From positions 310,001-374,000 of the forward strand of contig NZ_AMQY01000011.1 in NCBI RefSeq assembly GCF_000334215.1: a DNA stretch of 64,000 nt, written 5' to 3'. The translations under genes were made by a program, and so were the position numbers. Source of the DNA: Vreelandella jeotgali Hwa. Lineage in GTDB: Bacteria; Pseudomonadota; Gammaproteobacteria; Pseudomonadales; Halomonadaceae. Positions within the stretch are counted from its first letter, which is position 1. Each line of letters starts with the position of its first letter. The notes beneath the pieces are model-generated. The model searched no databases. It saw only the letters and a list, made by a program, of their open reading frames with translations, and was not told where the DNA came from. Positions 1-64,000 of this stretch are shown piece by piece.

Positions 1-268
1 GGCGGGCGTGTTCCAGGTCAAGCCCGATCGGGCAGTTGGCAAGCCCGGCGACCACTCGGTCATCGCGGTGGCTCAGGCAGGCAACGTGAGGGGCGGCCAG
101 CGCCGGGTGAATAGGGGGCCCCGCCCGGCCACGCGGTGACCAGGCATCCACGGCGCAGTTTACGCCCTGGTTGGCGGCGAGCCGCGAGAGTAACTCGCGG
201 CCTCGGCGCGACTGCTGATGGCCGCCTTTAGCGCAGTGGACCATCAGCAGCGCAAGGCGAGGCGCCAT
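1..268 (-). CDS. 4'-phosphopantetheinyl transferase, partial (aryl polyene cluster)
   Basis: The N-terminal 89 residues of a Sfp-type phosphopantetheinyl transferase; the rest lies beyond the left edge. The visible part contains LSHRDDRVVAGLA followed by GLDLEH, which matches the family core in which Asp and Glu bind magnesium. Such an enzyme would convert the two acyl carrier proteins of this cluster to the holo form. It starts 10 bases after the stop of the small exported protein upstream, so it is the most distal visible gene of the operon. An in-frame ATG two codons earlier (position 274) is an alternative; I prefer 268 because GGA lies six bases before it. Corresponds to apeB as I remember that naming. 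Confidence 0.75.
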   Translation of the reverse strand, partial: MAPRLALLMVHCAKGGHQQSRRGRELLSRLAANQGVNCAVDAWSPRGRAGPPIHPALAAPHVACLSHRDDRVVAGLANCPIGLDLEHAR

Positions 269-278
269 ACCCATTCCG

Positions 279-746
279 TTAGGGCAGGGTTACCACATCG
301 CCACGCAGCGCGACGCCTGCCATCAGGGCGCCGGCATGGCACTCGTATTGATCCTTGGAAGCGTTGGGCTCTTGGTCATAATAGCTTTCGATATTGACCA
401 CGGCATTGCCGCCTTCGGAGCGTACGCGGTCCTGAAAGCTAAGCAGCGCCGAGAGCATCACCCAGCGGCAGGCTTCATCGTCGCTTTTGTTGAAGGCGTT
501 GGTTTTTTTGTTGCTGACGAAGTTGCCGTGCTCCTCGACGACGTTGTCGGGAGCGTCGGCAAAGATGAAGCGAATATCGGCATCCAGCTTATCCCGAGCT
601 TCCGGCATGTTCATGACGTTTTCCACGGGGAGCATCAGCTCGGTGTCCCGGGCCTGGCTGGTGGAAGCGAGCGCCAGGCCGCCGAGCAGTGCGGTTGCCA
701 GCAGCAGCGTCTTGCGTGATTGGGTGAAGGTCGTGTTCATGGGCAA
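279..746 (-). CDS. Small exported protein of aryl polyene cluster (ApeA-like)
   Basis: A 155-residue protein with an N-terminal signal peptide (hydrophobic stretch LLLATALLGGLALA ending in STSQA) and a soluble periplasmic domain with two cysteines (CRW and ECHAG). Proteins of this type recur in aryl polyene clusters and are often labelled 'excinuclease ATPase subunit' in databases, a name with no support here because there is no ATPase motif. Role unknown; periplasmic help in pigment transport is a guess. It lies 71 bases after the ketosynthase stop, the widest gap within the cluster. A second in-frame Met at residue 3 could be the true start. Confidence 0.6.
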   Translation of the reverse strand: MPMNTTFTQSRKTLLLATALLGGLALASTSQARDTELMLPVENVMNMPEARDKLDADIRFIFADAPDNVVEEHGNFVSNKKTNAFNKSDDEACRWVMLSALLSFQDRVRSEGGNAVVNIESYYDQEPNASKDQYECHAGALMAGVALRGDVVTLP

Positions 747-817
747 TGTTCCCTATTGGGGTTGGCGTGGTGAAACCCGGCGACGTCCGGCCGCAGGGTG
801 TGACGAGAGCGCGAGTG

Positions 818-2095
818 TTACTCCATCCAGCGGCGGAAGATCAGCGAGGTGTTGATGCCGCCAAAGGCAAAGTTGTTGCTCATGACGTAGTCGCAGTCGA
901 GCCGGCGGGCGTCTCCCTTGATGTAGTCCAGGTCGGCACATGACGGGTCGACGCCTTGCAGGTTGGCGGTAGCGTGGAACCAGCCTTCGCGCATCATTTC
1001 GATGGCGACCCAGGCTTCCAGCGCGCCGCAGGCGCCCAGAGTGTGGCCGGTAAAGCTCTTGAAGGCGCTGATGGGCATGTTGGAGCCGAATACCGCGTGG
1101 GTGGCGTGACTTTCGGCCATATCGCCCCGGCTGGTAGCGGTACCGTGGGCGCTGATGTAGCCGATCTGCTCTGGAGTGAGGCCGGCGTCGTCGAGCGCCA
1201 GGCGGATGGCCTGCTCCATCATGGCGGCGTCCGGCTGGGTCACGTGGCGGCCGTCGGTGTTGGTGCCAAAGCCGACCAGCTCGGCGTGAATGGTCGCGCC
1301 CCGGGCCTCGGCGTGCTCCAGGTCTTCCAGAATCAGGCTGCCCGCGCCTTCGCCGATGACCAGCCCGTCGCGTTCGGCATCGAAAGGCCGTGGGGAGGCC
1401 TCCGGCGTCGCGTTTTGCGTGCTGGTGGCAAACAGAGTGTCGAATACCGCCGCCTCGGACACCGAAAGCTCCTCGCAGCCGCCGGCTACCATGGCTTTCT
1501 GGCGAGCAAAGCGGATGGACTCGTAGGCGTAGCCGATGCCCTGGCTGCCCGAGGTACAGGCGCTGGAGGTGGTGTGCATGCGCCCGCGCAGGCCCAGAAA
1601 AACGCCGATGTTAACCGGTGAGGTATGCGACATCATGCGGATGTAGGAGTTGGCACTGATGCCGTCGGTGGAATGGTTGGTGAGCATTTTGGCGAACTTT
1701 GCCAATGCCTCGGGCTCGCCGGTGGAAGCGCCGTAGGCTACGCCCATATGGCCGCTTTTCACCAGTGGATCGCCCTGCAGGCCTGCGTCGATCAACGCCA
1801 GCTCGCTGGCACGGGTGGCCATGCGGGCGCTGCGTCCCATGCTGCGCAAGACGCGACGGTGGTAGTGAGCGGGCAGAGTGAAGTCTTCCACCGGCGCGCC
1901 CAGCCGGGTATTGAGACCGTCGTAGGCCTCCCAGTCGGTCATGTGGTGGATGCCGTTCTGCTGGCTTTCCAGCCGCGCACGAATGCTCGGCCAGTCGTTG
2001 CCGATGGGCGAAAAGCCGGCCATGCCGGTGACAACGACGCGGCGGCCCATGCCGTCAGCGCGGATGGCATCAGCGTGGGTCGAGTGAGTCTGCAT
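818..2095 (-). CDS. apeR: Beta-ketoacyl-ACP synthase, aryl polyene (ApeR)
   Basis: A full-length 425-residue condensing enzyme of the FabF/thiolase fold. The catalytic triad is visible: Cys near residue 180 in SSACTSGSQ, His in SAHGTATSRGD, and His in TGHTLGACG. It would carry out decarboxylative Claisen condensation on ACP-bound chains in the cytoplasm. It differs from the second ketosynthase (3350..4549) in retaining the more FabF-like N-terminus RRVVVTGMAG. The ATG at 2095 shares a base with the ketoreductase stop (TGATG) and has GGAGG ten bases upstream, so I prefer it to the GTG two codons earlier. In studied systems ApeR is a separate homodimeric ketosynthase; that assignment here rests on gene order. 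Confidence 0.88.
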   Translation of the reverse strand: MQTHSTHADAIRADGMGRRVVVTGMAGFSPIGNDWPSIRARLESQQNGIHHMTDWEAYDGLNTRLGAPVEDFTLPAHYHRRVLRSMGRSARMATRASELALIDAGLQGDPLVKSGHMGVAYGASTGEPEALAKFAKMLTNHSTDGISANSYIRMMSHTSPVNIGVFLGLRGRMHTTSSACTSGSQGIGYAYESIRFARQKAMVAGGCEELSVSEAAVFDTLFATSTQNATPEASPRPFDAERDGLVIGEGAGSLILEDLEHAEARGATIHAELVGFGTNTDGRHVTQPDAAMMEQAIRLALDDAGLTPEQIGYISAHGTATSRGDMAESHATHAVFGSNMPISAFKSFTGHTLGACGALEAWVAIEMMREGWFHATANLQGVDPSCADLDYIKGDARRLDCDYVMSNNFAFGGINTSLIFRRWME

Positions 2096-2835
2096 CAGCA
2101 CATGCCTCCGTTCACCGCGATGACCTGGCGAGTAATGTAGGCGGCGTCCCGCGAGCAGAGAAAGCTCACCGTGCCGGCGACTTCTTCGGCGCTGCCGGTG
2201 CGCTGCATCGGAATGGCCTTGAGCGCCTCAGTTTCGGCGACGTCGGCGGTCATGTCGGTGTCGATCAGCCCGGGGGCAACGCAGTTGACGGTGATGCGAC
2301 GCTTGGCGAGCTCCACGGCCAGCGCCTTGGTGGCACCGATCAGCCCGGCCTTGGCGGCGCTGTAGTTGACCTGGCCGCGGTTGCCCATGATGCCCGAGAC
2401 CGAGGACATGACCACGATACGCCCGGGCGCACGGCGGCGAATCATGGGCATGGTCAGCGGTTTGAGCACGTTATAAAAGCCGTCAAGGCCGGTGTGGATC
2501 ACGTCGTCCCAGTCGCTGTCGGAAAGCGTCGGGAAGGCGCCGTCGGCGGTGATGCCGGCGTTGCACACCACACCGTAGTAGGCGCCGTGGGCGTCCACGT
2601 CATCTTCCAGTGCCTGGCGGGTGGCTTCGCGGTCGTTCACGTCAAAGCCAAGGATGCGAGCGTTTTGCCCCAACGCGCGGACCTCTTCGGCCACGGTCTC
2701 GGCGGCGTCCCGGCGGGTACGGCAGTGAAGTACGATATCGAATCCGTCCCGGGCCAGACGCAGGGCAATGGCTCGGCCGATGCCGCGGCTGGAGCCGGTA
2801 ACAAGCAGCGTAGCGTTTTGGGGGGTATCGGTCAT
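2095..2835 (-). CDS. apeQ: 3-ketoacyl-ACP reductase, aryl polyene (ApeQ)
   Basis: A 246-residue short-chain dehydrogenase of the FabG type. It has the NADPH-binding TGSSRGIG at residues 13-20, CNAG near 91, catalytic Ser near 145, and YSAAK with Tyr 158 and Lys 162. It would reduce the beta-keto group after each condensation so that the dehydratase pair can form the next conjugated double bond. It begins 20 bases after the dehydratase stop and shares its last base with the start of the next ketosynthase, so the genes are probably translationally coupled. Confidence 0.9.
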   Translation of the reverse strand: MTDTPQNATLLVTGSSRGIGRAIALRLARDGFDIVLHCRTRRDAAETVAEEVRALGQNARILGFDVNDREATRQALEDDVDAHGAYYGVVCNAGITADGAFPTLSDSDWDDVIHTGLDGFYNVLKPLTMPMIRRRAPGRIVVMSSVSGIMGNRGQVNYSAAKAGLIGATKALAVELAKRRITVNCVAPGLIDTDMTADVAETEALKAIPMQRTGSAEEVAGTVSFLCSRDAAYITRQVIAVNGGMC

Positions 2836-2855
2836 GGGCGTATCGATCCTGAAAG

Positions 2856-3353
2856 TTATTCCTGTAACGGGCTGCCAAGGGCCGCCACGTCGTCGGGTTC
2901 AAACACGTTAAGCGTGGCGCTGGCGCATTCGTCGTCGGCGGCGTCAAGCAGCCGCCCGCTAAAAGCGCCGAGCCCGTTGTCGGCCATATAATCAAGAGAA
3001 ACCTCCACCCGTATGGGGGAGGAAAAGGAAAAGTGCGCGTCGCGGCAGCGATAGCGTCGGGTACCGAGGAGAAAGCCCGGCCGCGGTGTCCCGTTGCCGC
3101 TGACGGCACGCAGGCCTGACCAGGCGGCAATCGCCTGGGCAAGCCACTCGATGCCGACCCAGCCGGGGATGCCGGCATCCAGGGCAAACAGATCATCGCG
3201 CCTGGGAGTAATCTCGGCCACCAGATGCTCGCCGTCGGCCTCGAGCACGTCGTCCAGCAGGCACATGGGGCCTTTGTGTGGCACCAGCCCGGCAATGGGA
3301 CGGCGGGCGGTGATTCGGCCTTCATTGAGCGTATCGGCGAACGTTGCGGTCAT
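2856..3353 (-). CDS. apeP: Hotdog-fold dehydratase subunit, aryl polyene (ApeP)
   Basis: A 165-residue single hotdog-domain protein related to FabA/FabZ. The motif region reads LDAGIPGWVGIEWLAQ: the Glu of the usual dyad is present (GIEWLAQ) but the His of the FabZ motif GHFPxxPVxPG is absent. The complementary half, with His but no Glu, is the C-terminal domain of the ligase fusion at 12925..14637. This agrees with the published picture of an ApeI:ApeP heterodimer that shares one active site. The ATG overlaps the upstream ketosynthase stop by four bases (ATGA). Confidence 0.85.
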   Translation of the reverse strand: MTATFADTLNEGRITARRPIAGLVPHKGPMCLLDDVLEADGEHLVAEITPRRDDLFALDAGIPGWVGIEWLAQAIAAWSGLRAVSGNGTPRPGFLLGTRRYRCRDAHFSFSSPIRVEVSLDYMADNGLGAFSGRLLDAADDECASATLNVFEPDDVAALGSPLQE

Positions 3354-4549
3354 GGGGTTTGCTCCAGCAGCAGGGCGATATTGTTACCGCCAAAGGCAAA
3401 AGCGTTGCTTAGCGCGTAGCGAAGCCCTTGCGGCGGCGCTTTCGGAGTCTCTGCTGAAACAAAACCCAGCGTGGGGATGGCCGAGTCCAGCGGCTGATCG
3501 TGTACCTGAGGCGGGAGGCTGTCGTGCTGCAATGCCAGCCAGCAAAAAGCGGCTTCCAACGCGCCGCAAGCGCCCAGCGTATGGCCGGTTAGCGCCTTGG
3601 TGGAGCTGCAGGGGATACGTTCACCGTCGGCAAGCGCGGCTACGGCGTTGGCCTCCATGCTGTCGTTGAGCGGCGTGGCCGTACCGTGCAGGCTGAGATA
3701 GCCCACCTCACCCGGCGTGATGCCGGCCATATCCAACGCCCCCTGCATGGCTTGTCGGGCGCCGTCGCCGTCCGGCCGCGGAGCCGAAATGTGGTGGGCG
3801 TCGCTGGTTTCGGCGTAGCCGCTGAGCTGTATGCCGCCGGGCTCGGCGGTGAGCAGAAAGAGCGCGGCGGCCTCGCCCAGATTAAGGCCCTGGCGTTCGG
3901 CGCAGAAAGGTTGGCCGGGAGCATCGCTAACCGCTTCCAACGCGGCAAAGCCGTTAACGGTCAGTTCGCACAGGCTATCGGCACCGCCGGTAATCACCGC
4001 ATCGCAGGTGCCGTTGGCCAGCAGTCGACGGGCGCTGGTCAGCGCTTTGGCGCTGGAAGTACAGGCGGTGGAAAGCGTGTACGCCGGGCCGCTGAGCCCC
4101 AGCTGCTCGGCAATAAAACGGGCCGAGGCGCCAATTTCATGGCGCTGGTAGTGAAAGTTCGCCGGCAGCTCGCCGTGGGCGTCATACTGCGCTATAGCCG
4201 TTTCGGTCGCGCCGATGCCCGAGGTGCTGGTACCCAGCACTACGCCGATGCGGGCACCCGGGCAGCGCCGTTGATAGGCGTCCAGGGTGGGCGCCAGATG
4301 CTCGAGCGCGGCGGCCAGCAGGCGGTTGTTACGCGAGCGGTGCCGCGCCGGCCAGCCGCTATCATCGGGTAGCGAAGTGGTTACCTGTCCCAGCGGCAGG
4401 GCACGGCCGGGGGTGAAGGCATCGCTTGTGTTCAGGCCTCGCTGGCCGTCAAACAGGCGCGCAGCAATCCCGGCAAGGTCATCGCCCAGAGGGCAGACCA
4501 CGGCCGGCGTGTGCAGGCGACAGAGTAAAGGTGTTACGGCGTGGGGCAT
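3350..4549 (-). CDS. apeO: Beta-ketoacyl-ACP synthase, aryl polyene elongation (ApeO)
   Basis: A 399-residue condensing enzyme with Cys 163 in STACTSSAK, His in LHGTATPLND and His in TGHTLGACG, so all catalytic residues are present. In characterised aryl polyene systems this ketosynthase pairs with the half-length chain length factor (here 16502..17173) and elongates the aryl-primed chain with malonyl units. It starts inside the end of the DUF3261 lipoprotein gene (16-base overlap) and its stop overlaps the dehydratase start by four bases. The pairing partner is inferred from gene content. Confidence 0.88.
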   Translation of the reverse strand: MPHAVTPLLCRLHTPAVVCPLGDDLAGIAARLFDGQRGLNTSDAFTPGRALPLGQVTTSLPDDSGWPARHRSRNNRLLAAALEHLAPTLDAYQRRCPGARIGVVLGTSTSGIGATETAIAQYDAHGELPANFHYQRHEIGASARFIAEQLGLSGPAYTLSTACTSSAKALTSARRLLANGTCDAVITGGADSLCELTVNGFAALEAVSDAPGQPFCAERQGLNLGEAAALFLLTAEPGGIQLSGYAETSDAHHISAPRPDGDGARQAMQGALDMAGITPGEVGYLSLHGTATPLNDSMEANAVAALADGERIPCSSTKALTGHTLGACGALEAAFCWLALQHDSLPPQVHDQPLDSAIPTLGFVSAETPKAPPQGLRYALSNAFAFGGNNIALLLEQTP

Positions 4550-5127
4550 GTGTCAGGTGCTCGCGGTTTGTCATCAGGAGCGTCGTCAAGAGTGGCGATA
4601 TACAGGCGATAGCCGCTTTCACGATCATGAATGACCCGGCAATCACTGTCACCCGACAGGCGCGCAACCCGCCGGGAGCCGCGATAAATCTGCTGCTGAT
4701 CATTCCGCGTTTCCAGCCGCCAGACGGTGCCGACAAACGCCTGCTTGAGCGCGTCGTCAGGCCATAGATCCCATGCTAGCCGGCTGGCCAGCCAACCGGC
4801 GCTGAACGGTGGCTTAATGCTGGCATCCGGCAAAAAGCGCGCGCCGTTACCATCCTGTACCAGCGTCAGCAGCCGCTGGCCCTGAGGGCTTAACAGCGCC
4901 ATGCGCAGAGCGTCGTCGTGGTGGCGCAATACGCCAAGCATCACCCGCCGGCCTTCGTCGGTGATAAACGTCAGCCGCTGTTGACGGGCGTCGAACTCGG
5001 GCAGTTGTGTCAGTGCCGGCCTGGGCGAATCGGGCGGTGCCAGAGCGCAGCCAGCGAGCAGCGTGCCTGCCAGCGCAAGGATTGGCAAGGCGGCCCGCCG
5101 TCGGGCGCAAGCGGAGCGAATCATCAT
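4534..5127 (-). CDS. apeN: DUF3261 family lipoprotein of aryl polyene cluster
   Basis: A 197-residue predicted lipoprotein. The N-terminus has a basic stretch, then LPILALAGTLLAGC, a clear lipobox with the lipidated Cys, followed by a Pro-rich linker. The rest is a single globular domain of the DUF3261 type, a family seen in aryl polyene clusters next to the MMPL exporter and LolA-like gene. Together these may hand the lipid-linked pigment across the periplasm. The start at 5127 overlaps the flavoprotein stop (ATGA). The longer alternative start would bury the signal peptide. The symbol follows the usual order of the cluster and is less secure than the family call. Confidence 0.7.
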   Translation of the reverse strand: MMIRSACARRRAALPILALAGTLLAGCALAPPDSPRPALTQLPEFDARQQRLTFITDEGRRVMLGVLRHHDDALRMALLSPQGQRLLTLVQDGNGARFLPDASIKPPFSAGWLASRLAWDLWPDDALKQAFVGTVWRLETRNDQQQIYRGSRRVARLSGDSDCRVIHDRESGYRLYIATLDDAPDDKPRAPDTCPTP

Positions 5128-6398
5128 GGGCTGGGGCTCGTTTCCAGGGCGCAAGCCTGGGCCAGACTTTTGAGCCGGCGGCGGCTGGCGCTGACAAAGG
5201 GATTGTCGCGATCCCAGGCGTAGCCGGCGAGTATCGCGCTGAGCATCTCGCGCACTCGTGGGGCCTGGCGCTCGTGGAAGATAATCCGCTGCAAATCACC
5301 GTCGTACCAGGCGTCGATAAAGGCGCGGAAGGTGGCAATGCCTTCGCGCAGCGGCGCTTCAAAATCGGCGTCCCAGTCCACGGCCTGGCCTTCCAGCTGG
5401 CGCATGACCAGCGGGGCGGCGCGCATCGAAGAGTCCAGCGCGATGGTAATGCCCGAGGAAAACACCGGGTCGAGAAATTCGCCGGCGTTGCCCAGCACCG
5501 CAAATCCGGGGCCGTACAGGCGCTCGATGTTCGACGAATAGCCCGCCAGCCTCGTGATATCGCGCACCGGCGTGACGCCCTTGAGCAGCTCGGCAAAGCG
5601 CGGTTCGGCGTTCATCAGTGCCCGGTAGCGCGCGGGATCGTCGTCGCCGGCGGCGTCAAGATCGTCGATACCGGCGACCACGCCCACCGACGCGCGGCCG
5701 TCGGGGAAGGGGATCAGCCAGTACCAGATGTCGTCCTGCTCCGGGTGTACGCCGATGAGGATTTTTTCGCGGTCGTAATCATCGTCGCCGTAGAGACCTT
5801 CGACGTGGGTAAACAGCGCCCCACGAGTGGGCAGGGTAGACGGGCAGTCCAGCTCGGTAAGACGGGCCAGTACGCGGCCGTAGCCGCTGGCATCCAGCAC
5901 AAAACGCGCGCTGACCCGGCGGGTGGCACCGTCTTCGTCGCGCAGGTCAATCTGTGGCTGCCGGGCATCCGGGGTAAAACCGGTGACGCTGATGCCGTGC
6001 TCGACGTGCGCACCGGCTTCCCGGGCGCCGTCGAGCAGGCGCTGATCGAAATCGGCGCGTTCGACCTGCCAGGTGGTGCCGGGGCCGGGAGTGAATTTCT
6101 CGCGAAAGTCGATGGCGGCGTCGTTGCCGTTCCAGCAGAAGGCGGCGCCGTTTTTGGGCTGAAAATTGCCCGCCCTGGCGGCATCGAGCAGGCCGCAGGT
6201 TTGCAGATGCACCATGCACTGGGGCAACAGACTTTCGCCGATGGAGAAGCGTGGGAAATGCTGGCGCTCAAAGACGCGTACGTCGAGCCCCTGGCGGGAG
6301 AGCCAGGCCGCTGCCGAGGCGCCGGAAGGACCGCCGCCGATAATCGCCACGTCGGTGTGTTCCACAAGCGGAGAAGAGGTGCGGTCAAACGTATCCAT
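5124..6398 (-). CDS. Halogenase-like FAD-dependent oxidoreductase in aryl polyene cluster
   Basis: A 424-residue flavoprotein. It starts with an FAD-binding Rossmann motif (GGGPSG, residues 21-26) and carries WYWLIP at 225-230, which fits the WxWxIP signature of flavin-dependent halogenases. Lys 82 in FQPKNGAAF sits where phenol-type halogenases have their catalytic Lys. Related genes occur in xanthomonadin and flexirubin clusters, whose pigments are halogenated. The family also contains non-halogenating reductases and monooxygenases, so the reaction is not settled. It lies 14 bases after the exporter and overlaps the lipoprotein gene by four bases. Confidence 0.7.
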   Translation of the reverse strand: MDTFDRTSSPLVEHTDVAIIGGGPSGASAAAWLSRQGLDVRVFERQHFPRFSIGESLLPQCMVHLQTCGLLDAARAGNFQPKNGAAFCWNGNDAAIDFREKFTPGPGTTWQVERADFDQRLLDGAREAGAHVEHGISVTGFTPDARQPQIDLRDEDGATRRVSARFVLDASGYGRVLARLTELDCPSTLPTRGALFTHVEGLYGDDDYDREKILIGVHPEQDDIWYWLIPFPDGRASVGVVAGIDDLDAAGDDDPARYRALMNAEPRFAELLKGVTPVRDITRLAGYSSNIERLYGPGFAVLGNAGEFLDPVFSSGITIALDSSMRAAPLVMRQLEGQAVDWDADFEAPLREGIATFRAFIDAWYDGDLQRIIFHERQAPRVREMLSAILAGYAWDRDNPFVSASRRRLKSLAQACALETSPSP

Positions 6399-6412
6399 GC
6401 GTCATGTGGTCC

Positions 6413-8695
6413 TTATCGGGAGGTGGCAGAAGCGTCGGTGGACGGCAGGCGAGCGGGCGCCCCGCGGGAAAACGGTACCAGCAGCCAGCTGGCAGCAAGC
6501 CCGGTCAGGCAGGTAGTACCCAGAAAATGCAGCGCCGGCGTGGCGCTGAAGGCCAGCAGTCCGAAAGCCAGCAGGCTGGAGGCGCAGGATAGGCTGATGG
6601 CCAGCCACGCCGCCGGATCATCCGGGTGTTCGGTGCTGAAAATACCTGCATCAAGGCCGATGCCCAGCACCAGCAGTAGCCCCAACAGATGAAAGAGCGT
6701 AATGCCCACTCCGGCAGCGGCAAATACCCCCAGAGTCACGACTACCGCACCGACCGGAGGTAGCAGCACCCGCCAGGCCCGGCGGCGGTAGCGGATCATA
6801 AAGATAATCGCGAGCCCCACAAGCGCCAGCGCCAGCCAGCGGCTGATGTGTTCGCGCAGCCGGGTGAACTGGGCGGAAATAGCCGCTACCCGGTCATGGT
6901 AGTAGAGCCCCGGCGTCTCGGCGGCAAGCGTTTGCAGCGCGGAAATCGCCTCGGGGTCGGCGTCTTCGAGCAGCACCAGCGCCGCCGTGGGGGTCGCGCC
7001 ACTGAGCCACAGCGCGGCGTCGGCCTGGCCGGCCGGGCTGTCAAGCCAGGTACTGGGTGTCAGGTAGGGCACGGACTTCAGCGGCGACGTCAGGGTATCG
7101 GCAAGCGCGGCGGGCAGCCCGGCATCGTCCAGCAGCTCGGGCACGGCCTGGTCATAAAGGTCGCGTACCCGCGCCAGATTTTTGTCCTGCACGACTTGTG
7201 GCGGCACGCTTTGCGCCAGATGCCGGTAGCCGCCCAGGCGGTGTTGCTCCACCAGCGGCGTCAGGCTTTGGTCAAGGCGCTCAAGCTTCGCCAAAAGCAT
7301 CTCAGCGTCGTCTGCGGTGGCGATCAGGTAGCGCTGGCCGCCGGGGCGCTCCAGCAGGGTTTGCACCTGACGCTGCTGGTCGATCAGCGCCGGGGATGAG
7401 GGGTTGAGCGCGCGCAGGTCGTCGCTGGGCGTAAGCCGGGTGGCCATCAGCACCACGGCGACCACGCCGACAAGCCCGAGCCCACTCCACCAGGGCGCGG
7501 CGCGGCGGGGCAGGCGCAGGCGGTCCAGCCGGGCGGCAATGGGCCAGGTGGCCGGATGCGTGCGTTGGGGCAACAGCGGCAGCCACAGGCGCGTGGTCAG
7601 CCAGGCGCCCAGCAGCCCCAGCGCGGCAAACGTCGCCATCTGGTGAAGCCCCGGCAGCGGCGTGGCCAGCTGCAGCAGGTAGGCCGCAAGGCTGGACACG
7701 AGCCCCAGCGTCAGGCCCGGCCAGAGGCGCGACAGCGAGCGCCCCGGGTGCAGCTGGCGGGCGCACTGCAGGTGCAGGGCGTAGTCCACGGCAATGCCGA
7801 TAAGGCTGGCGCCGAAGGCCAGCGTCAAAAGGTTGAGCGTGCCAAACAGCCACCAGGTCAGCGGCAGCGCAAAGGTAATGCCGGACGCCACGCTGAGCAG
7901 CAGGCTTGCCAGCACGCCGGGGCGGCGAAACACCGCCATCAGCAGCAGCACAATGCCCAAAAGCGAGCCCAGGCCGATGGTGGTGACTTCGCGCTTGCCC
8001 TGCCGGGCACCCGCAGCGGCGTGGAACACCAGCCCCGCGCGCAGCACGTCAAGCTCCGGGTGGGCGGCCTCAAAGTCGCCAAGCGCGGCGGTCAGCTTAC
8101 GCTGCACGTCCATGGCGTAGGGGCTGCCGGCAAGCTCGGCGCTGATCAGCTGCCAGCGGGTGCCGCCCTGGGTGACGCCGGGCTTACCGTCTTCAACGGT
8201 GACGGGGCCGTCAAGGCGCGCCTCCAGCCAGGCGTCCAGCAGGCCGAAAGGGTCTTTTTTCAGGCTGGCATCCACGCCCGGAGTAAACAGCCGCGAAAGC
8301 CCGCGCTGACGCCACGCGTCGGCGTCCTTCTCGGCCAGGGAATCCGCCAGCAGGCGATAGCGATACGGCGACAGCGCCGCGTCGGGCCGCGTCAGGTCGT
8401 CGCTTGAAAGCGTCGCGATGCTGCCGGAATCGCGCAGCGCGCGCTTTAGCGCGTCGAGCTTTTCCGCCGATTCGGGGCCGGAGATCAGCAGCAGTATCCG
8501 CGACTCAAACGCCTGAGACTGGTGCTTCTCGGCGCGCTCGATCAGCGGGGTGGCCGGGCTGTCGGGCACCAGCGTGGTAATGCGGGTGTCGACCGGCGCA
8601 CCGCCCAGCCATTGGCCTGCCAGCAGCAGCGTGCAGCCAAGCATGACGACCCCCCATAGCAGGGCGTCCAGGCGTAGGCCGGGCGCACGGCTCAT
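6413..8695 (-). CDS. apeM: MMPL-family exporter of aryl polyene cluster (ApeM)
   Basis: A 760-residue inner membrane protein of the RND/MMPL superfamily. It has an N-terminal membrane helix, a large periplasmic loop, a block of about five helices around residues 230-380, then a second copy of the same plan (helix near 410, a loop, and helices 620-750). Conserved GIAVDYALHL in the first half and GIGLDAGIF in the second carry the acidic residues typical of proton relay. Homologues in aryl polyene clusters are thought to move the lipid-linked pigment across the inner membrane. The start overlaps the LolA-like stop by four bases. Confidence 0.85.
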   Translation of the reverse strand: MSRAPGLRLDALLWGVVMLGCTLLLAGQWLGGAPVDTRITTLVPDSPATPLIERAEKHQSQAFESRILLLISGPESAEKLDALKRALRDSGSIATLSSDDLTRPDAALSPYRYRLLADSLAEKDADAWRQRGLSRLFTPGVDASLKKDPFGLLDAWLEARLDGPVTVEDGKPGVTQGGTRWQLISAELAGSPYAMDVQRKLTAALGDFEAAHPELDVLRAGLVFHAAAGARQGKREVTTIGLGSLLGIVLLLMAVFRRPGVLASLLLSVASGITFALPLTWWLFGTLNLLTLAFGASLIGIAVDYALHLQCARQLHPGRSLSRLWPGLTLGLVSSLAAYLLQLATPLPGLHQMATFAALGLLGAWLTTRLWLPLLPQRTHPATWPIAARLDRLRLPRRAAPWWSGLGLVGVVAVVLMATRLTPSDDLRALNPSSPALIDQQRQVQTLLERPGGQRYLIATADDAEMLLAKLERLDQSLTPLVEQHRLGGYRHLAQSVPPQVVQDKNLARVRDLYDQAVPELLDDAGLPAALADTLTSPLKSVPYLTPSTWLDSPAGQADAALWLSGATPTAALVLLEDADPEAISALQTLAAETPGLYYHDRVAAISAQFTRLREHISRWLALALVGLAIIFMIRYRRRAWRVLLPPVGAVVVTLGVFAAAGVGITLFHLLGLLLVLGIGLDAGIFSTEHPDDPAAWLAISLSCASSLLAFGLLAFSATPALHFLGTTCLTGLAASWLLVPFSRGAPARLPSTDASATSR

Positions 8696-9261
8696 GGCGT
8701 CTCCGTCTCGGCCGCCAGGGTGGCGCAGTCGGCGGGCGTCAGGCGCAGGGTAATACGATCGGCGTTGGCAAAGCGTATCTTGAGCGTCTCTACCCGCTCG
8801 CCGCCGGCGGCGTCGATGCGCTCCAGCCGTTCGGCCACGGCGTCGTCCAGCGGCACAAGCCGCGCCTGCCAGGCGTCTGGCGTGTCGCGCTCGGCATCCG
8901 GGCGCTTAACGGCGAAGTGCTCTTGTAGCGCCTCCCAGTTGCCGTCCAGCAGGCCGGTAAGCACCGGCAGCATGACTTTCAGTGCACGGGGCAGATCGGG
9001 GTTGTCCGCTGCCAATCGCACGCGGTCGTCTACCGGCCGGGTGGTCTGCCAGATCAGCGCGTCGTCCCGGCGTAGAAAATACCCCGTACTTTTCAGCGTG
9101 GTATCCAGGTCGGCCATCTCGCGCTCTTGCGTAAAGCGGGCGCACTGGGAAAGCTCAATGGCCGGCAGCTCGGCGGCGCTGGCGTCTTCGGCCTGAGCGG
9201 CGGGCGCGGCGGCGACAAGCGTCAGCGCGACGGCCAGTGCGGCGTGGCGAATCAGCAGCAT
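8692..9261 (-). CDS. apeL: LolA-like outer membrane lipoprotein carrier (ApeL)
   Basis: A 189-residue exported protein with signal peptide (hydrophobic LAVALTLVAAAPAAQA) and a domain resembling LolA: CARFTQEREMADLDTTLKSTG near the mature N-terminus parallels the FxQ...SGxF pattern of that family. It probably shuttles a hydrophobic cargo, here the aryl polyene lipid, through the periplasm from the MMPL exporter. The ATG at 9261 lies just inside the thioesterase end (10-base overlap). Upstream in-frame codons lack signal-peptide character. Confidence 0.78.
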   Translation of the reverse strand: MLLIRHAALAVALTLVAAAPAAQAEDASAAELPAIELSQCARFTQEREMADLDTTLKSTGYFLRRDDALIWQTTRPVDDRVRLAADNPDLPRALKVMLPVLTGLLDGNWEALQEHFAVKRPDAERDTPDAWQARLVPLDDAVAERLERIDAAGGERVETLKIRFANADRITLRLTPADCATLAAETETP

Positions 9262-9698
9262 GTGTTGGCCTCCTGCCAGGCGAGCAGCCGTTCGATCAGC
9301 GTCGGCGGCGAGGCCAGGCACATGTCTTTCTGGGTCATATCGACGGCGACCTGCACCGTGGACGCCCGGGTCAAGCGCTTGCCGCTTGTAGCGTCGCGTA
9401 CGGTGTAGGCCACCTTGAGCCGGTGTTCCCACTCGGTCAGCCGCGCCTCGATGCGAATGCGCTGGGCAAACAGCGCCGGGGCGGCGTAACGCAGGCGCAG
9501 GTCGATCACCGGCCAGGCAAAGCCGGAGTCGCGCATCTGCGCGTAGTTGTAGTCGATGGCGTCGAGCAGCTTGCAGCGGGCGATTTCCAGATAGCGCACG
9601 TAGTGGCCGTGCCAGGCAACCTGCATCATGTCGACGTCGTGAAAGGGGATTTCGATTTCCACCTCGGCACGCGGTAGCGGGCGATCATCCGGCGTCAT
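9252..9698 (-). CDS. apeK: 4HBT-type acyl thioesterase, aryl polyene (ApeK)
   Basis: A 148-residue hotdog-fold thioesterase. The N-terminal EIPFHDVDMMQVAWHGHYVR is the 4-hydroxybenzoyl-CoA thioesterase signature with Asp in the catalytic position (HDVD) and the downstream WHGHYV. In this pathway it probably releases stalled or finished chains from ACP or CoA. It overlaps the ammonia lyase end by 14 bases and the LolA-like start by 10, so it is part of the same polycistronic message. Confidence 0.85.
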   Translation of the reverse strand: MTPDDRPLPRAEVEIEIPFHDVDMMQVAWHGHYVRYLEIARCKLLDAIDYNYAQMRDSGFAWPVIDLRLRYAAPALFAQRIRIEARLTEWEHRLKVAYTVRDATSGKRLTRASTVQVAVDMTQKDMCLASPPTLIERLLAWQEANTCC

Positions 9699-11253
9699 AG
9701 AGCCTCCAGCGGCGTTGGCGAATCAGTTGGCACAGGTGGCGCAGGTCGGCTTCCAGCGCGCGGTCTTCAAGCAGCGGGGCGATGTTGTCGCGGCACTCGG
9801 CGATAAACGCGGCCAGGCGCGCGGGCAGCGGGTCGGCGTCAACCAGCGCTCGGCGCAGCTCGGCGCCCTGGCAGCCCGCGTGCAGCGTGGCGGCGGCGAC
9901 CTGCTCCACCAGCGTCAGCACGCGCAGGGCGTCCCGGGCGGCAATGGTGCCCATGCTTACTTTGTCCTGGTTGTGCGACTCGGTCGAGCGTGAGAAGACG
10001 CTTGCCGGCATGGTCAGCTTGAGGGCTTCGGCGGTCCAGGCCGAGGCGCCGATCTGCACCGCCTTGTAGCCGTGGTTGAGCGGTAAGCGCTCGGGCGCGG
10101 CGCCGCTCAGGCTGCTGGGCAGGCCGTGGTTGAAGCGGCTGTCGACCAGCAGCGCCAGCTGACGGTCAAGCAGGTCGGCAAGGTTGGCGGCGGCCTGCTT
10201 GAGGCTGTCCATGACAAAGGCCACGTGGCCGCCGTAGAAGTGACCGCCGTGCATGACCTTGCCGCGTTCGGCGTCGATCAGCGGGTTGTCGTTGGCGCTG
10301 TTGAGTTCGTTTTCCAGAAACTGCCGCCACCAGGGCAGGGCGTCTTCGACCACGCCGATGACGTGGGGCGCGCAGCGGGTGGAGTAGCGGTCCTGCAGTC
10401 GCGGCGAGTTGCGCGGGGTGGCCGGTGCGTGCAGGTCGTCGCGCAGGCGCGCGGCCACGTGCTGCTGGCCCGAGTGGGGCTTGGCGGCGAACAGGTCTTC
10501 ATCGAAGTGGTAAGGATTGCCCGACAGCGCATACACCGAAAGCGCGGTGATGCGGGTGGCCAGTTGGCTGGCGTAGGCGCAGCGGGCGTGGGCGAGAATG
10601 CCCAGCGCGGTCATCACTGCGGTGCCGTTCATCAGCGCCAGGCCCTCCTTGGGTTTGAGCCGATAGGGCTCAAGGCCGCGCTCTGCAAGCGCTTCTGCTG
10701 CCGGCCGGCGGCGGCCGTTATCCAGCACCTCGCGCTCGCCGCAGAGCACCGCGGCAAGGTAGGAAAGCGGCGTCAGGTCGCCGCTGGCGCCCACCGAGCC
10801 TTCTTCGGGCATCACCGGCAGCACGTCGTGTTCCAGTAGCCAGGCAAGGCGTTCGAGCAGCTCGACGCTAACCCCGGAGACGCCCCGGCACAGCGATACC
10901 AGCCGCACCAGCACCACCGCTCGGGCAGATTCGGCCGGCAGGGTGTCGCCTATGCCGCAGCCGTGAAAGGTGTAGAGCTGGCGGGGCAGGGTTTCGACAT
11001 CTGCCATCGGCACCGCGCGGGTGCAGGAATCGCCGTAGCCGGTGGTGACGCCGTAGACCACGCCGTCTTCTTCCAGCAGCCGGTGCAAAAACTCGCTGCC
11101 CCGCGCAATGCGGGCGCGAAAATCCGGGTCTTGCGACAGCGCGACGCCGCGGCGGTCCTCAACCACCTCCAGCACGTTTTCCAGGGTGATATCGCTGCCG
11201 TCCAGCATGAGCGGGGCGGGTGAGGCAGTGGGCTTGGCGTTGCGGTGAGTCAT
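9685..11253 (-). CDS. Aromatic amino acid ammonia lyase (HAL/PAL/TAL family)
   Basis: A 522-residue MIO-type lyase. The cofactor-forming Ala-Ser-Gly is at residues 156-158 within GSVGASGDLTPLSYLA. The selectivity pair aligned with the Ser-His of histidine lyases or His-Leu of bacterial tyrosine lyases reads Phe-His (LYTFHGCGIG, residues 96-97), so the substrate cannot be assigned from sequence. Deaminating tyrosine, phenylalanine or histidine gives coumarate, cinnamate or urocanate; in a pigment cluster an aryl acid to feed the ligase is most likely. ATG at 11253 overlaps the acyltransferase stop (ATGA). No other histidine degradation gene is nearby, which argues against plain HutH. Confidence 0.85.
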   Translation of the reverse strand: MTHRNAKPTASPAPLMLDGSDITLENVLEVVEDRRGVALSQDPDFRARIARGSEFLHRLLEEDGVVYGVTTGYGDSCTRAVPMADVETLPRQLYTFHGCGIGDTLPAESARAVVLVRLVSLCRGVSGVSVELLERLAWLLEHDVLPVMPEEGSVGASGDLTPLSYLAAVLCGEREVLDNGRRRPAAEALAERGLEPYRLKPKEGLALMNGTAVMTALGILAHARCAYASQLATRITALSVYALSGNPYHFDEDLFAAKPHSGQQHVAARLRDDLHAPATPRNSPRLQDRYSTRCAPHVIGVVEDALPWWRQFLENELNSANDNPLIDAERGKVMHGGHFYGGHVAFVMDSLKQAAANLADLLDRQLALLVDSRFNHGLPSSLSGAAPERLPLNHGYKAVQIGASAWTAEALKLTMPASVFSRSTESHNQDKVSMGTIAARDALRVLTLVEQVAAATLHAGCQGAELRRALVDADPLPARLAAFIAECRDNIAPLLEDRALEADLRHLCQLIRQRRWRLYDAG

Positions 11254-12179
11254 GACGGGGTGTCCGTGTCGTCGTGCCAGAACGGGAAGAAATTGAACCA
11301 CTGCAGCGGGTAGCGGCGTACCCGCGCGGCGAGGTGGTCGGCGTGGCGCTGCATGGCGGTGTCGATCCAGGCCTCGCGCTCGCGGCGGGGCAGGCCTGTG
11401 GTGTCGTCGAAGGGCTCGAAGTCGGCCTGAAAGCCGTCGCCGTCGCGCACGCAGGAAAGCGTGTAGACCGGGCAGCGCAGCAGCGTGGCGAGATGAAAGG
11501 GGCCTTCGGGGAAAGGCGCGCTCTCCCCCAGAAATTCAAGCGAGCGGGTGCGGCCGTCGTTTAACGGCACGCGGTCGGCGGCGATCACTACAAAGCCGCC
11601 GGCGCGTATGCGCGCGTCGAGTATCTGGGCGGTGCCCGGGGTCATGTCGGTGACTTCCAGCACGTCCGGGCGCGGCTGGCCGGTGGCGCGTTCCAGCAGG
11701 CGGTTGAACTTCCGGGCGTTGTGCCGGTGCATGAGTATCGTCAGGCCGAAGTCGTCGTGCTGATTGCCCAGCGCGTTGACGATATCCAGGTTGCCGTGGT
11801 GGGCCACGAGTATCAGACCGCCGCGGCCGCCGCGTACGGCACGCTCCATGTTGGCAACGCCCCGGCCGTAAATGGGCGCGTGCTGCTCGCCGCTCCAGGC
11901 GGTGACCTTGTCCATCATGGTTTCGCCAAAGGTCATGAAATGCGCCAGGCTTTGCCGCCAGCGCGCCGGCTTGCTGCGCTCGGCGTCGGGGTCGAGCCGC
12001 TGCAGGTAGCGCAGCGAGGCGCGCCGGGCCAGGCCGTGGCGCAGAAAATACCAGGTGATCACCGGGCGCAGCACCAGCCGAAACGGCCAGTGGCCCAATA
12101 CCCGGCGGATACGCACCATGATCAGCATGCCCAGCAGCGTGCCGCGCTCGCCGATGTGGGCCCAGTGGTGCGAGCTCAT
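11250..12179 (-). CDS. LpxL/HtrB-type acyltransferase of aryl polyene cluster
   Basis: A 309-residue membrane-associated acyltransferase of the lysophospholipid/lauroyl type: one N-terminal hydrophobic region, AHHGNLD as the HX4D-like catalytic motif, and APFPEGPFHLATLL downstream. It could acylate the lipid anchor of the pigment. The gene starts in the stop codon of the glycosyltransferase (ATGA). As I recall, in E. coli-type clusters one longer protein (ApeJ) joins a glycosyltransferase and an acyltransferase; here the two functions are separate adjacent genes. Confidence 0.8.
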   Translation of the reverse strand: MSSHHWAHIGERGTLLGMLIMVRIRRVLGHWPFRLVLRPVITWYFLRHGLARRASLRYLQRLDPDAERSKPARWRQSLAHFMTFGETMMDKVTAWSGEQHAPIYGRGVANMERAVRGGRGGLILVAHHGNLDIVNALGNQHDDFGLTILMHRHNARKFNRLLERATGQPRPDVLEVTDMTPGTAQILDARIRAGGFVVIAADRVPLNDGRTRSLEFLGESAPFPEGPFHLATLLRCPVYTLSCVRDGDGFQADFEPFDDTTGLPRREREAWIDTAMQRHADHLAARVRRYPLQWFNFFPFWHDDTDTPS

Positions 12180-12928
12180 GGCGTCCTCCCCCGCGCCAGC
12201 AGGCGCGGCAGCCGCCACAGCATGCCGAAGAACAGCCGAGTGTGCATGGCGGTAATGCCGACGTTGTCGCGCCAGGGCGCAAAGTGGCTGATGCCGTCGG
12301 CCGGATACTGCACGCGTACCGGCAGATTGGCGATACGCCCGCCGGCCCAGTGCCAGCGCACCAGCACTTCGGTATCGAAGCTCATGCGGTCGCCGCAGGG
12401 GTGGCGCTCGAGCATGGCGTTGAGCGCCGCCAGCGGGTAGAGGCGCACGCCGCACATGGTGTCGCGAATATCCAGCGACAAGGTGTTGATCCACACCCAG
12501 ATGTGAGTGGCGTAGCGGCCGTAAAGCCGAATCCGGGGCACGCTTTGGTCATAGCGCGGGTAGCCTGCACACAGGCATTCCGGCGACTCAAACATGGCGT
12601 CGATAAACGCCGGCAGGTCGTCCGGATGGTGCTGGCCGTCGGCGTCAACCTGCAGCGCGTGGGTGTAGCCCAGCCGCTGAGCTTCGGTTAGCCCGGCGCG
12701 TACCGCCGCGCCCTTGCCGCGGTTTTCGGGCAGCCGCAAAAGATGGTGGCCGACGTCGGCCAGGCGGTCCAGTTCGTGTCGACATTCAGCGTCGCTGCCG
12801 TCGTCTACCAGCAGTACCGGTAGATCGATCGCGGTGAGCGAGGCACATACACCGGCGACGGTTGCCGGGTGGTTGTAGACTGGTATCAGCGCACAAGGGG
12901 CGAGTGGTGCTTGACGGGGTGAGCTCAT
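12176..12928 (-). CDS. Family 2 glycosyltransferase of aryl polyene cluster
   Basis: A 250-residue GT2 enzyme. It begins ALIPVYNHPATV, followed by LLVDDGSD (nucleotide-binding Asp residues), KGAAVRAGL, and QVDADGQHHPDD, the DxD-like metal site of dolichyl-phosphate-mannose-synthase-like enzymes. It would transfer a sugar to the lipid anchor or head group of the aryl polyene on the cytoplasmic face. There is no C-terminal membrane domain. It overlaps the ligase stop and the acyltransferase start by four bases each. Confidence 0.85.
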   Translation of the reverse strand: MSSPRQAPLAPCALIPVYNHPATVAGVCASLTAIDLPVLLVDDGSDAECRHELDRLADVGHHLLRLPENRGKGAAVRAGLTEAQRLGYTHALQVDADGQHHPDDLPAFIDAMFESPECLCAGYPRYDQSVPRIRLYGRYATHIWVWINTLSLDIRDTMCGVRLYPLAALNAMLERHPCGDRMSFDTEVLVRWHWAGGRIANLPVRVQYPADGISHFAPWRDNVGITAMHTRLFFGMLWRLPRLLARGRTP

Positions 12929-14637
12929 GGGGATGCCTCCTCCACGGCAATGTGGTGAAAACGCAGGCGGCCGGCGGCGTGACGGCCCTCCCGGGAGTCC
13001 AGCGTAAAGTGGATGCCGGCCTCGCGGCGCTCGAGCGTCAGTTGGCAGCGGCTGCCCGGGCCCAGCGGGCGTTGAAACTTGAGCCGATCCACGCCCTCAA
13101 AGTCATGGCTGTGGCCAAAGCTGGCCGTGGCCTGCTCGATGGCCCATTGCATCAGTACCACGCCCGGTACCACCGGGTAGTCGTCAAAGTGGCCGTCGAG
13201 AAACGCCAGCCGCTCGGGGACTTCCAGGGTGATGCAGCGCTTTTCCGGGCCGTCGCGGTGCTCGCCCAGCCAGCGCGGCAGGCGGTTGTCGTCGAGGTCG
13301 GCGAACAGCCGCTCACGCGCTGCGCGGTCAAGCTTGCCCTGGGCGTTGGTGGGCAGCTCGGCGACAAAGCGCCAGTAGCGCGGCAGGGCGACGGCTTCAT
13401 GCCGGGGGGCCAGCTGCTCGCGCAGGCGTTCGGTGAGCGCCCGGCGCTCGGCGTGGGTCTGGGGCAGTGCGTGCTCTTCGAGGACGACCACCGCGCCCAG
13501 CCGGCCTTCCTGCTGGCTGGCCCGGCGGGTAACGCGCACGCAGCGAGCCTCCTGGACCTCGGGCAGCGCGGCCATATCGCGCTCCAGCGCGGTGAGCGAG
13601 ACGCGCTTGCCGGCCAGTTTGATCAGCCGGTCGGCGCGGCCGTGCAGGCGAAAACCGCCGGCCGTGGGCTCGGCGATGTCGGCCTGCTGCCACCACTGTC
13701 GGGGCGCTTCGAGAAACGCCGAGCGCAGCTCAAGGCGCGCGTCTTCCACTCGGGTCTCGACGCCGGGAAGCGGCGTCCAGTCGGCGCTATGGGTTTGCCG
13801 CCGCCAGGCGATGCCGCCGGTTTCGGTGCTGCCGTAGATCTCGACCACCGGAGCATCGAGCAGGCTTTCGCTGCGCTGAGCGTGGTCGGCGGCCAGCGGC
13901 GCGCCGGAAGAAAACACGCGAGCGGGGGCGCCGGCCTGCTGCCAGTCCAGGTGGTCGGGCAGCCGCGATAGCTGCGCCGGCGAGCTGATAAGCGTGGTGT
14001 CGAGGCCGGCGCTGCGGGCTTCAAGCAGGCGCCGCGCCATCACCTCCGGGTAGTGGCCGTCGCCGCCGCAAAACGGCGCGCCGTGGCATAGCGGGCGCAG
14101 GATGCCCGCCAGCAGGCCGTAAATATGCTGGTGGCTTACCTGGGAGATCACCGCGCTGTCGCCCAGCGGCCACAGCGTGGCCTGCACGGCAAGCTCGGCG
14201 TCGAGCTGGTCAAAGCGCTTGGCCTGCATCAGCGGCTCGCCGGTGGAGCCGGAGGTATACAGCACCAGCGCCTCGGTGTGTTCGTCCAGCGCCCGAGGAG
14301 CGGGCAGGTCGCGTGCGGGGGCAGCCGCCGGCGGGCGTGCCGGCATCACGCCGTCGAGCCGTTCGCCCAGGCGCTCAAGGGTGTCCGCCCGCCCGTCGCC
14401 GGGCAGCACGGCGCTGCGTCCGCTTTCCCACAGCGCCAAAAGCGCGGCGCAGAACGTCTCGGGCGCGGGGTCGTGCAGCAGCCAGCGGCCCCGGGGTTTG
14501 TCCGCCAGCCAGCGGCGCCAGGCGTCAATCACGGTTCCCAAGGCGCTGGGTTGGCACCAACCCGGGGGAAGCGAGAGCGGCGCGCTAGCGGTCATGGAGC
14601 GGCGCCAGGGCAGTTGAGTCAGGGCGGCATGGGTCAC
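12925..14637 (-). CDS. AMP-dependent ligase fused to dehydratase half (ApeH-ApeI)
   Basis: A 570-residue fusion. Residues about 1-450 form an acyl-CoA synthetase-like AMP ligase with the P-loop LYTSGSTGEP, EIYGSTETGG and the hinge HGRADRLIKLAGKRV, ending in the catalytic Lys of NAQGKLDR. The last 115 residues are a hotdog domain with GHFDDYPVVPGVVL, which keeps the FabZ His but has Gln where the Glu would be (VLMQWA). The ligase half should load the aryl starter acid onto ACP; the dehydratase half should complete its active site with ApeP. In other clusters apeH and apeI are separate genes. The GTG start at 14637 has no strong ribosome site; ATG at 14595 is an alternative. Confidence 0.85.
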   Translation of the reverse strand: MTHAALTQLPWRRSMTASAPLSLPPGWCQPSALGTVIDAWRRWLADKPRGRWLLHDPAPETFCAALLALWESGRSAVLPGDGRADTLERLGERLDGVMPARPPAAAPARDLPAPRALDEHTEALVLYTSGSTGEPLMQAKRFDQLDAELAVQATLWPLGDSAVISQVSHQHIYGLLAGILRPLCHGAPFCGGDGHYPEVMARRLLEARSAGLDTTLISSPAQLSRLPDHLDWQQAGAPARVFSSGAPLAADHAQRSESLLDAPVVEIYGSTETGGIAWRRQTHSADWTPLPGVETRVEDARLELRSAFLEAPRQWWQQADIAEPTAGGFRLHGRADRLIKLAGKRVSLTALERDMAALPEVQEARCVRVTRRASQQEGRLGAVVVLEEHALPQTHAERRALTERLREQLAPRHEAVALPRYWRFVAELPTNAQGKLDRAARERLFADLDDNRLPRWLGEHRDGPEKRCITLEVPERLAFLDGHFDDYPVVPGVVLMQWAIEQATASFGHSHDFEGVDRLKFQRPLGPGSRCQLTLERREAGIHFTLDSREGRHAAGRLRFHHIAVEEASP

Positions 14638-14669
14638 GGGGCTATTCTCGAAAAGCGTGGGTCAAAAAG

Positions 14670-15214
14670 TCAGTGCTGTTGGGCGCGGCGGCGCAGTCGG
14701 TAGCGGCAGCACCCTTCGCCGGCAAACATCAGGCCGATCAGGACGTAGCTGATAACGCCGTTATACAGCGACCATAGCGCCAGGCTGGCGTACAGCGCGG
14801 TGGCCGCGGCGAGACAGCCGTTGAGCACAAAAAATCCGCACCATACCTGGGTGACGCGGCGGGTGTAGCGCACCCCGCCGGCGGCAGGTCGGGCTCGCGC
14901 AGGCGTGCCAGGCGCTCGATGATGGGCGGCCCCTGCCACAAACTGGTGGTAAACAGCGTAAGCATCACGGCGTTGATGGCCACCGGATAGGCGCGTACGC
15001 CCCATTCGGCTTCGCCTACCAGGCCCAGCAGAATCAGCCCTGCTGCGGCGACGGCGGCCAGCAGGCGCGCCTCGGGAAAGCGCCAGGCCAAAAGGCCGGC
15101 GCCGGCTATCAGTAGCGGCCAGCTGCCGACCAGGCCGTGCAGCCACCAGATCAGCAGCGGCCAGGCCATCATCAGCGGCGCCAGCAGCCAGCGAAGCGCG
15201 GGCCGGCGGTTCAT
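14670..15214 (-). pseudogene. apeG: ApeG membrane protein (COG4648), frameshifted
   Basis: Reading from the ATG at 15214 gives a membrane protein with several hydrophobic helices that is in family up to REPDLPPAG, then continues as an unrelated tail to a stop at 14738. One frame over, the family-like sequence continues as VRYTRRVTQVWCGFFVLNG and ends normally at 14670 with a further membrane helix and basic tail. The switch falls in a run of four C (14873-14876, GGGG on the coding strand); one more G would restore a 181-residue protein. Either a real one-base deletion or a sequencing error. The start overlaps the upstream ACP stop (ATGA). Confidence 0.85.
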
Positions 15215-15483
15215 TCGGCCTGTAGCAGGCGTTCAACGGCGGTGACGACGTCATCGAGAGTGCGCACGGCCTTGAAGTCTTCGGGATTAACCCGGCGGCC
15301 GGTGAATCGCTTGAGCTCGACCACCATGTCCACGGCGTCAATGCTGTCGATGTCGAGGTCTTCGTAGAGACGCGCGTCGAGGTGAACCTCGTCGGCGTCG
15401 ATTTCAAACAGCTCGACCAGAATCCTTCTAACCTGTTCAAGAATGTCGTCGCGGCTGATGTCTGTGGGAGTGTCAGCGGTCAC
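15211..15483 (-). CDS. apeF: Acyl carrier protein, aryl polyene (ApeF)
   Basis: A 90-residue carrier protein with the phosphopantetheine attachment Ser in LDIDSIDAVDMV (Ser 47). The four-helix pattern is intact and the surface is acidic. It starts with GTG at 15483, eleven bases inside the preceding ACP gene. An earlier Met in the same frame exists only in sequence that overlaps that gene in another frame, so I reject it. It carries the growing chain or the starter unit; which of the two ACPs does which cannot be told from sequence. Confidence 0.88.
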   Translation of the reverse strand: MTADTPTDISRDDILEQVRRILVELFEIDADEVHLDARLYEDLDIDSIDAVDMVVELKRFTGRRVNPEDFKAVRTLDDVVTAVERLLQAE

Positions 15484-15745
15484 GGCGGGCCTCCACGAGT
15501 GCGCGCAGCGCGTCAAGGCTGGCGAAATGTTGACGGGTATCTTCCGCTTCGGCGTCGAGCTTGATGCCGTAGCGTTTTTGCAGCTCAAGCCCCAGCTCCA
15601 GCGCGTCGATGGAATCCAGCCCCAATCCTTCGCCAAACAGCGGGGCCTGGTTATCAATATCGTCGGGCGTGACGTCTTCCAGTTCCAGCGCTTCGATAAT
15701 CATGCGCTTGAGGTCAAGGGTCAGCTGTGATGAAGGGTCATGCAT
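15473..15745 (-). CDS. apeE: Acyl carrier protein, aryl polyene (ApeE)
   Basis: A 90-residue acyl carrier protein with the attachment Ser in GLGLDSIDALELGLEL. It is clearly diverged from the neighbouring ACP, so the two are not a recent duplication. ATG at 15745 is chosen over an upstream TTG; it lies just inside the end of the acyltransferase gene. It would be activated by the phosphopantetheinyl transferase at the left edge. Confidence 0.88.
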   Translation of the reverse strand: MHDPSSQLTLDLKRMIIEALELEDVTPDDIDNQAPLFGEGLGLDSIDALELGLELQKRYGIKLDAEAEDTRQHFASLDALRALVEARRDR

Positions 15746-16505
15746 GGTCAAAATGTTCCAGCTTGTGATTAAAGAAGTCGCTTAATTCGCGGGTCAGACG
15801 TCGAGCGCGCACGCCGGGAGGCTGGTCGGTGTCCCGGCTGACGGGCAGGTCATCCAGCACCTGAAAGTCAATCTGAACCTTGCGCGGCGGGATGTGGTAC
15901 CAGGGCTCGCCCTTGGTCAGCGTCGTGGGGCGGCAGCGGATCAGCACCGGGATGATGTCGGCATCGGTGCGCAGTGCAATATTGGCCGCCCCGCGACGAA
16001 ACTTGATTGGGCGGTCGGGGTGGGTACGCGTGCCTTCGGGGAACAGGATCAGCGAGTGGCCCCGGGCCAGACTCGCGCGCGCTGCCTCGAGCACCGCGTC
16101 GGGTTCGCGATTGGTGATGTAGCCGGCCGCGCGGATGGGGCCGCGGGTAAAGGGATTTTCGGCCAGCCGGCCCTTGATGATGCAGTCGGCCTGGGGCACA
16201 TGGCCAAGCAGAAACACCACGTCGATCAGCGACGGATGGTTGGCCAGAATCAGACGCCCGGGGCGCTGTAGCCGGGAAACGCCGTCAAAGTCGTAGTCCA
16301 GCACGCCGAGCAGGCGCATCAGGCCGATAAACAGACGAAAGGCTCGGCCAATCAGTGCTCGGGCAAGGTAGCGGCGCCGGGTCGGGTTGTGAACGCACAG
16401 GCGCAGCGCCGGGTCAATGACCAGACCAATGGCCAGGCCGCCCAGGCCAAAAAGGGCAAACGAAAGCGCGGTGCCCAGCCCGCGCCGATACTGATCGAGC
16501 GTCAT
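15738..16505 (-). CDS. apeD: PlsC-like acyltransferase of aryl polyene cluster (ApeD)
   Basis: A 255-residue membrane acyltransferase of the 1-acylglycerol-3-phosphate type. The catalytic NHPSLIDVVFLLG gives the HX4D motif and LILFPEGTRTHPDRP the substrate-binding EGTR motif. An N-terminal hydrophobic helix (residues 12-35) anchors it in the inner membrane. It probably helps attach the polyene acyl chain, or a fatty acid, to the lipid anchor. The ATG overlaps the chain length factor stop (ATGA). Confidence 0.82.
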   Translation of the reverse strand: MTLDQYRRGLGTALSFALFGLGGLAIGLVIDPALRLCVHNPTRRRYLARALIGRAFRLFIGLMRLLGVLDYDFDGVSRLQRPGRLILANHPSLIDVVFLLGHVPQADCIIKGRLAENPFTRGPIRAAGYITNREPDAVLEAARASLARGHSLILFPEGTRTHPDRPIKFRRGAANIALRTDADIIPVLIRCRPTTLTKGEPWYHIPPRKVQIDFQVLDDLPVSRDTDQPPGVRARRLTRELSDFFNHKLEHFDHA

Positions 16506-17173
16506 GGGGCCACCTGCGTAAAGCGCTGCAGCCCGTCAAGCCAGGGGGTACTGCCGGAAAGCCAGCGGATAACCTCAAGCGGAGTAGGTTCTGCGGGAGT
16601 CTCCGGGTGGGTAGCGGCGAGATGGGGGCCGTCGCCGACTCTACGGCTGAGACGCAGGCCCACCGCGCAGGCTTGTCCCGGATGGGGGGTGTAGCCGTGA
16701 TAGGTGTCGGGCAGCTCGCCTTCGGAAAAGACGATGACCACGTTATCGTGGCCGGCATCCAGATAGCCTTCGGCTTCGGTGAGCAGGGCATCGAACTCAT
16801 GACCGCAGGCGCCCAGCGCTTGCAGCGGCTGGCGGTGGTCGTGGGCAATGGAATACACGCCCAGTACGGCGTTATGTACCGACATGGAAAACCGCGCCGG
16901 TGACAGCGGTATGTCCTGGGCCAGGCTTTCCAGCATGGATAGCGTATGCGCGACGTCGCCGTGGCGGGAGGCATGGATCAGCGGGCAGCCGTCGTGCGGT
17001 ACAAGCGCATGGAGGATATCGCAGGTCGCTCGACCGGCAGCATCCAGACGACGTTTCAATAGCCTGGGCAGGGTGCTGCCGATGGGTAGCAGAATCTCCC
17101 GCCGGGACGGAATCATGTCGTGGTCGTCGTGGGCGCACCAGGCGCGCCAATCGCTGATGCGAAGTCTTTCCAT
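16502..17173 (-). CDS. apeC: Ketosynthase chain length factor, aryl polyene (ApeC)
   Basis: A 223-residue protein matching only the N-terminal half of ketosynthases. The stretch SVHNAVLGVYSIA and the following Asp-rich region are typical of the 'chain length factor' of aryl polyene clusters. The two catalytic His motifs of the missing C-terminal half are absent, so it cannot condense alone. It is expected to pair with ApeO and shape the tunnel that sets chain length. ATG at 17173 is taken as the start because upstream in-frame sequence falls in AT-rich promoter DNA. This is the first gene of the operon. Confidence 0.8.
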   Translation of the reverse strand: MERLRISDWRAWCAHDDHDMIPSRREILLPIGSTLPRLLKRRLDAAGRATCDILHALVPHDGCPLIHASRHGDVAHTLSMLESLAQDIPLSPARFSMSVHNAVLGVYSIAHDHRQPLQALGACGHEFDALLTEAEGYLDAGHDNVVIVFSEGELPDTYHGYTPHPGQACAVGLRLSRRVGDGPHLAATHPETPAEPTPLEVIRWLSGSTPWLDGLQRFTQVAP

Positions 17174-17181
17174 GACGGGCG

Positions 17182-17262
17182 GCACTTTAAAGTAGAGGAC
17201 TGCAAAGAGAGGATTGCATCGGCACAAAGGAGGCAAATCGAAGCCGCACTTTAACGTAAAGA
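17182..17262. repeat. Direct repeat GCACTTTAA-GTA upstream of apeC
   Basis: The sequence GCACTTTAAAGTAGA at 17182-17196 recurs as GCACTTTAACGTAAAGA at 17246-17262, 64 bases apart, in the leader of the pigment operon. Each is partly self-complementary. A regulator site is possible, but two imperfect copies could arise by chance in AT-rich DNA. Confidence 0.3.
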
Positions 17263-17481
17263 TGCTCCCGGGCCAAGTTGCATCTCTTGACGTTTTACAA
17301 CGAAGTTATCACGTTATTTACGCTATTCAAGGCAGGTTTCACCTGTTCCGTGTTATATTCATCTTTACTTATTTTATCCGCCTTCATGTGTGCAGTGTTA
17401 CGGAAATATGACCGTCGGGATATATCTGAAAAAACTTAAGATTATTCGAAAAAAGAATGATAAAAGAGAAAGTTAGCCTTA

Positions 17482-17510
17482 TTGGCTATAAAAAGCGGTT
17501 GTATTATACT
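17482..17510 (+). promoter_or_regulatory. Sigma-70-type promoter of symporter gene
   Basis: A -35 box TTGGCT at 17482-17487 and a -10 box TATACT at 17505-17510 are separated by exactly 17 bases. Transcription would start near 17517, giving a leader of about 46 bases before the ATG at 17563. Confidence 0.65.
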
Positions 17511-17562
17511 GCGCCACCCCCATCTGGGCCCTGAACGCTCATGCACGCTGGTGGTTGTTGTT

Positions 17563-18828
17563 ATGCATTTTCTCTGGAAAAAATACGCCGATACCTCGCT
17601 GATCGCGCGGGTTACAATTGCGCTGGTGGCGGGGGTTGCCGTTGGCCTGCTGGGCAGTGAGGCGACGGTCGGCTGGCTTGCGCCGCTGGGCGATCTGCTG
17701 CTGCGGCTGCTGACCTTTCTGATCGTGCCCATCGTGCTGTTTACACTGATGGTCGGGGTCAACCAGTCGCGCGAAGGCAGCGTTGGCCGGGTCGGGCGCA
17801 AGGTGTTTGTCTACTATCTGGCGAGCACGGCGCTGGCGATAGTCGTCGGGCTTGCCGTGGCCTCGCTGTTCAGCCCCGGCAGCGGCATGACTCTGGACGA
17901 CAGCGCGAGTTTCTCTGTGCCGGAAAACCCGGGGCTGGTCGACGTGCTGCTCGATATCGTGCCCGGCAATATTCTCGAGGCGTTCACCCAGCTCAATATG
18001 CTGGGCATCATCTTTACCGCGCTGGTGTTCGGTATTGCGCTGCTGAAGCTGCGCGAGTCGGGTAGCGAGCGGCAATCTGCCCTCGGCGAGCGGCTTTACG
18101 AGGTGCTTGAGGCCCTCAACGAGATCACGTTGAAGGTGATGTCGGGGGTGCTGCACTACGTGCCTATCGGCGTGTTTGCCATCGTCGCTGATACCGTCAG
18201 CCGTCAGGGCATGGGCACGCTGCTCTCGCTGGGCGATATGGTGCTGGTGCTGTACCTGGCGCTGGGGATTCAGCTGTTGCTTTACTGCGCCGGTATGCGG
18301 CTTTTCGGCGTGGGCATCAGGGATTTCTTCCGCGAAGCGCGCACCCCCATGGCGACGTCCTTTGCGACCCAGAGTAGTTCCGGCACCCTGCCGTTGACCA
18401 TCAACGCGGCCGACCGGCTGGGCACTCCCAAAACCATCTACGGTTTCAGCCTGCCGCTGGGGGCCACGCTCAACATGGACGGCGCGGCGATCCGCATTGC
18501 CATTTCGGCGGTGTTTGCCGCTAACGTGATTGGCGCACCGCTGGATTTCATGAGCATGGTGCAGATCGTGCTGATCGGCACCCTGGTATCGGTGGGCACC
18601 GCCGGCGTGCCGGGTGCGGGTATTATCATGATCGCCACGGTGTTTGCCCAGGTGGGGTTGCCGATTGAAACCGTAGCGCTGCTCACCGCCATTGATGCGC
18701 TGGTGGGCATGGGCTGCACATCGCTTAACGTCACCGGCGATCTGGTGGGTACGTCGATTATTGCCCGCAGCGAACGCCGTCGGGAGTCCCGGGAGCAGCC
18801 GGCGGATGCCTGCACGGCGGAAAGCTGA
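17563..18828 (+). CDS. Dicarboxylate/amino acid:cation symporter (DAACS family)
   Basis: A 421-residue secondary transporter of the GltP/DctA family. It has about eight membrane helices, the serine-rich re-entrant loop QSSSGTLPL, LNMDGAAIRIA in helix 7 and MGCTSLNVTGDL in helix 8, the usual sodium- and substrate-binding elements. Substrates of relatives include C4-dicarboxylates, glutamate, aspartate and serine; sequence alone does not decide. Start ATG 17563 (MHFLWKKYADTSL) begins right at the first helix and fits the promoter at 17482-17510. Single-gene unit, divergent from the pigment operon. Confidence 0.85.
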   Translation: MHFLWKKYADTSLIARVTIALVAGVAVGLLGSEATVGWLAPLGDLLLRLLTFLIVPIVLFTLMVGVNQSREGSVGRVGRKVFVYYLASTALAIVVGLAVASLFSPGSGMTLDDSASFSVPENPGLVDVLLDIVPGNILEAFTQLNMLGIIFTALVFGIALLKLRESGSERQSALGERLYEVLEALNEITLKVMSGVLHYVPIGVFAIVADTVSRQGMGTLLSLGDMVLVLYLALGIQLLLYCAGMRLFGVGIRDFFREARTPMATSFATQSSSGTLPLTINAADRLGTPKTIYGFSLPLGATLNMDGAAIRIAISAVFAANVIGAPLDFMSMVQIVLIGTLVSVGTAGVPGAGIIMIATVFAQVGLPIETVALLTAIDALVGMGCTSLNVTGDLVGTSIIARSERRRESREQPADACTAES

Positions 18829-18866
18829 TAGCGTCGGCGCCGTCAGTCACAAGGCAAGGAGCGAAC

Positions 18867-19361
18867 ATGATCGCGGATCACGAACGGCCCTATTTGGATA
18901 GAAGTGTGGAGCTGGCGCGAGAGGCGCTGGCGGCGGGTGACGAACCCTTTGGCAGCGTGCTGGTCAGCGCCGAGGGCAAGGTGCTGCACGAAGACCGCAA
19001 CCGCATTGCCGGCGGCGACAACACCCGCCATCCGGAAATTGCCCTGGCCTACTGGGCGGTGGAAAACCTCACGCCTGCGGAGCGTGCCGCCGCCACGGTG
19101 TATACCTCCGGCGAGCACTGTCCCATGTGCGCCGCCGCCCACGGCTGGGTAGGGCTCGGGCGCATTGTCTACGTGAGTTCGTCGAAGCAGCTGGGCGAGT
19201 GGCTAAGCGCGATGGACGTGCCGCCGGCACCGGTAGCGACGCTGCCCATCGAGCAGATTGTTCCCGGCCTGACGGTCGAAGGCCCGGTGTTGGCGCTTGC
19301 CGAGACGATGGCGGCGCTGCACCGGCAATATCATACCGGCCAGGCAGGGCACGGCGGCTAG
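18867..19361 (+). CDS. Nucleoside deaminase (cytidine/guanine deaminase superfamily)
   Basis: A 164-residue zinc deaminase. The zinc and catalytic motifs are RHPEIAL (His ligand and proton-shuttling Glu) and GEHCPMCAAA (two Cys ligands). The overall plan is like guanine deaminase or tRNA-adenosine deaminase-like enzymes; I cannot choose a substrate. It follows the symporter by 38 bases and may be cotranscribed. Its stop shares the four bases CTAG with the stop of the converging RlpA gene. Confidence 0.8.
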   Translation: MIADHERPYLDRSVELAREALAAGDEPFGSVLVSAEGKVLHEDRNRIAGGDNTRHPEIALAYWAVENLTPAERAAATVYTSGEHCPMCAAAHGWVGLGRIVYVSSSKQLGEWLSAMDVPPAPVATLPIEQIVPGLTVEGPVLALAETMAALHRQYHTGQAGHGG

Positions 19362-19750
19362 TCGATTACCGTCACGGTTACCCTGGCCACGCCGCGCTCG
19401 AGCATGTCGAGCTTTTGCGCGGCACGGCGTGAGAGATCAATAATGCGGCCCTGTGCGTAGGGGCCGCGGTCGTTGATGACGACCTCGACACTCTGGTCGG
19501 TTGCCGGCCGGGTGACGCGAACCCGGGTGCCCATGGGCAGTTTGCGGTGGGCCGCGGTCATGGCCTGCTGGTCAAACGGCACGCCGCTGGCGGTGAGCAG
19601 GCCCTGGAAGCGGTCGCTGTAGTAGGACGCCATGCCCGACCGGGGCGCGGGGGCTGTGTCTGCCGGGGCACTGGCGGTTGCCGCTGCCACGATCAGCGCG
19701 ACCGCGCACAGGTGCAACGGCAGCGTCAGGCAAAAAAAGCGTCGAACCAT
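19358..19750 (-). CDS. rlpA: RlpA-like double-psi beta-barrel protein
   Basis: A 130-residue exported protein: signal peptide (LPLHLCAVALIVAAATASA) and one RlpA domain with GMASYYSDRFQG, TAAHRKLPMGTRV and VVINDRGPYAQGRIIDLS. Relatives cleave naked glycan strands at septa. This one is minimal: no lipobox after the signal peptide and no C-terminal SPOR domain, so septal targeting is uncertain. ATG 19750 is preferred because GGGAGG lies seven bases before it; an ATG two codons upstream is also in frame. Confidence 0.82.
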   Translation of the reverse strand: MVRRFFCLTLPLHLCAVALIVAAATASAPADTAPAPRSGMASYYSDRFQGLLTASGVPFDQQAMTAAHRKLPMGTRVRVTRPATDQSVEVVINDRGPYAQGRIIDLSRRAAQKLDMLERGVARVTVTVID

Positions 19751-19793
19751 AAGCATGCCTCCCTTTATTCTGTTTTTATGAACAGTAACTCGA

Positions 19794-20813
19794 TTAAGCG
19801 CGGGTTTCATGGCGGTTGAAGTAAGCCTGCATCACGGCAATCACTTTGTCGATGTCGGCATCGCGGATGTCGCGATGGGTCACCAGCCGTGCACTGTCGA
19901 GCAGGTCGATCAGAATATCGTGGTCGTGCAGCCAGTTGGCCAGCGGGGTCAGGTGCTCTTCGGGGAAGTCGGCAAACACCATGTTGGTCGCGCGTGACGT
20001 GACGGTCACGTCTGGCAGCGCCGCCATGCCGCGGGCCAGCGTTTCGGCGCGGCGATGGTCGTCGGCCAGGTCGGGCAGGTGATGCTCGAGCGCGTGCCAG
20101 CAGCCGGCGGCGATAATCCCGGACTGGCGCATGCCGCCGCCGGTAACCTTGCGCCAGCGCCGGGCGCGGTCGATCAGCTCGGTCGAGCCCACGAGCACCG
20201 AACCCACGGGCGCGCCCAATCCCTTGGAAAAGCATAGCGATACGCTGTCGAACGGCTCGCACAGCGCGGCCAGCGGGGTATCCGTGCCCACGGCCGCGTT
20301 GAACAGCCGCGCACCGTCCAGGTGGGTGGCAAGCTGGTGCTCGCGGGCCAGCGCGGTGGCATCGCGTATATAGTCCTGAGGCAGGATTTTACCGCCGATG
20401 GTGTTTTCCAGCGCCAGTAGCCGAGTGCGGGCAAAGTGGAAGTCGTCGGCCTTGATTGCGGCGCGGACCTTGTCCAGCGGCAGGCTGCCGTCATCGGCGT
20501 TTTCCACCGGCTGGGGCTGGATACTGCCGAGTACGGCGGCACCGCCGCCTTCAAAGCCGTAGGTATGCGCCTGCTGGCCGACGATGTATTCGTCGCCGCG
20601 CCCGCAGTGGGCCATCAGCGCGACGAGATTGCTCTGGGTACCGCTGGGAAACAACAGCGCGGCTTGCTTGCCTGTCGTCTCGGCTACCGCCTGTTCAAAA
20701 GCGCTCACCGTGGGGTCATCGCCCCAGACATCGTCGCCGACCGGGGCGGCGCACATGGCTTCGTACATGGCCGGCGTGGGCCGGGTGACGGTATCGCTGC
20801 GCAGATCGATCAT
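19794..20813 (-). CDS. ltaE: Low-specificity L-threonine aldolase
   Basis: A 339-residue PLP enzyme beginning MIDLRSDTVTRPTPAM, the family signature. Other motifs: GDDVWGDDPTV, the His of QQAHTYGFEGG that stacks on PLP, HLDGARLFNA, and the PLP-binding Lys in CFSKGLGAPVGS. It cleaves L-threonine or L-allo-threonine to glycine and acetaldehyde. GGAG eight bases upstream supports the ATG at 20813. Its leader contains an array of 14-base repeats (20855-20924). Confidence 0.9.
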   Translation of the reverse strand: MIDLRSDTVTRPTPAMYEAMCAAPVGDDVWGDDPTVSAFEQAVAETTGKQAALLFPSGTQSNLVALMAHCGRGDEYIVGQQAHTYGFEGGGAAVLGSIQPQPVENADDGSLPLDKVRAAIKADDFHFARTRLLALENTIGGKILPQDYIRDATALAREHQLATHLDGARLFNAAVGTDTPLAALCEPFDSVSLCFSKGLGAPVGSVLVGSTELIDRARRWRKVTGGGMRQSGIIAAGCWHALEHHLPDLADDHRRAETLARGMAALPDVTVTSRATNMVFADFPEEHLTPLANWLHDHDILIDLLDSARLVTHRDIRDADIDKVIAVMQAYFNRHETRA

Positions 20814-20854
20814 GATGGCGCTCCGTAAAAGTGTTTGAGAGACCGTGTTGTAAA

Positions 20855-20924
20855 AGCTGTGCCGTAGGGGTTGTGCCGAAGGGGCTGTGCTATAGCGCCT
20901 GTGCTGTGGGGGCTTTGCGATAGC
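20855..20924. repeat. Degenerate tandem repeat, 5 x 14 bp
   Basis: Five head-to-tail units of exactly 14 bases: AGCTGTGCCGTAGG, GGTTGTGCCGAAGG, GGCTGTGCTATAGC, GCCTGTGCTGTGGG and GGCTTTGCGATAGC. They share a CTGTGC core. The array lies in the leader of the threonine aldolase gene, between it and the ABC exporter. Confidence 0.75.
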
Positions 20925-21009
20925 GGCGTTATGGCTGCGTACACAGAGGCCGACGAGCATAACCCCCGGGTAGAGGCAGGAAAACCCGAGTGCCATGTGT
21001 CGGCCGGTT

Positions 21010-22453
21010 TTACTCGTAGCCTTTGGCCTGCAGGCGGAACAGCTGGGCGTAGCGGCCGTTTTGTGCCAAAAGCTCGGCGTGGGTGCCGCGCTCTATGATA
21101 CGCCCGCTGTCCATCACCAGGATTTGCTCGGCGCTTCTCACCGTAGAGAAGCGGTGCGAAATCAGAATCGTCATCCTGTCGCGGCTATGCTCGCGAAAGC
21201 GGGCAAACACTTCGGCCTCGGCGGCCGGGTCCATGGCGGCGGTGGGCTCGTCGAGCACGAGGATGTCGGCGTTTTCGCGCATGTAGGCCCGGGACAGCGC
21301 GATTTTCTGCCACTGTCCGCCGGAGAGCTCCTGGCCGTTTTTGAACCAGCGCCCCAGCTGGGTGTGATAACCCGAGGGCATCTGCCGAATAAAGTCGTCG
21401 GCCATGCCGTAGCGCGCGGCGTCTTCCCAGCGGGCTTCGTCGTCAAAGGCATGGGTGTCGCCAACGCCGAGGTTTTCGCCAACGGGCAGCTGGTAGCGCA
21501 CAAAATCCTGGAAGATCACACCCACGCGCTCGCGCAGGGCGACGGCGTCCCAGTCGCGCAGGTCGGTGCCGTCCAGCAGAATGCGCCCCCGGGTGGGGGA
21601 ATAAAGCCGGGTCAACAGCTTGATCAGTGTGGTCTTGCCCGAGCCGTTTTCGCCCACCAGCGCCAGGCTCTGCCCCGGCACCAGGTGGAGAGACACGCCG
21701 TGGAGGACCTCCCTGCCGCCGGGATAGGCGAAGCTGACGTCTTCCAGGCGCAGGCCGTCGCCGGGTGACACGCCGCGGGTCTGGGTGCCGGTATCGGCTT
21801 CCACGGGCTGTTCCAGATATTCATACAGATTGGAGAGGTAGAGGTTGTCCTCGTACATGCCGCTGATGGCGCTCAGGCAGGCCGACAGCGCGCTCTGGCC
21901 CTGCTTGAACACCATCAGGTACATGGTCATCTTGCCAAGGGTGAGCCTGCCCATGACGGTTTCCGCCACCACCCAGCCGTAGGCGGCGTAGAAGGTCAGC
22001 GTACCCAGCAGGCCCAGGGCAAAGCCCCAGCCCTCCCGGCGCAGTGTCAGCCGGCGTTCTTCGGTAAACAGCCGGTTGAATATCGCCCGGTAGCGCTGGA
22101 GGAAGAGGCTTTCCAGGCCAAACAGCTTGACTTCCTTGATACTGTCCTCGCGGGCCAGCACGGTTTCCAGGTACATCTGCATGCGCGAGTGTGGCGAGCG
22201 CCAGCGGAAGAGCCGGAACGCTTCGCCGGAAAACCGCGCTTCGGAAATGAACACCGGCAGCGCGCCGGCGACCAGCACCAGCAGTGCCCAGGGCGAAAAC
22301 TGCACCAGCAGCACGCCAAAGCTGCCCAGCGAAATCGCGTTCTGCAGCAGCGAAAACGTCTTGTTGACCAGCCCCAGCGGTCGGGTGGAGGCTTCGCGGC
22401 GGGCGCGGGTGAGCTTGTCGTAGAGTTCGGAATCTTCAAACTGGGCAAGTGAC
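21010..22453 (-). pseudogene. ABC exporter, 3' fragment (interrupted by IS element)
   Basis: The C-terminal part of a half-size ABC exporter (transmembrane domain plus ATPase). The membrane part continues from SLAQFEDSELYDKLTRARRE; the ATPase domain is intact: Walker A GENGSGKTT, signature LSGGQWQKIALS, Walker B DILVLDEPTAAMD and the H-loop ISHRFS. The 5' part lies beyond the insertion (23889..24319). Removing the insertion and one copy of the GAC duplication joins the frames as EKAGTLSLAQFEDSE without a break, so the gene was whole before the insertion. Substrate unknown. Any in-frame Met read near the IS border is an artefact. Confidence 0.9.
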
Positions 22454-22477
22454 TGAACTGCACCCCGAAAGTTGGAC
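22454..22477. repeat. IS left terminal inverted repeat
   Basis: Begins TGAACTGCACCCC and ends AAGTTGGAC. It matches the reverse complement of 23865-23888 at 20 of 24 positions and directly abuts the GAC target duplication. Confidence 0.9.
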
Positions 22478-22503
22478 ATCATCCAACCTTCGGGGTGTTT
22501 TTG

Positions 22504-22974
22504 ATGGCGAAATATGACGAGAGCTTCAAGCTGCGGGTTATTCAGCAGTGTTTACGCGAGGACATCAGCCAGGGGGAAGTGGCTCGCCAGTATGGCGTGG
22601 ATGTGTCCACCATCCGGCAATGGCTGGCAACCTATCGACAGCATGGCGTGTCGGGCCTGCGCAAGAAGTACAGTCACCACAGTGCGGCCTTCAAGCGGGA
22701 GGTGCTTGAGCGAATGTGGCGGGATGGCTTGTCACAACGCCAGGCTGCGGCCCTGTTCGATATCCGTGAGCGCAGCGCTATTGGCAGATGGGAGCGTCAG
22801 TACCATAGTGGGGGTCTGACTGCCCTGGAACCTCAGCGCAAAGGACGCCGCCCGATGTCAAAGAAGCCTCCTTCACCGCCCCTACCTGATAAAGAGCGCT
22901 CTCAAGAGGCGTTGCTGAAAGAACTCGCCTACCTGCGTGCCGAGAACGCCTATCTAAAAAGCTCGATGCCTTGA
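22504..22974 (+). CDS. IS3-family transposase OrfA
   Basis: A 156-residue DNA-binding protein beginning MAKYDESFKLRVIQQCL. Two helix-turn-helix units are visible (about residues 5-50 with GEVARQYGVDVSTIRQW, and 60-105 with SQRQAAALFDIRERSAI), then a C-terminal leucine-zipper-like stretch (EALLKELAYLRAENAYLK). An A5G run at 22956-22961 just before the stop is a likely -1 frameshift site; slipping there continues as KLDALIQAEQDVARG. This is the usual way the family makes the OrfAB fusion. Confidence 0.88.
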   Translation: MAKYDESFKLRVIQQCLREDISQGEVARQYGVDVSTIRQWLATYRQHGVSGLRKKYSHHSAAFKREVLERMWRDGLSQRQAAALFDIRERSAIGRWERQYHSGGLTALEPQRKGRRPMSKKPPSPPLPDKERSQEALLKELAYLRAENAYLKSSMP

Positions 22975-23050
22975 TCCAGGCAGAGCAGGACGTGGCGCGA
23001 GGCAAAAAGCGCAAGTCGTCCAGGGATTAAGGCATGAGCACACCCTCGCC

Positions 23051-23857
23051 TTGCTGCTGCGAGCGGCCGGTCTCTCGCGCAGCACGTTTTACTATCAACG
23101 CAAGGCCCAGAACACCGGTGACAAATACGCGGCTCTGAAAACGCGTATACGCCAAATCTACGACCACCATCGGGGGCGTTACGGTTACCGTCGCATCACC
23201 GCGGCCTTGAAACAGGCGGGCGAGACAGTCAACCACAAGACCGTGCAGCGACTGATGAAGAGTCTGGGCCTGAGGTCACTGGTACGCCGAAAACGATACC
23301 GATCCTATCGAGGAAGCGCAGGACGAATCGCGCCCAATCTGCTCGATCGTCAGTTCCAGGCACAACGTCCGAACCAGAAGTGGGTCACCGATATCACGGA
23401 GTTCAGCGTCAACGGCCAGAAGCTCTATCTATCGCCGGTCATGGATCTCTATAACGGCGAAATCGTGGCCTACCAGACCGGCAAGCGCCCCGTGCTCTCC
23501 CTGGTGATCGATATGATGCACAAGGCGTTGACTCGGTTGGAGCCAGCGGACAAGCCGCAGCTGCACTCCGATCAAGGCTGGCATTATCAGCACCCGGCTT
23601 ACCGGCGCTTGCTGAAGGAGCGATCCCTGATTCAAAGCATGTCACGTAAAGGCAACTGCCTGGACAATGCAGCGATGGAGAGCTTTTTTGGCACCCTCAA
23701 GGCCGAGTACTTTTATCTGAATCGGTTCGAGACGCTTGAGCAACTGCAGCGAGGACTCGACCACTACATCCACTACTATAATCACGAACGCATTAAGTTG
23801 ACGCTAAAAGGCCTGAGCCCTGTGCAGTACAGGACTCAGGCCTTGGGTGCCAGCTAA
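23051..23857 (+). CDS. IS3-family transposase OrfB (DDE integrase domain)
   Basis: A 268-residue or longer rve-type integrase. The catalytic triad is visible: Asp in KWVTDITEF, Asp in LHSDQGWHY and Glu in NAAMESFFGTLK. The N-terminal part (LLLRAAGLSRSTFYYQ) is the usual HTH_21-like start. The open frame extends upstream to about 22975 without a start codon. That frame is not the -1 frame of orfA: the -1 frame stops at 23028-23030. A second shift would be needed, or one base has been lost (see findings). TTG 23051 is only a nominal start. Confidence 0.85.
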   Translation: MLLRAAGLSRSTFYYQRKAQNTGDKYAALKTRIRQIYDHHRGRYGYRRITAALKQAGETVNHKTVQRLMKSLGLRSLVRRKRYRSYRGSAGRIAPNLLDRQFQAQRPNQKWVTDITEFSVNGQKLYLSPVMDLYNGEIVAYQTGKRPVLSLVIDMMHKALTRLEPADKPQLHSDQGWHYQHPAYRRLLKERSLIQSMSRKGNCLDNAAMESFFGTLKAEYFYLNRFETLEQLQRGLDHYIHYYNHERIKLTLKGLSPVQYRTQALGAS

Positions 23858-23864
23858 ATGAACC

Positions 23865-23888
23865 GTCCAACTTTATGGGGTCAGTTCA
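23865..23888. repeat. IS right terminal inverted repeat
   Basis: Begins GTCCAACTTTATGGGG and ends CAGTTCA, followed at once by the GAC target duplication at 23889-23891. Confidence 0.9.
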
Positions 23889-24319
23889 GACAGGGTGCCG
23901 GCCTTTTCCAGAATCATCACGTTAACGCGATGGCCCAGACGAGCGCGCAGCAGCGATTTCTGGGCGTCCAGGCACCGCTGGGCGAGGGCGATCAGGGCGA
24001 TAATCGCGCCTTCCAGCGCGACCAGCCAGAGCACCGGGGTCAGGCTGGTCGCCAGCGGCGGGGCGGTTTCGGCCTCCTGCGCCTGCATGGCGGCCACGAC
24101 GCCGTCCACGATCAGCTGGCCGACCCAGGCGGTAACCGCCGGCAGGACGCCGGCGATCAGGGTACACAGCGCCAGCCCCAGCATCATGACGCGAGAGGTT
24201 TGCCATACCAGCATCAGGGCCCGGCGGCTGTAGCGAAATACGCCCAAAAAGCCGCTGGCCAGATTGCGCGACCCGTTACCGCCGGGCCGGGCGTGAGAAT
24301 TCGAAAAGGATGCAGACAA
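23889..24319 (-). pseudogene. ABC exporter, 5' fragment (interrupted by IS element)
   Basis: The N-terminal part of the exporter at 21010..22453. It encodes the first membrane helices (ALMLVWQTSRVMMLGLALCT and VLWLVALEGAIIALIALAQ) and ends at ILEKAGTLS where the IS entered. The frame has a TTG at 24319 that could start it; the frame stays open further upstream without a better start. It sits 47 bases downstream of the L,D-transpeptidase stop and might be cotranscribed with it. The short product would lack the ATPase. Confidence 0.85.
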
Positions 24320-24366
24320 CGGCGTGACTACCGGCAGGTGGAAGAGGCGTCGATGACGGTCGGGCG

Positions 24367-25098
24367 TTAGCGCCGGGCCAGCTGTGGGTCAGCGCCGCCG
24401 CTGCAGTTGAGCTGCGACGAGCTGGCCAGCCATTCTTCATCGGGATAGTAGGCAAAGACGTACTGTTCGTTTTTCAGGCTGTCGATCAGCGGATAGGTAA
24501 TGCCCTCGCGGACCGCCGGGCAGCCGTAGCTGCGCCCCAGCCGGCCGGTTTTGTCGATAAAGTCTTCGCTGACGTAGTCGGCACCGTGAATCACGATGGC
24601 GCGCTCCATGGCGTGGTCGTTGACGTCGGGCTCCAGGCCGTCAAGGCGCAGGGAATAGCCGTTGCGACCGTAGTAGCTGTTCATGGTACGAAACAGCCCC
24701 AGGCTGGACTGGTGGCTGTCCGGCGTATTGGAGAACCGGGTTGCCAGCGCGTCTCCCGAGCCCTGGCCGTGGGAGACCAGCTCCTTGAACAGCACGCGGT
24801 GATGCTCAAGGTCGAATACCCAGAGGCGCGGCTGGGTCGACGGCCGGGAGAAATCGATCAGGGCCAGGCGTTCGGCATTCGGGTCTGCGCAGCTGAGCGA
24901 TTCCGCCGCCATGCGCAACGCCCGCGGGGTCGCATCGGGAGCCAGCAGCTTGAGTTCGTGGTGCAGCGGCGTGGTGCCGGCAGAAGGCAGCGCTGCCATC
25001 CGGGAAAAGAAACCGGCGGCCTGTGATGGTAACGTAACGGCGCAGAGGGACAGGCCCAGCAGCAGTGCCGAGGCTTTTAAATGAAACGCCATGGTCAT
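24367..25098 (-). CDS. Murein L,D-transpeptidase catalytic domain protein (YkuD_2 type)
   Basis: A 243-residue exported protein with signal peptide (SALLLGLSLCAVTLPSQA). The catalytic region has IVIHGADYVSE and GRSYGCPAV, giving the His and Cys of the L,D-transpeptidase fold in the variant arrangement of the YkuD_2 family. It may cross-link or edit peptidoglycan peptides. Start could be 25098 (MTMAF) or 25092 (MAF); GGGA sits eight bases before the latter. Divergent from the larger L,D-transpeptidase gene at 25212, so two such enzymes share one promoter region. Confidence 0.8.
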   Translation of the reverse strand: MTMAFHLKASALLLGLSLCAVTLPSQAAGFFSRMAALPSAGTTPLHHELKLLAPDATPRALRMAAESLSCADPNAERLALIDFSRPSTQPRLWVFDLEHHRVLFKELVSHGQGSGDALATRFSNTPDSHQSSLGLFRTMNSYYGRNGYSLRLDGLEPDVNDHAMERAIVIHGADYVSEDFIDKTGRLGRSYGCPAVREGITYPLIDSLKNEQYVFAYYPDEEWLASSSQLNCSGGADPQLARR

Positions 25099-25211
25099 TA
25101 TCCCGATGGTGATCAATAAACGATGGAAGCAGAGTAAATAATGCGCGGCGCGCTTGCCATGATCCGTGTCATGGCACGGCAAAGCCGCCATCGTAACGCA
25201 AGGGGAAGGCG

Positions 25212-26870
25212 ATGAATAAGACTCGGCGAACAAAAATGCACCGGCTGGCGCTGATCGGCGCGGGCATTGCCGCCCTGGGCAGCGGTTCCGCGATGGCCGC
25301 CTCGCCGGGGGCGGCAGAGACGCTGACGGCGAGTACCGTGCAAAATCAGCTGGCGACGGCGCCCGGGGAGGCCGATGACTTGCCGGTCTCGACGTTTTAT
25401 CAGCGCCTGTTGTCGCCGGCGGCATGGCAAACGACCGAACGGGTCGAGGCGCTGACCGACGCGCTGCGAACGCTGAAAAACGACGGCCTGGCGCCGGAGG
25501 ATTATCTGGCGCCGTCGGGCAGCAGCACGACGCTGATGCAGGCTTTTAACCGTAGCCGGGACGGCGGTGCAGAGGCGCGAGCGGCGTTTGACGTACGCGC
25601 CACCCGGGCTCTGTTGCGTGCGCTCGAGCATCTGCAGCGCGGGCGGCTGGACCCGACCGAGCAGGTTGCGGGCTGGGAGACCGCCAGACCGGCCCGACAT
25701 TATTCGATGGCCCGGGTGGCAGCGGCCGTGGCCGACGATGACATCCGTCAGGCACTGGCGCTGGCCCGCCCGGATACCCGCGCCTACCGCCAGCTGCAGG
25801 ATGCGCTGGGTCGCTACCGTGATCTGGCGACGCGTGCCCGGCAGCACCGCAGCGCGGCGCTGGTGCCGGGGGAGAAAGTCCTGCGCCGGGGAGACGAGCA
25901 CGACGCCGTGGTCACCCTCCGCCGCCGGCTGGCCTACTGGGGGCTGGATGAAGCCTTGCAGGGCGACCCCGACGCCTATGCCCCTATTGACGCTCAAGCG
26001 CCCCGGCGCGAGCGTTTTGACGCTGACCTTGAGGCTGTGGTGAAGCGCTTTCAGCGGCGCCACCTGCTGGATGCCGACGGTGTGGTGGGCGGCAAGACCC
26101 GCCGGGCGCTCAACGCCTCGCTGACTTCGCACGTTGATGCCCTGGCGCTCAACCTTGAGCGAGCCCGCTGGATGCAGCCGATCATGGCGCGCCGCCCCGG
26201 CGTCTGGGTGGATATCGCCGGCTATCGCATGCACTATACCCGCCCGGACGGCGAGCGCTGGTCGTCAAAAGTGATTGTGGGCAGCGCGCGGCGCGAAACG
26301 CCGGTGATCCATTCGTCGATTACGCGTTTTACCGTCAATCCGACCTGGACGGTGCCGCCGACGATCCGGCGCGAAGACGTTCTGCCCCGGCTCAAGCACG
26401 ACACCGATTACCTGGCCAGCCGCAACATTCAGGTATTAAGCCCGGACGGCGCCCGGCTGGACCCGGAAGCCGTCAACTGGCAGGCACCGGGGAACGTCAT
26501 GCTGCGCCAGTCGGCAGGACCGCACAATCCGCTGGGGCGCGTGGTGGTGCGCTTTCCCAATGACAAGCTGGTGTACCTGCACGATACGCCGTCGCGGGGG
26601 CTGTTCAATCGCGACCGGCGAGCCTTGAGTTCGGGCTGTGTGCGTGTGGAAGGGGTGCGCGAACTGGCGCGTATGCTGCTGCACGACACCAACAGCCGTT
26701 ATCGCCTGAGCGAGCTGCTGAAACGCGGCAAGAGTGACCTCAACGTGCGCCTGCCGGAAAGTGTGCCGGTCGCGCTGGTCTATCTGACGGCCTGGCCCGA
26801 CGCCGGGGGCCATATAACCTTTCGGCCGGATATCTACGGCCGCGACGAGGCTCTGCGTCGGGCGCTGTAA
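25212..26870 (+). CDS. ldtD: L,D-transpeptidase YcbB/LdtD-like
   Basis: A 552-residue periplasmic peptidoglycan cross-linking enzyme. Order of domains: signal peptide (residues 1-32), a scaffold domain, a peptidoglycan-binding repeat (about 220-300, with VKRFQRRHLLDADGVVGGKT), and the YkuD catalytic domain with VIVGSARRETPVI, FTVNPTWTVPPTI, YLHDTPSRGLF and the catalytic ALSSGCVRV (His in LHDTP, Cys in SSGC). It makes 3-3 cross-links, important under envelope stress. A strong bidirectional hairpin terminator follows. Confidence 0.9.
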   Translation: MNKTRRTKMHRLALIGAGIAALGSGSAMAASPGAAETLTASTVQNQLATAPGEADDLPVSTFYQRLLSPAAWQTTERVEALTDALRTLKNDGLAPEDYLAPSGSSTTLMQAFNRSRDGGAEARAAFDVRATRALLRALEHLQRGRLDPTEQVAGWETARPARHYSMARVAAAVADDDIRQALALARPDTRAYRQLQDALGRYRDLATRARQHRSAALVPGEKVLRRGDEHDAVVTLRRRLAYWGLDEALQGDPDAYAPIDAQAPRRERFDADLEAVVKRFQRRHLLDADGVVGGKTRRALNASLTSHVDALALNLERARWMQPIMARRPGVWVDIAGYRMHYTRPDGERWSSKVIVGSARRETPVIHSSITRFTVNPTWTVPPTIRREDVLPRLKHDTDYLASRNIQVLSPDGARLDPEAVNWQAPGNVMLRQSAGPHNPLGRVVVRFPNDKLVYLHDTPSRGLFNRDRRALSSGCVRVEGVRELARMLLHDTNSRYRLSELLKRGKSDLNVRLPESVPVALVYLTAWPDAGGHITFRPDIYGRDEALRRAL

Positions 26871-26923
26871 GGGCGCCGTGCGCTGCCATTTACCTACTGC
26901 TACCGTAAGCGGCCCGGCATAAG

Positions 26924-26961
26924 AAAGGGCGCCGCTCCCGTGAGGAGGCGGCGCCCTTTTT
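26924..26961. terminator. Bidirectional rho-independent terminator
   Basis: A 12-base-pair stem, AAAGGGCGCCGC at 26924-26935 with its complement at 26948-26959, loop of 12 bases, A-run before and T-run after. It sits between the converging transpeptidase and endopeptidase genes and can serve both strands. Confidence 0.85.
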
Positions 26962-27016
26962 CGTTCGGCGGTCAGTCGCCGTTTGCGGGCCGGCGCGTCA
27001 GGCCGGCTCGGGGCGT

Positions 27017-28807
27017 TCAGCTACCGTCGCTGCCGGCGTCCGAATCGCCGCCGGAATGGCTATAGGACGCGACGTTGATCGTGCCGGTATCGCCGCTTTC
27101 CAGCGCGGTAATCATGGGCTCGGCCTGATGCTGAAAGGCCACGAGCGAGTCGCCACGAAGGCGGGTGTTTTCCGGCAGATCCACCGTCATGGCGTTGACC
27201 GGGGCATTGTTGACGTGGACTTCGTAGTGCAGGTGCGGGCCGGTACTGCGTCCGGTATTGCCCGACAGCGCGATACGGTCGCCCATTTCCACCCGGTCGC
27301 CCTTGCTCACCAGCGCTTTGGAAAGGTGCAGGTAGCGCGTGCGGTAGCCGTTGTCGTGGCGGATGACCACATAGCGCCCGGCGGCGTAGTGCTTGATGAC
27401 ACGCTCGACCCGGCCGCCGGCGGGGGCGGTAACCGGCGTTCCCACGGGCATGGCAAAATCGGTACCGTTATGCGGGCTGACCTTTCCCGTTGTCGGGTGC
27501 CTGCGGTTGGGGTTGAAGCGCGAGCTGATGGTGTAGTTGCCGTCAAACGGATGGCGGGCAAACGCCGGATCGAGGCTGTGGCCGTCCGGGGTATAAAAGG
27601 TATCGTTCATGGCATTGCGGACCAGCGTCAGGTCCATCCGCTGCCCCTGATACTTGACCGCCAGCACCCGCGTGTCGAGGGTCTCATCGTCGATCATGTC
27701 CGACTCGACCAGCACCTGGAAATTATCGCCGTTGCGGCTGTCGCGGCGGAAGTCGAATTTCTTTTTCAGCAGCTGCGTCAGCTCGGTGACCGCGCTGCTG
27801 CCCAGGCCGGTGGCCTCTGCCGAGCGGGCAAAACTGCCGTTGATGCTGCCGGCGTAAAGCCGCTGAACGGGCTCGCCCTGACGCTCGATGGCATCGGCAG
27901 TGTAATCGCCGTCCTGGCGGTTGACCCGCACGCCTTCGCGGGTATTGCGCATCATTTTCAGCGATAGCAGCTTGCCGTCCTTGTCGAGCTTGTAATCAAA
28001 GCTCTGGCCGGCTCGCCAGTGGGTCAGCAGGTCGGCATCGGGCAGCGTATCGAGTAGCCCCAGCGCTTCGCTGTAGCCCAGTCCCAGCTCGTCCTGCGCC
28101 ATGGCGGCGAAGGTCTCGCCGGTGTTGACGATATGGGTTTTCCAGCGGGGTACATAGGTGGAACGAGCGGCAATTTCCAGCGGCAGAAAGGAAACCTCGT
28201 CGAAGCGATCGATCCCGTAGTCTTCGTAGGACGTCGCGTCGGGTACGGGGGCCGCGCTGTTGTTGGAGGCCGAGCTGTTTTTGGAGGCTGGGCTGTTGCC
28301 GGCGTCCGCATTGCGATTGGCTTCGGCCGCGAGCATGCCGCTGCCGAGAGTGCCAACAACAACGGCAATGTGGCGCGCGCTGTCATCCATGCGCGTTGGC
28401 GTTTGGCCCGCCAGGCGTTCGGACGGCAGCGTAGCGGACGCATGACCGGGGCTGGCGGCGGCGCTTTCGATCACATCCAGGTCGATGACGTCGGAAGCCT
28501 TGAGTTCGCTTAGCGGAATGCTTTGACGAGTGGCATCCAGCACGCGCGACGTTTGCTCGAATGCCGTGGCGATCGGGGTTCCCGAGCCGCTCGCCGATTC
28601 CTCGTGTGCCGGCTGCGGCAAGGCAGCGCGGTCGGCCGACGCCGAGCCGTCAAGCGGCAGGGAGGTGCTGTTTGTCGGGTTTCGGGACTGGCCGTGATCC
28701 TGATAGGCCGTGAATAACGTTTGTCCGCCCAGCACGGTAACCATGGTGGCTACGGGTAACAGTAACAATTTGTGCGTGCGGGGCAGCGAATGGAGAATTC
28801 GCAACAT
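27017..28807 (-). CDS. mepM: Murein DD-endopeptidase, M23 family (MepM-like)
   Basis: A 596-residue envelope protein. It has an N-terminal membrane anchor (KLLLLPVATMVTVLGGQTLF), a low-complexity Ser/Asn/Ala linker around residues 160-190, an OapA/LysM-like domain (WKTHIVNTGETFAAMAQDEL), and a C-terminal LytM domain with zinc ligands in HNGTDFAMP and HLHYEVHVN plus the catalytic His of TRYLHLS. It cleaves D-Ala-mDAP cross-links and is needed for wall growth. The 596 residues are longer than E. coli MepM (440), mainly through the linker. Confidence 0.88.
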   Translation of the reverse strand: MLRILHSLPRTHKLLLLPVATMVTVLGGQTLFTAYQDHGQSRNPTNSTSLPLDGSASADRAALPQPAHEESASGSGTPIATAFEQTSRVLDATRQSIPLSELKASDVIDLDVIESAAASPGHASATLPSERLAGQTPTRMDDSARHIAVVVGTLGSGMLAAEANRNADAGNSPASKNSSASNNSAAPVPDATSYEDYGIDRFDEVSFLPLEIAARSTYVPRWKTHIVNTGETFAAMAQDELGLGYSEALGLLDTLPDADLLTHWRAGQSFDYKLDKDGKLLSLKMMRNTREGVRVNRQDGDYTADAIERQGEPVQRLYAGSINGSFARSAEATGLGSSAVTELTQLLKKKFDFRRDSRNGDNFQVLVESDMIDDETLDTRVLAVKYQGQRMDLTLVRNAMNDTFYTPDGHSLDPAFARHPFDGNYTISSRFNPNRRHPTTGKVSPHNGTDFAMPVGTPVTAPAGGRVERVIKHYAAGRYVVIRHDNGYRTRYLHLSKALVSKGDRVEMGDRIALSGNTGRSTGPHLHYEVHVNNAPVNAMTVDLPENTRLRGDSLVAFQHQAEPMITALESGDTGTINVASYSHSGGDSDAGSDGS

Positions 28808-29183
28808 GGATAAAGAGTCGCCAATGTCGTGTCAAAAGAAGTATGTATACGCAATAAACGTCAAAACCTTACCCCATGCGTCAATAGGTGCATAGACTGT
28901 GGTTTCGTACACAGCGCGGCATGTCGATACAGGGATTATGCAAAAGACGCACAGATCCTGTCGAAATAAAATAGAACGCTGTTTTCCCTCATTCATGAAC
29001 GCCGTTTTAATATTGAAGCGTTAAAGTAGCGCGTCATTTCATGCTTTATTGACTTCAATCGGCGCAGCGTCAGCCAATGTTTGACATGCTGATCGCTCAC
29101 AGGGCTGCTGCGTCTGGCGCGGAAATGGCGCTGCCGCTGCGTGGATGACACACAGCGCCGTGATTCGGTACGAGGAGCTTGCC
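28808..29183. other. Divergent intergenic region mepM / lysR
   Basis: No convincing gene was found. The middle part (28850-29060) is AT-rich and must carry the promoters of both the endopeptidase (leftward) and the LysR gene (rightward). I see no clear tandem repeat or terminator here. LysR proteins often bind a TN11A motif beside their own gene; I could not settle on one. Confidence 0.5.
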
Positions 29184-30098
29184 ATGTCGCGTGTCACCCT
29201 TGCCCAGTGGCAGATGCTCGCCGCCGTGGTCGACCACGGCGGGTTTGCCCGGGCGGCCGAGGCGGTACACAAAAGCCCGTCGACGCTGAACCATGCGGTA
29301 CACAAGCTGGAGGAACAGCTGGGCGTGCGGGTATTGGAGCCCGCCGGCCGGCAGGTACGCCTGACGGATGCCGGCGAGCTTTTGCTGCGCCGCGCTCGCC
29401 AACTGCTGGACGGAGCCACGGCTCTCGAAGACGTCGCCTTGCGGCTGGCCTCGGGGCTCGAGGCAGAAGTGACGCTTTCGGTTGACCAGATTGTGCCGGA
29501 AGCAGTTCAGATCAGCGCGCTGGAGGCGTTTTCCCGGCTCTACCCGCAGGTGCGCGTGCAGCTCCATGAAAGCGTCCTGAATGGCGGGATTGAAATGCTT
29601 CAGGCGGGCCATGCCGATCTGGTGGTGACCGGCCTGTCGCCCCCGGGATTTCCGGGCGAGCCGCTGGGTAGCGTACGCTTTATTGCCGTGGCTCACCCCC
29701 GGCATACCCTGCATCGGCTCGGGCGGCGTCTGGATTTGCGCGATCTGTCCCATTACCGCCAGCTGGTGGTGCGCGATTCCGCGTGGCAGCAGCCCGCCGG
29801 GGTCAATCCGCCGGGGGCCGACCAGCGCTGGACGGTGGGCCATCTGGCAACATCGCTGGATATGGTCAAGCGCGGGCTGGGATTTGCCTGGCTGCCCGAA
29901 ACCCGAGTAGCCGATGCCTTGGCCAAGGGCGATCTGAAGGCGCTGCCGTTGACCGCCGGGGGCGTGCGCCACGTCCCCGTTCAGCTGTTCTACAGCGATC
30001 GCGACCGCGCCGGCCCCGCCGCTCAAGCCATGGCACAGGCGCTGCGCGAAGCCGCCGACCCGTCCGGCGACGGGCAGGCTGACGGTACCAGCGCCTGA
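29184..30098 (+). CDS. LysR-family transcriptional regulator
   Basis: A 304-residue regulator. The N-terminal winged helix-turn-helix covers residues 1-62 (AVVDHGGFARAAEAVHKSPS then LEEQLGVRVLEPAGR), a linker helix follows, and residues 90-290 form the periplasmic-binding-like effector domain. Start 29184 has GAGGAG seven bases upstream. No linked target operon is obvious: the divergent neighbour is mepM. Effector unknown. The stop codon TGA lies in the first unit of a 17-base tandem array. Confidence 0.85.
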   Translation: MSRVTLAQWQMLAAVVDHGGFARAAEAVHKSPSTLNHAVHKLEEQLGVRVLEPAGRQVRLTDAGELLLRRARQLLDGATALEDVALRLASGLEAEVTLSVDQIVPEAVQISALEAFSRLYPQVRVQLHESVLNGGIEMLQAGHADLVVTGLSPPGFPGEPLGSVRFIAVAHPRHTLHRLGRRLDLRDLSHYRQLVVRDSAWQQPAGVNPPGADQRWTVGHLATSLDMVKRGLGFAWLPETRVADALAKGDLKALPLTAGGVRHVPVQLFYSDRDRAGPAAQAMAQALREAADPSGDGQADGTSA

Positions 30099-30177
30099 GG
30101 CGCCCGGGCTTCAGAAGCTCTCGGGTCTCTGAAGCCCTTGGGTTTATGAAGCTCTCGGGGCTCTGAAACAGTCGGGC
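30093..30177. repeat. Degenerate tandem repeat, 4-5 x 17 bp
   Basis: Four exact-length 17-base units at 30110-30177 (for example CTCTGAAGCCCTTGGGT and TTATGAAGCTCTCGGGG), preceded by a weaker unit at 30093-30109 that includes the LysR stop codon. Three of the four clear units keep TGAA. The array fills the space between the two converging genes. Confidence 0.75.
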
Positions 30178-30182
30178 AGGGA

Positions 30183-30746
30183 TTAATCCGACATCCCGGA
30201 CGCGGCATCCCGGGTTTTCTGCCAGGCGTTTTTCGCGCCTTCCCGAGTGGTTTGCCATGCACTTTCCGCGCCTTCCTGAGTTTTTTGCCAGGCATCCTGG
30301 GCGTTGGACTGCGCCTGTTCCCACCAGTCGTGGTTGTAGGTCGGAAAGTTGGCCATTTCGTCCGAGGTGGCATCAATCATCACGCGATGCCGGATTTCAC
30401 TTTCGCCGTCGTCCTCCCGGGTGCGGGTCTCCAGCGTGAAATGGTTGGCGTCGACGACCAGATCTCGGCCGCCCAGTCCCAACACCTTGCCGCTTTCAAT
30501 CACCACGGCGGCAATGGTCATTTGCTCGTCGAACAGAATGTCGTCCACTTCGCCAATGGCCTCGCCGGAGCCGTCAACGATGTAGGCGTCGGCTTCCATG
30601 ATGTCGTCGGCGGCGTACATACCCTGGGGGCTGTCCTGTGCCTGAACCCCCGGTATCAGGGTCAGGCAGGCAGCGCCCAGCGCGGCGGCCAGGGCGTTTT
30701 TCGTGGCGGCGTGCGGTGCCGGCGCATTCGTCAATCGGTTAGTCAT
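30183..30746 (-). CDS. Exported PRC-barrel protein with C-terminal 11-residue repeats
   Basis: A 187-residue protein with signal peptide (ALGAACLTLIPGVQA), one PRC-barrel domain (about residues 45-125; DAYIVDGSGEAIGEVDDIL) and a helical tail. The tail has three near-identical 11-residue units: AWQKTQEGAES, AWQTTREGAKN and AWQKTRDAASG. This pattern resembles group 3 LEA or apolipoprotein-like amphipathic repeats. PRC-barrels bind small ligands or partner proteins; an envelope role under osmotic or desiccation stress is a guess. GGGAGG upstream of the ATG at 30746 fixes the start. Confidence 0.75.
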   Translation of the reverse strand: MTNRLTNAPAPHAATKNALAAALGAACLTLIPGVQAQDSPQGMYAADDIMEADAYIVDGSGEAIGEVDDILFDEQMTIAAVVIESGKVLGLGGRDLVVDANHFTLETRTREDDGESEIRHRVMIDATSDEMANFPTYNHDWWEQAQSNAQDAWQKTQEGAESAWQTTREGAKNAWQKTRDAASGMSD

Positions 30747-31330
30747 TTGGTACCTCCCGTGCAACAGCGTTGCCTTGCGCTTGGTGTGCCCATCAACGCT
30801 AGTCGAACGCCGGATGGGTGCAAACCCTTGAATACGCAAAAACGATGGAAGTCGCGGTCGTTGATCGGCAGGTTGTCGGTAAAAAGACTGGCAAGCCGCG
30901 AGCGGCAGTGGTAAAGTGCGCCTTCCTCGCATGTGTTGACCCCTCCATCATGACGTGACGCCGGCCTGATTTGTTGCCCGGTGCCTCCGGAACATCAGCC
31001 CGTCGCCGATGTTCGTTTATGTGAAGATGGCGCGCTTGAGCAATTCTACCCCACAGGTGGAAAGAGCGCAGAAAGGTCGCCACAGCGGCCGGCCCGTTTT
31101 CGCGGTGCCGCCCGTATGCCAGGTGCGACCGGTGTCCCCGACTCCCCGTTGTGGTTTGTAGCCGTTGCCGCCGAGATTGGCCGTGCGCCAGTCCCGAAAC
31201 GTATGGCAGCGCCGAAAGGCTTGACCGATTCACGCCGATCCTGGTTCAGGGTCGCAGCCGGTCAGTGCCGGAGCCAGGGACACTTTTGATGATTTTTTGC
31301 CGGTATTACCGGCCTACCAAGGTGTGTTTA
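30747..31330. other. Long intergenic region upstream of DEAD-box helicase gene
   Basis: A 584-base gap between divergently transcribed genes. Open frames here have no family features and I reject them. A long untranslated leader for the helicase is plausible because deaD/csdA messages commonly have one for cold regulation. A small hairpin, GCCGGTATTACCGGC at 31299-31313, lies just before the helicase start. No promoter could be fixed by eye. Confidence 0.45.
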
Positions 31331-33013
31331 ATGACCTCGACTTCCGTCGCTTCGCCGAGTTTCGGCGATCTTGCCCTGTTGCCTGCCGTTTTGTCTGCCG
31401 TGGAAAGCCAGGGCTACAAGGAACCGTCTCAAATTCAGGCGCAAACCATCCCTGCGCTGCTCGAAGGCCGGGATATGCTGGGCCAGGCCCAGACCGGTAC
31501 CGGCAAAACCGCGGCCTTCGCGCTGCCGCTGCTGTCGCGCCTCGAAACCTCAAGGCGCGAGCCCCAGGTGCTGGTGCTCGCGCCGACCCGCGAGCTGGCG
31601 CAGCAGGTAGCGGCTTCCTTTGGCAAGTACGGCCAGAACATCAAGGGCCTGGAAGTGGCTACGCTGTGCGGCGGTCAGGAATACCGCGAACAGCTGAGCG
31701 CGCTCAAGCGCGGCGCGCAGGTTGTTGTAGGCACTCCGGGCCGGGTAATTGACCACCTGGATCGTGGCAGCCTGAAACTCGACGGACTGTCCGCGCTGGT
31801 GCTCGACGAAGCCGACGAAATGCTGCGCATGGGCTTTATCGACGACGTCAAGCGCGTCGTGGCCGACACACCCGAAGATGCCCAGCGCGTGTTCTTCTCG
31901 GCCACGCTGCCGCGTGAAATCGAGCGTATTGTCAATCGCTACCTGGTCGATCCGGTCAAGGTGACCATCGAGTCCAAAACCACTACGGCGGATAACATCG
32001 AGCAGCGCGTCGTCCGCGTCGACGGCGGTGCCAAACTCGAAGCGCTGTCGCGGATTCTGGAAGTCGAGCTGGTGGATGCCGCCATCGTGTTCGTGCGCAC
32101 CCGCGCCGCCTGCACCACCCTGGTCGAGCAGATGACCGCGCGCGGCGTCAACGCCGCCAGCCTCTCCGGCGATCTCGATCAGAGTCTGCGCGAGCGGACC
32201 ATCACGCGGCTCAAGCGCGGCAAGGTTGACGTGCTCATCGCCACCGACGTGGCCGCCCGGGGGCTCGACGTGCCGCGGATTACCCACGTCATCAACTATG
32301 ACCTGCCCCAGGACAGCGAGGCCTACACCCATCGCATCGGGCGTACCGGCCGTGCCGGGCGCAGCGGCATTGCGATTACCTTTGCCGGCTTCCGCGAGGG
32401 CCGCAAGGTCGGCTGGATGGAGCAGGCCATCGGGCAGAAAATGACGCCGATGCCCCTGCCCGACGAAGCGGCAATCCGCGCGCACCGCGACAGCGTCTTT
32501 CATCAGCGCGTGATTGCGTCGCTGGGCCAGGGCGCCGATAACCAGCGTGAACTGGTCGAAAAGCTGGTCGACGAAGGCCATAACGCCGTTGACCTGGCCG
32601 CCGTCTTTGCACAGATGGCCCGCGCGGACGAAGCGCCGATTGGCCGTCTCCAGGCGCCACGCAAGGAGCGCAACCCGCGCGAAAGCCGCCAGAAAGGCGC
32701 ACCGCGCCGCAATAGCGGCCCGAGCGAAGGCATGGTGCGCTATCGGGTATCCGTGGGCCACAAGGATGGCGTCAAACCCGGTCAGCTGGTAGGCGCTCTG
32801 GCCAACGAAGGCGGCATTGAAGGCGCGCGTATCGGACGCATCGATATCCGTAACGCCTTCTCCACGGTCGAGCTGCCCAAGGGACTGCCGGCATCGCTGC
32901 TGGCCAAAATGGCGCGCGCCCGCGTTTCCGGCCACCCGCTGGAAATCAGCGAAGATCGCGCCCCGCGCCGCAGCCGCGACGGCGATGCGCCGGTACGCCG
33001 CGAGCGTGCCTGA
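31331..33013 (+). CDS. deaD: DEAD-box ATP-dependent RNA helicase (DeaD/CsdA-like)
   Basis: A 560-residue helicase. Motifs in order: Q motif (EPSQIQAQTIPALL), motif I AQTGTGKT at 53-60, PTRELAQQ, TPGR, DEAD, SAT, and HRIGRTGRAGR in the second RecA domain. The C-terminus has a DbpA-type RNA-binding domain (VRYRVSVGHKDGVKPGQLVG), preceded by a basic stretch. It acts in ribosome assembly and mRNA turnover, especially in the cold. It is shorter than E. coli DeaD (629). ATG 31331 starts directly before the Q-motif region. Confidence 0.9.
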   Translation: MTSTSVASPSFGDLALLPAVLSAVESQGYKEPSQIQAQTIPALLEGRDMLGQAQTGTGKTAAFALPLLSRLETSRREPQVLVLAPTRELAQQVAASFGKYGQNIKGLEVATLCGGQEYREQLSALKRGAQVVVGTPGRVIDHLDRGSLKLDGLSALVLDEADEMLRMGFIDDVKRVVADTPEDAQRVFFSATLPREIERIVNRYLVDPVKVTIESKTTTADNIEQRVVRVDGGAKLEALSRILEVELVDAAIVFVRTRAACTTLVEQMTARGVNAASLSGDLDQSLRERTITRLKRGKVDVLIATDVAARGLDVPRITHVINYDLPQDSEAYTHRIGRTGRAGRSGIAITFAGFREGRKVGWMEQAIGQKMTPMPLPDEAAIRAHRDSVFHQRVIASLGQGADNQRELVEKLVDEGHNAVDLAAVFAQMARADEAPIGRLQAPRKERNPRESRQKGAPRRNSGPSEGMVRYRVSVGHKDGVKPGQLVGALANEGGIEGARIGRIDIRNAFSTVELPKGLPASLLAKMARARVSGHPLEISEDRAPRRSRDGDAPVRRERA

Positions 33014-33050
33014 GCGCTAGCTGATACCGACTCATCCCGGTAGACCGATC

Positions 33051-33091
33051 AACACCCTCGTGCCGCTGCGGCGCGGGGGTGTTCGGGTTTT
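33051..33091 (+). terminator. Rho-independent terminator after deaD
   Basis: A 15-base-pair stem at 33051-33083 (starting AACACCCTCGTGCCG, two G-U pairs) with a three-base loop, followed by CGGGTTTT. It lies 37 bases after the helicase stop. Confidence 0.8.
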
Positions 33092-33136
33092 ATGGGGTCG
33101 GTTTTTGCCCCGTTATCCTTTGCCCACCATGTCCAG

Positions 33137-33248
33137 CCACTGGCATCTCGGGCCACTGGCATCTCGGGATACGGGCATGTCTGGCTACAGACGTCCTGGG
33201 CCACAGACAACTTGGGCCAAGGGCATGTCGGGCTACGGGTATGTCGAG
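33137..33248. repeat. Tandem repeat, 7 x 16 bp, upstream of nfi
   Basis: Seven head-to-tail units of exactly 16 bases with no gap. The first two are identical (CCACTGGCATCTCGGG); later ones drift (CTACAGACGTCCTGGG, CCACAGACAACTTGGG, CCAAGGGCATGTCGGG, CTACGGGTATGTCGAG). It ends 19 bases before the endonuclease V start. The most regular array in the window. Confidence 0.9.
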
Positions 33249-33267
33249 CAAATAACAGGAGAAACGC

Positions 33268-33969
33268 ATGCCCTTGCTGCCTCCCAACAGGCTGCACGAC
33301 TGGGACCTGGCGCCGCGCGATGCTATCGCGCTGCAAACGCGGCTGGCGCCTCGCGTCGAGCGTGAGGATCGCATGTCGCCGGTTCGCTGCATTGCCGGCG
33401 TGGATATCGGTTTTGAAGACGACGGCGCGACCACGCGGGCGGCGGTGGTGGTCCTGGAATGGCGGGAGGAGGGCCCGCCTTTCGAGGTGGTCGAGCAGGT
33501 GGTATACCGCGAGCCCACGCGCATGCCGTATATCCCCGGGCTGCTGTCGTTTCGTGAAACGCCGGCGGCTCTGGGCGCCTTTGCCCGGCTGTCCAGCGTG
33601 CCCGAGCTGGTCATGGTCGACGGCCAGGGCATCGCCCATCCGCGCCGGCTGGGCGTGGCGTCGCTGCTGGGGCTCTGGCTGGACGTTCCCGCCATCGGCG
33701 TGGCGAAGTCGCGGCTCTGCGGCCGACACGCCGAGGTCGGCGAACCCCGAGGCGATGCGGTGCCGCTGAACGACCAGGGCGAGGTAATCGGCACGGTGCT
33801 GCGCTCGCGTACCCGGGTCAAGCCGATTTACGTCTCCCCCGGCCACCGGGTTGGCCAGGCAACGGCGCTGGCCTGGGTCGAGCGCTGCCTGCACCGCACC
33901 AAACTGCCCGAGCCTACGCGGCTGGCCGACCGCCTGGCGAGCCGTCGCGATGCGCCTGGGCGGCGCTGA
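33268..33969 (+). CDS. nfi: Endonuclease V (deoxyinosine 3'-endonuclease)
   Basis: A 233-residue repair nuclease. Family motifs: GVDIGFEDD with a metal-binding Asp, YREPTRMPYIPGLLSFRE, the Asp of VMVDGQGIAHPRRLGVA, and AKSRLCG. It nicks DNA near deaminated adenine (inosine). The ATG at 33268 has AGGAG upstream (ACAGGAGAAACGC). The last 56 bases overlap the end of the converging amidotransferase gene. Confidence 0.92.
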   Translation: MPLLPPNRLHDWDLAPRDAIALQTRLAPRVEREDRMSPVRCIAGVDIGFEDDGATTRAAVVVLEWREEGPPFEVVEQVVYREPTRMPYIPGLLSFRETPAALGAFARLSSVPELVMVDGQGIAHPRRLGVASLLGLWLDVPAIGVAKSRLCGRHAEVGEPRGDAVPLNDQGEVIGTVLRSRTRVKPIYVSPGHRVGQATALAWVERCLHRTKLPEPTRLADRLASRRDAPGRR

Positions 33970-34612
33970 CCAGCGCGCGGATCAAGCGCTGCTGGGGACG
34001 ATTGAAGATCAGCCATTCCGGGTGCCACTGCACGCCCAGCAGAAAGTCGTGGCGGCGGGACTCGATGCCCTGCACCAGGCCGTCGCGGTCCCGAGCCACA
34101 ATCGCCACGCCGTCGCCGGCGCGATGCACCGCCTGGTGGTGCAGGCTGTTGACCCGGCACCAGCGCACACCCAGCAGCCGATGCAGGCGGCTTTGCGGCG
34201 TGATATCCACGGTTTTGCGTGGCAGTACCGTGCGCCGGCGTTTCAACCCGGCGTGGGTGCTGTAGATATCCGGGTCCAGGGTGCCGCCGAGATGCACGTT
34301 GATCAGCTGGGCGCCCCGGCAGATGCCGAGTACCGGCGTACCCCGCGGGATAAAGCATTCAAGCAGCGAGAGCTCCAGCTCGTCGCGCCGGGGGTCAACG
34401 CGGACATCGAGCTGCAGCTCGGCGTCGTAGAGATGGGCCTGGATATCATCGCCACCGCCGATGATGAGCCCGTCGAGCCTGGCTGGGCGCGCCCGGTCGG
34501 GCGACAGACGCAGGGGGCGGCCGCCGTGGCGCCAGACGGCAAACCAGTCAAACCACCAGGCCAGGCGGCTTTTGCGATCCGAAGTAGTGATGCCGATAAG
34601 GGGTCGTGACAT
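33914..34612 (-). CDS. Class I glutamine amidotransferase, gamma-glutamyl hydrolase-like
   Basis: A 232-residue enzyme beginning MSRPLIGITTSDRKS. The nucleophilic elbow GICRGAQLINV holds the catalytic Cys; LGVQWHPEWL holds the catalytic His and Glu. This places it with PuuD-like gamma-glutamyl-GABA hydrolases. It sits directly after an amidoligase gene on the same strand, a pairing described for amidoligase systems, so it may remove or recycle a gamma-glutamyl-type bond. The ATG at 34612 has no visible ribosome site; the repeat array at 34630-34772 fills its leader. Confidence 0.82.
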   Translation of the reverse strand: MSRPLIGITTSDRKSRLAWWFDWFAVWRHGGRPLRLSPDRARPARLDGLIIGGGDDIQAHLYDAELQLDVRVDPRRDELELSLLECFIPRGTPVLGICRGAQLINVHLGGTLDPDIYSTHAGLKRRRTVLPRKTVDITPQSRLHRLLGVRWCRVNSLHHQAVHRAGDGVAIVARDRDGLVQGIESRRHDFLLGVQWHPEWLIFNRPQQRLIRALVSAAQAHRDGSPGGRPAA

Positions 34613-34629
34613 GCAATAAGAGCGTTCGT

Positions 34630-34772
34630 GGCAGTGGTGGACAGGGCGCTGGTCGTACAAGGCAAGGGTTTTGCAGAGCAAAGGTTTTGCAGAGCAATGG
34701 TTATGCAGAGCAATGGCTGTGCAGAGAACGGTTGTGCAGAAAACGGCAGTGCAGAGCAATGATCGTACAGGG
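34630..34772. repeat. Degenerate tandem repeat, about 9 x 15-16 bp
   Basis: Clear units at 34680-34695, 34696-34711, 34712-34727 (16 bases each), 34728-34742, 34743-34757 and 34758-34772 (15 each), with weaker ones to the left. Examples: AAAGGTTTTGCAGAGC, AATGGTTATGCAGAGC, AATGGCTGTGCAGAGA. Core TGCAGAG. It occupies most of the space between the amidoligase stop and the amidotransferase start. Confidence 0.85.
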
Positions 34773-34800
34773 CAGGCCAGCGGTGAAAAGACCCGTGGCG

Positions 34801-35829
34801 TCAGGCCGAGTGAAACAGATGCCGCAGCCGGTCGGTCCAGCGGCGGTAGAAAGGGCGACGATAGTAACGAATATAGGCCGCGCTGCGTTTGGCCAGCGCA
34901 CGGCGGTCGGCAGCGAGCTTTTCCACCTCGACCCAGCGGTTCCATTCGCTGACTGCTCCCCAGCCGGGTTGGGAAAGCTGAGCGTCGGGAAGCCGGTAAT
35001 GAAAGGTCGGGCGCGGCTGGGTCAGCTCGCTGTGCAGCAGCTCGTGGGGATGTTCCGGGCAGAGATGGGCAAACAGCGGCAGCATGTCCAGCTCGCGGTT
35101 GCGCGTGGGGTTGTGGTCGAGATAATCATCGATTAGCCCGAGCAGGCCGGGGCGGTAGTTGGCGGCCAGCACCTTGAGCGCGTAGTCGCGCGGAAAGGGG
35201 TTGGCATGGGGCAGCACTTCGCGGGTAATATCCACCTGTATTTGCTCGCGCAGCCAGGGCGCCAGCAGCAGATAGGCGCGCAGCATGGCATGAATATCGT
35301 GACTCGCCGGCGAGGCGATTTCCGGGTTCAGGTGCAGGCCAAAGCCGTAGAGCAGGCTGGCATCGGTGCCCTTGGCGCCGTGCTCGCGGAGGGCGTCAAA
35401 GAGGCGATCGAGCTCGTCGAGCTCGTTCCAGGGCACCGGCGGGCAGACGATTTCGGTCGGCACCAACCCGGTCACCATGTCGCCGATGAGCTCGCGGGTC
35501 TTTTCGTGAAACTCCACGCGCAGCTGATGGCGGTGACGGGCCCATTCGTCGTCGCCTTCGGCCTGGTGATCGAGCGCCTCGCGGTCGGGATGGGCGTATT
35601 GCGTATCCAGCTCGATGACGAACCGACCCCAGCGGGTGTTGTCCACGCGTAGCCGGTGAGGGCTCACCGCGTTAAGCTCGCCGCCAAACAGCTCGCGGAC
35701 GAGATGGGCGGTGTCGGCGGGCGGCAGGCCGGCAAATTCGATTTCCACGCCGACGCGGCGGATTTGGCCCCGGGCATTACGGGGAGCAGGGGGCGCCTGG
35801 GGCAGCATCTTGTATCCTGTCAGGTCCAT
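34801..35829 (-). CDS. Putative amidoligase (Amidoligase_2 family)
   Basis: A 342-residue cytoplasmic protein. RVGVEIEFAGLPPAD near residue 26 is the acidic metal-binding start of the glutamine-synthetase-like amidoligase fold; RFVIELDTQYAH and FGLHLNPEI supply further conserved acidic and His residues, and RELDMLPLFAHL follows. These enzymes are predicted to form amide bonds between amino groups and glutamyl carboxylates using ATP. The partner amidotransferase gene is next in the same direction (188-base gap filled by repeats). The product is unknown. Confidence 0.75.
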   Translation of the reverse strand: MDLTGYKMLPQAPPAPRNARGQIRRVGVEIEFAGLPPADTAHLVRELFGGELNAVSPHRLRVDNTRWGRFVIELDTQYAHPDREALDHQAEGDDEWARHRHQLRVEFHEKTRELIGDMVTGLVPTEIVCPPVPWNELDELDRLFDALREHGAKGTDASLLYGFGLHLNPEIASPASHDIHAMLRAYLLLAPWLREQIQVDITREVLPHANPFPRDYALKVLAANYRPGLLGLIDDYLDHNPTRNRELDMLPLFAHLCPEHPHELLHSELTQPRPTFHYRLPDAQLSQPGWGAVSEWNRWVEVEKLAADRRALAKRSAAYIRYYRRPFYRRWTDRLRHLFHSA

Positions 35830-35856
35830 TGATAGGCGCTCAGATTAGCATATTCC

Positions 35857-35888
35857 GGGCATGATTTTTTCAGGCATGATTCATTTCA
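35857..35888. repeat. Short tandem duplication, 2 x 16 bp
   Basis: GGGCATGATTTTTTCA at 35857-35872 is followed at once by GGCATGATTCATTTCA, with a third partial copy (GGAGAGGCATG) that supplies the ribosome site of the channel gene. It lies between the divergent amidoligase and channel genes. Confidence 0.5.
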
Positions 35889-35898
35889 GGAGAGGCAT

Positions 35899-38316
35899 GT
35901 GCGACAGCACGTAATCGCATGGAGGGCGCTGATGTTGGCGCTGCTCATTACCACGCTGACGTTTGCCACCACGGCTGGCGCCCAGGGCGTGTCGATTCCC
36001 GGGCTTAACCAGGAAACAGCGCAGGACCAGAAGCCCGACAGCGCGTCGTTGCAGCAGTCGCTGGATGACATCATTGCCACCCTGGAAGACAGCCAGCAGC
36101 GTCAGCAGCTGCTCAAGTCGCTGCGTGACCTGCAGACGGCTGCCGAGGCTTCCAGTGAACAAAGCGGTGGGCGCCAGGGGCTGCTGGGAGCGCTGGCCGA
36201 TACGCTGACCGACATCAACGAGCAGGCCCAGGCCGGCGGTTCGCCCGCCGAACAGTGGTCGCAAAAGCTCCGCGAAGGCGTCGACGAGCTGCGCGAACTG
36301 GTCAACCGGCCGGGCCGAGCGGGCATGATTCGCGCGGTGGCCGACGGCGCCGTGCTGGGCGCTGTCTGGGCTGCGCTGTTGATCGTGATGATCGCTGCCG
36401 GGCGGCTGTTGGCGACGCGCCGGGGCTGGCCCCATGATCTGCCGCGCGATCCCCACGGCGGGCTGATGGCGATTCATTTTCTGCGTCGCATGCTGCCCTG
36501 GGTGCTGGCCTTTTTCGTCGTCTTCGGGCTGGGTCAGATCATGTCGCCGAGCCCGGGACGCACGGTGGTACTGGTGCTGGCGTATGTCTGCGTGTGCGGA
36601 CGGGCGCTGTCGGTGGTGTTTGAAACCGTGATCGCCTTTTTCAGCAGCGGCCATCGCTTTACCGCCGTGCGTCTGTTGCAGGAGCGTGCGCTGCGTGGGC
36701 TGTTCGTGATCGGCGCCTTGATTGCGCTGGGCGATGCGCTGATTTCCGGCCGCCTGGTGGGCATGCTGGGCGAGGATTTCGCCGGCCTGGTGTCGGTGCT
36801 GGCCAATATGCTGGCGGCGCTGGTTGCGGCGCGTTTTATCATCAAGTTCAAGCGCCCCATCCGCCACCTGATCTGCAATCGGCGGTACTATCAGCGCCGG
36901 GATGCCGGCACCGCCATCGAGTTGAGCCGTGCCCTCGGGGGGCTTTGGCACATTCCCGCGCTGCTGCTGGTGGGCGGCTCGCTGCTGGCGATTTTCGTCA
37001 GCGTGGGGGATGTGGGCACGGCGCTGGCGCGTTCGATCATTTCCGCCAGCCTGCTGGTGTTGACGCTGGTGGTCACCGGGCTGCTGCGCCGCCACGGCGA
37101 GCGGCGCAAGAAACGCCGGCTGCCGCCGCGCTACCGCGAATATCGCCGCCGGCTGGGGCGCGTGGGCTTTGTATTGGCGCATATCTGCGCCTGGATGGTG
37201 TTTGCCGAGCTCTTCATGCAGGTGTGGGGCAGCTCGCTGTTCGGCATCGGCCAGGAGGGGCTGGCCGGGGCGCGCATCGGCAAGGCGCTGGTGAGCCTCG
37301 GGGCGACGGTGCTGATTGCCTGGCTGGTGTGGATTTTCTCCGATACGGCGATTCAGCGCGCGCTGATCTCGTCGGCCAAATCCCAGGGGCGGCGGGTCAA
37401 CCAGGCCCGCGCCCAGACCATTACGCCGATGATCCGCAACGTGATTTTCGTCACCATTCTGATCATTGCCGGGATTGCCGGGCTGGCCAACCTGGGCGTC
37501 AACGTGACACCGCTGCTGGCGGGTGCCGGGGTGATCGGTCTGGCCATCGGTTTTGGCGCCCAGACGCTGGTGCAGGATTTGATTACCGGGATTTTCATCC
37601 TGATTGAAGACTCGCTGGCCGTGGGTGATTTCGTCGAGATCAACGGCCACATGGGCACCGTCGAAGGCCTGACGCTGCGCACCGTGCGCCTGCGCGACCT
37701 CGACGGCATCGTGCATATCATCACCTTCAGCCGCATCGATTCGATCCACAATATGTCGCGCCAGTTCGGTATCGCGCTGATGAAGATCCGCATTCCCTTT
37801 GCGATGCACATCGACGATGCCATCACGCTGATGCAGGAAACCGCCCAGGAGCTGCGCAACAACCCGATGATGCGCCATTACATCTGGGCACCGCTGGAAA
37901 TGCAGGGCATTCACGAATTTGACGACGGCTGCCCGATTCTGCGGATGCGCTTTCGCACCGCGCCGGAAATGCAGTGGGACGTGGCCCGGGCGTTCAACCT
38001 GCTGCTCAAGCAGCGGATGGAAAAACAGGAAATCGATCTCGGCGTACCGCGCCTGAGCCTGAGCATGGAAGCCGGTACCGAGCGCGACCGCGACGACGGC
38101 GTCACTTCGCTGGACGACCCGGACGCGGAGTCGGCCGGGGGCGGCGATGACGCCTCGGCGGCTACTCATCGGCCCACGCCGCCTCGGCCCGCCCCTACGC
38201 CTACCAAAAAGGAAAAGGCCCGCGAGCAGGCGCTACAGCGCACCCAGCCGCAGGCACAGGGCGAGCCCACCGGCGAATCCCATGCAGGCAGCGGTGATAA
38301 TGGCGGCGGTGATTAG
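35899..38316 (+). CDS. MscS-family mechanosensitive channel (YbiO-like)
   Basis: An 805-residue membrane protein. It has a signal peptide, a periplasmic coiled-coil segment (residues 40-120, rich in Gln/Ser/Asp), about eleven membrane helices, and the MscS core near residues 520-690: pore-lining GAGVIGLAIGFGAQTLVQD then the beta domain IEDSLAVGDFVEINGHMGTV. A Pro/Ala-rich hydrophilic tail follows. It should open on membrane tension during hypo-osmotic shock, which suits a salt-loving organism. GTG start at 35899 with AGGAG upstream. The last 84 bases overlap an opposing gene. Confidence 0.85.
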   Translation: MRQHVIAWRALMLALLITTLTFATTAGAQGVSIPGLNQETAQDQKPDSASLQQSLDDIIATLEDSQQRQQLLKSLRDLQTAAEASSEQSGGRQGLLGALADTLTDINEQAQAGGSPAEQWSQKLREGVDELRELVNRPGRAGMIRAVADGAVLGAVWAALLIVMIAAGRLLATRRGWPHDLPRDPHGGLMAIHFLRRMLPWVLAFFVVFGLGQIMSPSPGRTVVLVLAYVCVCGRALSVVFETVIAFFSSGHRFTAVRLLQERALRGLFVIGALIALGDALISGRLVGMLGEDFAGLVSVLANMLAALVAARFIIKFKRPIRHLICNRRYYQRRDAGTAIELSRALGGLWHIPALLLVGGSLLAIFVSVGDVGTALARSIISASLLVLTLVVTGLLRRHGERRKKRRLPPRYREYRRRLGRVGFVLAHICAWMVFAELFMQVWGSSLFGIGQEGLAGARIGKALVSLGATVLIAWLVWIFSDTAIQRALISSAKSQGRRVNQARAQTITPMIRNVIFVTILIIAGIAGLANLGVNVTPLLAGAGVIGLAIGFGAQTLVQDLITGIFILIEDSLAVGDFVEINGHMGTVEGLTLRTVRLRDLDGIVHIITFSRIDSIHNMSRQFGIALMKIRIPFAMHIDDAITLMQETAQELRNNPMMRHYIWAPLEMQGIHEFDDGCPILRMRFRTAPEMQWDVARAFNLLLKQRMEKQEIDLGVPRLSLSMEAGTERDRDDGVTSLDDPDAESAGGGDDASAATHRPTPPRPAPTPTKKEKAREQALQRTQPQAQGEPTGESHAGSGDNGGGD

Positions 38317-38664
38317 CCAGGGGCCGCGCAGGCGTTGCCAACGGTTGTAGTGCGTGGCGGCCTGGCTGACGCGGCCCATCAGCGCTGCGTTCTGCCCCAC
38401 GGCGTCGTCCGGGGGGCAGGCAAAATCGTTGGCCACGCTGCCTTGCCAGTGGGCGCCGTGGCTTAGCCCCAGCCGGGCGCGCAGACGGCTAATATCGCTG
38501 ACGGTGGCGTGCAGGGCATCGTAGCTGTCGCGGTGTTCGGCGACGGTGAGCACGGCGTCCGCATCCTGCTGGAGGGCGCGGTTGGGGCAGGTATCCACGG
38601 CACGGCGGATTTGTCGTGGGGAAGCCTTTGGGGGCAGGGAGAGGCGTTGATACAGGTCTCGCAT
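38233..38664 (-). CDS. Small membrane protein with J-domain-like N-terminus
   Basis: A 143-residue protein. The N-terminus MRDLYQRLSLPPKASPRQIR looks like helices I and II of a J-domain, and HRDSYDALHA resembles helix III, but the HPD tripeptide needed to stimulate DnaK is missing. A C-terminal membrane helix (GPWLITAAIITAACMGFAGG) anchors it. It is downstream of a true J-domain gene on the same strand, with a repeat array between them. The 3' end overlaps the opposing channel gene by 84 bases. Function unknown. Confidence 0.6.
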   Translation of the reverse strand: MRDLYQRLSLPPKASPRQIRRAVDTCPNRALQQDADAVLTVAEHRDSYDALHATVSDISRLRARLGLSHGAHWQGSVANDFACPPDDAVGQNAALMGRVSQAATHYNRWQRLRGPWLITAAIITAACMGFAGGLALCLRLGAL

Positions 38665-38742
38665 GGCGATGCTCTATCCGTGGGTGTCGGCCATGAGCGT
38701 TATCCTTGGCGATCGGCCAGCGCCCGTCAAGCCTCGCCTTGT

Positions 38743-38882
38743 CGGCTTTATGCGATCTCGCGGGGCTTTTATCGGCAAGCGCGCTGGGCCTTCAGGAGCT
38801 CACGGGATTTTTATCCACTCATCGGGGCTTCATCAGCTCATGGGGTTTTCATTAGCTCATAGAGTTTTCATCAAATAGTCAT
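38743..38882. repeat. Degenerate tandem repeat, about 6-7 x 18-22 bp
   Basis: Units such as GGGGCTTCATCAGCTCAT, GGGGTTTTCATTAGCTCAT and GGGATTTTTATCCACTCATC follow head to tail. The right-hand unit covers the last codons and TGA stop of the J-domain gene (38857-38859), and the TGAGC context of that stop recurs in the neighbouring units on the minus strand. Confidence 0.75.
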
Positions 38883-39870
38883 GGGCTTTCTTGATGCGTT
38901 GAAAGCGCATCGATGCCTGGGCGGCGCGGCTTTCGCTTTCGGCGACAAAGCGGTCCGGGTGATGCATCTGCGCCATGCGGCGATAGGCGCGGCGAATCTC
39001 GGTGCGGCTCGCCCCCCGAGAGAGTCCGAGCACGGCCAGCGCGCGCAGGGTGCGATCCGGCGACGTTGAGGCCTGGGCCCGGTGGCCGCCCGTCCCCTGA
39101 TGCTGGCGATCTCTGTAGTCGCTCTGATGGCGGCGGTATTGCTCCTCGCGTTGCCGGCGGTCGTGCGCCTGACGCTCATATGCGTCGCGCCGGCGCCGCT
39201 GGTCCTTTTCTTCCTGTTGGCGCTGTCGGCGCTCCTGTTTGGCGCGCGCCCTGTCGCGGCGGGCCTGCTTTTTCTGCTGGCTGGCCTGCTCGCGCTCCCG
39301 GCGTTCCGCGTCGCGCCGGGCATCCGCCTGCTCGGCCTCTTCGCGGGCACGTTCGGCTTCGGCTTCGCGCTCGGCGCGGCGGCGATAATGGGCGGGGTTG
39401 TGTTCGCGCCAGTAGGCATCCCGGCTGGGGTCCTGCGGAGCCGTCAGCGGGGCGCCCGCGATTTCCTCGAACAGCGTTTCCAGCGTGGCCGGCGTCAATC
39501 CCAGCAGGTCGGCGATAAAACGCAGGATATAGTGATTGGCCAGCGAAAGCTGGCCATCGTCGGTGGCCACGCTGATGGTGCGGTGCATGACCGCCATACC
39601 CTGTTCATGAGGGCTTTCGTGCCGCAGGACTTCGGCCGCCAGCTGTACCGCCTGGATGTCGTGCTCGGCGGCGATTTGCATGAGGGTCTGCAGGTGGTCC
39701 GACGGCACGAGCTCGGTGGCTTCCTGCGCCAGCCGCCGATAGCGTTGCCCGGCGGTGATGCCGTTGCGGTGCGTCAGAACCCAGGCCTGAAGTAACAGCG
39801 TCGCCGCATCCACCTGGCTGTGGCTTTGTAACAGCACCAGCTCAAAGGGGGAAAAGCGGGCAATCGGCAT
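38857..39870 (-). CDS. J-domain protein with TerB-like N-terminus
   Basis: A 337-residue co-chaperone. Residues 1-140 are helical and resemble a TerB/DjlA-type domain; residues 150-260 are a very charged Arg/Glu/Gln coiled coil; the C-terminus is a J-domain (LAVLGLSRGASRTEIRRAYR then MHHPDRF with the HPD motif). It should recruit DnaK to a specific client. No membrane helix is seen, unlike DjlA. The coding end runs into a tandem repeat array, so the last residues (LMKTL) may be repeat-derived. Confidence 0.78.
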   Translation of the reverse strand: MPIARFSPFELVLLQSHSQVDAATLLLQAWVLTHRNGITAGQRYRRLAQEATELVPSDHLQTLMQIAAEHDIQAVQLAAEVLRHESPHEQGMAVMHRTISVATDDGQLSLANHYILRFIADLLGLTPATLETLFEEIAGAPLTAPQDPSRDAYWREHNPAHYRRRAEREAEAERAREEAEQADARRDAERREREQASQQKKQARRDRARAKQERRQRQQEEKDQRRRRDAYERQAHDRRQREEQYRRHQSDYRDRQHQGTGGHRAQASTSPDRTLRALAVLGLSRGASRTEIRRAYRRMAQMHHPDRFVAESESRAAQASMRFQRIKKAHDYLMKTL

Positions 39871-39980
39871 TACCAGGCTCCAGCGACGGGATGATTAGCC
39901 GGCAATGGTGGCGTGACCGGCGGCGTATGGCAAGCTCGGGCCACGCCGCCGGGGGCTGCCGTCTTGTGCCGTGCGCTGAT

Positions 39981-41108
39981 TCAGTCCCCGAGCGCTTCCA
40001 GCGCGCGTTCCAGATTATCCACGCTACGCTGGGGGTTGTGCAGCTTGTCGAGGCCGAACAGGCCGATGCGGAAGGTCTGAAAGTTGTCGCCTTCGTCACA
40101 CTGCAACGCAACGCCGCCGGCGACCTGCACGCCTTCGGCGGCGAGCTTCGCGGGCAGTCCGGGGTCCTCGGTATAGCAGACAACCACGCCAGGCGCTTCA
40201 AAGCCGCTGGCGGCAACGCTGGTAAAGCCGTGGCGCGCGAGCATTTCGCGGACTGCCTGACCGACGGTGATCTGCTCATTCTTGATCTGGTCGAAGCCGT
40301 AGTCGCGGGTTTCCTGCATGATGTCGCGCAGGGTCTGGAGGGCATCGGTGGGCAGGGTGGCGTAGTAGGCGTGGCCGCCGTTTTCGTAGGCCTGCATGAT
40401 GTCGTGCCACTTGCCCAGGTTGCAGGCAAAGCTGTTGCTCTGAGTCTCGGCCAGGCGCTGTTCCGCGCGCTCGGAGAGCATGACCATGGCGCAGCAGGGC
40501 GAACCGCTCCAGCCTTTTTGCGGTGCGGTAACGACGACGTCGATGCCCAGCTTGTGCATATCGACCCAGAGAGTACCGGCGGCGATGGCGTCGAGTACGA
40601 AGATACCGCCGGCGTCGTGGGTCGCCTGGGCAACAGTCTGCAGGTATTCATCCGGCAGCAGCATGCCGGCAGCGGTTTCTACCTGGGGAGCAAAGACTAC
40701 CGCGGGCTTTTCGGCGCGAATGCGCTCGGCGGCTTCTTCCGCCGGCACGGGCATGAACGGCGAGCGGTCGTCCTGCGGATCGACGCGGCGGGCCTTGAGC
40801 ACCGTTTGCTGATCGGTCAGCCGGCCCTGGTCGATAATCTGTGTCCAGCGGTAGCTGAACCAGCCGTTGCGCAGCACCATGACGCGCTGATCGGTGGCAA
40901 ACTGGCGCGCGACGGCTTCCATGCCGAAGGTGCCGCTACCGGGAATGATCGCCGTTGAATGAGCGTGGTAGACCTCCTTCAGGGTGGCGGAAATATCGTG
41001 CATCACGCCCTGGAAGCGTTGCGACATGTGGTTGAGCGCGCGGTCGGTATAAACCACGGAATATTCCAGAAGCCCATCAGGGTCAACATCAGGCAGCAAA
41101 CCAGCCAT
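39981..41108 (-). CDS. Class V aminotransferase (alanine-glyoxylate type)
   Basis: A 375-residue PLP enzyme of fold type I. The PLP-binding Lys lies in TAPQKGWSGSPC; IPGSGTFGMEAV binds the phosphate and VLDAIAAGTLW carries the Asp that contacts the pyridine. Relatives use serine, alanine, glyoxylate or 2-aminoethylphosphonate; I cannot choose. AAGGAG precedes the start. Its leader holds a 13-base tandem array. Confidence 0.82.
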   Translation of the reverse strand: MAGLLPDVDPDGLLEYSVVYTDRALNHMSQRFQGVMHDISATLKEVYHAHSTAIIPGSGTFGMEAVARQFATDQRVMVLRNGWFSYRWTQIIDQGRLTDQQTVLKARRVDPQDDRSPFMPVPAEEAAERIRAEKPAVVFAPQVETAAGMLLPDEYLQTVAQATHDAGGIFVLDAIAAGTLWVDMHKLGIDVVVTAPQKGWSGSPCCAMVMLSERAEQRLAETQSNSFACNLGKWHDIMQAYENGGHAYYATLPTDALQTLRDIMQETRDYGFDQIKNEQITVGQAVREMLARHGFTSVAASGFEAPGVVVCYTEDPGLPAKLAAEGVQVAGGVALQCDEGDNFQTFRIGLFGLDKLHNPQRSVDNLERALEALGD

Positions 41109-41160
41109 GGCGTTCTCCTTGTGTATGACGCGCCGTTACACCGGGCCGCGGTGGTCGCGT

Positions 41161-41226
41161 CGGGGTTGAGTGACTCGATTATATAACTTGGTCGTATGAC
41201 TTGATTGTATGACCCGGTCTTGTAAA
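41161..41226. repeat. Degenerate tandem repeat, 4-5 x 13 bp
   Basis: Units CTCGATTATATAA, CTTGGTCGTATGA and CTTGATTGTATGA (41174-41212) are exactly 13 bases, flanked by CGGGGTTGAGTGA on the left and a 14-base variant on the right. Located upstream of the aminotransferase start. Confidence 0.75.
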
Positions 41227-41297
41227 CCGGTCGGGAAAACCGCTGCCCAGAATACGAGCAAAGGCGCGGCAAGGAAAGTGCAGGCGCCGGCCGGCGG

Positions 41298-42056
41298 CTA
41301 AAAGGCGGTCAGCGTGGCCACGCAGTTGGCCAGCAAGCCGGAGGAACCCAAGCGCATGTGTTCGGGCGTTATCCAGGCCGGCCCCATGATATCGCGGGCC
41401 AGCGCCAGGTATTCGGCAGCATCTTCGGCGCTGTCGACGCCGCCGGCGACCTTGAGGCCCACCGCCTCGCCGCTGTCGCGGATCGCGTGGAGCATGATCT
41501 CGACGGCATCCGGCGTGGCGTTGACGCTGACGCGGCCGGTGGAGGTCTTGATAAAATCGGCGCCGCCTTCAATGGCAATCTCGCTGGCGCGCCGGATCAG
41601 GGCCGGGTCCTTGAGTTCACCGGTTTCAAGGATGATTTTCAGCAGCGCCTGACCGCCGCAGGCGGCCTGGCACATTTCCACGAAGGCCAGGCAGGTATCT
41701 TCGTCGCCGTCGATCAGCGTGCGCCAGGGCAGCACAACATCGACTTCATCGGCGCCGGACGCTACCGCTTCGCGGGTTTCGCGCGCTGCCGCCATGACGT
41801 CCGCGCCGCCGTCGGGAAAGTTGGCCACCGCCGCAATCCTGACGTTGCCGCTGAGCGAATGCGCCGTCAGCGCGCGCCGCGCGGTCACGACGAAGCGGGG
41901 GTAAACGCAAATCGCCGCGGGGTGGCCGAAAGGCGTTTTGGCCTGATGACACAGCGATTCGATATCGGCGTCGCTATCCGTCGCCTCCAGACGGGTCAGG
42001 TCGATCAGCGGCAGCGCCTGGCGAATGGTCTGGGTCAGGTTGATCGAGGCGGACAT
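41298..42056 (-). CDS. deoC: Deoxyribose-phosphate aldolase
   Basis: A 252-residue class I aldolase. The Schiff-base Lys lies in FIKTSTGR and the second Lys in GLKVAGGVDS; ICVYPRFV and DEVDVVLPW complete the active site. It splits 2-deoxyribose 5-phosphate to glyceraldehyde 3-phosphate and acetaldehyde in deoxynucleoside breakdown. The start at 42056 (MSASINLTQTIR) is chosen because the upstream extension is not family-like. No other deo genes are adjacent. Confidence 0.9.
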   Translation of the reverse strand: MSASINLTQTIRQALPLIDLTRLEATDSDADIESLCHQAKTPFGHPAAICVYPRFVVTARRALTAHSLSGNVRIAAVANFPDGGADVMAAARETREAVASGADEVDVVLPWRTLIDGDEDTCLAFVEMCQAACGGQALLKIILETGELKDPALIRRASEIAIEGGADFIKTSTGRVSVNATPDAVEIMLHAIRDSGEAVGLKVAGGVDSAEDAAEYLALARDIMGPAWITPEHMRLGSSGLLANCVATLTAF

Positions 42057-42151
42057 AAAGCTCTCACAGGTTGTTTCGCAAGAAGCGACAAATGATTTGA
42101 AGCGGTGCCGGCGGAAGGGCGAGGCCGCCGCCGGATGGTACGCGACCGGCG

Positions 42152-42511
42152 CTACCAGAGCCAGCTGCCCGGGCGGGTCGGCGGCTGGTGTCGGCGCAGG
42201 GCCAGAAACCCCGTTACGCAGCGAACGCCCAGCCAGAGTCCCAGCAGCGGCCATAGAAACATGCCGAGCATGAACACGCTGACGGCGAACACGGCACAGA
42301 AGTACACCGTGCCGATCCAGAAGGTGCGGATCAGGTAGCGGTAGTGGGCGCGTAGCCAGGGCGTCGCCTCCTTGCGGTAAACGTAGGCAATGATCACGCC
42401 GATCAGCAGGGTGACGTTGGCGGTGATCAGACCGGCGAGAAACAGGCCATAAACGACCCGGGGGGTAAGCGTATCGTCGCGGTGGGTATCAGGGTCGGTC
42501 GGGATAGTCAT
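42152..42511 (-). CDS. Small DUF4870-type membrane protein
   Basis: A 119-residue protein with about three membrane helices (residues 20-45, 60-85 and 85-105) and a motif KEATPWLRAHYRYLIRTFW between the first two that is typical of DUF4870-like proteins. Function unknown. Its upstream leader holds a four-unit 16-base tandem array. Confidence 0.7.
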   Translation of the reverse strand: MTIPTDPDTHRDDTLTPRVVYGLFLAGLITANVTLLIGVIIAYVYRKEATPWLRAHYRYLIRTFWIGTVYFCAVFAVSVFMLGMFLWPLLGLWLGVRCVTGFLALRRHQPPTRPGSWLW

Positions 42512-42600
42512 ACGGGCTCTTTACTCGGGTCGATCGGAATGGGGTAGCCGAGTCTCATCAGCGTGGTTTCAGGCGCCGGTGACGCCCTGAATCGAGAACG

Positions 42601-42664
42601 GCAGCGTGGATCAGCGGCACCTGAGATCAACGGTACGGGACATCAATGCTGGCGTGGATCAATA
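42601..42664. repeat. Tandem repeat, 4 x 16 bp, covering a stop codon
   Basis: Units GCAGCGTGGATCAGCG, GCACCTGAGATCAACG, GTACGGGACATCAATG and CTGGCGTGGATCAATA, each 16 bases. The TCA in the last (42659-42661) is the TGA stop of the acyltransferase on the minus strand, and the same trinucleotide context repeats in the other units. Confidence 0.8.
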
Positions 42665-43600
42665 CGGGCGAAAATCGCGGAAGTCAGGTCGTCCCTGCTG
42701 CTCCTCGACGACCTTGCGGTAGCGCTTGTATTCCCACTGGTACTGCGCCGGCTCCAGGGCGATGGCGGCTTCAACCGAGGCGTTGACCCCGGTGGCCGAG
42801 GTGACGTCGTCGGTGCTGTAAACGCGCTCGTCGGCATCCAGGAAGTGAATCTCGAACCCCTGGCCGGGCACGCGGCGAGCCACGCCGGTGACGACCCGGG
42901 CGCGGGTGCGCGCCACCAGTTTGGGCAGCAGCGTGGCGGTATAGGCGTCACGATTGAAGAACGGCGCAAACACGCCGCTTCCCCAGTCGGGTTCCTGGTC
43001 CGGGAGTATACCAATGGTCTGGCGACTCTTCAGCGCTTTCAGCAGCGCAGCGACACCCCGGGCGTTGGTGGGCACCAGGGTCGCGCCCTGGCGCTCGCGG
43101 CCACGGCGAATTACCGGGTCGAGCCCGGCCATTTTCGGCGGCTCGTACATGGCGGTAAACGGAAAGTGGCTGGACAGCCAGAAGTTCAGCACTTCCCAGT
43201 TACCGAAATGCGGCGCCAGCACGATGACGCCGCGGCCGTCGCGGCGCGCACTGTCCAGCTTGTCGCGGCCGTGTACCGCCTTGATGCCGGCCGCTACGCG
43301 CTCGGGCGGTGCCATCCAGGCGTGTCCCAGCTCGAGCATGGTGGCTGCTGAGTGTTGCAGGCTCCTGCGCATTAACGCCTGGCGCCGGGCCGTGCCTTGA
43401 CCGGGGTAAACGTCGGCCAGGTTGCAACGGGTAATGTGGCGTTCGCGGCGGCTGAACCGATAGACCAGCGCGCCGGCGATACGCGCCAGGCGCCACAGGC
43501 AGGCCGGCGAACGGCCGGCGAGCCGCCGCCAGAGCCAGGCAATGGCGCCGGCGCGTACGCTATCAGCGTCGCGGTGACGGAAGGAGAAAAAGCCGGCCAT
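42659..43600 (-). CDS. LpxL/LpxM-family lipid acyltransferase
   Basis: A 313-residue inner membrane acyltransferase with a hydrophobic N-terminus and the catalytic APHFGNWEVLNFW (HX4D/E motif), then YEPPKM and GILPDQEPDWGSGVF. It probably adds a secondary acyl chain to lipid A. A second, more distant family member sits in the pigment cluster (11250..12179). It follows the VOC-protein gene by nine bases and is likely cotranscribed. The stop is within a tandem array. Confidence 0.85.
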   Translation of the reverse strand: MAGFFSFRHRDADSVRAGAIAWLWRRLAGRSPACLWRLARIAGALVYRFSRRERHITRCNLADVYPGQGTARRQALMRRSLQHSAATMLELGHAWMAPPERVAAGIKAVHGRDKLDSARRDGRGVIVLAPHFGNWEVLNFWLSSHFPFTAMYEPPKMAGLDPVIRRGRERQGATLVPTNARGVAALLKALKSRQTIGILPDQEPDWGSGVFAPFFNRDAYTATLLPKLVARTRARVVTGVARRVPGQGFEIHFLDADERVYSTDDVTSATGVNASVEAAIALEPAQYQWEYKRYRKVVEEQQGRPDFRDFRPY

Positions 43601-43609
43601 GAACAGCTA

Positions 43610-44011
43610 TCAGCTTTCCCGGGGCGCGGGTTTGGACGCCGGGCGGGCAATTTCCAGCAGGTTGCCGTCGGGATCGCGTAAATAGATCGACTCGATGGGG
43701 CCGCTGGCGCCCTGGCGGGCAACCGGACCCAGCTCGGCCTCTATGGCCAGCGCGTCGAGGTGCTGCCGGAACTCGTCCAGCGGCAGCTGGCAGCGCAGGC
43801 AGAGATCCAGACTCCCGGGGGTCGGCGTGGCCGAGACGGGCGCAATGTCGGTATCCGTCTGGTGCAGGCGCAGGGCGGTATCGCCCAGCATCAGGTCAAC
43901 CCGCTGGGTGTCGCGGTAACGTACGTCGAGCCCCAGCACGCGGGAATAGAAGTCCACGGCGCGATTCATGTCCGTCACCGTCACCACGAGATGATCCAGT
44001 CCTGAGAGCAT
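43610..44011 (-). CDS. VOC-superfamily (glyoxalase-like) protein
   Basis: A 133-residue two-module VOC protein: LDHLVVTVTDMNRAVDFYSR opens the first beta-alpha module with a metal-ligand His, and SIYLRDPDGNLLEIARP closes the second with a ligand Glu. The family includes glyoxalase I, dioxygenases and drug-resistance proteins; the reaction is not predictable. First gene of a short operon with the acyltransferase. Confidence 0.8.
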   Translation of the reverse strand: MLSGLDHLVVTVTDMNRAVDFYSRVLGLDVRYRDTQRVDLMLGDTALRLHQTDTDIAPVSATPTPGSLDLCLRCQLPLDEFRQHLDALAIEAELGPVARQGASGPIESIYLRDPDGNLLEIARPASKPAPRES

Positions 44012-44269
44012 GGCTCTTTCCTTGCGTCAAAAGTCTTAAAGATAAGCGGGCGGGTTCGAGAATACGCTGATGGGGCATTTCGGCGCAAAAACCGGTGCGC
44101 GACCACAATGGTGCTGTGGCCCCGACCTTATTGCAAGACGGCGGCTTCAGGGTCAGTATCAAGCATACGTTTGATTTTTTCCGCTGGCCTTGTCGCGCCG
44201 GTATTGTGAAACCCGCTGCCCACCGGCGCTGCTTACCGCACGGTGGTGTCACGACCCCCGAGGATCGCT

Positions 44270-46057
44270 ATGAATCAATATGCTGCACCGCTGCGCGATA
44301 TGCGCTTCGTACTCGGCGAACAGCAGCGCTATCGTGCGCTGGAGTATCCCGCTCTGGAAGACCTTTCCCCGGATCTGGTGGAAGCCGTGCTGGAAGAAGC
44401 CGCCAAACTCGCCGGTGACGTCTGGGCACCGCTGAATACGGTGGGCGATCAGCAGGGTGCCACCCGCCATGCCGACGGCAGCGTGACCACCGCCGACGGC
44501 TTTGCCGCTGCCTACCAGGCGTATGTCGACGGCGGCTGGAACGGCCTCAGCGTGGACGAGTCGCTGGGCGGGCAAAACCTGCCCGAGGTGGTATCAAGCT
44601 CGGTGCAGGAAATGTTCCAGAGCGCCAACATGGCGCTGGGGCTTTGCCCGATGCTCACCGCCGGGGCCATCGAGGCGCTCACCCAGCACGGCAGCGAGGC
44701 GCTTCAAACGATGTTTCTGCCGGGCCTGATCGAAGGTCGTTTTACCGGCACCATGAACCTGACCGAGCCCCAGGCCGGGTCGGATCTTTCCCGGGTGCGT
44801 ACCCGGGCCGTGCCGGACGGCGACAGCTACCGTCTGACCGGGCAAAAAATCTACATTACCTGGGGCGAGCACGATATTACCGACAATATCATCCACCTGG
44901 TGCTGGCGCGCACGCCGGATGCCCCCGAAGGCAACCGGGGCATTTCGATGTTTGTTGTGCCCAAAATGCTGGTGAATGCCGACGGCTCGATCGGCGAGCG
45001 CAACGACGTGACCTGCGCGTCCATCGAACACAAGACAGGGATTCACGGCTCGCCCACCTGCACCCTGAGCTTTGGCGAGAACAGCGGTGCCGTGGGCTAT
45101 CTGGTGGGCGAGCTCGGGCGCGGGCTCAACCACATGTTCACCATGATGAACGCGGCACGGCACAAGGTCGGCGTGCAGGGCGTGGGAATCGCCGAGCGCG
45201 CCTGCCAGAGCGCGCTTGCCTATGCCGATGAGCGCACCCAGGGGCGGCAGCCCGGGGCCCAGGCCGACTGTGCGATTGGCGACCACTTTGACGTGCGGCG
45301 GATGCTGCTGTCGATGCGCGCCCGGACCGACGCCCTGCGGGCGCTGGAGCTTGAGTGTGCCGCGGAAATGGACCGCGCCCGGCGAGCGAGCGACGCCGCC
45401 GAGCGGGAAGCGGCCCAGGCGCGGGTCGACGTGCTTATTCCCGTGGTCAAGGCGTTTACAACCGACCAGGCGGTGGATATCGCGTCAATGGGCATACAGG
45501 TACACGGCGGCATGGGCTACATCGAGGAAACCGGTGCCGCCCAGCTTTGGCGGGATTCACGCATTGCGCCGATTTACGAAGGCACCAACGGCATCCAGGC
45601 GCTGGACCTGGCGGGCCGCAAGCTGGCGCGCGACGGCGGCGCGGCGGTGTCAGCGCTGTTGGACGACGTGGACGCAACGGCCCGCGCGCTTGACGACCAT
45701 TCGACGCTTGCCGGCCTGGGCACGGCGCTGGCCGCCGGCGGCGAAGACGTCCGCGCAGGCATGCAGCGGGTATTGACCCGGGGGCAGCAGGCCGAGGGTG
45801 GCGCGGATGCCGTCCAGGCCCTGGCGACTCCGTTTCTCAAATTGCTGGGGCATGTGCTTTGCGCCTGGCAGATGGGGCAGGCAGCGCTGGTAGCGCAGGC
45901 CGCCATTGACGCCGGCGACGATGATGCGTTCTACGTGCAGAAGCGCCTGAGCGCGAGCTTCGTGATCGGCCAGTGGCTGCCCGAGGGGCGTGCCCAGCGT
46001 GCCGTCCTGGAAGCCGACATGCAGTGCCTCGACGACTTCGACCGGCATCGCGGCTGA
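44270..46057 (+). CDS. Acyl-CoA dehydrogenase, long form with C-terminal extension
   Basis: A 595-residue flavoprotein. Conserved pieces: MNLTEPQAGSDLSRVRTRA, GQKIYITWGEHD, the GVQGVGIAERACQSALAYA helix and GGMGYIEETGAAQLWRDSRI with the catalytic base region; the last 110 residues form the extra C-terminal domain of this subfamily. It would oxidise an acyl-CoA to the 2-enoyl-CoA, followed by the hydratase encoded next. Similar long dehydrogenases include DmdC of DMSP catabolism, so a methylthio-acyl substrate is possible. ATG 44270 has GAGGA upstream. Confidence 0.85.
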   Translation: MNQYAAPLRDMRFVLGEQQRYRALEYPALEDLSPDLVEAVLEEAAKLAGDVWAPLNTVGDQQGATRHADGSVTTADGFAAAYQAYVDGGWNGLSVDESLGGQNLPEVVSSSVQEMFQSANMALGLCPMLTAGAIEALTQHGSEALQTMFLPGLIEGRFTGTMNLTEPQAGSDLSRVRTRAVPDGDSYRLTGQKIYITWGEHDITDNIIHLVLARTPDAPEGNRGISMFVVPKMLVNADGSIGERNDVTCASIEHKTGIHGSPTCTLSFGENSGAVGYLVGELGRGLNHMFTMMNAARHKVGVQGVGIAERACQSALAYADERTQGRQPGAQADCAIGDHFDVRRMLLSMRARTDALRALELECAAEMDRARRASDAAEREAAQARVDVLIPVVKAFTTDQAVDIASMGIQVHGGMGYIEETGAAQLWRDSRIAPIYEGTNGIQALDLAGRKLARDGGAAVSALLDDVDATARALDDHSTLAGLGTALAAGGEDVRAGMQRVLTRGQQAEGGADAVQALATPFLKLLGHVLCAWQMGQAALVAQAAIDAGDDDAFYVQKRLSASFVIGQWLPEGRAQRAVLEADMQCLDDFDRHRG

Positions 46058-46143
46058 CGTCGCCGTGTTGTCGCAGCACCGTGTTAATGACACACGTTTT
46101 TAACAACATACGTTTAACAACATACGTTTAACAACAAACAGGA
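46054..46143. repeat. Degenerate tandem repeat, 3 x 16 plus 3 x 14 bp
   Basis: CTGACGTCGCCGTGTT (containing the dehydrogenase stop), GTCGCAGCACCGTGTT and AATGACACACGTTTTT, then two perfect 14-base copies of AACAACATACGTTT and a partial AACAACAAACAGGA that merges with the ribosome site of the hydratase gene. Confidence 0.85.
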
Positions 46144-46151
46144 GAACCGCC

Positions 46152-46943
46152 ATGAGCAACGCGACCTACAACAGCAGCGACCTGATCGACGTTCAGGAAC
46201 GCGATGGCGTTGTGCGCCTGACCGTTAATCGGCCCAAAGCGCTCAATGCGCTGAATCCCGAAGTGCTGGACGCCCTGAGTGAGGTGCTGGATAGCCTCGA
46301 AGCCAACGAAGGGCTGCGCGCGGTGATGCTGACCGGCGCCGGTGACAAGGCGTTTGTGGCCGGCGCGGATATTACCCGGATGCGCGAGCAGACCCCGCAG
46401 CAGGCGCAGGCGTTTGCCGGCCATGCGCTGGATACCGTTCGGCGGCTGGAAAAACTTCCGGTGCCGGTTGTGGCGCTGGTCAACGGTTTTTGCCTGGGCG
46501 GCGGCTGCGAGCTGGCGCTGGCCTGCGACTGGGCCGTGGCCAGCGACAATGCCATGTTCGGCCAGCCCGAAGTTCAGCTGGGGGTCATTCCCGGCTTTGG
46601 CGGTACCCAGCGGCTGCCGCGCCGGGTCGGGCCGGCGATGGCGCTGGACCTGATGACCACCGGGCGCAAGATCGACGCAAGCGAGGCGTTGCGCATCGGG
46701 CTGGTCAACCAGGTAATGTCACAAGCCGAGCTGGATGACTATGCCGAGAAACTCGCCGGCCAGCTGGCGGGCAACGGCCCCCGTGCGGTAGGAGCCGCCA
46801 AGTCGGCGGTATATGACGGCATGGAGCAGGACGTGGACAGCGCGCTCAAACTGGAGCAAAGCCTGTTTGCGCTCTGTTTTGCCGGTGACGAGCAGCAGGA
46901 AGGCATGGCCGCCTTTGTGGAAAAGCGCCCGGCCAGATTTTAA
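46152..46943 (+). CDS. Enoyl-CoA hydratase (crotonase family)
   Basis: A 263-residue crotonase. VNRPKALNALNPEVLDAL opens the fold, AFVAGADITRM forms the oxyanion-hole region, and GFCLGGGCELALACDW and FGQPEVQLGVIPGFGGTQRL carry the two catalytic Glu residues. It hydrates the enoyl-CoA made by the dehydrogenase just upstream; the pair is an operon separated by a 94-base repeat-filled spacer. AGGAG precedes the ATG by six bases. Confidence 0.88.
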   Translation: MSNATYNSSDLIDVQERDGVVRLTVNRPKALNALNPEVLDALSEVLDSLEANEGLRAVMLTGAGDKAFVAGADITRMREQTPQQAQAFAGHALDTVRRLEKLPVPVVALVNGFCLGGGCELALACDWAVASDNAMFGQPEVQLGVIPGFGGTQRLPRRVGPAMALDLMTTGRKIDASEALRIGLVNQVMSQAELDDYAEKLAGQLAGNGPRAVGAAKSAVYDGMEQDVDSALKLEQSLFALCFAGDEQQEGMAAFVEKRPARF

Positions 46944-47072
46944 CCCGGCGCTGATGCCGGGCCGGCATGGGTCTTAGGCAAGCACTGGCTTTCACGCAGG
47001 CATTAAGTCGGCTAACGACTTTTGTCTGAATTCATGATTTACTGGCGTGTTTTCAAACATCGGGAGCAAAAC

Positions 47073-48059
47073 ATGCCGCGACCCCGCTGCTTATGGCCGA
47101 CGGTTGTGTCGGCCCTTACCGCACTGCTGATACCTGCCCTGGCGCCGGCATCCGACGAGGCGTTGAGCCTGGAAGTGACCAACGACGGCATGATCAGTGT
47201 GGACGATGGCCACTACACTAGCGGTGTCAAACTCGGGTATAGCTTCAGACCCGAAGCCGCACACTGGACGCAGCGCTTTTCCCGGTGGCTGCCCGACACG
47301 CTGATCCAGCAGGCCGACCGGGCCGAATATCGTCTGGTCCAGCAGATTTATACGCCCATGAACATCAGGGCGTCGCGGCTGCTGGAAAATGACCGCCCCT
47401 ATGCCGGGCTGGTGTACGGCGGGGCGTCGCTTTACGGTGAGCAAAGCCGTCCCAACGGCCGTACCACCACCGATCTGCACCTGGACGTGGGGATGGTCGG
47501 GCCGTCTTCCCTTGCCGACAGTATCCAGCAGGAAGTCCACCGCCTGACGGGCAGTAATCGGCCCCAGGGCTGGGACCACCAGATCGGGGACGAGGCGATT
47601 GTCAACCTGGGCATGCGCCGCCAGTGGTGGCATGAAAGCCCGCTGGCCAGCAAGCAGCTGGCCTGGGGGCCGGAGGCGAGCATCGCGCTGGGTAATCTCT
47701 ATACCTATGCCAGCACCGGCTATTACCTGCGCTTTGGCGATGCCGCGAGAAGCGTGCCGACTCTGACGCCGAACTCGGCCAGCAGTGCCGGCTTTGATGC
47801 GGCAGACGGCTTTCGCTGGTATGTGTTCGGCGGGGTCGAAGGCTACTACATGGCGCGCAACCTGCTGCTGGACGGCAATACCTTTTCCAGCAGCCATTCG
47901 GTTGACCGGCGTGAATGGGTCGGCGATCTGTCGGCCGGCCTGTCATTGGCCTGGGATGACTGGCAGATGCGCTTTACGGCGCTGCAGCGCAGCCGGGAAT
48001 TCCACGGCCAGCAGGACCCCGACCGGTTTGCCGCGCTGACCTTCAGCAGGGCGCTGTAG
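47073..48059 (+). CDS. LpxR-like outer membrane lipid A deacylase
   Basis: A 328-residue outer membrane beta-barrel protein: signal peptide (VVSALTALLIPALAPAS), then VTNDGMISVDDGHYTSGVKLG, which matches the Asn-Asp catalytic start of LpxR, RPYAGLVYGGASLY, and LHLDVGMVGPSS with the probable catalytic His. It ends in alternating hydrophobic residues. LpxR removes the 3'-acyloxyacyl chain of lipid A. The start at 47073 has GGGAG upstream. Confidence 0.82.
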   Translation: MPRPRCLWPTVVSALTALLIPALAPASDEALSLEVTNDGMISVDDGHYTSGVKLGYSFRPEAAHWTQRFSRWLPDTLIQQADRAEYRLVQQIYTPMNIRASRLLENDRPYAGLVYGGASLYGEQSRPNGRTTTDLHLDVGMVGPSSLADSIQQEVHRLTGSNRPQGWDHQIGDEAIVNLGMRRQWWHESPLASKQLAWGPEASIALGNLYTYASTGYYLRFGDAARSVPTLTPNSASSAGFDAADGFRWYVFGGVEGYYMARNLLLDGNTFSSSHSVDRREWVGDLSAGLSLAWDDWQMRFTALQRSREFHGQQDPDRFAALTFSRAL

Positions 48060-48098
48060 TTACGCGGCAAGGTTCTCGTAGCATGGTGACCTGTTGAA

Positions 48099-48959
48099 TC
48101 AGCCGGTCCTGTCGCGTGTCTTGTGTTCGAAGTCGCTGGCGTCGTGGCGTTCGAGCAGCTGTTCGTGCGGTTCGCCAAAGGGGCGGTTGACCATGCAGCC
48201 GCGCCTGACCGCGGGGCGCTCGGCAATCTCCTCGGCCCAGCGCACGACGTTGGGGTATTCGTGCACCTGCAGAAATTCGGCAGCGTTATACACGCGACCC
48301 AGCACTATCTGGCCGTACCAGGCCCAGTTGGCAATATCGGCGATGCTGTAATCTTCGCCGTTGAGGTAGCGGGTGTCGGCCAGCCGCCGGTCGAGAACGT
48401 CCAGCAGGCGCTTGGTTTCCATGGTGTAGCGGTCAATCGGGTATTTCATCGCCTCGGGCGCGTAGGCGAAAAAGTGCCCGAAGCCGCCGCCGACAAAAGC
48501 TGCGCTGCCCATTTGCCAGAACAGCCAGTTGAGTGTCTCGGTACGTGCGCCGGGGTCCCGGGGCAGCAGCGCATCGAACGCCTCGGCGAGATACATCAGG
48601 ATGGCGCCGGACTCGAAGACCCGCCGGGGCTCGCCTGGGCCGTGGTCGAATAGCGCGGGAATCTTCGAGTTGGGGTTGGCGTCCACAAAGCCGCTGCCAA
48701 ACTGCTCGCCTTCGCCAATATCCACCAGCCAGGCATCGTATTCGGCGTCATGGCCAAGGGCCAGCAGCTCCTCGAACATGATACCGGCCTTGACGCCGTT
48801 GGGCGTGGCCAGCGAATACAGCTGGAAGCGGTGCTTGCCCACGGGCAGCTCCTTTTCGTGGGTCGCACCGGCGACGGGGCGGTTGGTTCCGGCGAATGCG
48901 CCGCCGTTATCGGATTCCCACTGCCAGACTCGGGGCAGGGTGTAGGACGTATCGCTCAT
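48099..48959 (-). CDS. yghU: Glutathione-dependent disulfide-bond oxidoreductase (YghU-like)
   Basis: A 286-residue GST-fold enzyme of the Nu class. GKHRFQLYSLATPNGVK opens the thioredoxin-like domain; Asn of TPNGVK binds the glutathiones; FGSGFVDANPNSKIPAL and FESGAILMYLAEAF form the glutathione site; residues 130-280 are the helical domain. It reduces disulfides and peroxides with two glutathione molecules. Of three in-frame Met, 48959 has GGAG eight bases upstream. Confidence 0.88.
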   Translation of the reverse strand: MSDTSYTLPRVWQWESDNGGAFAGTNRPVAGATHEKELPVGKHRFQLYSLATPNGVKAGIMFEELLALGHDAEYDAWLVDIGEGEQFGSGFVDANPNSKIPALFDHGPGEPRRVFESGAILMYLAEAFDALLPRDPGARTETLNWLFWQMGSAAFVGGGFGHFFAYAPEAMKYPIDRYTMETKRLLDVLDRRLADTRYLNGEDYSIADIANWAWYGQIVLGRVYNAAEFLQVHEYPNVVRWAEEIAERPAVRRGCMVNRPFGEPHEQLLERHDASDFEHKTRDRTG

Positions 48960-49352
48960 CGCTGTCTCCATGGGGTTGGTGTTGCGGTTTGTGTTCATCC
49001 AGCGCTTTTCTCTGTGGCGCGTCGTTGGCGCGGTTCCTTGCAGCCGGCGCATCCAGCCGGCTTATTTCAGCCTGCGTTGATGGCCGATGTCAGCTGTTGG
49101 ATGTTGATAGTTAATAACTGGATAGAAGGCTAATGGATGCCAAGGGATAACATACGCGCTTCAGCGCCGCAAAAAGCTACCCAGCGAAGCCGCCTGGTCG
49201 GACGTTATGGACCTTGATAAAGGGCCGGCTTCGCTTCAGGATGGCGTGAGTGATCGACGTTCGTTGAAGAGCGTGATCCCGGATTAAAAGACCATCCTGC
49301 ATGGCCTTCAAGCAAGCGAACCAATAACGCCAACACGCTAAGGAGTATCGGT
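48960..49352. other. Intergenic region yghU / osmC
   Basis: A 393-base divergent gap without a convincing gene. The part 49075-49140 has weak period-17 similarity (CTGTTGGATG, CTAATGGATG) that may be a decayed repeat array. AAGGAG at the right end is the ribosome site of the OsmC gene. I see no clear promoter for either side. Confidence 0.45.
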
Positions 49353-49781
49353 ATGGATCGTCACGCAAGCGCACACTGGGCCGGCGGCCTGAAAGACGGC
49401 AAGGGCACGGTTTCAAGCGAAAGCGGCGTACTCGACGCGCGCCCGTACAACTTTGGCCAGCGTTTCGAGAACGAGCCGGGGACCAACCCCGAAGAGCTGA
49501 TCGGCGCGGCCCACGCCAGCTGCTTCTCCATGGCGCTATCGCTGGTGCTGGGAGAATCGGGCTATACGCCGGATGAGGTGGACACCCAGGCCAGGGTCAC
49601 GATCCGCGAAAGCGACGACGGCTTTGAAATTCCCGCTATTCACCTGGACGTCACTGCGACCGTACCGGGCGCCGACGATGCGGCCTTCCAGCAGGCAGCT
49701 GAAGGTGCCAAGGCGGGCTGCCCGGTGTCCAAGCTGTTCAATGCCGAGATTACCCTGAACGCGACGCTGCAAAACGGCTGA
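49353..49781 (+). CDS. osmC: OsmC-family organic hydroperoxide reductase
   Basis: A 142-residue peroxidase of the OsmC/Ohr superfamily. The two redox Cys are in AAHASCFSMALS and GAKAGCPVSKLF; RFENEPGTNPEELIGAAHA carries the Arg and Glu that position the substrate. It detoxifies organic hydroperoxides and is usually stress-induced. AAGGAG precedes the ATG. A good terminator follows. Confidence 0.9.
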   Translation: MDRHASAHWAGGLKDGKGTVSSESGVLDARPYNFGQRFENEPGTNPEELIGAAHASCFSMALSLVLGESGYTPDEVDTQARVTIRESDDGFEIPAIHLDVTATVPGADDAAFQQAAEGAKAGCPVSKLFNAEITLNATLQNG

Positions 49782-49819
49782 ATCCCGTAAAGGCTTGTCC
49801 GGGTAACGGACACGACCAG

Positions 49820-49846
49820 GCCCTGACATTGGCTCAGGGCTTTTTT
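49820..49846 (+). terminator. Rho-independent terminator after osmC
   Basis: Seven-base-pair stem GCCCTGA at 49820-49826 with TCAGGGC at 49834-49840, followed by six T. Confidence 0.85.
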
Positions 49847-50032
49847 CTGCGCTAAAAACCGTTTTTACCTATTGATATCAGTCGGTTGTCCGGTAGCCAG
49901 GGCAGGTTGGGGTATCGCGCCGCCGGACACCCCGTCATCCGGGCATGGCGCATTCGCGTTGACCCGCTGGCCTCATCGCCCTATTGTCTGCCTTGTCGGA
50001 TGTTTCAAACGCTTACAATGTCGGGAGTGGCC

Positions 50033-50818
50033 GTGGATCTCGCAACGCTAATCGGGCTGTTAGGGGCCGCCGTGATGGTCAGCGCATCGGTGCTGATGGG
50101 CACCTCCACGGAGGTCTTTCTGAACCCCACGGGGATTGTGCTGGTAGTCGGCGGCAGCCTCTTTGTGGTGTTGGCCAAGTTCACCCTGACCCAGTTCCGG
50201 TTTGCCTTTAAAGCCGCCGCCCGGGCATTCAAGTTTCAGCTGCCGAGCACCCAGGCGAGCATCGACGAGCTGATCGAGCTGTCGAAGATGTCACGCAAGC
50301 AGGGGTTGCTGGTGCTCGAAGGCCAGGATGTCAGCTCGCCTTTTCTGGCCCAGGGGCTGCAAATGCTGGCGGACGGGTTCAGCACCGAAATGATCGAAGA
50401 GATGATGGCCAAGGAGCGCCTGCTGACGCTGGAGCGTAACGAAGCCGGAGCCCGGGTGTTTTCGGCGCTCGCCGAAGTGGCGCCGGCCATGGGCATGATC
50501 GGCACCCTGGTGGGGCTGGTACAGATGCTGGCGAACATGGAAGACCCCGCCAAAATCGGCCCGGCCATGGCGGTTGCGCTGTTGACCACCTTGTACGGCG
50601 CCATGATCGCCAATATGTTTGCCAGCCCCATTGCCGACAAGCTGTGGCTGCGCATGAATCAGGAGGCCAAAATGCAGCAGCTGTGGATTGATGCGATCCT
50701 GGCGATCAAGGGAGACAAGAACCCCCGCGTACTCGAGCAGATGCTCGCGCTGTATCTGCCGCCGGAGAGTCGCGGCCAGGACAGCGAAGCAGGCAGCCCC
50801 GCCGGTAAACAGACCTGA
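50033..50818 (+). CDS. pomA: Flagellar stator protein PomA/MotA
   Basis: A 261-residue inner membrane protein with four helices. VDLATLIGLLGAAVMVSA starts helix 1 much as in Vibrio PomA; the cytoplasmic loop has MMAKERLLTLERNEAGARVF, and VAPAMGMIGTLVGLVQML plus AVALLTTLYGAMIANMF form helices 3 and 4. With PomB it forms the ion channel that drives the flagellum, probably sodium-coupled. GTG 50033 is preferred (GGGAG five bases upstream); ATG 50018 is possible. No other flagellar gene is in the window. Confidence 0.88.
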   Translation: MDLATLIGLLGAAVMVSASVLMGTSTEVFLNPTGIVLVVGGSLFVVLAKFTLTQFRFAFKAAARAFKFQLPSTQASIDELIELSKMSRKQGLLVLEGQDVSSPFLAQGLQMLADGFSTEMIEEMMAKERLLTLERNEAGARVFSALAEVAPAMGMIGTLVGLVQMLANMEDPAKIGPAMAVALLTTLYGAMIANMFASPIADKLWLRMNQEAKMQQLWIDAILAIKGDKNPRVLEQMLALYLPPESRGQDSEAGSPAGKQT

Positions 50819-50821
50819 TCC

Positions 50822-51850
50822 ATGAAAAAAAAGCCTGCTTCCAACATTCCCCCCTGGATGCTGACCTACGCAGACCTGATGACGCTGCTGCTGTGCTTTT
50901 TTGTGCTGCTGCTGTCGTTTGCCGAGATCGATGCCGACAAGTTCCGCCGTATTGCCGGCGAGCTGTCCCAGGCGTTTGGCGTGCAGCGCGACATCGAAGC
51001 GATGCAGATTCCCAAGGGGACCAGTGCCGCGCTGGACAAGTTTTCTCCTGCCGTGCCGGACCGCACCCTGCTGGATGAAATCCGCCAGAAGACGATGGAG
51101 GAGGACCCGCAGCTGGAGGCCATGCGCGATAGGCTGGAAACCCGGCGCAAGGCGCAGACCCGCGACGTGGCAAAGCAGCTGCGGGAGCTGCTGGAGGAAT
51201 CGGGCAACAACGATGTGACCCATGTGGAAGTGGACGGTTTTCGGGTGGTGATCCGTATTGAAGAGAAGGGCACCTTCATGTCCGGCTCGGACCGGGTAAC
51301 CGGCACTTTTGAAACCTTACTCGAGGATATGTCGGGTATTTTTGTCGGCCTTCCCGGGACGGTATCCATTGATGGCCATACCGATAACCTGCCCATTCAT
51401 ACGCCGCGCTTCAGCAGTAACTGGGATCTCTCGGCGCTGCGTGCGGCCTCGGTGGCCAACATTCTGCAGCGCAACAGGGAACTTCAGCCGGAGCGGCTGC
51501 TGGTACAGGGGTTTGCCGATACCAACCCCCGGGCGAGCAACGAGACGGCGGAGGGTCGGGAAAAGAACCGCCGCGTGGAAATCACCATTGACCTGAGCGA
51601 AGCCACCGAGGAACGCGGCAGCCGGAATATGGAAACGCTGCGCGAAGCGCCCGCCGCCGCGGAATCGGCCGCCGATACGCCGTTCGGCAAGCCCCTCGAC
51701 CGCGTGCTGCTTTCGCCGCCCGAGCCGGCGACCGGGCAGGAACCGCCGGCAGAAGGCAGCGAAGACGGCAGCGAAGGTGGTGGCGAAGATAGTGGTGAAG
51801 ACGGTAGTGAAGACAGGCGCGAAGACAGCGGCAAAACGCCGCCGCCATAA
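50822..51850 (+). CDS. pomB: Flagellar stator protein PomB/MotB
   Basis: A 342-residue partner of PomA. PPWMLTYADLMTLLLCFFVL is the single membrane helix with the ion-binding Asp (Asp 18 in YADLMT); the OmpA-like peptidoglycan-binding domain spans about 150-260 (SIDGHTDNLPIHTPRFSSNW, RNRELQPERLLVQGFADT). The last 40 residues are an unusual Glu/Asp/Gly/Ser-rich tail made of near-repeats (EDGSEGG, EDSGEDG). It follows pomA by three bases. Sodium coupling is inferred from PomB-like sequence (FFVLLLSFAEID). Confidence 0.88.
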   Translation: MKKKPASNIPPWMLTYADLMTLLLCFFVLLLSFAEIDADKFRRIAGELSQAFGVQRDIEAMQIPKGTSAALDKFSPAVPDRTLLDEIRQKTMEEDPQLEAMRDRLETRRKAQTRDVAKQLRELLEESGNNDVTHVEVDGFRVVIRIEEKGTFMSGSDRVTGTFETLLEDMSGIFVGLPGTVSIDGHTDNLPIHTPRFSSNWDLSALRAASVANILQRNRELQPERLLVQGFADTNPRASNETAEGREKNRRVEITIDLSEATEERGSRNMETLREAPAAAESAADTPFGKPLDRVLLSPPEPATGQEPPAEGSEDGSEGGGEDSGEDGSEDRREDSGKTPPP

Positions 51851-51864
51851 AGGTCGCAGTGCCG

Positions 51865-52521
51865 CTATTGGCGCGGCCGGTGCCGAACCGGGCGTAGCGG
51901 ATGATGCTGTAATACGCCGCTCGGGCGCCGGAATAGATCGATATCCATGTCAAAGCCCTGGGCCAGCAGGTCGACGAGCATCATGGCCGACAGCCCCCAG
52001 ATAACATAGCCATCGACGCGATAGCTGGGCACGTAGCAGGTGTGGCCCCCCGACGTGATGACATCGGTATGGGTGCGCCGGTCATCCAGAAAGTGGTCCA
52101 GGGGCACTTCAAAAATGGCGTCCAGCTCCCGGGGCTCGGCCCGGAGCGGCAGGTCCGGCGGAATCACGCCCACCCAGGGGGTGACCTGAAGGCCGTGCAG
52201 CGATACCACATCGGACAGCTGGCCGTAGGCCTGAACGCTGGCGGGCGCCAAGGCAATTTCCTCTTCGGCTTCGCGCAGCGCCGTGGCGTAGAGGTCGGGA
52301 TCGCCGGGGTCGTGCTTGCCGCCGGGAAACGCCACCTGGCCGCGGTGGGTGGTCAGGTGCTGCGCACGGCGGGTAAACAGCAGCGTTGGCCTCGGGCGGT
52401 CGACAATCGGCAGCAGCACTGCGGCCCGAGGGCGCGCGCCATCATCGGTCAACGCGCACGGGCGGCGGGTTTGCAGCCGCTGGTGTAGTCTGTCGAGTAT
52501 GGACGGGCGCATAGCGGACAT
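51865..52521 (-). CDS. Nudix hydrolase, CoA pyrophosphatase-like
   Basis: A 218-residue enzyme with the Nudix box GGKHDPGDPDLYATALREAE..., preceded by HRGQVAFPGG, the extra motif of the CoA diphosphatase (NudL) group. It would hydrolyse CoA or a related nucleotide diphosphate. It is downstream of the NIF3-like gene on the same strand, three bases apart. Confidence 0.82.
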   Translation of the reverse strand: MSAMRPSILDRLHQRLQTRRPCALTDDGARPRAAVLLPIVDRPRPTLLFTRRAQHLTTHRGQVAFPGGKHDPGDPDLYATALREAEEEIALAPASVQAYGQLSDVVSLHGLQVTPWVGVIPPDLPLRAEPRELDAIFEVPLDHFLDDRRTHTDVITSGGHTCYVPSYRVDGYVIWGLSAMMLVDLLAQGFDMDIDLFRRPSGVLQHHPLRPVRHRPRQ

Positions 52522-52524
52522 GGC

Positions 52525-52836
52525 CTATATCTCGGCCAGCTGCCAGACATCGTAGGCCGGGGCCTCATAGGGGTGGGCGAGTCTCAGGGCGGCCACCGCG
52601 GCGTGAATCACGTCGTCGTGGCACGCCAGTTCTACCCGGGTTTCTTCTACCCGGGTCAGCGAATTCACGCTGCCGATGTGCGGCTCGGCGCCCGCCAGCG
52701 GGCGGAACTGTCCCGTGCCACGGGTTTGAAAACAGCAGGCCTCGTAGTGGCCCAGCTGCCCGGCGCCGGTTTCAAAAACCGCTTCCTTGACGCTTTCTGC
52801 CGCATCGCAGGGAACGTAAAACGCAAGCTTGTACAT
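52525..52836 (-). CDS. NIF3/YqfO-type small protein
   Basis: A 103-residue protein of the stand-alone YqfO-like domain: MYKLAFYVPCDAAESVKEAV at the start, GAGQLGHYEACCFQTRGTGQ in the middle and AHPYEAPAYDVW at the end are all family hallmarks. The family is a ferredoxin-like fold inserted in NIF3 proteins elsewhere; its role is unknown. Probably cotranscribed with the Nudix gene. Confidence 0.8.
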   Translation of the reverse strand: MYKLAFYVPCDAAESVKEAVFETGAGQLGHYEACCFQTRGTGQFRPLAGAEPHIGSVNSLTRVEETRVELACHDDVIHAAVAALRLAHPYEAPAYDVWQLAEI

Positions 52837-52962
52837 AAAATCTCCAGCGCTTGATGAAAGGTCACGCTATCCTGCCGGATAATGGCAGCCAACGTGGATG
52901 ATGGCGGTTTCGCCCCCGATGATTCGGCTCATCGAGGCGAGAAACGCTGTGCTTCAGGCGAC

Positions 52963-52986
52963 AACATGCGACAATGTATGTAAATT
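52963..52986. promoter_or_regulatory. Probable TetR operator upstream of tolC
   Basis: ACAT-N7-TGTATG with ACAT at 52964-52967 and TGTATG at 52975-52980. The same pattern with the same spacer occurs upstream of acrA and of the tetR gene. Confidence 0.55.
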
Positions 52987-53088
52987 GCCGCCATGCAGGG
53001 GCGAGGCTGTTCCCCGTCCTGCTGGCTCCGCTATATAAAACGATGGCCCGCATCGCCTTAACGACCGAATTATCACGAGGATAACGCC

Positions 53089-54522
53089 ATGCTGCGACAG
53101 CCCCTATCTTTTGCCCTGATCTCGGCGCGCCGTGCGCTTTTGCCATCGCTGGTGGCAGCGGCATGGGCGGTGCCCGCGTGGTCGGCAGACCTGTTAACTA
53201 TCACCCGTGACGCCCTGGATAGCAACGCGGCGCTGGAGTCGGCCGAGGCCGTGACGGAGAGTACCCGGGCAGCGCGCGAAGCCGAGCAGGGTAACCTTTT
53301 GCCGCAGATCAGGGCCGAGGGTAGCGTCGCTCACAGCGAACAGTTCGAGCGCCAGACTCGCTCGGGGCCTGCCGGTGCGGGAAACCAGGACGACAGCGTC
53401 AACAGTGCCAGCTTTACTCTGGAAGCGACCCAGGCGCTGTTTGATGCGCTGGACAGCCGTGAAGTCACCCGGGCCGAGCGCCAGGTGGATCAGCAGGTGT
53501 ACCAGCTGGCGGCTACCGAGCAGGAAGTGCTGATCAACGTGGCATCGGCCTATTTCGAGATCCTCCGCGCTCACGAGATTCTGGAAGCGCGCCGCGCCCA
53601 GGAGCGCGCCATCGGCCGCCAGCTGGAGCAGGCCAAGGAGCAGTTCGACGTTGGCCTGATTGCGGTCACCGAAGTGGAAGAAGCCCAGGCACGGTTTGAT
53701 CAGTCCCGGGCCGAACGGATCGCCGCCCAGAGCAATCTGCAGGTGCGTTTTGAAGCGCTCGAACGCCTGACCGGCGAACGCTATTCCAGCATCGAGGCGC
53801 TCGCCGACGAGGTGCCCGTCAAGGCGCCGGTTCCCGATGATCGTCAGCACTGGGTCGAGCTGGCCATCGAGAAAAACCCCAGGGTGCTGGCCAGCCAGGC
53901 GGGTATCGAGGTGAGCGAAAGCAATGTGGATATTGCCCGAGCCGGCCGGCTGCCCGAGGTCAATGCCTTCGCCCGGTACAACCATGACGACAATGATGCC
54001 GACGGCGTCGATGGCTATAACGCTGAAGGCCAGGTGGGTGTGCAGTTGAGCCTGCCGATCTACACCGGCGGTACCACCACGGCGAACATTCGTCGCAATA
54101 CCTATCAGCTGAAATCCAGCCAGTATGATTTTGAAGACCAGCGCCGCGAGACTGTTCAGCAGGTGCGTTCGCGCTATACCCAGGTCAGCAACGATGTCTC
54201 TACGGTGGAAGCTCGCCGTCAGGCAGTTGTCTCCAACCAGAGCGCGCTGGATGCGACCCGCGCCGGCTATGAGGTGGGTACGCGCAATATCGTCGATGTG
54301 CTGGATGCCGAACAGAACCTTTACAACGCCATGGCCGACTATGCCAGTGCCCGCTACGATTACGTCATCAACCTGCTGACGCTGCGCCAGCAATCCGGCG
54401 TGCTGGATGAAAAGGCGCTGGAAAAGATCAACGGCTGGCTGAGCGATGACAGCGTCAGCCTGACGCTGCCCGAAGCTGACGCGAGCAGCGTAATGGACAT
54501 CGGCGAACGCCCGGAAAAGTGA
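53089..54522 (+). CDS. tolC: TolC-family outer membrane efflux channel
   Basis: A 477-residue outer membrane factor: signal peptide (SLVAAAWAVPAWSA), then the duplicated TolC fold with long coiled-coil helices, the two halves meeting near residue 260. Conserved pieces include YFEILRAHEILEAR, LSLPIYTGGTTTANI and the YEVGTRNIVDVLDAEQNLY motif of the second half. It forms the trans-envelope tunnel for the AcrAB-like pump encoded next. An operator-like site and AT-rich promoter lie upstream; CGAGG precedes the ATG. Confidence 0.9.
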   Translation: MLRQPLSFALISARRALLPSLVAAAWAVPAWSADLLTITRDALDSNAALESAEAVTESTRAAREAEQGNLLPQIRAEGSVAHSEQFERQTRSGPAGAGNQDDSVNSASFTLEATQALFDALDSREVTRAERQVDQQVYQLAATEQEVLINVASAYFEILRAHEILEARRAQERAIGRQLEQAKEQFDVGLIAVTEVEEAQARFDQSRAERIAAQSNLQVRFEALERLTGERYSSIEALADEVPVKAPVPDDRQHWVELAIEKNPRVLASQAGIEVSESNVDIARAGRLPEVNAFARYNHDDNDADGVDGYNAEGQVGVQLSLPIYTGGTTTANIRRNTYQLKSSQYDFEDQRRETVQQVRSRYTQVSNDVSTVEARRQAVVSNQSALDATRAGYEVGTRNIVDVLDAEQNLYNAMADYASARYDYVINLLTLRQQSGVLDEKALEKINGWLSDDSVSLTLPEADASSVMDIGERPEK

Positions 54523-54550
54523 ACGCCGCGAACCGCGTGATCCAGGAGGT

Positions 54551-54575
54551 CGGGAGCGGCCGCGCGCCGCTCCCG
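54551..54575. terminator. GC-rich hairpin between tolC and acrA
   Basis: Perfect ten-base-pair stem CGGGAGCGGC with GCCGCTCCCG, five-base loop, followed after nine bases by TTTT. It may act as an attenuating terminator, which would make acrAB a separately controlled unit. Confidence 0.6.
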
Positions 54576-54614
54576 TAACTCGACTTTTATATTTCCATCG
54601 CTTTCTTTTATATT

Positions 54615-54638
54615 TACATGCATCTGTGTATGGATGTA
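54615..54638. promoter_or_regulatory. AcrR-like operator upstream of acrA
   Basis: A 24-base imperfect palindrome beginning TACATGCAT and ending ATGGATGTA. It resembles the 24-base AcrR operator of E. coli in both halves and contains the ACAT-N7-TGTATG pattern shared with the tolC and tetR upstream regions. Confidence 0.75.
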
Positions 54639-54682
54639 GGCTCTGCACATTCTGTCAGGCCGTTAACGGACAAAAGGACATC

Positions 54683-55978
54683 ATGAAAACGACGTTGAGT
54701 AGAGCTGGCCGCGTGGCGTTTTTGCTCGGGGCCGGTGCGCTGCTGGCTGCCTGTGGCGATGACGCACCCGACCAGGCCCAGCAGAAGGGCGAGGGGCAAA
54801 AAGCCAGCCCTCGTTCGGTAGAGGTCGCCACCGCCGAACGCCAGGACATTGCGCTGGAAAAATCCTATCCGGCGCTGCTGCGCAGCGATGACGAAGCCAC
54901 TCTGGTCGCCCGGGTGACCGGCACCCTGGAAGAAAAACTCTTCGAGCCCGGGGAAATGGTCGAGAAGGGCGACACGCTTTACCGCATCGAGCCCGATCGC
55001 TATCAGACCGCGGTTAATCAGCGCAAGGCGGATCTGGAAAGCGCACGCGCCAAGCTGTCACGCGCCCAGCGCGATGCCCAGCGCTTCGAGCGGCTGCTCA
55101 AGCAGAACTCGGTCAGCCGTCAGCAGTACGACCAGGCGCTGGCCGATCGGCGTGTGGCCCAGGCAAGCGTGGCTCAGGCCTCCGCCGCGCTGGAAAGCGC
55201 CCGTATTGATCTGGACTACGCCGGCGTCACCGCGCCGGTGTCGGGCATGGTCAGCCTGAGCATGGTCAACGTCGGCAACCTGGTGAATCCCGGTACTCGG
55301 CTGGCGACCATTACGCCGCTGGACCCGCTCGAAGTGCGCTTTCAGCTGCCTCAGCGCGACGCCTCCGAACTGCGTCAGCAGCTGGACGACGGCACCGGTA
55401 TCGAGACTATCGGCGCCGCGCTGGAGCTGCCGGACAGCGATACCCGCCTGAATGGCCATCTGGATTTTCTCGGTGTGCGCGTGGATGAAGCCACCAGCAC
55501 CGTCCAGGCCAATGCCAGCTTTGCCAATCCGGACGCCCGGGTGCTGCCCGGTCAATACGTGCGTGTGCACCTTGAAGGGCTCAAGCGCTACGACGTTCTC
55601 GCCGTGCCGGAAATTGCCATGACCCAGGGGCTGATGGGCCCACAGGTGTTTGCCCTGGATGAGGACGATGTGGCCCGAGCGCGCACCGTCGAGCTGGGTG
55701 AGCTGGCCGGCCCCTGGCAGATTCTGCGCGACGGCGTGGAAGCCGGCGACCGTTTGGTCGTGGGCGACCCGGCCGGGCTCAAGCCGGGAACGCCGATCAA
55801 ACCGGAGTCGTTTGACGGCGATGCCGCCGCGCTGATGGAAAAGGCTCGGGAAGAAAAGCAGGCCAGCCAGGCGCAAAAGCAGCCGGATGGCGGTAATGAG
55901 AAGGCCGCGCAGGACGCCACGGATGAAGGCGACTCAGCGGAGGAGCAGAACGCGCCGGCTCAAGAGGACGCGGCGTAA
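54683..55978 (+). CDS. acrA: RND efflux periplasmic adaptor lipoprotein (AcrA-like)
   Basis: A 431-residue membrane fusion protein. The signal peptide ends in LLAACGDD (lipobox). A lipoyl-like half (ARVTGTLEEKLFEPGEMVEKG), an alpha hairpin (residues 110-170, ESARAKLSRAQRDAQRFERL), the second lipoyl half and a beta-barrel follow; the last 40 residues are a low-complexity Glu/Gln/Ala tail. It links the inner membrane pump to TolC. AAAGGA precedes the ATG. Its stop and the acrB start share one base (TAATG). Confidence 0.9.
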   Translation: MKTTLSRAGRVAFLLGAGALLAACGDDAPDQAQQKGEGQKASPRSVEVATAERQDIALEKSYPALLRSDDEATLVARVTGTLEEKLFEPGEMVEKGDTLYRIEPDRYQTAVNQRKADLESARAKLSRAQRDAQRFERLLKQNSVSRQQYDQALADRRVAQASVAQASAALESARIDLDYAGVTAPVSGMVSLSMVNVGNLVNPGTRLATITPLDPLEVRFQLPQRDASELRQQLDDGTGIETIGAALELPDSDTRLNGHLDFLGVRVDEATSTVQANASFANPDARVLPGQYVRVHLEGLKRYDVLAVPEIAMTQGLMGPQVFALDEDDVARARTVELGELAGPWQILRDGVEAGDRLVVGDPAGLKPGTPIKPESFDGDAAALMEKAREEKQASQAQKQPDGGNEKAAQDATDEGDSAEEQNAPAQEDAA

Positions 55979-58900
55979 TGAATTTCTCCAACTTCTTCAT
56001 CAAGCGGCCGATTTTCGCGACGGTCATTGCCATCATCCTGACCGTTGTCGGGGTGATGAGCATGCGCGTGCTGCCCATCGAGCAGTATCCCAGCATCGTG
56101 CCGCCCACCGTGTCGGTGAGTGCCCAGTTCCCCGGCGCTGACGCCGAAACCGTGGCACAGACCGTGGCCGCGCCGCTGGCCGAGTCGATCAACGGCGTCG
56201 AGGACATGCTCTACATGACCTCGACCAGCGCCGATAACGGCTCCATGAGCCTGTCCGTGGCGTTTGATATCGGCACCGACGGTGATATCAACACCATCAA
56301 CGTCAACAACCGGGTGCAGGGAGCGCTATCGCAGCTCCCCGAAGCGGTGCAGGATCAGGGCGTCGAAGTCGAACTCAGGTCCAGCTCGATTCTGATGCTG
56401 ATTTCGATGATTTCCCCCGATGGCGACTACGACCGTGTCTATCTGCAGAACTACGCCACGCTCAACGTCCTGGATGAGCTGCGTCAGGTACCCGGCGTCG
56501 GCGAGGCCGAGGTGCTGGGCGGCGGCGAGTTTGCCATGCGTATCTGGATGGACCCCAACAAGCTGGCGCAGTATGACCTGACGCCGGCCGAGGTGGCGTC
56601 GGCCATTCGCGCCCAGAACACCGAGGTGCCGGCGGGTAGCCTGGCCGCGACGCCCCAGGACGAGCCGCGTGCCTTTACCTATACCATTACCGCCGGTGGG
56701 CGCCTCAATAACGTCGAGGACTTCCGCAACATTGCCCTGCGTACCAACCCCGACGGCTCTTCGCTGACGCTTGACGACGTCGCCCGCATCGAGCTTGGCG
56801 CGTCGTTTTACGGCGTCGAGGCGCGGCTGAACGGCGGTACCATGGCGCCCATCATTATCAACCAGCAGCCCGGCGCCAACGCCCTTGAAACCGCCGAAGC
56901 GGTCAAGGAAACGATGGAAGAGCTCAAGCAGCGCTTCCCCGAGGGGCTCGACTACGTGGTGCCCTACGACACCACGCTATTTATCGACGCCTCGGTGGAA
57001 ACCGTTCTGCACACCTTCATCGAAGCCTTCCTGATCGTGGGTGTGATCCTCTTCATCTTCCTGCAGAACTGGCGTTTTACCGTCATCGCCATGTCGGTTG
57101 TACCGGTATCGGTGCTGGCGACCTTTGCCGGGTTTTACATGTTCGGCTTTTCCATCAACCTGCTGACGCTCTTCGCCCTGGTGCTGTCCATCGGCATCGT
57201 GGTGGATGACGCCATTCTGGTGGTGGAAAACGTCGAAAGGGTGCTGAGCGAGGAAGACCTGAGCGTACGCCAGGCGACCATTCGCGCCATGCAGGAAGTC
57301 GGCGGGCCGATCATTGCCACGTCGCTGATCATGGCGGCGGTCTTTGTGCCGGTGGCTTTCCTTGGCGGCTTTACCGGGCAGATTTATCAGCAGTTTGCCA
57401 TGACGGTTGCCATCTCGGTGGGCTTCTCGGCGCTCATGGCGCTGACGTTCACCCCGGCGCTGTCGGCCATTTTCATCAAAAAGAAGAAGGACACCGAAGA
57501 GTCGAAGGCGATGCGCGCGCTGCATACGCCGCTGCGCCTGTTTGACCGCCTTTTCGCCGGCATTACCGCGGTCTATATGGCGGCGGTCAAGGTGCTGGTG
57601 CGCTTCTGGGGGCTGGCGCTGGTGTTGACGGCGCTGGTGTGCGGGGCGACCTGGTGGCTGTACGAGACCACGCCCGCCTCGCTGGTACCGGAAACCGACC
57701 AGGGGATCGTGCTGGCCAGCGTCTCGTTGCCCGACTCTGCTTCGCTGTCGCGCACCCGGGACTATATGTCGGAGCTGTCCGAGCGCATCGAGGAGATTCC
57801 CGGCGTGGAGTATTCCTCGGCGGTGGCCGGCTACGACATGCTCTCCAGCGCGGTGAATACCGCTCGGGGCATCATGTTCATCAACATGAATGACTGGAGC
57901 GAGCGCGACCTGACGGCGGATCAGCTGGTGGGTAAAATCATGAAGCTGGGCGCCGAGGTGGAAGGCGGTACCGCCAGGGCGTTCAACGTCCCGCCGATCA
58001 TCGGCCTGTCGACCACCGGTGGCTTTACCGGCTATCTGCAGTCGTTTGACGGCGCCTCGGCCAAGGAGTTGTACCAGGCGTCGCTCAAGATCATGCAGGC
58101 CGCCGGCGAGGACCCGCGTCTTGAGCAGGTGTTCACCACATTCAACGTCAACGTGCCCGGCTATCGCGCCGAGATCGACCAGCAGAAGGCGCTCAGCTAC
58201 GGCGTATCGCTGCCGGCGCTGTACTCCACCCTGTCGAATACGCTGGGTAACGGCTTTGTTAACTACTTCAGCTATCAAAACCGCAACTTCCAGGTCTATC
58301 TGCAAAACGAGGACGAATTCCGCAAGACGCCGGATAATATCGGCGATATCTATGTGCGTGGCGGCAAGGGCGAGCGGATTCCGCTGTCCGAATTCGTGAC
58401 CCTGGAGCGTCAGACCAAGCCGTCGGTTGTGTCGCGTTTCGGCGTCTACCTGGGCGCGCAGTTCCAGGGCCAGCCGGCCGAGGGTTACAGCTCGACTCAG
58501 GCCATCGACGCCATGGAAGAGCTGGTGCACGAGACCCTGGGCGACGGCTGGGGCATGGGCTGGACCGGTACCGCCTATCAGGAATCCAACCAGGGTAGCG
58601 CGGCGACGCTGGCGATTATCTTCGGCATGATGATGGTGTTCCTGATTCTGGCGGCCCAGTACGAAAGCTGGTCGCTGCCGCTGGCGGTTCTCACCGCTAC
58701 GCCCTTCGCGCTGTTCGGCGGCATCGGCGGCATTGCCCTGCGCGGGCTGGACAGCAGCGTGTACGTGGAAATCGGCATGCTGGTGGTCGTGGGGCTGGCG
58801 GCGAAAAACGCGATCCTGATCGTGGAGTTCGCCGAGCTGCAGCGCAAGGAGCTGGGCAAGAGCATTCGCGATGCGGCCATTCACGCGGCCGAGCTGCGTT

Positions 58901-59160
58901 TCCGGCCCATCGTGATGACATCGTTTGCCTTTATTCTGGGCACCCTGCCGCTGGCACTGGCCACCGGCGCGAGTGATACCAGTAGCCACCACATCGGCAC
59001 CACGGTGTCGGTCGGCATGGCCACGGTGGCCATCGTCTCCAGCTGCTTTGTTCCCAGCTTTTATGCCATGATTGCCGGCATTGCCGACTGGATTCAGCGC
59101 AAGCGAGGAGTCAGCAGGTATGAGACGCCTGCCACGGACGCTGATGCGCCCGCGGAGTAA
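55978..59160 (+). CDS. acrB: RND multidrug efflux transporter (AcrB-like)
   Basis: A 1,060-residue HAE1-type pump with twelve membrane helices. The start MNFSNFFIKRPIFATVIAI is typical; VLSIGIVVDDAILVVENVER in helix 4 carries the two proton-relay Asp residues, and helix 10 has GLAAKNAILIVEFAELQ with the relay Lys. Porter and docking domains lie between helices 1-2 and 7-8. It should expel drugs, dyes, detergents or solvents with AcrA and TolC. A strong terminator follows. Confidence 0.92.
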   Translation: MNFSNFFIKRPIFATVIAIILTVVGVMSMRVLPIEQYPSIVPPTVSVSAQFPGADAETVAQTVAAPLAESINGVEDMLYMTSTSADNGSMSLSVAFDIGTDGDINTINVNNRVQGALSQLPEAVQDQGVEVELRSSSILMLISMISPDGDYDRVYLQNYATLNVLDELRQVPGVGEAEVLGGGEFAMRIWMDPNKLAQYDLTPAEVASAIRAQNTEVPAGSLAATPQDEPRAFTYTITAGGRLNNVEDFRNIALRTNPDGSSLTLDDVARIELGASFYGVEARLNGGTMAPIIINQQPGANALETAEAVKETMEELKQRFPEGLDYVVPYDTTLFIDASVETVLHTFIEAFLIVGVILFIFLQNWRFTVIAMSVVPVSVLATFAGFYMFGFSINLLTLFALVLSIGIVVDDAILVVENVERVLSEEDLSVRQATIRAMQEVGGPIIATSLIMAAVFVPVAFLGGFTGQIYQQFAMTVAISVGFSALMALTFTPALSAIFIKKKKDTEESKAMRALHTPLRLFDRLFAGITAVYMAAVKVLVRFWGLALVLTALVCGATWWLYETTPASLVPETDQGIVLASVSLPDSASLSRTRDYMSELSERIEEIPGVEYSSAVAGYDMLSSAVNTARGIMFINMNDWSERDLTADQLVGKIMKLGAEVEGGTARAFNVPPIIGLSTTGGFTGYLQSFDGASAKELYQASLKIMQAAGEDPRLEQVFTTFNVNVPGYRAEIDQQKALSYGVSLPALYSTLSNTLGNGFVNYFSYQNRNFQVYLQNEDEFRKTPDNIGDIYVRGGKGERIPLSEFVTLERQTKPSVVSRFGVYLGAQFQGQPAEGYSSTQAIDAMEELVHETLGDGWGMGWTGTAYQESNQGSAATLAIIFGMMMVFLILAAQYESWSLPLAVLTATPFALFGGIGGIALRGLDSSVYVEIGMLVVVGLAAKNAILIVEFAELQRKELGKSIRDAAIHAAELRFRPIVMTSFAFILGTLPLALATGASDTSSHHIGTTVSVGMATVAIVSSCFVPSFYAMIAGIADWIQRKRGVSRYETPATDADAPAE

Positions 59161-59203
59161 GGCGTTGTTGCCGGTGTGACTCAGGCACCGGCCGCGTTAC
59201 CAG

Positions 59204-59231
59204 GCACCGGCTTTCGAGCCGGTGCTTTTTT
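59204..59231 (+). terminator. Rho-independent terminator after acrB
   Basis: Nine-base-pair stem GCACCGGCT / AGCCGGTGC capped by a stable TTCG tetraloop (59213-59216) and followed by six T. Confidence 0.92.
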
Positions 59232-59382
59232 ATAGCGGCCTGTTTTATAAAAGGTCTTTATAAGGAATTGTCTTATTTGACTGTTTGGCGTCATCGCCGC
59301 TTCTACCGTAGGTTCTGACGGGTATTTCATGCTTTTATGATATATACTGAAGGCAGGCGTTAAACGGGCAAGGAGGGAGACT

Positions 59383-60057
59383 ATGGAAGCGGTTAAAGCG
59401 TTGTTGCTCAGCTTTCCCATGTTCGTGTTCAGCCTGCTGGTGCCGCTGGTTGTGCTGTACTGGGTGCTGGTGACCCTGCGTCTGGTGCCGGTGGAGCTGT
59501 TCGAGCGCGATAGCCTGCGCCACGAGCAGACGGCGAGCACCCTGGTATCGCTGGGATTTGCCGGTGTGCCGGCTACTTTTGCGCTCAGCGTGCTGATTCT
59601 GCTGGCCGGGTTGGTGACCCTGGCGGTTGAAGCCGTTGTCCTGAGCCGGCTGCCGCTGGGGCTGTTTCGCGTGCCCCTGGGCGTGGCCGTGCTCTGGGCG
59701 TCGTTCGCGCTGGTCTCACCGCTGGCGGCGCGGATCTGCCACAAGACTCACCGGTGGTTTCACGGGCAGCGTCGTACGCTGCTGGGTGAAACCGTTGAAG
59801 TTACCAGCGAGCCGGATGACGACGGCTGGGCCAGCGCCGAGCTGCTTAGCGATCGGGAATGCAGCGTACGCCTGCACGGCAAGCCGCAAGGCGGCAGCAT
59901 GCCTCACCTGGGGGAGCATCGCGTGTTGGTCAAGCTCATCGCCGAGGAAAACGCGTATCGCAGCGTGACAACCGATGCCTACTGCGAAGCCCGGATGCAC
60001 GCCAAACGGCTGACGCTGGGGCAGCGGACGGCATCGCACCAGGAGCGCTCGCGGTAA
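59383..60057 (+). CDS. Membrane protein with OB-like C-terminus (YqiJ/NfeD-like)
   Basis: A 224-residue protein with three membrane helices in the first 120 residues (FPMFVFSLLVPLVVLYWVLV, FALSVLILLAGLVTLAVEAV, VPLGVAVLWASFALVSPLAA) and a soluble domain after residue 125 that looks like a small beta-barrel (LGETVEVTSEPDDDGWASAE). The layout resembles YqiJ/DUF1449 proteins, which usually sit beside a flotillin gene; none is present here. Function unknown. GGAGG precedes the ATG. Confidence 0.65.
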   Translation: MEAVKALLLSFPMFVFSLLVPLVVLYWVLVTLRLVPVELFERDSLRHEQTASTLVSLGFAGVPATFALSVLILLAGLVTLAVEAVVLSRLPLGLFRVPLGVAVLWASFALVSPLAARICHKTHRWFHGQRRTLLGETVEVTSEPDDDGWASAELLSDRECSVRLHGKPQGGSMPHLGEHRVLVKLIAEENAYRSVTTDAYCEARMHAKRLTLGQRTASHQERSR

Positions 60058-60110
60058 CGGCTTTAGAGGCGCTGAATCCGCGGATTTGGCCATTCGAGCC
60101 AGCTTGACCG

Positions 60111-60166
60111 CGAGCTCAGCAAAGGCTGTTCAACAAAGGTATTCAACGAGGGCTGATCAACAGAGG
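60111..60166. repeat. Degenerate tandem repeat, 4 x 13-15 bp
   Basis: Units CGAGCTCAGCAAAGG, CTGTTCAACAAAGG, TATTCAACGAGGG and CTGATCAACAGAGG. On the minus strand each contains TGA in the context GTTGAnC or GCTGAGC, like the TGA stop of the tetR gene just to the right (60181-60183). Confidence 0.7.
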
Positions 60167-60180
60167 CCGGAAGGCGCCGC

Positions 60181-60795
60181 TCAGGCATGCTGCATCAGCG
60201 CAAGCTGGGTATCGACCAGTCGGGCGCCTTCCCTGGAGATGGAGTAGCGCTCGTAATTGCGCAGCCAGTCGTGGAATAGCCCGGCCAGCATGGCCTGCAT
60301 GATTTGCGCCGCGACGTCCGGTGCCAGGCAGGGGCGCAGCTGGTGCAGGCTGGCGGCCATGTTGAAGTATTTGAGCAGCGCGTTGCAGGTATCGGCCGAC
60401 ATTTCGTTCTGCATTCCCAACGGATCAATGTCGCCAAAGGTTTCACAGTGGTGAAGCACAATGGCATGCACCCGGCGGTAGCGCGGTTCTTCCAGGCGGG
60501 AAAATCCCTTCAGACAGGCCAATCGCACCGCTTCCAGCGGCTGCTGGTCAACGGTCCGGTCATCCAGCTCCTGTATCAGATCTTCAAACGGCAGGCGTAC
60601 GCGCTGCAGCATGGCGTGGAAAAGATCCACCTTGTTTTTGAAATGCCAGTACACGGCGCCCCGGGTCATGCCGGCGTGGCGGGCAATCTGGTCCAGCGAG
60701 GTGCGGGCAACGCCACGGACAATGAACATATCTTCGGCGGCATCCAGCAGGGCTTCTCGCGTGGCAGCAGCTTCGGCTTTGGTTTTTCGCGCCAT
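60181..60795 (-). CDS. TetR-family repressor of RND efflux (AcrR/TtgR-like)
   Basis: A 204-residue repressor. The N-terminal DNA-binding domain reads ATREALLDAAEDMFIVRGVA, then GMTRGAVYWHFKNKVDLFHA, which is the recognition helix of the AcrR/TtgR/MtrR group. The C-terminal ligand domain belongs to the AcrR-C type. It most likely controls the pump genes 1 kb away and itself: the ACAT-N7-TGTATG motif lies upstream of tolC, acrA and this gene. It would release DNA on binding a drug. Confidence 0.87.
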   Translation of the reverse strand: MARKTKAEAAATREALLDAAEDMFIVRGVARTSLDQIARHAGMTRGAVYWHFKNKVDLFHAMLQRVRLPFEDLIQELDDRTVDQQPLEAVRLACLKGFSRLEEPRYRRVHAIVLHHCETFGDIDPLGMQNEMSADTCNALLKYFNMAASLHQLRPCLAPDVAAQIMQAMLAGLFHDWLRNYERYSISREGARLVDTQLALMQHA

Positions 60796-60854
60796 GATCC
60801 GGCAACCTGAATGATGAAACGGCGGCCATAGTCTACGCCACTGCCGCGTTTTTT

Positions 60855-60878
60855 TACATTCAAAACTGTATGGATAGT
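60855..60878. promoter_or_regulatory. Probable TetR operator upstream of the tetR gene
   Basis: Starts TACATTCA and includes TGTATGGAT; 16 of 24 positions match the palindrome upstream of acrA. It lies about 60 bases before the repressor start, fitting autoregulation. Confidence 0.6.
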
Positions 60879-60962
60879 GTTGACGAGACTGACTGGATCG
60901 TGCCGGGCACGCCGGCCAGGATCGGCGGTAGCTTGCTTGTGGCCGCCTGGCGGCTTCGCTTG

Positions 60963-61961
60963 TTACGCCGCCGCCGTTGTTTTAACGCGTCCCAGCGCAT
61001 CGTCGTACACGCTGAGTCCGGCGCCGTCGCGGTGGGCATTTTCCGCCAGATGGCGGCGGAACTGGCGCCCGCCCGGGCAGCCCTGAAACAGCCCCAGGGT
61101 GTGGCGGGTGATATGGTTGAGCTTGGCACCGTCCGCCAGGCGCTGCGCGATGTAGGGGCGAAACGCCAGCGCTGCCTGCATGCGCTCGTCGGCAGGGTTG
61201 GGCACGCCGTACAGTCGGCGGTCCACATCGGCGAGTTGCCAGGGGTTTTGATAGGCTTCGCGGCCCATCATGACGCTGTCGACTCGCTCCAGCTCGTCGG
61301 CGCAGGCGTCCAGGCTGGTCAGCCCGCCGTTGATGCCAATATGCAGCGACGGATGACGCGCCTTGAGACGATGCACCCGGGCACGATTCAGCGGCGGCAC
61401 GTCGCGGTTTTGCCTGGGCGAGAGCCCCTCGAGCCAGGCCTTGCGTGCGTGGACCGTGAATATCTCGCCGCCGGCCTCGGCCACGGTGGTAATAAAATGC
61501 TCCAGGTCGGCATCTTCGTCCTGGTCGTCAATGCCGATACGGCACTTGACCGTCACCGGGATCGTGACCGCCGCCTGCATGGCTTTTACCGCTGCGGCGA
61601 CCTTGTCGGGGTAGGCCATCAGGCAGGCACCGATCAGGTTGTTCTGCACCCGGTCGCTCGGGCACCCCACGTTCAGATTCACCTCGTTGTAGCCCCACGC
61701 CTCGGCAATGGCTGCGCATTCGGCCAGCGCCCCGGCGTCGCTACCGCCCAGCTGTAGCGCCAGCGGATACTCGACCGCATCATGGCCCAGAAAACGCTCA
61801 CGCGGCGAGCCGTATAGTATCGCCCCGGTCGTGACCATTTCGGTATACAGCAGCGCTCGGCGGGTCAGCGTTCGAGAAAAAGCGCGAAAATCCCGCGTGG
61901 TGCGCTCCATCATCGGCGCGACGGAAAAGCGGCGGGCATCATTGGCCAGGTGAGCTGTCAT
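60963..61961 (-). CDS. dusA: tRNA-dihydrouridine(20/20a) synthase DusA
   Basis: A 332-residue FMN enzyme. RFSVAPMMERTTRDFRAF opens the barrel, LALQLGGSDAGALAECA follows, the catalytic Cys lies in NLNVGCPSDRVQN, VTVKCRIGIDD and FTVHARKAWLEGLSPRQNRD bind FMN, and GINGGLTSLD plus MMGREAYQNPW close it. It reduces uridine 20 and 20a of tRNA D-loops. Single gene, upstream of the tetR gene in the same direction. Confidence 0.93.
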   Translation of the reverse strand: MTAHLANDARRFSVAPMMERTTRDFRAFSRTLTRRALLYTEMVTTGAILYGSPRERFLGHDAVEYPLALQLGGSDAGALAECAAIAEAWGYNEVNLNVGCPSDRVQNNLIGACLMAYPDKVAAAVKAMQAAVTIPVTVKCRIGIDDQDEDADLEHFITTVAEAGGEIFTVHARKAWLEGLSPRQNRDVPPLNRARVHRLKARHPSLHIGINGGLTSLDACADELERVDSVMMGREAYQNPWQLADVDRRLYGVPNPADERMQAALAFRPYIAQRLADGAKLNHITRHTLGLFQGCPGGRQFRRHLAENAHRDGAGLSVYDDALGRVKTTAAA

Positions 61962-62191
61962 CGGGTCTATTGTCTCTTTGCGGGCAATCAGGGTGTATTC
62001 GGCAGGGAAGCCCCGGTATTCTACCCAATACGGTGCTATCTATCACATGGCATGGGCAACATGGCGACATCTGCCCTGGCTTTTCACCAGATCACCGGAG
62101 ACGCCGATCGCCTAACCGGCGCTTAATCGCCTCTGGCTAGCATGGGCCCGATAGCCTATTGAGACGATGTAGCAAACCAGAGGAGGTCGGG

Positions 62192-63046
62192 GTGTTATCA
62201 CTGACGTTGGGGCCGCTGGCGGTGTCGGTCGGGCAGGCGCTGATTGTGCTGGCGTTTCTTGTTGCGCTGGTAGCGGGTAAGCTGTCGGCTCGGCGCCGGA
62301 ACGTCGCCATCGGCGATGCCATTATCAATCTTGCTCTGGTGGGGCTGGTGGCAGCGCGGCTGGTGTTCGTCGGGCGGTATTTTTCCAGCTATGGGCTGGA
62401 CCCGCTGAGTTGGATCGATATCCGCGACGGCGGTTTTGATCTGATGGCGGGTCTGGCTGCAATGGCGGCGTACGGCGGCTATGTGGGCTGGCGCCAGGCG
62501 GCGATGCGTCGCCCGCTGTGCATGGCGGCCTTTGCCGGCCTGCTGGCATGGGGGCTGACCGGCGGCGCCTTGAGCCTGATCGAGCATCAGGCCAGCCGGC
62601 CACCTCAGGCAACGCTGCATACGCTGGATAACAAGCCGGTCAACCTCGCGGATCTACAGCAACAAGCCGGCCACAAGCCAATGGTTGTCAACCTCTGGGC
62701 GACCTGGTGCCCGCCGTGCCGCAAGGAGATGCCGCTACTCGAACAGGCGCAAGAGCAGCGGCCCGATCTGATGTTCGTGTTTGCCAACCAGGGAGAAGAC
62801 GGCATCACCATCCGTGATTTCATGGACCAAATGGCGTTGGACATGGATCATGTGCTGCTGGATCGACAGGGCAACATTGGTCAGCTGGCAGGCTCCGCGG
62901 CGCTACCCACAACGCTGTTTTACGCCGCCGATGGTGAGCTGGTGGACAGTCATCTGGGCGAGCTTTCAGCGGCGACCCTGAAAGAGGCGTTAAAACCGCT
63001 GGAGACGGCGTCGGACCCTTCAATATCTACGCAGGAAACCCCGTAA
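62192..63046 (+). CDS. Membrane-anchored TlpA-like thiol-disulfide protein
   Basis: A 284-residue protein. About four membrane helices occupy residues 1-135 in an arrangement like a shortened Lgt or DsbD-type membrane module; a thioredoxin domain follows with the redox motif NLWATWCPPCRKEMP and the cis-Pro of ALPTTLFY. It should pass or receive electrons in the periplasm, for cytochrome c or protein disulfide repair. GTG start at 62192 has AGGAGG just upstream. The last codon overlaps the L,D-transpeptidase start (TAATG). Confidence 0.78.
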   Translation: MLSLTLGPLAVSVGQALIVLAFLVALVAGKLSARRRNVAIGDAIINLALVGLVAARLVFVGRYFSSYGLDPLSWIDIRDGGFDLMAGLAAMAAYGGYVGWRQAAMRRPLCMAAFAGLLAWGLTGGALSLIEHQASRPPQATLHTLDNKPVNLADLQQQAGHKPMVVNLWATWCPPCRKEMPLLEQAQEQRPDLMFVFANQGEDGITIRDFMDQMALDMDHVLLDRQGNIGQLAGSAALPTTLFYAADGELVDSHLGELSAATLKEALKPLETASDPSISTQETP

Positions 63047-64000
63047 TGCTTAACAAGGCGAATGCCCTTTTGCCGCTGGTCCGGTGCCTCAGCCGCCGGG
63101 CTGTGCCGTTGGTGCTGATGCTCCTGCCGGCGGCGGTGATGGCGAATGACGAAGCGCCGCATGGCCGCTATACGTTGCCCGATACCGGCGACATGGTCGG
63201 TGAGGCGTACAAGGTAGACGTTCGGGAAGGGCAGACGCTACTCGATATTGCACACGAGCATAACGTGGGCTACGAAGAAATTCGTCACTCCAATCCGGAT
63301 ACCAGCATTTGGGCACCCGATGCCGGTGACGAAGTCGTGATTCCGGCGCGCTATATTCTGCCACCGGTGCGCCGCGAGGGCATTGTGATCAACCTCGCCG
63401 AGCTGCGCCTCTACTACTATCCGGACACGGCAAAAGACGAACCGCCGCGCGTGGAAACCTACCCCATCGGCATTGGGCGCGACGGTTACGACACCCCGTT
63501 GGGGGTGACGGAAACCACCACCAAGGTCAGAAATCCGGCCTGGTATCCGCCCGAGTCGATACGTCAGGAGGCGGCCGAAAACGGCGAGACGCTGCCCCCC
63601 AAGGTGCCGGCGGGCAAGGATAACCCGCTGGGGTCCCGCGCTATTCTGCTGGACCTTCCGGGCTATCTGATACACGGCACCAACCGTCCCGACGGGGTGG
63701 GTATGCGCGTCAGCCACGGCTGTGTGCGCATGATGCCCGAAACCATCGAAGCGCTGTTTCCGCGCATCAAGGTCGGTGAGCGTGTCAATATCATTGATAT
63801 GCCGGTCAAGGTGGGTCGTGAAAACGGACAGCGGTATGTGCAGTCCTTCCCCCGGGACGATCAGCAGATCGAGATGGGCGATCTGCTGCACGCGCTGGAA
63901 GAAATCGACGAGGCCGATGATAGGCCCGTGGACTACGCACAGCTCCGTCAGGCGTTGGAAAACAGTGGCTGGCAGCCAACGGTTCTGGCACCGGTTGACG
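63046..64000 (+). CDS. L,D-transpeptidase with LysM domain (ErfK/YbiS-like), partial
   Basis: The first 318 residues of a periplasmic L,D-transpeptidase; the end is beyond the window. Signal peptide (AVPLVLMLLPAAVMA), a LysM domain (YKVDVREGQTLLDIAHEHNV, then NPDTSIWAPDAGDEVVIP), and the YkuD domain with YPIGIGRDGYDTPLG, LIHGTNRPDGVG and the catalytic VSHGCVRMMPE. This matches E. coli ErfK/YbiS/YcfS, which attach Braun lipoprotein to the wall. It is the third L,D-transpeptidase in this window. Coupled to the thioredoxin gene, which may keep the active Cys reduced. Confidence 0.88.
   Translation, partial: MLNKANALLPLVRCLSRRAVPLVLMLLPAAVMANDEAPHGRYTLPDTGDMVGEAYKVDVREGQTLLDIAHEHNVGYEEIRHSNPDTSIWAPDAGDEVVIPARYILPPVRREGIVINLAELRLYYYPDTAKDEPPRVETYPIGIGRDGYDTPLGVTETTTKVRNPAWYPPESIRQEAAENGETLPPKVPAGKDNPLGSRAILLDLPGYLIHGTNRPDGVGMRVSHGCVRMMPETIEALFPRIKVGERVNIIDMPVKVGRENGQRYVQSFPRDDQQIEMGDLLHALEEIDEADDRPVDYAQLRQALENSGWQPTVLAPVD

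Follow-up and report, generated by a model that had tools for sequence, protein, structure and literature searches.

In Vreelandella jeotgali Hwa, a TetR-type gene lies beyond the tolC and acrAB genes, separated from them by one 224-codon open reading frame (ORF), and we were interested whether a single operator type places all three promoters under this one repressor, as the original prediction had proposed from the recurring motif ACAT-N7-TGTATG. The window, i.e. the whole stretch of 64,000 nucleotides that was analysed, contains the following features of this locus:

52948..52982, plus strand: predicted tolC promoter-operator (exact motif, 23.8 bits with the leave-out matrix; promoter elements inferred from alignment)
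53089..54522, plus strand: tolC, TolC-family outer membrane channel (TIGR01844, 334.4 bits, cut-off 225.15; PF02321)
54551..54575, plus strand: hairpin in the tolC-acrA gap, no U-tract (stem of 10 bp; -26.4 kcal/mol, z -3.0)
54613..54642, plus strand: predicted acrA promoter-operator (37.2 bits; same architecture in relatives)
54683..55978, plus strand: periplasmic adaptor resembling AcrA, with a lipoprotein N-terminus (TIGR01730, 275.3 bits, cut-off 94.9)
55978..59160, plus strand: acrB-like RND permease (TIGR00915, 1064.6 bits, cut-off 940.35)
59202..59237, plus strand: strong intrinsic terminator downstream of acrB (stem of 11 bp plus T run)
59383..60057, plus strand: 224-codon ORF between pump and repressor, no operator upstream
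60181..60795, minus strand: AcrR/MtrR/TtgR-like TetR repressor (TetR_N and TetR_C_2)
60830..60876, minus strand: predicted tetR promoter-operator (39.9 bits; alignment of relatives)

TolC-family channel, RND adaptor and HAE1 permease were found together and all above their family cut-offs, identifying a pump of the AcrAB-TolC type; the cut-offs of the E. coli equivalogs for TolC, AcrA and AcrB were not reached by these proteins. For the 224-codon ORF, homologues of which occur at no fewer than 36 of the 60 loci compared in relatives, profile search gave no family at 1e-3 and only a sub-threshold match to DUF6450. The putative repressor belongs to the TetR family (PF00440, 62.8 bits, cut-off 24; PF08361, 43.4 bits, cut-off 22) and is the sole gene of its kind in the genome at 1e-30. 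It has 32% identity to E. coli AcrR, with 36 identities among the first 60 residues and the recognition stretch TRGAxYWHF in common, and its best solved relatives are NalD, SmeT, TtgR, AcrR and MtrR. With 131.7 bits against the AcrR equivalog NF007949 (cut-off 271) and 135.9 bits against the MtrR family NF051852 (cut-off 280), the protein is AcrR-like, but not AcrR.

Exact copies of the motif were located at 52964-52980, 54616-54632 and 60856-60872 of the window, 108 bases from the start of tolC (53089), 50 from that of acrA (54683) and 60 from that of the TetR gene (60795, minus strand). These were the only exact matches on both strands of the 2.85 Mb genome, with 1.1 expected per genome from the base composition of the window and none for the reversed pattern that served as control. 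The motif is thus placed where the original prediction had put it, and instead of many unrelated matches genome-wide, nothing exact was found elsewhere. Allowing one mismatch gave 15 matches (3 exact) vs. 3 for the control, and allowing three gave 70 vs. 39. A matrix trained on relatives only, with the nearest relative left out, assigned 39.9 bits to the tetR site, 37.2 to the acrA site and 23.8 to the tolC site, compared to 2.2 bits for the best non-overlapping place within the 64 kb. The 12 one-mismatch places scored 30.6 bits (upstream of a mipA/ompV-like gene), 23.1 bits (C23:100806), 2.2 bits (window position 50844) and at most 15.2 bits for the other nine. A repeat at 46105 with 14/20 arm letters was rejected as an operator, its matrix score being only -0.2 bits.

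The operator type can be described as an 18-letter dyad, ACATnCn-N4-nGnATGT. Relatives have the same 20-mer as the tolC operator AACATGCGACAATGTATGTA (52963-52982), asymmetric centre included. The acrA operator, the 24-mer TACATGCATCTGTGTATGGATGTA (54615-54638), has 20 of 24 letters in common with the E. coli AcrR operator as given in PMC10597343; the expected likeness was therefore confirmed, but the supposed 24-base palindrome is imperfect, with 8 of 12 pairs matching in a hand count. Measured against the 24-bp inverted repeat of AcrR-type operators, TACATACATT-N4-AATGTATGTA, the acrA site retains 16 of 20 arm letters, the tetR site 15 and the tolC site 14, the last two with one good 18-letter dyad each. 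As a 24-mer pattern without mismatches, the acrA site is the only match in the genome; with up to three mismatches three places were detected, compared to two for the control.

Alignments of relatives suggested the three promoters: a weak -35 (52948-52953) and an extended -10 TGC-GACAAT (52967-52975) for tolC; -35 TTTACA (54613-54618) and -10 TAGGCT (54637-54642) for acrA; and -35 TGTAAA (60858-60853), a 17-bp spacer and -10 TAGACT (60835-60830) for tetR, whose operator core is 60856-60872. A general promoter scan returned 3 sites vs. 2.3 in shuffles, none of them one of these promoters. Putative operators are thus present at pump and repressor promoters alike, as for a self-regulated efflux repressor, and all three would overlap a -10, a spacer or a -35.

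Among 151 genomes of Halomonadaceae, the motif was detected in 102 of the 118 with the TetR gene (16 lack an exact copy) and in 1 of the 33 without it. Counted by genus, since the genomes are related, the link holds at 13/17 vs. 1/7 (p 0.009). With at most one mismatch, the site was present in 24/24 tolC, 38/55 acrA and 58/59 tetR upstream regions of relatives. A threshold of at least 13/20 arm letters gave 25/25, 38/56 and 55/60, respectively, vs. 1/42 for acrB and 0/36 for the 224-codon ORF, and a search for the dyad (9/10 letters) with 16 divergent loci left out gave 20/23, 24/40 and 36/44 vs. 0/42 and 1/36. Upstream of yqfO103, 3 of 14 regions reached at least 13/20 arm letters, but the intergenic region concerned also contains the tolC promoter and so is no clean control. 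The tetR site, with one mismatch allowed, was found in 79 of 80 named genomes (control stretch 0/80), L253 being the exception; in L091 it has only 11/20 arm letters. In ten genomes tolC lies elsewhere, 40-67 kb off or on another contig, and still has its site.

From the uniqueness of the sites, the leave-out matrix, their conservation, their co-occurrence with this TetR gene and the sites at unlinked tolC genes, it is very probable that an AcrR-like repressor occludes the promoters of tolC, acrAB and its own gene through one operator type, as originally proposed; binding, the sign of control, the promoter elements and the ligand are inferred. Like AcrR, MtrR and TtgR, the TetR protein (60181-60795) would be a repressor that leaves its operator on binding a ligand. 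Its dimers would sit on the 18-letter dyad, which covers the predicted -10 at tolC, the region separating -35 and -10 at acrAB and the -35 at tetR itself, and would keep RNA polymerase off all three promoters when no substrate is present. Binding of a toxic compound would release channel, pump and repressor genes together, and the rise of the repressor itself would turn the system off again. Separate promoters and operators for tolC and acrAB would allow independent transcription under joint repression.

That the two are transcribed independently had been deduced from the hairpin and the separate operator. The predicted acrA promoter-operator turned out to be the better evidence, while the hairpin is poor evidence and was rejected as a canonical terminator: it has no U-tract, making read-through from tolC to acrA likely, and a stem search in the nearest relative L034 gave no counterpart. 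This read-through would also fit one tolC-acrAB transcript from the tolC promoter with the acrA site as a secondary operator, and so would the finding that, where tolC adjoins acrA in relatives, 15 of 32 loci lack an acrA operator, 14 of these encoding the same pump. As 17 of 55 acrA upstream regions in relatives lack the site, separate control of acrAB is not universal. We nevertheless consider a single transcript unlikely here: the acrA site is the very 24-mer that is unique in the genome, and the promoter-operator is kept in the other 38 regions, also where tolC is unlinked.

Elsewhere, a single pump can be under several TetR proteins, and similar helices allow TetR regulators to recognise common operators. 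Another TetR-family protein might mainly bind these sites, with the neighbouring gene one of several players; many other genomes of genus g1 do have a second relative with 35-38% identity. Given the single match at 1e-30 in this genome, the motif in just one of 33 genomes without the gene and the near-constant site at the gene's own promoter, this is quite improbable. Activation of some of the three promoters is the least credible reading, since the sign of control cannot be read from binding sites alone but the operators overlap predicted -10, spacer or -35 elements, where a bound dimer blocks polymerase, and the protein's characterised close relatives act as repressors.

The distance between pump and repressor genes, which had been called unusual, is not so in this family. 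The repressor gene is convergent with the pump, its near end 1.0 kb beyond acrB, and this separated layout was the commonest (38 of 60 loci); in 16, tetR and acrA are divergent and share one operator. The 60 loci were mostly the best TetR matches plus a few weaker ones out of 118 genomes with a match, so these counts are biased to nearer relatives. Divergent and convergent orders and unlinked tolC were all observed, along with tolC-acrAB probably as one operon.

The shared operator of the proposed efflux regulon stood, but the regulon had been drawn too narrowly: mipA of this genome and lpxR of relatives are probable members. Among the salt-loving relatives, genera with the TetR gene have the 18-letter dyad, with the half-site spacing of the tolC site, upstream of lpxR in 71 of 88 cases, vs. 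0 of 21 in TetR-less genera. Low counts were found in g8 (0/3), g16 (0/2) and g12 (1/5), and 16 of 18 sites in g1 have only 9/10 letters. The lpxR gene of the window was rejected as a member in this genome, as the best upstream match has 8/10 letters; that of the nearest relative, G144, is below 9/10. The lineage of the window thus has the mipA site and lacks the lpxR site. By 24-mer count alone the mipA site is not significant (three places vs. two for the control), but its place, its matrix score and relatives argue for it; 30 of the 52 mipA matches were scanned, and 20 of these loci have a site, which in 17 reaches only 9/10 letters, while 10 lack one. It appears moderately likely that tolC, acrAB and tetR form a dispersed outer-envelope regulon with LpxR (lipid A deacylase) and MipA/OmpV-type proteins, in which operator-promoter modules would have stayed attached to their genes while gene order was reshuffled. 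If so, sensing of a drug by one repressor would alter efflux along with the lipid A surface, coupling efflux to outer-membrane make-up, the two barriers that jointly keep drugs out.

A literature search by title, with subscription journals outside its scope, gave neither a TetR repressor with its own tolC site nor lpxR under an AcrR-like regulator in Halomonas and its relatives. Like E. coli AcrR-acrAB, the system pairs an RND pump with a TetR repressor that would regulate itself, with 20/24 operator letters and the recognition stretch in common, and the E. coli 24-mer holds the 18-letter dyad twice, overlapping (10/10 and 9/10 letters). There, acrR is divergent from acrAB with one operator between them, whereas the repressor here is convergent and separated. 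Upstream of E. coli tolC the best operator match was 11/20, i.e. chance level, and according to PMC9769551 AcrR reaches tolC via marRAB and soxRS; tolC here has its own predicted operator instead. Further targets of E. coli AcrR are dispersed, flhDC among them (PMC10597343).

NalD (mexAB-oprM), SmeT, TtgR and MtrR, the closest solved relatives of the protein, are repressors of three-part pumps with the channel gene inside the pump operon and one operator, whereas channel and pump have separate operators here and an unlinked tolC keeps its site. Other Halomonadaceae with divergent tetR-acrA have the same operator and tetR promoter architecture, but one operator shared by both genes, and the ten unlinked tolC genes have their own. 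The family therefore offers a natural series for studying how a tripartite machine remains coordinated when the genes for its components disperse.

The genome has a size of 2.85 Mb, and the part of the window in question is arranged as follows:

53089-54522, plus strand, tolC
54683-55978, plus strand, acrA
55978-59160, plus strand, acrB
between acrB and the next ORF, a strong terminator
59383-60057, plus strand, ORF of unknown function
60181-60795, minus strand, TetR-type gene (tetR)
60963-61961, minus strand, dusA

The ORF at 59383-60057, which is membrane-protein-like and of unknown family, sits 3' of the acrB terminator without an operator; at least 36 of the 60 relatives' loci retain it at this place, where it separates the pump genes from the repressor gene.

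The original prediction of one operator motif at the tolC, acrA and TetR promoters was borne out by an exact pattern search, as ACATN7TGTATG was found at 52964, 54616 and 60856 and, with about 1.1 copies expected from base composition, nowhere else in the genome, and by conservation in relatives. The reversed pattern gave zero copies in the genome. In the 24-base frame, 16/20 (acrA), 15/20 (tetR) and 14/20 (tolC) arm letters were matched, and the proposed likeness of the acrA site to the E. coli AcrR operator was confirmed by 20/24 identical letters to the operator as given in an excerpt of PMC10597343. A matrix built on 120 sites of relatives, with the nearest relative omitted, scored the tetR, acrA and tolC sites at 39.9, 37.2 and 23.8 bits, respectively, and the best non-overlapping place at 2.2. 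The sole other place in the 64 kb reaching 14/20 arm letters was a repeat at 46105. Here, AACAACATACGTTT occurs in tandem copies (46103-46135) 5' of a gene at 46152-46943, which we take to be enoyl-CoA hydratase-like, and is perhaps a site for another regulator.

When the TetR protein was searched in 151 Halomonadaceae genomes at 1e-30, 118 had a match, and it was the sole match in its own genome. In the 60 loci retrieved from relatives, with genes marked by tblastn, the best site per 280-base stretch reached the threshold of at least 13/20 in 25/25 tolC, 38/56 acrA and 55/60 tetR stretches, the single operator for acrA and tetR of 16 divergent loci being entered under both, also in the matrix. 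Control stretches from acrB (1/42) and the ORF at 59383-60057 (0/36) and shuffled tolC (4/75), acrA (3/168) and tetR (7/180) stretches rarely did so. Among 80 named genomes, which include five Marinobacterium and seem to overlap in part with the 151, the tetR site was exact in 71, had one mismatch in eight and was not found in one exception (L253); a control stretch within tetR had the site in 0/80. Furthermore, TTACATNC-N5-TGTATG was present in 102/118 genomes with the TetR gene vs 1/33 without (Fisher 1e-19; 13 of the 33 assigned by elimination), the single motif in a TetR-less genome lying within an ORF. As the genomes are related, the count by genus is the fairer figure (13/17 vs 1/7, p 0.009).

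Putative promoter elements were placed from relatives' alignments; a general promoter scan detected none of these tolC, acrA and tetR promoters. At acrA, the operator occupies the gap from TTTACA to the -10, which overlaps the operator end. At tetR, the operator end is the -35 TGTAAA, followed after about 17 bases by TAGAAT or TAAAAT (TAGACT in the window). The centre of the tolC operator is asymmetric yet conserved and reads as a putative extended -10, TGC-GACAAT (GATAAT in the nearest relative's locus, L034). All three architectures would suit a polymerase-blocking repressor. The predicted separate operators for tolC and acrAB were found in the window. Among 32 relatives' loci with tolC adjoining acrA, the acrA site reached at least 14 in 17 and at most 11 in the other 15, one of which, L035, carries a different pump. 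In 11 g1 genomes lacking the acrA site, reading further upstream revealed an exact site of another form, GCATACATACATGAATGTAACTA, ahead of tolC in 11/11, and therefore the two promoters and two operators of the window represent one of two states, the alternative probably being a single tolC-acrAB operon. The state lacking the acrA site requires three changes on the TetR tree and is therefore not confined to one lineage, and we draw no direction from it. A TTAG-N4/5-CTAA palindrome, a possible site of a second acrAB regulator, is located immediately 5' of the acrA -35 in eight relatives' loci (L037, L040, L045-L047, L050, L053 and L059), not in the window.

All sites contain an 18-letter dyad, ACATnCn-N4-nGnATGT, with 10 fixed letters, of which tolC matches 10, acrA 9 and tetR 9; the E. 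coli 24-mer contains two overlapping copies (10/10 and 9/10). Matches in the family scan include places 5' of lpxR (PF09982) and mipA (PF06629) genes. LpxR of Salmonella deacylates LPS (excerpt of PMC6260217), and in P. aeruginosa MipA binds polymyxins and is required for MexXY-OprA induction (excerpt of PMC10936184). For lpxR, 109 upstream stretches (among them L173-L202 and L330-L403) from 108 genomes were scanned, with second fragment matches of five genomes (G043, G114, G118, G124 and G146) set aside. The dyad (at least 9/10 letters) was found in 71/88 stretches from TetR-bearing genera vs 0/21 from TetR-less ones (p 2e-12), or 9/11 vs 0/6 by genus (p 0.002), at a background of 11/1090 in shuffles and 24/1966 in random window stretches. 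It is general in genera g2 (10/10), g4 (18/18), g19 (11/13) and g20 (10/11), occurs mostly in a 9-letter form in g1 (18/23), and was not found in the upstream stretches of g8, g16, most of g12, the window's genome or its nearest relative. In relatives, lpxR is likely a regulon member. A second regulator with a similar operator could instead act at lpxR, because the inner letters of its dyad (ACATACG, CGTATGT) are unlike those of the acrA and tetR sites. The lpxR of this genome (47022-48059, 5 kb ahead of tolC) is without operator, unlike that of most relatives; that of the nearest relative, G144, is likewise. For mipA, the dyad was detected in 20/30 loci (shuffles 6/300). In this genome, a mipA-like gene (PF06629; L236) has a site of operator-like geometry:

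C14:296926-297696, mipA-like gene
C14:296858-296881, its site

The leave-out matrix gives this site, which begins 64 bases ahead of the gene start, 30.6 bits, more than the tolC site, and we lean towards mipA as a fourth regulon member here. A 23.1-bit site was also observed at C23:100806-100822 (L248), between a plus-strand ORF and a presumably serine dehydratase-like gene.

The layout of the 60 loci, labelled by script, was convergent with the orthologous pump in 38, divergent in 16, convergent with another RND pump in five and other in one. In the TetR tree, the window falls into a supported group (97/98) of 27 rows, all convergent and four adjoining another pump. Thus, the separation of pump and repressor, originally regarded as unusual, is normal here, though it departs from the E. 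coli arrangement. In L035, L041, L042, L043 and L084, the same TetR gene adjoins another RND pump, whose acrB has 30-46% identity to that of the window, and pumps seem to be exchanged next to a fixed repressor. In L080 and L081, two successive operators separate tetR from acrA and tolC lies behind tetR, a layout intermediate between divergent and convergent. The tolC-type site AACATGCGACAATGTATGTA (at most two mismatches) was found in 37/151 genomes and its reversed control in 0/151. Twelve matches were distant from the TetR locus, and a tolC start followed directly downstream in ten, not in L146 and L147. These ten, all from g19, lie 40-67 kb from tetR (8/10) or on a separate contig (2/10), tetR being divergent from acrA in all eight TetR loci read. 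Three further unlinked tolC genes (L148, L149 and L155) were found via the other pattern. Judged from these sites, tolC retains its predicted operator when located elsewhere.

Taken together, the predicted regulon is real, conserved and of a type already known. Two features set it apart: a separate predicted operator for the outer channel, and a reach of the operator that probably extends to outer-membrane genes. The sequence evidence is strong at the tolC, acrA and tetR sites and good otherwise; binding and repression by the protein are predicted. The best TetR protein matches among the named genomes were one Halomonas (86% identity) and one Vreelandella (83%), which places the window among the Halomonadaceae, and the nearest solved chains are NalD, SmeT, TtgR, AcrR and MtrR. 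As the curated AcrR and MtrR cut-offs were not reached, the protein is AcrR-like, not AcrR; it shares with E. coli AcrR 32% identity overall, 36 identical residues among the first 60 and the stretch TRGAxYWHF.
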